Positions 1-6,415 of a DNA stretch of 6,415 nt are shown piece by piece. Every line of letters begins with the position of its first letter. Within the stretch, counting starts at the first letter, position 1. The translations under genes and the position numbers were made by a program. Below the pieces are notes generated by a model that was given only the letters and a program-made list of their open reading frames with translations, ran no database searches and was not told the origin of the DNA. The stretch comes from an uncultured Faecalibacterium sp. (GTDB lineage Bacteria; Bacillota; Clostridia; Oscillospirales; Ruminococcaceae), in contig CAMFSB010000097.1 of NCBI GenBank assembly GCA_945982465.1, positions 1 to 6,415 of the forward strand, written 5' to 3'.

Positions 1-289
1 CGCCGGCCGGGGCGGCCGGGGGCGCGCAGGGCGGCTCCGCCGGGGGCGCGCAGGGCGGGGCGGCCGTGGGCGCGCAGGTCGGGTCGGCCGTGGGCGCGCA
101 GGTCGGCTTGCAGGTGGGCCGCGGTCTCCCGGTCAGCAGTTCCTGCTGGGCCGGGGCTTCGTTCGGCGCGGCTCCGCCGCCCAGCGCGAATGCGCCGGTG
201 CCCAGGGCGCATACCACGCCCAGCACCACGCACACCGCCGCGGCACGCCGGAACCAGCGCCGCTTTTCAGGGTCTCGCATTTGCTTCAT
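1..289 (-). CDS. Cys/Pro/Thr-rich repeat protein, exported or membrane-anchored (3' part outside window)
   Basis: This gene was read directly on the minus strand from ATG at 287-289; 96 codons lie in the window and the rest is cut off. Residues 1-15 are basic (ending RRWFRR). Residues 16-37 are hydrophobic and Ala/Val/Gly-rich, as in a signal peptide or N-terminal anchor, with AFA at 33-35 as a possible cleavage site. From about residue 60 the protein is a repeat of eight residues, PTCAPTAD / PTCAPTAA / PPCAPPAE / PPCAPPAA, with one Cys per unit. The start is chosen because AGGGGGG sits 7 nt upstream; a second in-frame ATG at 278-280 has no such site. It follows the flippase gene on the same strand after 57 nt. 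I do not recognise the family. An extracellular wall-spanning linker or a Cys-rich surface protein is possible, but no function can be claimed. Confidence 0.7.
   Translation of the reverse strand, partial: MKQMRDPEKRRWFRRAAAVCVVLGVVCALGTGAFALGGGAAPNEAPAQQELLTGRPRPTCKPTCAPTADPTCAPTAAPPCAPPAEPPCAPPAAPAG
11..106 (-). repeat. Four tandem 24-bp units encoding an 8-residue Cys/Pro repeat
   Basis: Units lie at 83-106, 59-82, 35-58 and 11-34 and each encodes [PT]-C-A-P-[PT]-A-x after a leading Pro. The first two units are nearly identical in DNA (TGCGCGCCCACGGCC core). The last two share a Thr-to-Pro drift (ACG/ACC to CCG/CCC). A degenerate half-unit (PTCK) precedes them at about 107-118. The array may continue beyond the window edge. 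Confidence 0.85.
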
Positions 290-295
290 AAAATA

Positions 296-324
296 TCCCC
301 CCTGTTTTCAAGATACAGGGGGGA
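296..324 (-). promoter_or_regulatory. Hairpin enclosing the ribosome site of the Cys/Pro repeat gene
   Basis: CCCCCCTG at 297-304 pairs perfectly with CAGGGGGG at 316-323, with one more T-A pair outside (296/324) and an 11-nt loop. In the minus-strand transcript the 3' arm contains the AGGGGGG Shine-Dalgarno of the gene starting at 289. The structure could therefore lower translation of that gene. It also lies 21-49 nt past the flippase stop and is followed by ATATTTTAT, so a weak terminator is the alternative reading. The pairing is seen; either function is inferred. Confidence 0.55.
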
Positions 325-345
325 GTGCAAAAATGTTTCGGTTTT

Positions 346-1845
346 TTATCGACCTTTTTTCCGCGGCTTCAGCAGGCGGTCGACCCAGGCCGTAAGCTGC
401 CGGCCGCGCCGGCCCAGCAGCCGGGGCAGGATCAGCCGCGCCATCACCCACACGCCGCCAAAGTTGACGGCGATGACCGCGGCCGTCAACAGGCCGGTCC
501 ACAGCCCGTACAGCGGCACGTCGGCCAGCAGCACCAGCGCTTCGGCCAGCAGCAGCCCCAGATTGAGCGCCATGCGCCCGGGCTTGAAATCCACCACCAG
601 CAGGCCGCGGGTGTTGACGGCCCGCAGCACAAACACCAGCAGCAAACTCAAAAATGAAGCTGCTGCGGCGCCCTCCGGCCCCCACCACACAATGAACGCA
701 TAGTTCATGACGCAGTTGGCCGCCGCGCCGGCCATCATGGTGTACATGCTGTTGGTGGAGCGCTTATACACCACATAAATGCTGTTGAAAAACTGGTTGA
801 AGCAGGTAAAAATGGCCGCCATGGTCAAAAACGGCACAAAGCGCCAGGCTTCGTAGTAGCTGTCTTTCATGATATGCAGCGCCGGGCGGCTCAGCCAGAT
901 GATGCCCGCCGCGCTGCAGAACAGCACGCTGGAATAGCTGCGGAACACCTCGCTGAAAAAGCTCTCGCGCTCGCTTTCCTCGGTCACGGCCGAAAGCTGC
1001 CACGCATCGTAAAAGATCAGCCCCAGCGTGTTGAGGATCGTGGGCAGAAAATACCCCGTGGAAAGCAGGGCGCTCCAGGCGTCGCCGGTGCGCCCGCCCA
1101 CGCCCTCGCACAGATACTTGACGAAAAACAGATCGGAGGCGTTGATGATCCAAAAGCTGATCTGCGCCGGGATCATGGGCAGCGAAAAGCGCAGCATCTC
1201 GCGCCACAGCCGGCCGTTCAGGTGTTGGAAGTCGAGATACTTCCACAGATCGGCCGTGAAAAACAAAAACAGGCTGCTGAGAGCATCGCCGCAGATGATG
1301 GCCAGCAGGTAGCCCTCGGCCCCCATGTGGAACCACAGCAGAAAGATCACATACCCCATCAGCGTGAGGAAGGTGCACAAAATGCCGTCCACCGCCACCA
1401 GGCGGTTGAGCTGGCGGCTGCGCACAAACTGGGTGCACAGCGTGCGCAGGCAGCTGGTGAGCACATAGATATACAAAAAGACCGCGTAGTCCGAAACGGT
1501 GGGCACCAGCCGCACCACCGGCCAGCACACCAGCAGCACGGCGTACCCCAGCAGAATGGTCAGCAGGCCGTTGGTGAACACCTGCTTTTTGCTGTTGCCC
1601 CGGTCCAGTCCGAAGCGGATGATGGCGTTGGACATGCCCAGCGAAACAAACGGGATAAGCAGGTTGGCGCACTGGCTGAGCAGCTTGGAAATGCCCAGGT
1701 CCTCCATTTCCGCCATGGCGTAGGTGAGGAACGGATGCACCAGCAGCGAAAGCAGCTTGGATGAAAAGCTGGAGATGGTAAACAGCACCGCGTTGCTGGC
1801 CAGCTTTTTGTATTTACTGCCCGATGCTTTATCCTGCTGCGGCAT
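346..1845 (-). CDS. Polysaccharide flippase, Wzx-like, MOP superfamily
   Basis: This is a 499-residue integral membrane protein, close to the usual length of Wzx/MurJ-type exporters. About 14 hydrophobic segments can be seen, for example near residues 16-40, 55-75, 90-112, 120-135, 153-172, 178-198, 220-242, 262-280, 303-320, 336-358, 370-388, 395-410, 425-441 and 448-472. The stretch at about 220-242 (FSLPMIPAQISFWIINASDL) is a hallmark of Wzx-type flippases, where a Pro-rich helix precedes a conserved SD. The N-terminus (KYKKLASN) and the C-terminus (GRRGR, KPRKKGR) are basic, fitting the positive-inside rule. Family members move undecaprenyl-linked glycans across the cytoplasmic membrane; the glycan here cannot be predicted because no glycosyltransferase lies in the window. 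The start is fixed by AAAGGAGGTG at 1851-1860, just upstream of ATG 1845, with a promoter at 1941-1969. It is likely expressed alone or with the repeat-protein gene downstream. Confidence 0.88.
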   Translation of the reverse strand: MPQQDKASGSKYKKLASNAVLFTISSFSSKLLSLLVHPFLTYAMAEMEDLGISKLLSQCANLLIPFVSLGMSNAIIRFGLDRGNSKKQVFTNGLLTILLGYAVLLVCWPVVRLVPTVSDYAVFLYIYVLTSCLRTLCTQFVRSRQLNRLVAVDGILCTFLTLMGYVIFLLWFHMGAEGYLLAIICGDALSSLFLFFTADLWKYLDFQHLNGRLWREMLRFSLPMIPAQISFWIINASDLFFVKYLCEGVGGRTGDAWSALLSTGYFLPTILNTLGLIFYDAWQLSAVTEESERESFFSEVFRSYSSVLFCSAAGIIWLSRPALHIMKDSYYEAWRFVPFLTMAAIFTCFNQFFNSIYVVYKRSTNSMYTMMAGAAANCVMNYAFIVWWGPEGAAAASFLSLLLVFVLRAVNTRGLLVVDFKPGRMALNLGLLLAEALVLLADVPLYGLWTGLLTAAVIAVNFGGVWVMARLILPRLLGRRGRQLTAWVDRLLKPRKKGR

Positions 1846-1891
1846 GCCCGCACCTCCTTTGCCTGCTTGTTCCGGCCGCCGTGTCCCTTGC

Positions 1892-1910
1892 CCGCCGGCC
1901 GCGCCGGCGG
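1892..1910 (-). other. GC-rich inverted repeat in the flippase leader
   Basis: CCGCCGG (1892-1898) and CCGGCGG (1904-1910) form a 7-bp GC-only stem with a 5-nt loop in the predicted 5' leader of the flippase mRNA, between the promoter and the ribosome site. It has no U-tract, so it is not a terminator. It may only be a product of the high GC content, or it may shape the leader. Confidence 0.4.
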
Positions 1911-1940
1911 CCCTGATTACAGGATGGCCGCTCTGGTGAC

Positions 1941-1969
1941 ATTATAGCGCCGCAAATCGGTTTTGTCAC
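1941..1969 (-). promoter_or_regulatory. Sigma-A promoter of the flippase gene
   Basis: On the minus strand, GTGACA (1964-1969, 5/6 to TTGACA) and TATAAT (1941-1946, 6/6) are separated by exactly 17 nt. The predicted start of transcription is near 1934, giving a leader of about 90 nt before ATG 1845. It shows that the flippase has its own promoter and does not depend on the metallopeptidase gene upstream. Confidence 0.8.
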
Positions 1970-2015
1970 TTTTTTCGGCGCATTTCACGGCTTTTTTACG
2001 GTTTTGCACAGCCGC

Positions 2016-2567
2016 CTACGGCCGCAGCAGGCGGCGGCGGGCCTTCCAGTCCGGCAGGATGCGCTCCACCTCGGCCCAGAACGCCGGGCTGTGGTTCGGC
2101 ACCCGGAAATGGCAGTATTCGTGCACCACCACATAGATCTGCGCGGCGGGCGGCTGGCTGTACAGCTCCAGCGCCAGCGTGATCTGCCTTTTGGCCGGGC
2201 TGCACACGCCCCAGCGGCTTTTCATGCTGCGCACTTGCAGCGCCGGGCGCTGCCCGCCCAGCTCCTCGGCGAACAGCGGGTACACCAGCTCGCTCATTCT
2301 GGTAAACTCCGCCAGCGCGGCGGCCCGGTCGGGCACCGGGCGGGCGGCGGCCGCGTCGGCCCGCGCCCGTGCCTTGGCCTGGGCGGTTCGGATCCATTCC
2401 GCCCGCGACGCCACAAAGGCGTCCACCTGGGCGGCCGGCATGCGCAGCGGCGCTGAAACCGCCGCCGTGCCGTCGGCGCGCACCCGCAGGTTGATGTTTT
2501 TGACCTTTTTGCGCACAAATTCGTATTCCACGCCGCCCGCCGTGCGCCGCTGCGCCGTCTGCTCCAT
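2016..2567 (-). CDS. YgjP-like (DUF45) zinc metallopeptidase
   Basis: The protein has 183 residues when started at ATG 2567. GGGGAGGGG lies 6 nt upstream of this codon, whereas an ATG 30 nt further upstream has no ribosome site. The family signature is complete: a central SMKSRWGVCSPAKRQITL block (114-131), then VVVHEYCH with the zinc motif HExxH at 149-153, and NHSPAFW with the third metal ligand His159. These are the hallmarks of the YgjP/WLM-like M48-related clan (PF01863, formerly DUF45), small cytoplasmic zinc proteins whose substrate is generally unknown. An N-terminal beta-rich part (about 12-55) precedes an Ala/Arg-rich helical linker (about 56-90). There is no signal peptide or membrane segment. 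It is divergent from the reductase operon with a 275-bp shared intergenic region and shows no evident functional link to it. Confidence 0.9.
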   Translation of the reverse strand: MEQTAQRRTAGGVEYEFVRKKVKNINLRVRADGTAAVSAPLRMPAAQVDAFVASRAEWIRTAQAKARARADAAAARPVPDRAAALAEFTRMSELVYPLFAEELGGQRPALQVRSMKSRWGVCSPAKRQITLALELYSQPPAAQIYVVVHEYCHFRVPNHSPAFWAEVERILPDWKARRRLLRP

Positions 2568-2611
2568 GCTGTACCCCTCCCCGCCCCGGCAATGCAAACC
2601 GCTTTATAGTG

Positions 2612-2640
2612 CCTATATCCTACCACAAAGTTTGTGCAAA
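2612..2640 (-). promoter_or_regulatory. Weak candidate promoter of the metallopeptidase gene
   Basis: TTTGCA (2635-2640) and TATAGG (2612-2617) on the minus strand are 17 nt apart, each matching 4 of 6 consensus bases. The site lies about 45 nt upstream of the start codon. The position is right but the match is weak; TATAAA at about 2602-2607 is an alternative -10 with no good -35. Confidence 0.35.
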
Positions 2641-2688
2641 TTGCGAGGCCTGCCAAAAATTCGCCGCAAAACCCTGCTGTTTTTTTCA

Positions 2689-2718
2689 TTGACAGAACAC
2701 TGCATCTAGTGTCATAAT
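2689..2718 (+). promoter_or_regulatory. Promoter of the class III reductase operon
   Basis: TTGACA (2689-2694, 6/6) and CATAAT (2713-2718, 5/6) are separated by 18 nt. Transcription should start near 2725, leaving a leader of about 118 nt before the nrdD start codon. The NrdR-box palindrome at 2697-2712 fills the spacer, so repressor binding would block RNA polymerase. Confidence 0.75.
2697..2712 (+). promoter_or_regulatory. NrdR box (operator)
   Basis: ACACTGCATCTAGTGT is a 16-bp inverted repeat with perfect 5-bp arms and matches the known NrdR box ACACTATATATAGTGT at 13 of 16 bases. NrdR is the ATP-cone repressor of ribonucleotide reductase genes in most bacteria, and its boxes typically sit at or near nrd promoters. 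Location inside the promoter spacer of an nrdD operon makes the call strong. Confidence 0.85.
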
Positions 2719-2725
2719 AATTGGT

Positions 2726-2768
2726 AGCTGCTACATCCTGTGGATTCAGGCGCCGCAGCTTTTTTCTT
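2726..2768 (+). terminator. Terminator-like hairpin in the nrdD leader (possible attenuator)
   Basis: AGCTGC (2726-2731) pairs with GCAGCT (2755-2760), and inside it CCTG (2737-2740) pairs with CAGG (2747-2750). A T6 tract (2760-2765) followed by CTT comes directly after. The hairpin would begin almost at the first transcribed base and stands about 75 nt before nrdD. No plus-strand gene lies upstream for it to terminate, so it would act on the nrd transcript itself. A second stem, GCGGAA (2777-2782)/TTCCGC (2803-2808), follows. Function is inferred. Confidence 0.45.
2728..2743 (+). promoter_or_regulatory. Possible degenerate second NrdR box
   Basis: NrdR usually binds two boxes about 31-32 bp apart, one often degenerate. 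Exactly 31 bp downstream of the clear box is CTGCTACATCCTGTGG, which keeps 8 of 16 consensus bases, including CTA, AT and GTG. The match alone is weak; the spacing is the argument. The same bases also form part of the leader hairpin. Confidence 0.4.
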
Positions 2769-2842
2769 GCCCGACTGCGGAAAACACCCTTGAAAGGCGC
2801 GATTCCGCTTGAATTTTCCCACCTGCAAAGGAGCTTTCCGCC

Positions 2843-5082
2843 ATGATCCGCAGCATTGTCAAGCGCGACGGCCGCACCGTCCTCTACGAACAGGAAAAGA
2901 TCGCCCTGGCCATTGGCAAGGCGCTGCACGCCGCCGGCGAGGACAGTGCCGACGAGGCCGGCCGCATTGCCGACCGGGTGCGCCAGACCGCCGAGCGCGA
3001 GCTGGGCGGCGACACTCCCACCGTGGAGCAGCTGCAGGACATTGTGGAGCGTATGCTGATGGCCACCGGCCACGACGAGGCCGCCAAAAAATACATCCTG
3101 TACCGGGCCGACCGCACCCGCATCCGCGAGGCGCACACCAGCTTAATGAAATCCATCGACGAGATCGTCAACGCCGACGCCCGTCTGTGCGATTCCAAGC
3201 GCGACAACGCCAATGTGGACGGCAATACCAGCATGGGCTCCATGCTGCAGATGGGCACCAGCGCGGCCAAGGCCTACAACGCTGCCTGGCTGCTGACCCC
3301 CGAGCAGGCCAAAGCCCATCGGGATGGCGACATCCACATCCACGACTTTGACTTTTACGCCCTGACCGAGACCTGCTGTCAGATCGATCTGCTGCGGTTG
3401 TTCCACGGGGGCTTTTCCACCGGGCACGCCTACCTGCGCGAGCCGCAGAGCATCGGCGCGTATGCCTCGCTGGCCGTGGTGGCCATTCAGGCCAACCAGA
3501 ACGACCAGCACGGCGGGCAGGGCATCCCCAATTTTGATTACGCCATGGCCGAGGGCGTGGCCAAAAGCTACGCGTCGGTGTACCGCCGGTGCCTGGCGCA
3601 AGCGCGCCCCCCCCCCCCGACCCGCCCGCCGCGGACTCCGCCGCGGCGGTGGCCGGCGCGCTGGCGCAAAGCGCCGCGCTGGCCGCCAATGCCGCCCTGC
3701 GGCTGGTGGCCCGGGTGCGCCGCCGCACCGACCAGCAGGTGGAGACCGAGACCGATCAGGCCATGGAGGGGCTGATCCACGCGCTGAACGCCACCCAGAG
3801 CCGCGCCGGCGCGCAGACGCCGTTTTCCAGCATCAACTACGGCACCGACACCAGCCCCGAGGGGCGGCTGGTCATCCGCTGCACGCTCAAGGCGCTGGAC
3901 GCGGGCCTGGGCCAGGGCGAAACCGCCATTTTCCCCATTCACATCTTTAAAGTAAAAGAGGGCGTGAACTACGACCCCGGCGACCCCAGTTACGACCTGT
4001 TCCAGTATAGCTGCGCGGTCAGCGCGCGGCGGCTGTTCCCCAACTATGTATTTCTGGACGCGCCGTTCAACCTGCAGTATTATAAGCCCGGCCACCCCGA
4101 GACCGAGGTAGCCACCATGGGCTGCCGCACCCGCGTGATGGGCAATGTGTACGACCCCGACCGGGAGATCGCCTACAGCCGGGGCAACCTGAGCTTTACC
4201 ACCATCAACCTGCCGCGCATCGCGCTGGAGGCCTGCCGCCGCCCCGACGGCACGCTGGAGCCGGGCCGCGGCGATGAGCAAAAATTTTACGCCCGGCTGG
4301 ACGAGCTGCTGGACCTGTGCGCCCGCCAGCTGATGGACCGCTACCATTTGCAGGCGGCCAAGCATGTATACAACTACCCGTTTTTGATGGGGCAGGGCGT
4401 CTGGCTGGACAGCGACCGCCTTGGCCCGGACGACACGGTGGGCGAGGTGCTCCGGCACGGCAGCCTGTCCATCGGCTTTATCGGCCTGGCCGAAGCGCTC
4501 ACGGCCCTGTACGGCCGCCACCACGGCGAGGACGAAGCGGTCTGGCGCAAAGGCTATGCCATCATCCGCCACATGCGGGATTACACCGACCGGATGGCCC
4601 AGCGCACCGGCATGAACTACGGCGTGCTGGGCACCCCCGCCGAGGGGCTGAGCGGCCGGTTCACCCGCATGGACCAGGCGCGCTACGGCGCGGTGCCCGG
4701 CGTGACCGACCGGGAATACTACACCAACAGCTTCCACATCCCGGTGTGGTACCCGGTGCGCGCGTTTGAAAAGATCCGGCTGGAGGCGCCGTTCCATGAG
4801 CTGTGCAACGCCGGCCATATCACCTATGTGGAGCTGGACGGCGATACCGCCAAAAACGTCGAAGCCTTTGAAAGCGTGGTGCGCTGCATGCACGACGCGG
4901 GCGTGGGCTACGGCAGCGTGAACCACCCGGTTGACCGCGACCCGGTGTGCGGCTATGTGGGCGTGATCGGGGATGTGTGCCCCCGGTGCGGCCGCCGCAG
5001 CGGCGAGGCCATCCCGCCGGAAAAGCTGGCCGAACTGAAAAAGCGCTACCCGCAGATCAGCGTGTTCTGCGGCTGTAAATAA
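2843..5082 (+). CDS. nrdD: Anaerobic ribonucleoside-triphosphate reductase catalytic subunit (class III), frameshifted in this sequence and lacking the glycyl-radical segment
   Basis: It reduces ribonucleotides to deoxyribonucleotides without oxygen. SD AAAGGAG (2827-2833) fixes the start. Residues 1-90 are an ATP-cone (VKRDGRTVLYEQEKIALAI), the allosteric nucleotide site. The barrel follows: DGDIHIHDFDF (161-171), TCCQIDL (177-183, matching the conserved N-terminal active-site Cys), HGGQGIPNFDYAMAEG (223-238), SRAGAQTPFSSINYGTD (320-336), MGCRTRV (Cys428, probably the thiyl-radical Cys) and HPVDRDPVCGY...CPRCG, the zinc region (about 695-717). A C12 run at 3607-3618 breaks the frame: residues 1-255 are in one frame, which alone would stop at 3775, and the rest continues in the -1 frame. 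With C13 the protein is 746 residues. The end, VFCGCK, comes where other NrdDs continue into the RxxGY glycyl loop; here that loop is the next gene. Numbering uses the C13 reading. Confidence 0.93.
3607..3618 (+). repeat. Homopolymer C12 tract at the nrdD frameshift
   Basis: Twelve consecutive C lie at the exact point where the nrdD frame changes. Twelve C put the downstream part out of frame; 13 or 10 restore it. The tract falls in an Ala/Pro-rich stretch (residues about 253-290) that joins two well-conserved parts of the enzyme and looks like a tolerant surface insertion. A base-calling or assembly loss of one C in GC-rich DNA is the simplest reading. Slipped-strand variation, or slippage by polymerase or ribosome on the C run, would give the same picture. 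Confidence 0.85.
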
Positions 5083-5096
5083 AGGAGGAAACTGCA

Positions 5097-5246
5097 ATGT
5101 CTGTAAACGATCAGGGCGTGCCCGCCGTGGGCCAGAACGTAGGATTTGAGCGCATCCGCCGCATCACCGGGTATCTGGTGGGCACGATGGATCAATGGAA
5201 CGACGCCAAGCGCGCGGAAGAGCGCGACCGCGTCAAGCACCTGTAA
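5097..5246 (+). CDS. Free-standing glycyl-radical subunit of the class III ribonucleotide reductase
   Basis: This 49-residue gene was read directly from ATG 5097-5099 to TAA 5244-5246. Residues 17-49 (FERIRRITGYLVGTMDQWND, then a charged helix ending RDRVKHL) match the extreme C-terminus of ordinary NrdD, where the Gly of RxxGYL is converted to a stable glycyl radical by NrdG. Gly25 is that residue here. The preceding catalytic gene lacks this segment, so the small protein must supply the radical in trans, much as the YfiD/GrcA protein does for pyruvate formate-lyase. AAAGGAGGAA (5081-5090) lies 8 nt (from GGAGG) before the ATG, a full ribosome site arguing against a broken gene. It begins 14 nt after the nrdD stop and ends 4 nt before nrdG. 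The residues before 17 (MSVNDQGVPAVGQNVG) look like a flexible tail. The family match is from memory of NrdD C-termini. Confidence 0.88.
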   Translation: MSVNDQGVPAVGQNVGFERIRRITGYLVGTMDQWNDAKRAEERDRVKHL

Positions 5247-5250
5247 GGCC

Positions 5251-5781
5251 GTGCTGTATCTGGCGGGCCTTGCCGAAAACAGCATCGTGGATGGGCCGGG
5301 CCTGCGCTTTACCCTTTTTGCGCAGGGCTGCCCGCACCGCTGCCCCGGCTGCCAGAACCCCGAGACCTGGCCCTTTGCGGGCGGGCAGGCCGCCGCGCCC
5401 GAGCAGCTTGTGGAGCGGATCGCCCAGGACCCGCTGGTGCGCGGGGTGACTTTTTCGGGCGGGGAGCCGTTTGCCCAGGCAGGGGAGTTTGCCCGGCTGG
5501 GCAGGCTGCTGCGCGCCCGCGGGTACGAGGTGGCGTGCTACACCGGGTATACATTTGAGCAATTATTCCAAAATGGAAACGCTGACCAGCAGGCGCTGCT
5601 GCACAACCTGGACGTTTTGGTGGATGGCCCCTTTGTGCAGCGCGAACAAAGCCTGGAGCTGGCGTTCCGCGGCAGCCGCAACCAGCGCATTCTGGACGTG
5701 CCCGCCAGCCTGGCGGCGGGCAGAGCCGTGTGGGTGCGCGCGCGCCGCTGGGTGCTGGACGAGCAGCCGCCCGAGGCATAA
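5251..5781 (+). CDS. nrdG: Anaerobic ribonucleotide reductase activating protein (radical SAM)
   Basis: The 176-residue enzyme uses a [4Fe-4S] cluster and S-adenosylmethionine to form the glycyl radical on NrdD, here on the preceding small protein. ENSIVDGPGLRFTLFAQGCP (residues 9-28) leads into the cluster motif CPHRCPGC (CxxxCxxC, about 27-34). VTFSGGEPF is the SAM-binding GGE motif, CYTGYTFEQL follows, and VDGPFVQREQSLELAFRGSR with NQRILDV is the typical NrdG C-terminal signature. The start is GTG at 5251: it aligns with the usual NrdG N-terminus and lies 4 nt after the stop of the small gene. An upstream ATG at 5146 would add 35 unrelated residues and overlap that gene. TAAGG lies too close to GTG to be a good ribosome site, so translation is probably coupled to the glycyl-radical gene. 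Confidence 0.95.
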   Translation: MLYLAGLAENSIVDGPGLRFTLFAQGCPHRCPGCQNPETWPFAGGQAAAPEQLVERIAQDPLVRGVTFSGGEPFAQAGEFARLGRLLRARGYEVACYTGYTFEQLFQNGNADQQALLHNLDVLVDGPFVQREQSLELAFRGSRNQRILDVPASLAAGRAVWVRARRWVLDEQPPEA

Positions 5782-5788
5782 GCCTCCA

Positions 5789-5807
5789 GGGCAAAAGCCG
5801 ATTGCCC
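5789..5807 (+). other. Small hairpin between the nrdG stop and the terminator
   Basis: GGGCAA (5789-5794) and TTGCCC (5802-5807) form a 6-bp stem with a 7-nt loop directly after the nrdG stop codon. It has no T-tract (it is followed by ATAAAACACC), so it could protect the 3' end of the message rather than terminate it. Confidence 0.4.
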
Positions 5808-5816
5808 ATAAAACAC

Positions 5817-5864
5817 CAAAACCTCCCTGGGATTGCACTGCAATCTCCGGGAGGTTTTGTTTGT
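5817..5864 (+). terminator. Strong intrinsic terminator of the nrd operon
   Basis: CAAAACCTCCC (5817-5827) pairs perfectly with GGGAGGTTTTG (5849-5859), and inside it GATTGCA (5831-5837) pairs with TGCAATC (5839-5845) around a single C, giving a long two-part stem. The U-rich 3' side (TTTTGTTTGT) ends transcription of nrdD-nrdG. The complementary AAAA at the 5' base gives a T-tract on the other strand, so it could work in both directions. Confidence 0.92.
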
Positions 5865-5877
5865 ATGTGCCTGACCC

Positions 5878-5889
5878 ATACAGCTGTAT
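5878..5889. repeat. 12-bp perfect palindrome ATACAGCTGTAT
   Basis: A perfect inverted repeat lies just beyond the nrd terminator and about 165 bp upstream of the next promoter. No -10/-35 elements lie over it. Its role is unknown; it could be a protein-binding site or chance. Confidence 0.4.
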
Positions 5890-6030
5890 ACGCATCGCAT
5901 GCGCGGGCAGCAGCCTTAACGGACCAGCCTGACAAAAGGACGCACGATCGTTCCATCCGGAAAGGCTCGAAGCTCTTTCTTTTGTTCTGAATGGCCATGA
6001 CGCAGCAGGCAAGCCGGAAGCTATGGAGGA

Positions 6031-6042
6031 GGAAAATTTTCC
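6031..6042. repeat. 12-bp perfect palindrome GGAAAATTTTCC upstream of the -35
   Basis: A perfect palindrome with an A4T4 core ends 11 bp before the TTGACA of the next promoter. That position suits an activator site or an AT-rich UP element that contacts RNA polymerase. Neither role can be shown from sequence alone. Confidence 0.4.
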
Positions 6043-6053
6043 GCAGAGAAATC

Positions 6054-6082
6054 TTGACATGTGGCCATTATTGATATATTAT
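6054..6082 (+). promoter_or_regulatory. Sigma-A promoter of the PerR-like gene
   Basis: TTGACA (6054-6059, 6/6) and TATTAT (6077-6082, 5/6) are separated by 17 nt. Transcription should start near 6089, giving a very short leader of about 29 nt that contains the AGAGGAG ribosome site (6107-6113). Confidence 0.85.
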
Positions 6083-6093
6083 ACTAATAAGAA
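6079..6093 (+). promoter_or_regulatory. PerR-box-like operator, probable autoregulation
   Basis: TTATACTAATAAGAA matches the known PerR box TTATAATNATTATAA at 11 of 14 specified positions. It covers the second half of the -10 and the start of transcription, the position of a repressor site. The gene downstream encodes a PerR-type protein, and PerR genes commonly repress themselves. Confidence 0.6.
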
Positions 6094-6117
6094 TTCTGTA
6101 TTAATAAGAGGAGTACC

Positions 6118-6415
6118 ATGGCGAGACGTAATACCATTCAGCGCTCCTTGGTTTTGGAGGCAGTGAATCACTTGCATTGCCACGCCACAGCAGATGAGGT
6201 GTACGAAGAAATCATTAAGGAACATCCCACGATCAGCAAGGCGACTGTATACCGGAATTTGAATCTGTTATCCGAAATGGACGAGATCCGCCGGCTTGAA
6301 ATTCCAGGAAGCGCCGACCGCTTCGACCATATCACTGGCAACCACTGCCATGTAAAAGGTAGCGTTTGCGGGCGTGTCTTTGATGTGGACATGGATTTTG
6401 TTACCGGCCTTGAGC
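6118..6415 (+). CDS. PerR/Fur-family metal-dependent repressor (3' part outside window)
   Basis: The first 99 residues of a cytoplasmic DNA-binding repressor are present; family members are usually about 140 residues. The winged helix spans about residues 1-62, with the recognition helix SKATVYRNLNLLSE (40-53). The regulatory metal site is complete by alignment to Bacillus PerR: His22 (HATADE), Asp70 (RFD), His76, His78 and Asp89. Asp at both acidic positions points to peroxide sensing (PerR) rather than iron sensing (Fur, usually Glu). Unusually, the structural-zinc motif reads HCHVKGSVCG: the first Cys of CxxC is Gly81 (GGT, one base from TGT), leaving Cys84. A nearby extra Cys77 lies between the two His. 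The start follows AGAGGAG with a short 4-nt gap. Codon use is less GC-rich (TTG, GTT, AAT, ATT) than in its neighbours. Confidence 0.9.
   Translation, partial: MARRNTIQRSLVLEAVNHLHCHATADEVYEEIIKEHPTISKATVYRNLNLLSEMDEIRRLEIPGSADRFDHITGNHCHVKGSVCGRVFDVDMDFVTGLE

Follow-up and report, generated by a model that had tools for sequence, protein, structure and literature searches.

Introduction

Oxygen cleaves glycyl-radical chains at the glycine, and in class III ribonucleotide reductases (NrdD) as they have been described, this storage glycine belongs to the enzyme chain itself. The best comparison is offered by the NrdD of P. copri, whose C-terminal domain is described in the accessible text of PMC11226230 as mobile and as consisting of a structural zinc site, followed by a buried loop carrying Gly711 near Cys416. 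For pyruvate formate-lyase (PFL), small spare-part proteins are known which replace a damaged radical loop, and according to the accessible text of PMC8683613, only two of these have been validated, while similar parts for other enzymes have been a matter of speculation. In the open-access literature, which leaves most subscription journals outside, we found no separate radical subunit of NrdD, including the accessible parts of PMC11226230, PMC9531940, PMC8683613, PMC3653736, PMC1524935, PMC9669993, PMC4390871 and PMC3019208.

The locus analyzed here differs from this pattern. In P. copri NrdD (PDB 8P23 and kin; PMC11226230, accessible text), the zinc site and the Gly711 loop lie on one chain, whereas the chain encoded here breaks between them and is extended on both sides of the break. 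Judged from its genes, the enzyme is a two-chain variant of class III ribonucleotide reductase and not the canonical form.

Results

Organization of the nrdD locus

The window, i.e., the whole stretch of DNA analyzed, comprises the entire contig G000:C97 with 6415 bases, which belongs to an assembly of 1.93 Mb in 327 contigs. The nrdD gene extends on the forward strand from 2843 to 5082 and is open in two overlapping frames (2843–3775 and 3589–5082). The first frame codes for the ATP-cone (Pfam, E 5e-20) and the start of the catalytic core (NRDD 1–128; NF005497, PRK07111) and the second for the remaining core and the zinc-site cysteines (NRDD 115–530 of 562), so that ATP-cone PF03477 and NRDD core PF13597 are both matched above cut-off across the two frames. 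The frame is interrupted in the present record at a run of 12 C (3607–3618, forward strand), a place across which the related genes L101 and L032 are open. L101 is the nearest relative, with 80% identity over 462 columns, and contains a single frame of 778 residues. The break, which was left unmended in the analysis, may represent either a base-calling error or true decay.

The codon of the putative catalytic cysteine was read from the sequence at 4123–4125 (forward strand) as part of a TMGCRTR motif; an alignment of 47 related sequences, which does not include the window, shows no variation in MGCRTR. Further downstream on the same strand follow the codons of the likely zinc-site cysteines of DPVCGYVGVIGDVCPRCG (4948–4950, 4978–4980 and 4987–4989), located in a region whose equivalent in P. 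copri NrdD contains the structural zinc site, and a C-terminal extension of the large chain (EKLAELKKRYPQISVFCGCK, 4990–5079), in place of which fused NrdDs have just a short linker. The second frame (3589–5082) then closes with FCGCK and a TAA codon at 5080–5082, without any RxxGYL motif. The radical glycine expected at the C-terminus of the same chain in a class III NrdD is therefore absent, the large chain ending at NRDD 530.

Behind it lies an ORF of 49 codons (5097–5246, forward strand) for a putative glycyl-radical subunit, which matches NRDD 533–562 (E 7e-9) and NF011292 572–617; NRDD was the sole Pfam family found at E 0.001, and the Gly_radical family was not matched. The ORF starts with ATG behind an AGGAGG motif (5083–5088, forward strand), its likely ribosome-binding site, and its frame is shut upstream by TAA at 5076–5078. 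Gly25, the predicted radical glycine, is encoded at 5169–5171 on the same strand in an RITGYL motif with its counterpart in RITGYLVG of P. copri NrdD (Gly711). The nrdG gene for the radical-SAM activase (5251–5781, forward strand; TIGR02491, E 3.5e-39, above cut-off) starts with GTG only 4 nt past the stop codon of the small ORF. On rechecking the coordinates, we could confirm what a preliminary description of this DNA had claimed, namely the end of the large chain at FCGCK, the closed upstream frame, the strong Shine-Dalgarno (SD) motif and Gly25 of the small ORF, and nrdG right behind it. The frame break of nrdD at 3607–3618 had escaped that description.

The window additionally contains a Fur/PerR-type gene on the downstream side (forward strand), which is truncated by the contig end. 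A protein of 499 residues encoded at 346–1845 on the reverse strand gave no Pfam or NCBIfam match at E 0.001 and appears by eye to be a multi-span membrane protein. A second, canonical NrdD (RRTCGYIG) is encoded in the same assembly (G000:C141, L102). Because just 2 of the 31 genomes examined of the window's genus contain an NrdD of the window's kind, the contig may be misbinned or acquired; altogether, this nrdD copy may be misbinned, acquired or decaying.

Split operons in related genomes

Searching the family for the C-terminal radical segment, referred to as the tail in the following, we obtained it from at least 134 of 197 genomes among the matches listed. The tail-bearing frames among these matches were mostly of about 49–150 or about 540–860 residues, with two between (235 and 401), and 7990 of the 7999 scored short candidates of matching length proved to be homologues, some of them possibly contig-edge fragments. 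Wider searches yielded tail matches in 61 of 127 genomes of the order, 44 of 148 of the class and 80 of 199 of the phylum, with mostly fused-size frames listed outside the order. We fetched 140 regions, nearly all around tail matches, together with 80 named genome loci (best 80 of 576) and 80 viral loci (best 80 of 433), and classed them by the frame holding the catalytic core and the frame holding the tail. Because these loci were chosen by similarity to the tail, they give no frequencies across bacteria. The 80 named genome loci comprised 70 split operons, 2 fused genes and 8 tails without adjacent nrdD, among which L239 stems from a fused gene cut at the contig edge.

In total, 135 operons including the window were measured, of which 130 are distinct, since five are present twice; L066, L272, L281 and L304 have no adjacent tail and were omitted from the counts. 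Relative to nrdD, the small ORF occupies the same frame in 48 of the distinct operons and is shifted by one in 46 and by two in 36, and the large chains stop with TAA (87), TGA (26) or TAG (17). The small ORFs start with ATG in 127 cases and with GTG in three, preceded by an SD motif of at least five bases in 97 and at least four in 128 operons, counts that are inflated by picking the start with the best SD motif. As a control without such a choice, 2724 ATGs from within these nrdD genes were examined and gave respective values of 3.0% and 14.1%. The gap between nrdD and the small ORF has a median of 40 nt and ranges from −11 to 411 nt over all 135 operons, with 305 nt in L101. Of 133 operons, 114 contain a following nrdG frame at a distance of no more than 400 nt and 19 do not. 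The large chains consist of one long frame in the measured operons, except in the window and in L222, L230, L243 and L247, which are cut by contig ends. Given the three frames, the own ATG or GTG starts and the SD motifs, neither a lost base nor read-through or programmed frameshifting explains the split, which is conserved in numerous genera.

The preliminary description had proposed a genuine split of NrdD and had named findings that would speak against it, among them relatives that are always fused and a gap unique to one assembly. Instead, the same layout recurs in 130 distinct loci and in all three frames. The NrdDs with a C-G-C end and an adjacent small RxxGYL ORF that it had suggested searching for were recovered as far as the adjacent ORF is concerned (130 distinct operons), but an end with two cysteines is found in only 46 of 128 chains.

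The split operons share a distinct architecture at the break. In 38 of 39 fused chains, 12–15 residues separate the first cysteine of the zinc-site CxxC from FERIRR, the 39th being L035 with two tails. In the 128 unique split chains, 23–69 residues (median 34) lie between this cysteine and the chain end, often with the sequence EKLxELRxxYP, and the small protein has a median of 16 residues ahead of FERIRR. From these extensions, which flank the break with about 20 residues behind the zinc site and about 16 ahead of FERIRR, we infer docking elements. As a separate observation, the two cysteines fall within the last six residues in the 46 unique large chains mentioned (e.g., CGC; 5068–5076 in the window) and recall the C-terminal redox cysteines of class I and II reductases. 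The terminal CGC of the window's large chain could be a redox pair, although many relatives are devoid of it.

Indications for a functional split enzyme

We analyzed 36 genomes with split operons, which are 97–100% complete, for other reductases, using two Pfam models. No other NrdD above the Pfam cut-off was present in 30 of them, and 15 gave no class I/II match; the matches in the other 21 were weak and partial in six cases. The split NrdD was the only reductase detected in ten genomes (G012, G075, G165, G004, G112, G161, G104, G185, G227 and G299), of which G185 consists of a single contig. Because ribonucleotide reduction is required for DNA synthesis, the presence of the split enzyme as the sole reductase detected in these ten genomes indicates that the split enzymes are very likely functional. 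The tail core is under purifying selection, with pN/pS values for unsaturated pairs of 0.17 in operons, 0.22 in unlinked copies and 0.17 in viral copies.

Evolution of the split and fused forms

A FastTree tree was calculated from 127 split and 38 fused catalytic chains, excluding the tail columns. The state changes between split and fused at least 16 times on this tree, and at least eight changes are forced by well-supported branches. The two forms have interconverted repeatedly, with the fused form being lost and regained more than once. The window pairs with L101 (support 99) within a split clade. The gene at L035 (G057:C417) codes for a fused NrdD with two tandem glycyl-radical tails at its end, and its position in a group of 32 rows (support 94), of which the other 31 are split, suggests that it arose by re-fusion of a split form.

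Some loci contain extra radical ORFs, consisting of either a fused nrdD with a radical ORF of 101 residues or an nrdD with two radical ORFs (L178 in G436:C10, L159/L214 in G308:C7, L147 and L149). At L347 (G284:C3), an NrdD-like protein matching only NRDD 6–502, without zinc region and radical domain, is encoded beside nrdG in a genome which also has a split nrdD operon.

Unlinked bacterial copies

An extra N-terminal domain, counted with a small profile built from eight rows, is present in 26 of the 41 bacterial tail copies without nrdD in the fetched stretch, compared to 3 of 139 tails from operons and 6 of 74 from viruses; the 41 include the contig-edge pieces L108, L157, L180 and L239 and two copies with adjoining nrdG (L164 and L165). 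L180 and L239 each derive from a fused gene, L157 was found at the start of its contig, and L108 lies near a contig end of G093 and matches NRDD 497–562 across a stop; G093 was excluded from the 15 genomes described below. In L187 and L195, R-x-x-G-Y is present just as an upstream GxGYG motif. A regular expression for the N-terminal domain was discarded as too strict, and a shared-word search for its relatives returned three proteins only, which are 89–100% identical. The copies L167 and L168 (G536) differ in their N-terminal part and contain a GYLSKV loop; they seem to represent a second type of free-standing NrdD radical protein.

Searching 15 genomes with an unlinked copy as a whole, we found a complete NrdD of this type in fused form in 11, a tail-less NrdD in three and only a distant NrdD in one (G180). 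The three genomes G030, G158 and G065 contain an nrdD without the glycine loop (L344, L345 and L346) and the radical ORF on another contig; these loop-less genes end with FERIKRIR, or contain ERIPRIK or EKIPRIK, without TGYL, and G158 and G065 also hold a canonical NrdD. Judged from their genes, these layouts look like a step from a spare part to an obligate subunit. In the vicinity of the unlinked copies L072, L073, L175 and L177, genes for a Crp-type regulator and/or a flavodiiron-type protein (ODP plus flavodoxin) were observed, which hints at oxygen control. Pfam confirmed four such neighbours. Because this theme occurs in only 4 of 29 lone loci, two of them from one genus, and the other scanned neighbours were unrelated or without match, we do not claim an oxygen-stress island around the unlinked copies.

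Viral copies

No nrdD was present in the fetched stretch of 75 of the 80 viral loci. When 39 of those 80 viral records, which are possibly fragments, were searched whole, 36 contained the tail only and three a tail-less NrdD with a tail. At three loci, the neighbours of the lone tails include members of the endolysin, NAD-dependent DNA ligase and DNA methyltransferase families, and 6 of 10 proteins scanned near lone viral tails had no match or matched unknown families only. A phage methyltransferase-like protein near one lone tail (L301:31-2130) matches phrog_26446 (anaerobic ribonucleoside reductase large subunit, model 569–717) with its residues 2–152. In PHROGs, the lone tail matched only families of whole NrdD, and we found no family dedicated to it. 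The Eggerthella phage EL753P1 (L341; host given as E. lenta DA753) contains a tail-less nrdD with an insert that looks intein-like by eye, and a tail ORF that is annotated as hypothetical, its frame being broken inside RxxGYL in that record. Two of 29 matching PLSDB records, from C. difficile and Monoglobus, were inspected and contain a fused nrdD, not lone tails. Our best guess is that the unlinked and phage copies repair or re-arm NrdD; the phage copies may also inhibit the host enzyme.

Discussion

Weighing the alternatives

One might suspect that the gene is in truth fused and that the gap results from a mistake in sequencing or assembly or from an isolated frameshift, because the window record has a frame break at the 12-C run elsewhere in nrdD and comes from a short contig of a drafty assembly. 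However, 130 distinct operons with their spread of gaps, three frames and all three stop codons, the gap of 305 nt in the nearest relative and the clear case of the single-contig genome G185 leave hardly any room for an error. We consider it similarly far-fetched that a single protein is made by stop-codon read-through or programmed frameshifting. The in-frame position of the small ORF in 48 of the 130 operons would permit this, as would the single intervening stop in 9 of 10 in-frame cases listed, whereas the ORF is out of frame in the other 82, the stop codons are mixed, an SD motif and an ATG precede the ORF, and lone copies exist far from nrdD.

The small protein might also be a mere repair part for oxygen-cleaved NrdD, similar to YfiD, rather than a regular radical subunit. 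For the unlinked copies, this agrees with the presence of a complete NrdD of that kind in fused form in 11 of 15 genomes and with the Crp-type or flavodiiron-type neighbours of 4 of 29 lone copies. As an explanation for the split operons it is unlikely, because their large chain is without radical glycine loop, so that the small protein must be the regular source, and because a further NrdD above the cut-off is absent from 30 of 36 split genomes. A decaying split nrdD in cells relying on another reductase would be in line with the frame break in the window, with the other NrdD on contig 141 of its genome and with the class I/II matches in 21 of 36 split genomes. We regard this as very unlikely in the face of ten near-complete genomes with no other reductase detected, a pN/pS of about 0.17 and large chains which are unbroken in the measured operons, save the window and the four cut by contig ends.

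A proposed two-chain mechanism

The reading that we prefer, with a probability of about 0.86, is a two-chain class III reductase as deduced from its genes, consisting of an NrdD chain that ends after the likely zinc site and a separate protein of 49 residues with the predicted radical glycine, which likely docks in trans, in line with the preliminary description. The tail-less nrdD with a radical ORF elsewhere in three genomes and the tail-only viruses (36 of 39) are best understood with a tail acting in trans; the conservation of the tail sequence is common to fused NrdDs too and is by itself no sign of such action. Because the break lies between the zinc site and the loop, the small subunit is expected to place its loop where the fused loop sits. 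The Gly25 loop would thus reach into the large-chain barrel next to the catalytic cysteine (codon 4123–4125), NrdG, encoded next in the operon, would abstract a hydrogen from Gly25, and the radical would pass to the catalytic cysteine in each turnover, while the extensions on both sides of the break would help to hold the two chains together. We modelled L256, read through its single in-frame stop (TAG as Q), in two AlphaFold2 runs, one of which used 36 small-subunit rows. The core reached pLDDT values of mostly 80–98 and the radical domain about 33–57, with the tail, which was possibly covered by few full-length rows, left unplaced. In a structural look-up with this model, the alignment was essentially confined to the core and the first part of the zinc region.

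With oxygen cleaving at the glycine, only the small subunit, which is cheap to make, would be lost through damage, and the unlinked chromosomal copies as well as those of phages would likewise represent spare parts. A more general proposal, for which we see about even chances, is that the NrdD glycyl radical represents a detachable cartridge: diffusible proteins of about 50–100 residues would arm tail-less NrdD as obligate subunits, re-arm oxygen-cleaved fused NrdD as unlinked spares, and be carried by phages to sustain the deoxynucleotide supply of the host during infection. Spare part and subunit would interconvert in evolution, as the genomes with a loop-less nrdD that keep an unlinked copy may illustrate.

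If the two-chain form proves true, the oxygen-sensitive part of the enzyme could be made, replaced, traded and horizontally supplied separately. Spare-part repair beyond pyruvate formate-lyase, speculated about in the accessible text of PMC8683613, becomes directly testable, and so does the question of how the activase meets a glycine untethered from the catalytic barrel. As an experimental handle, the radical subunit can be labelled, mutated and titrated separately. The results also draw attention to genes of a type that may be annotated only as hypothetical, which happened in one phage record.

Comparison with known systems

An early phage ORF of interest is vs.6, which we take to be identical to Y06I, later shown to serve PFL. 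This ORF of T4-like phages is likewise small and carries a glycyl-radical domain; in the accessible text of PMC1524935 it was tied to nrdD and nucleotide metabolism through a shared match to the Gly_radical family and is not presented there as an NrdD subunit; it may be seen as an early hint of a phage radical part. Phage nrdD genes in pieces are likewise described for the T-even phages with their introns and for Aeromonas phage phiAS4, and the accessible text of PMC3653736 puts them down to introns, inteins, homing genes or unexplained fragmentation and contains no separate radical subunit or lone radical ORF. The split class II reductase NrdJa/NrdJb likewise consists of two chains, the first of which has an additional piece at its C-terminus, but belongs to a different class (PMC9669993, accessible text).

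The closest likeness is to YfiD/GrcA and T4 Y06I, the spare parts of PFL, which are small stand-alone proteins with a glycyl-radical loop and exist in both bacterial and phage versions (PMC8683613, accessible text). With its 49 residues and RITGYL motif, the small ORF of the window is a protein of this type; homology to the C-terminus of PFL was not found, NRDD being the only match at E 0.001. YfiD/GrcA and Y06I act on PFL, restoring an enzyme that was complete before it was cleaved (PMC8683613, accessible text), whereas the split NrdD part replaces a piece that is missing from the start in the operons. By analogy, our best reading is that the small ORF would work like GrcA/YfiD without being a member of that family, as the NrdD counterpart of the PFL spare part.
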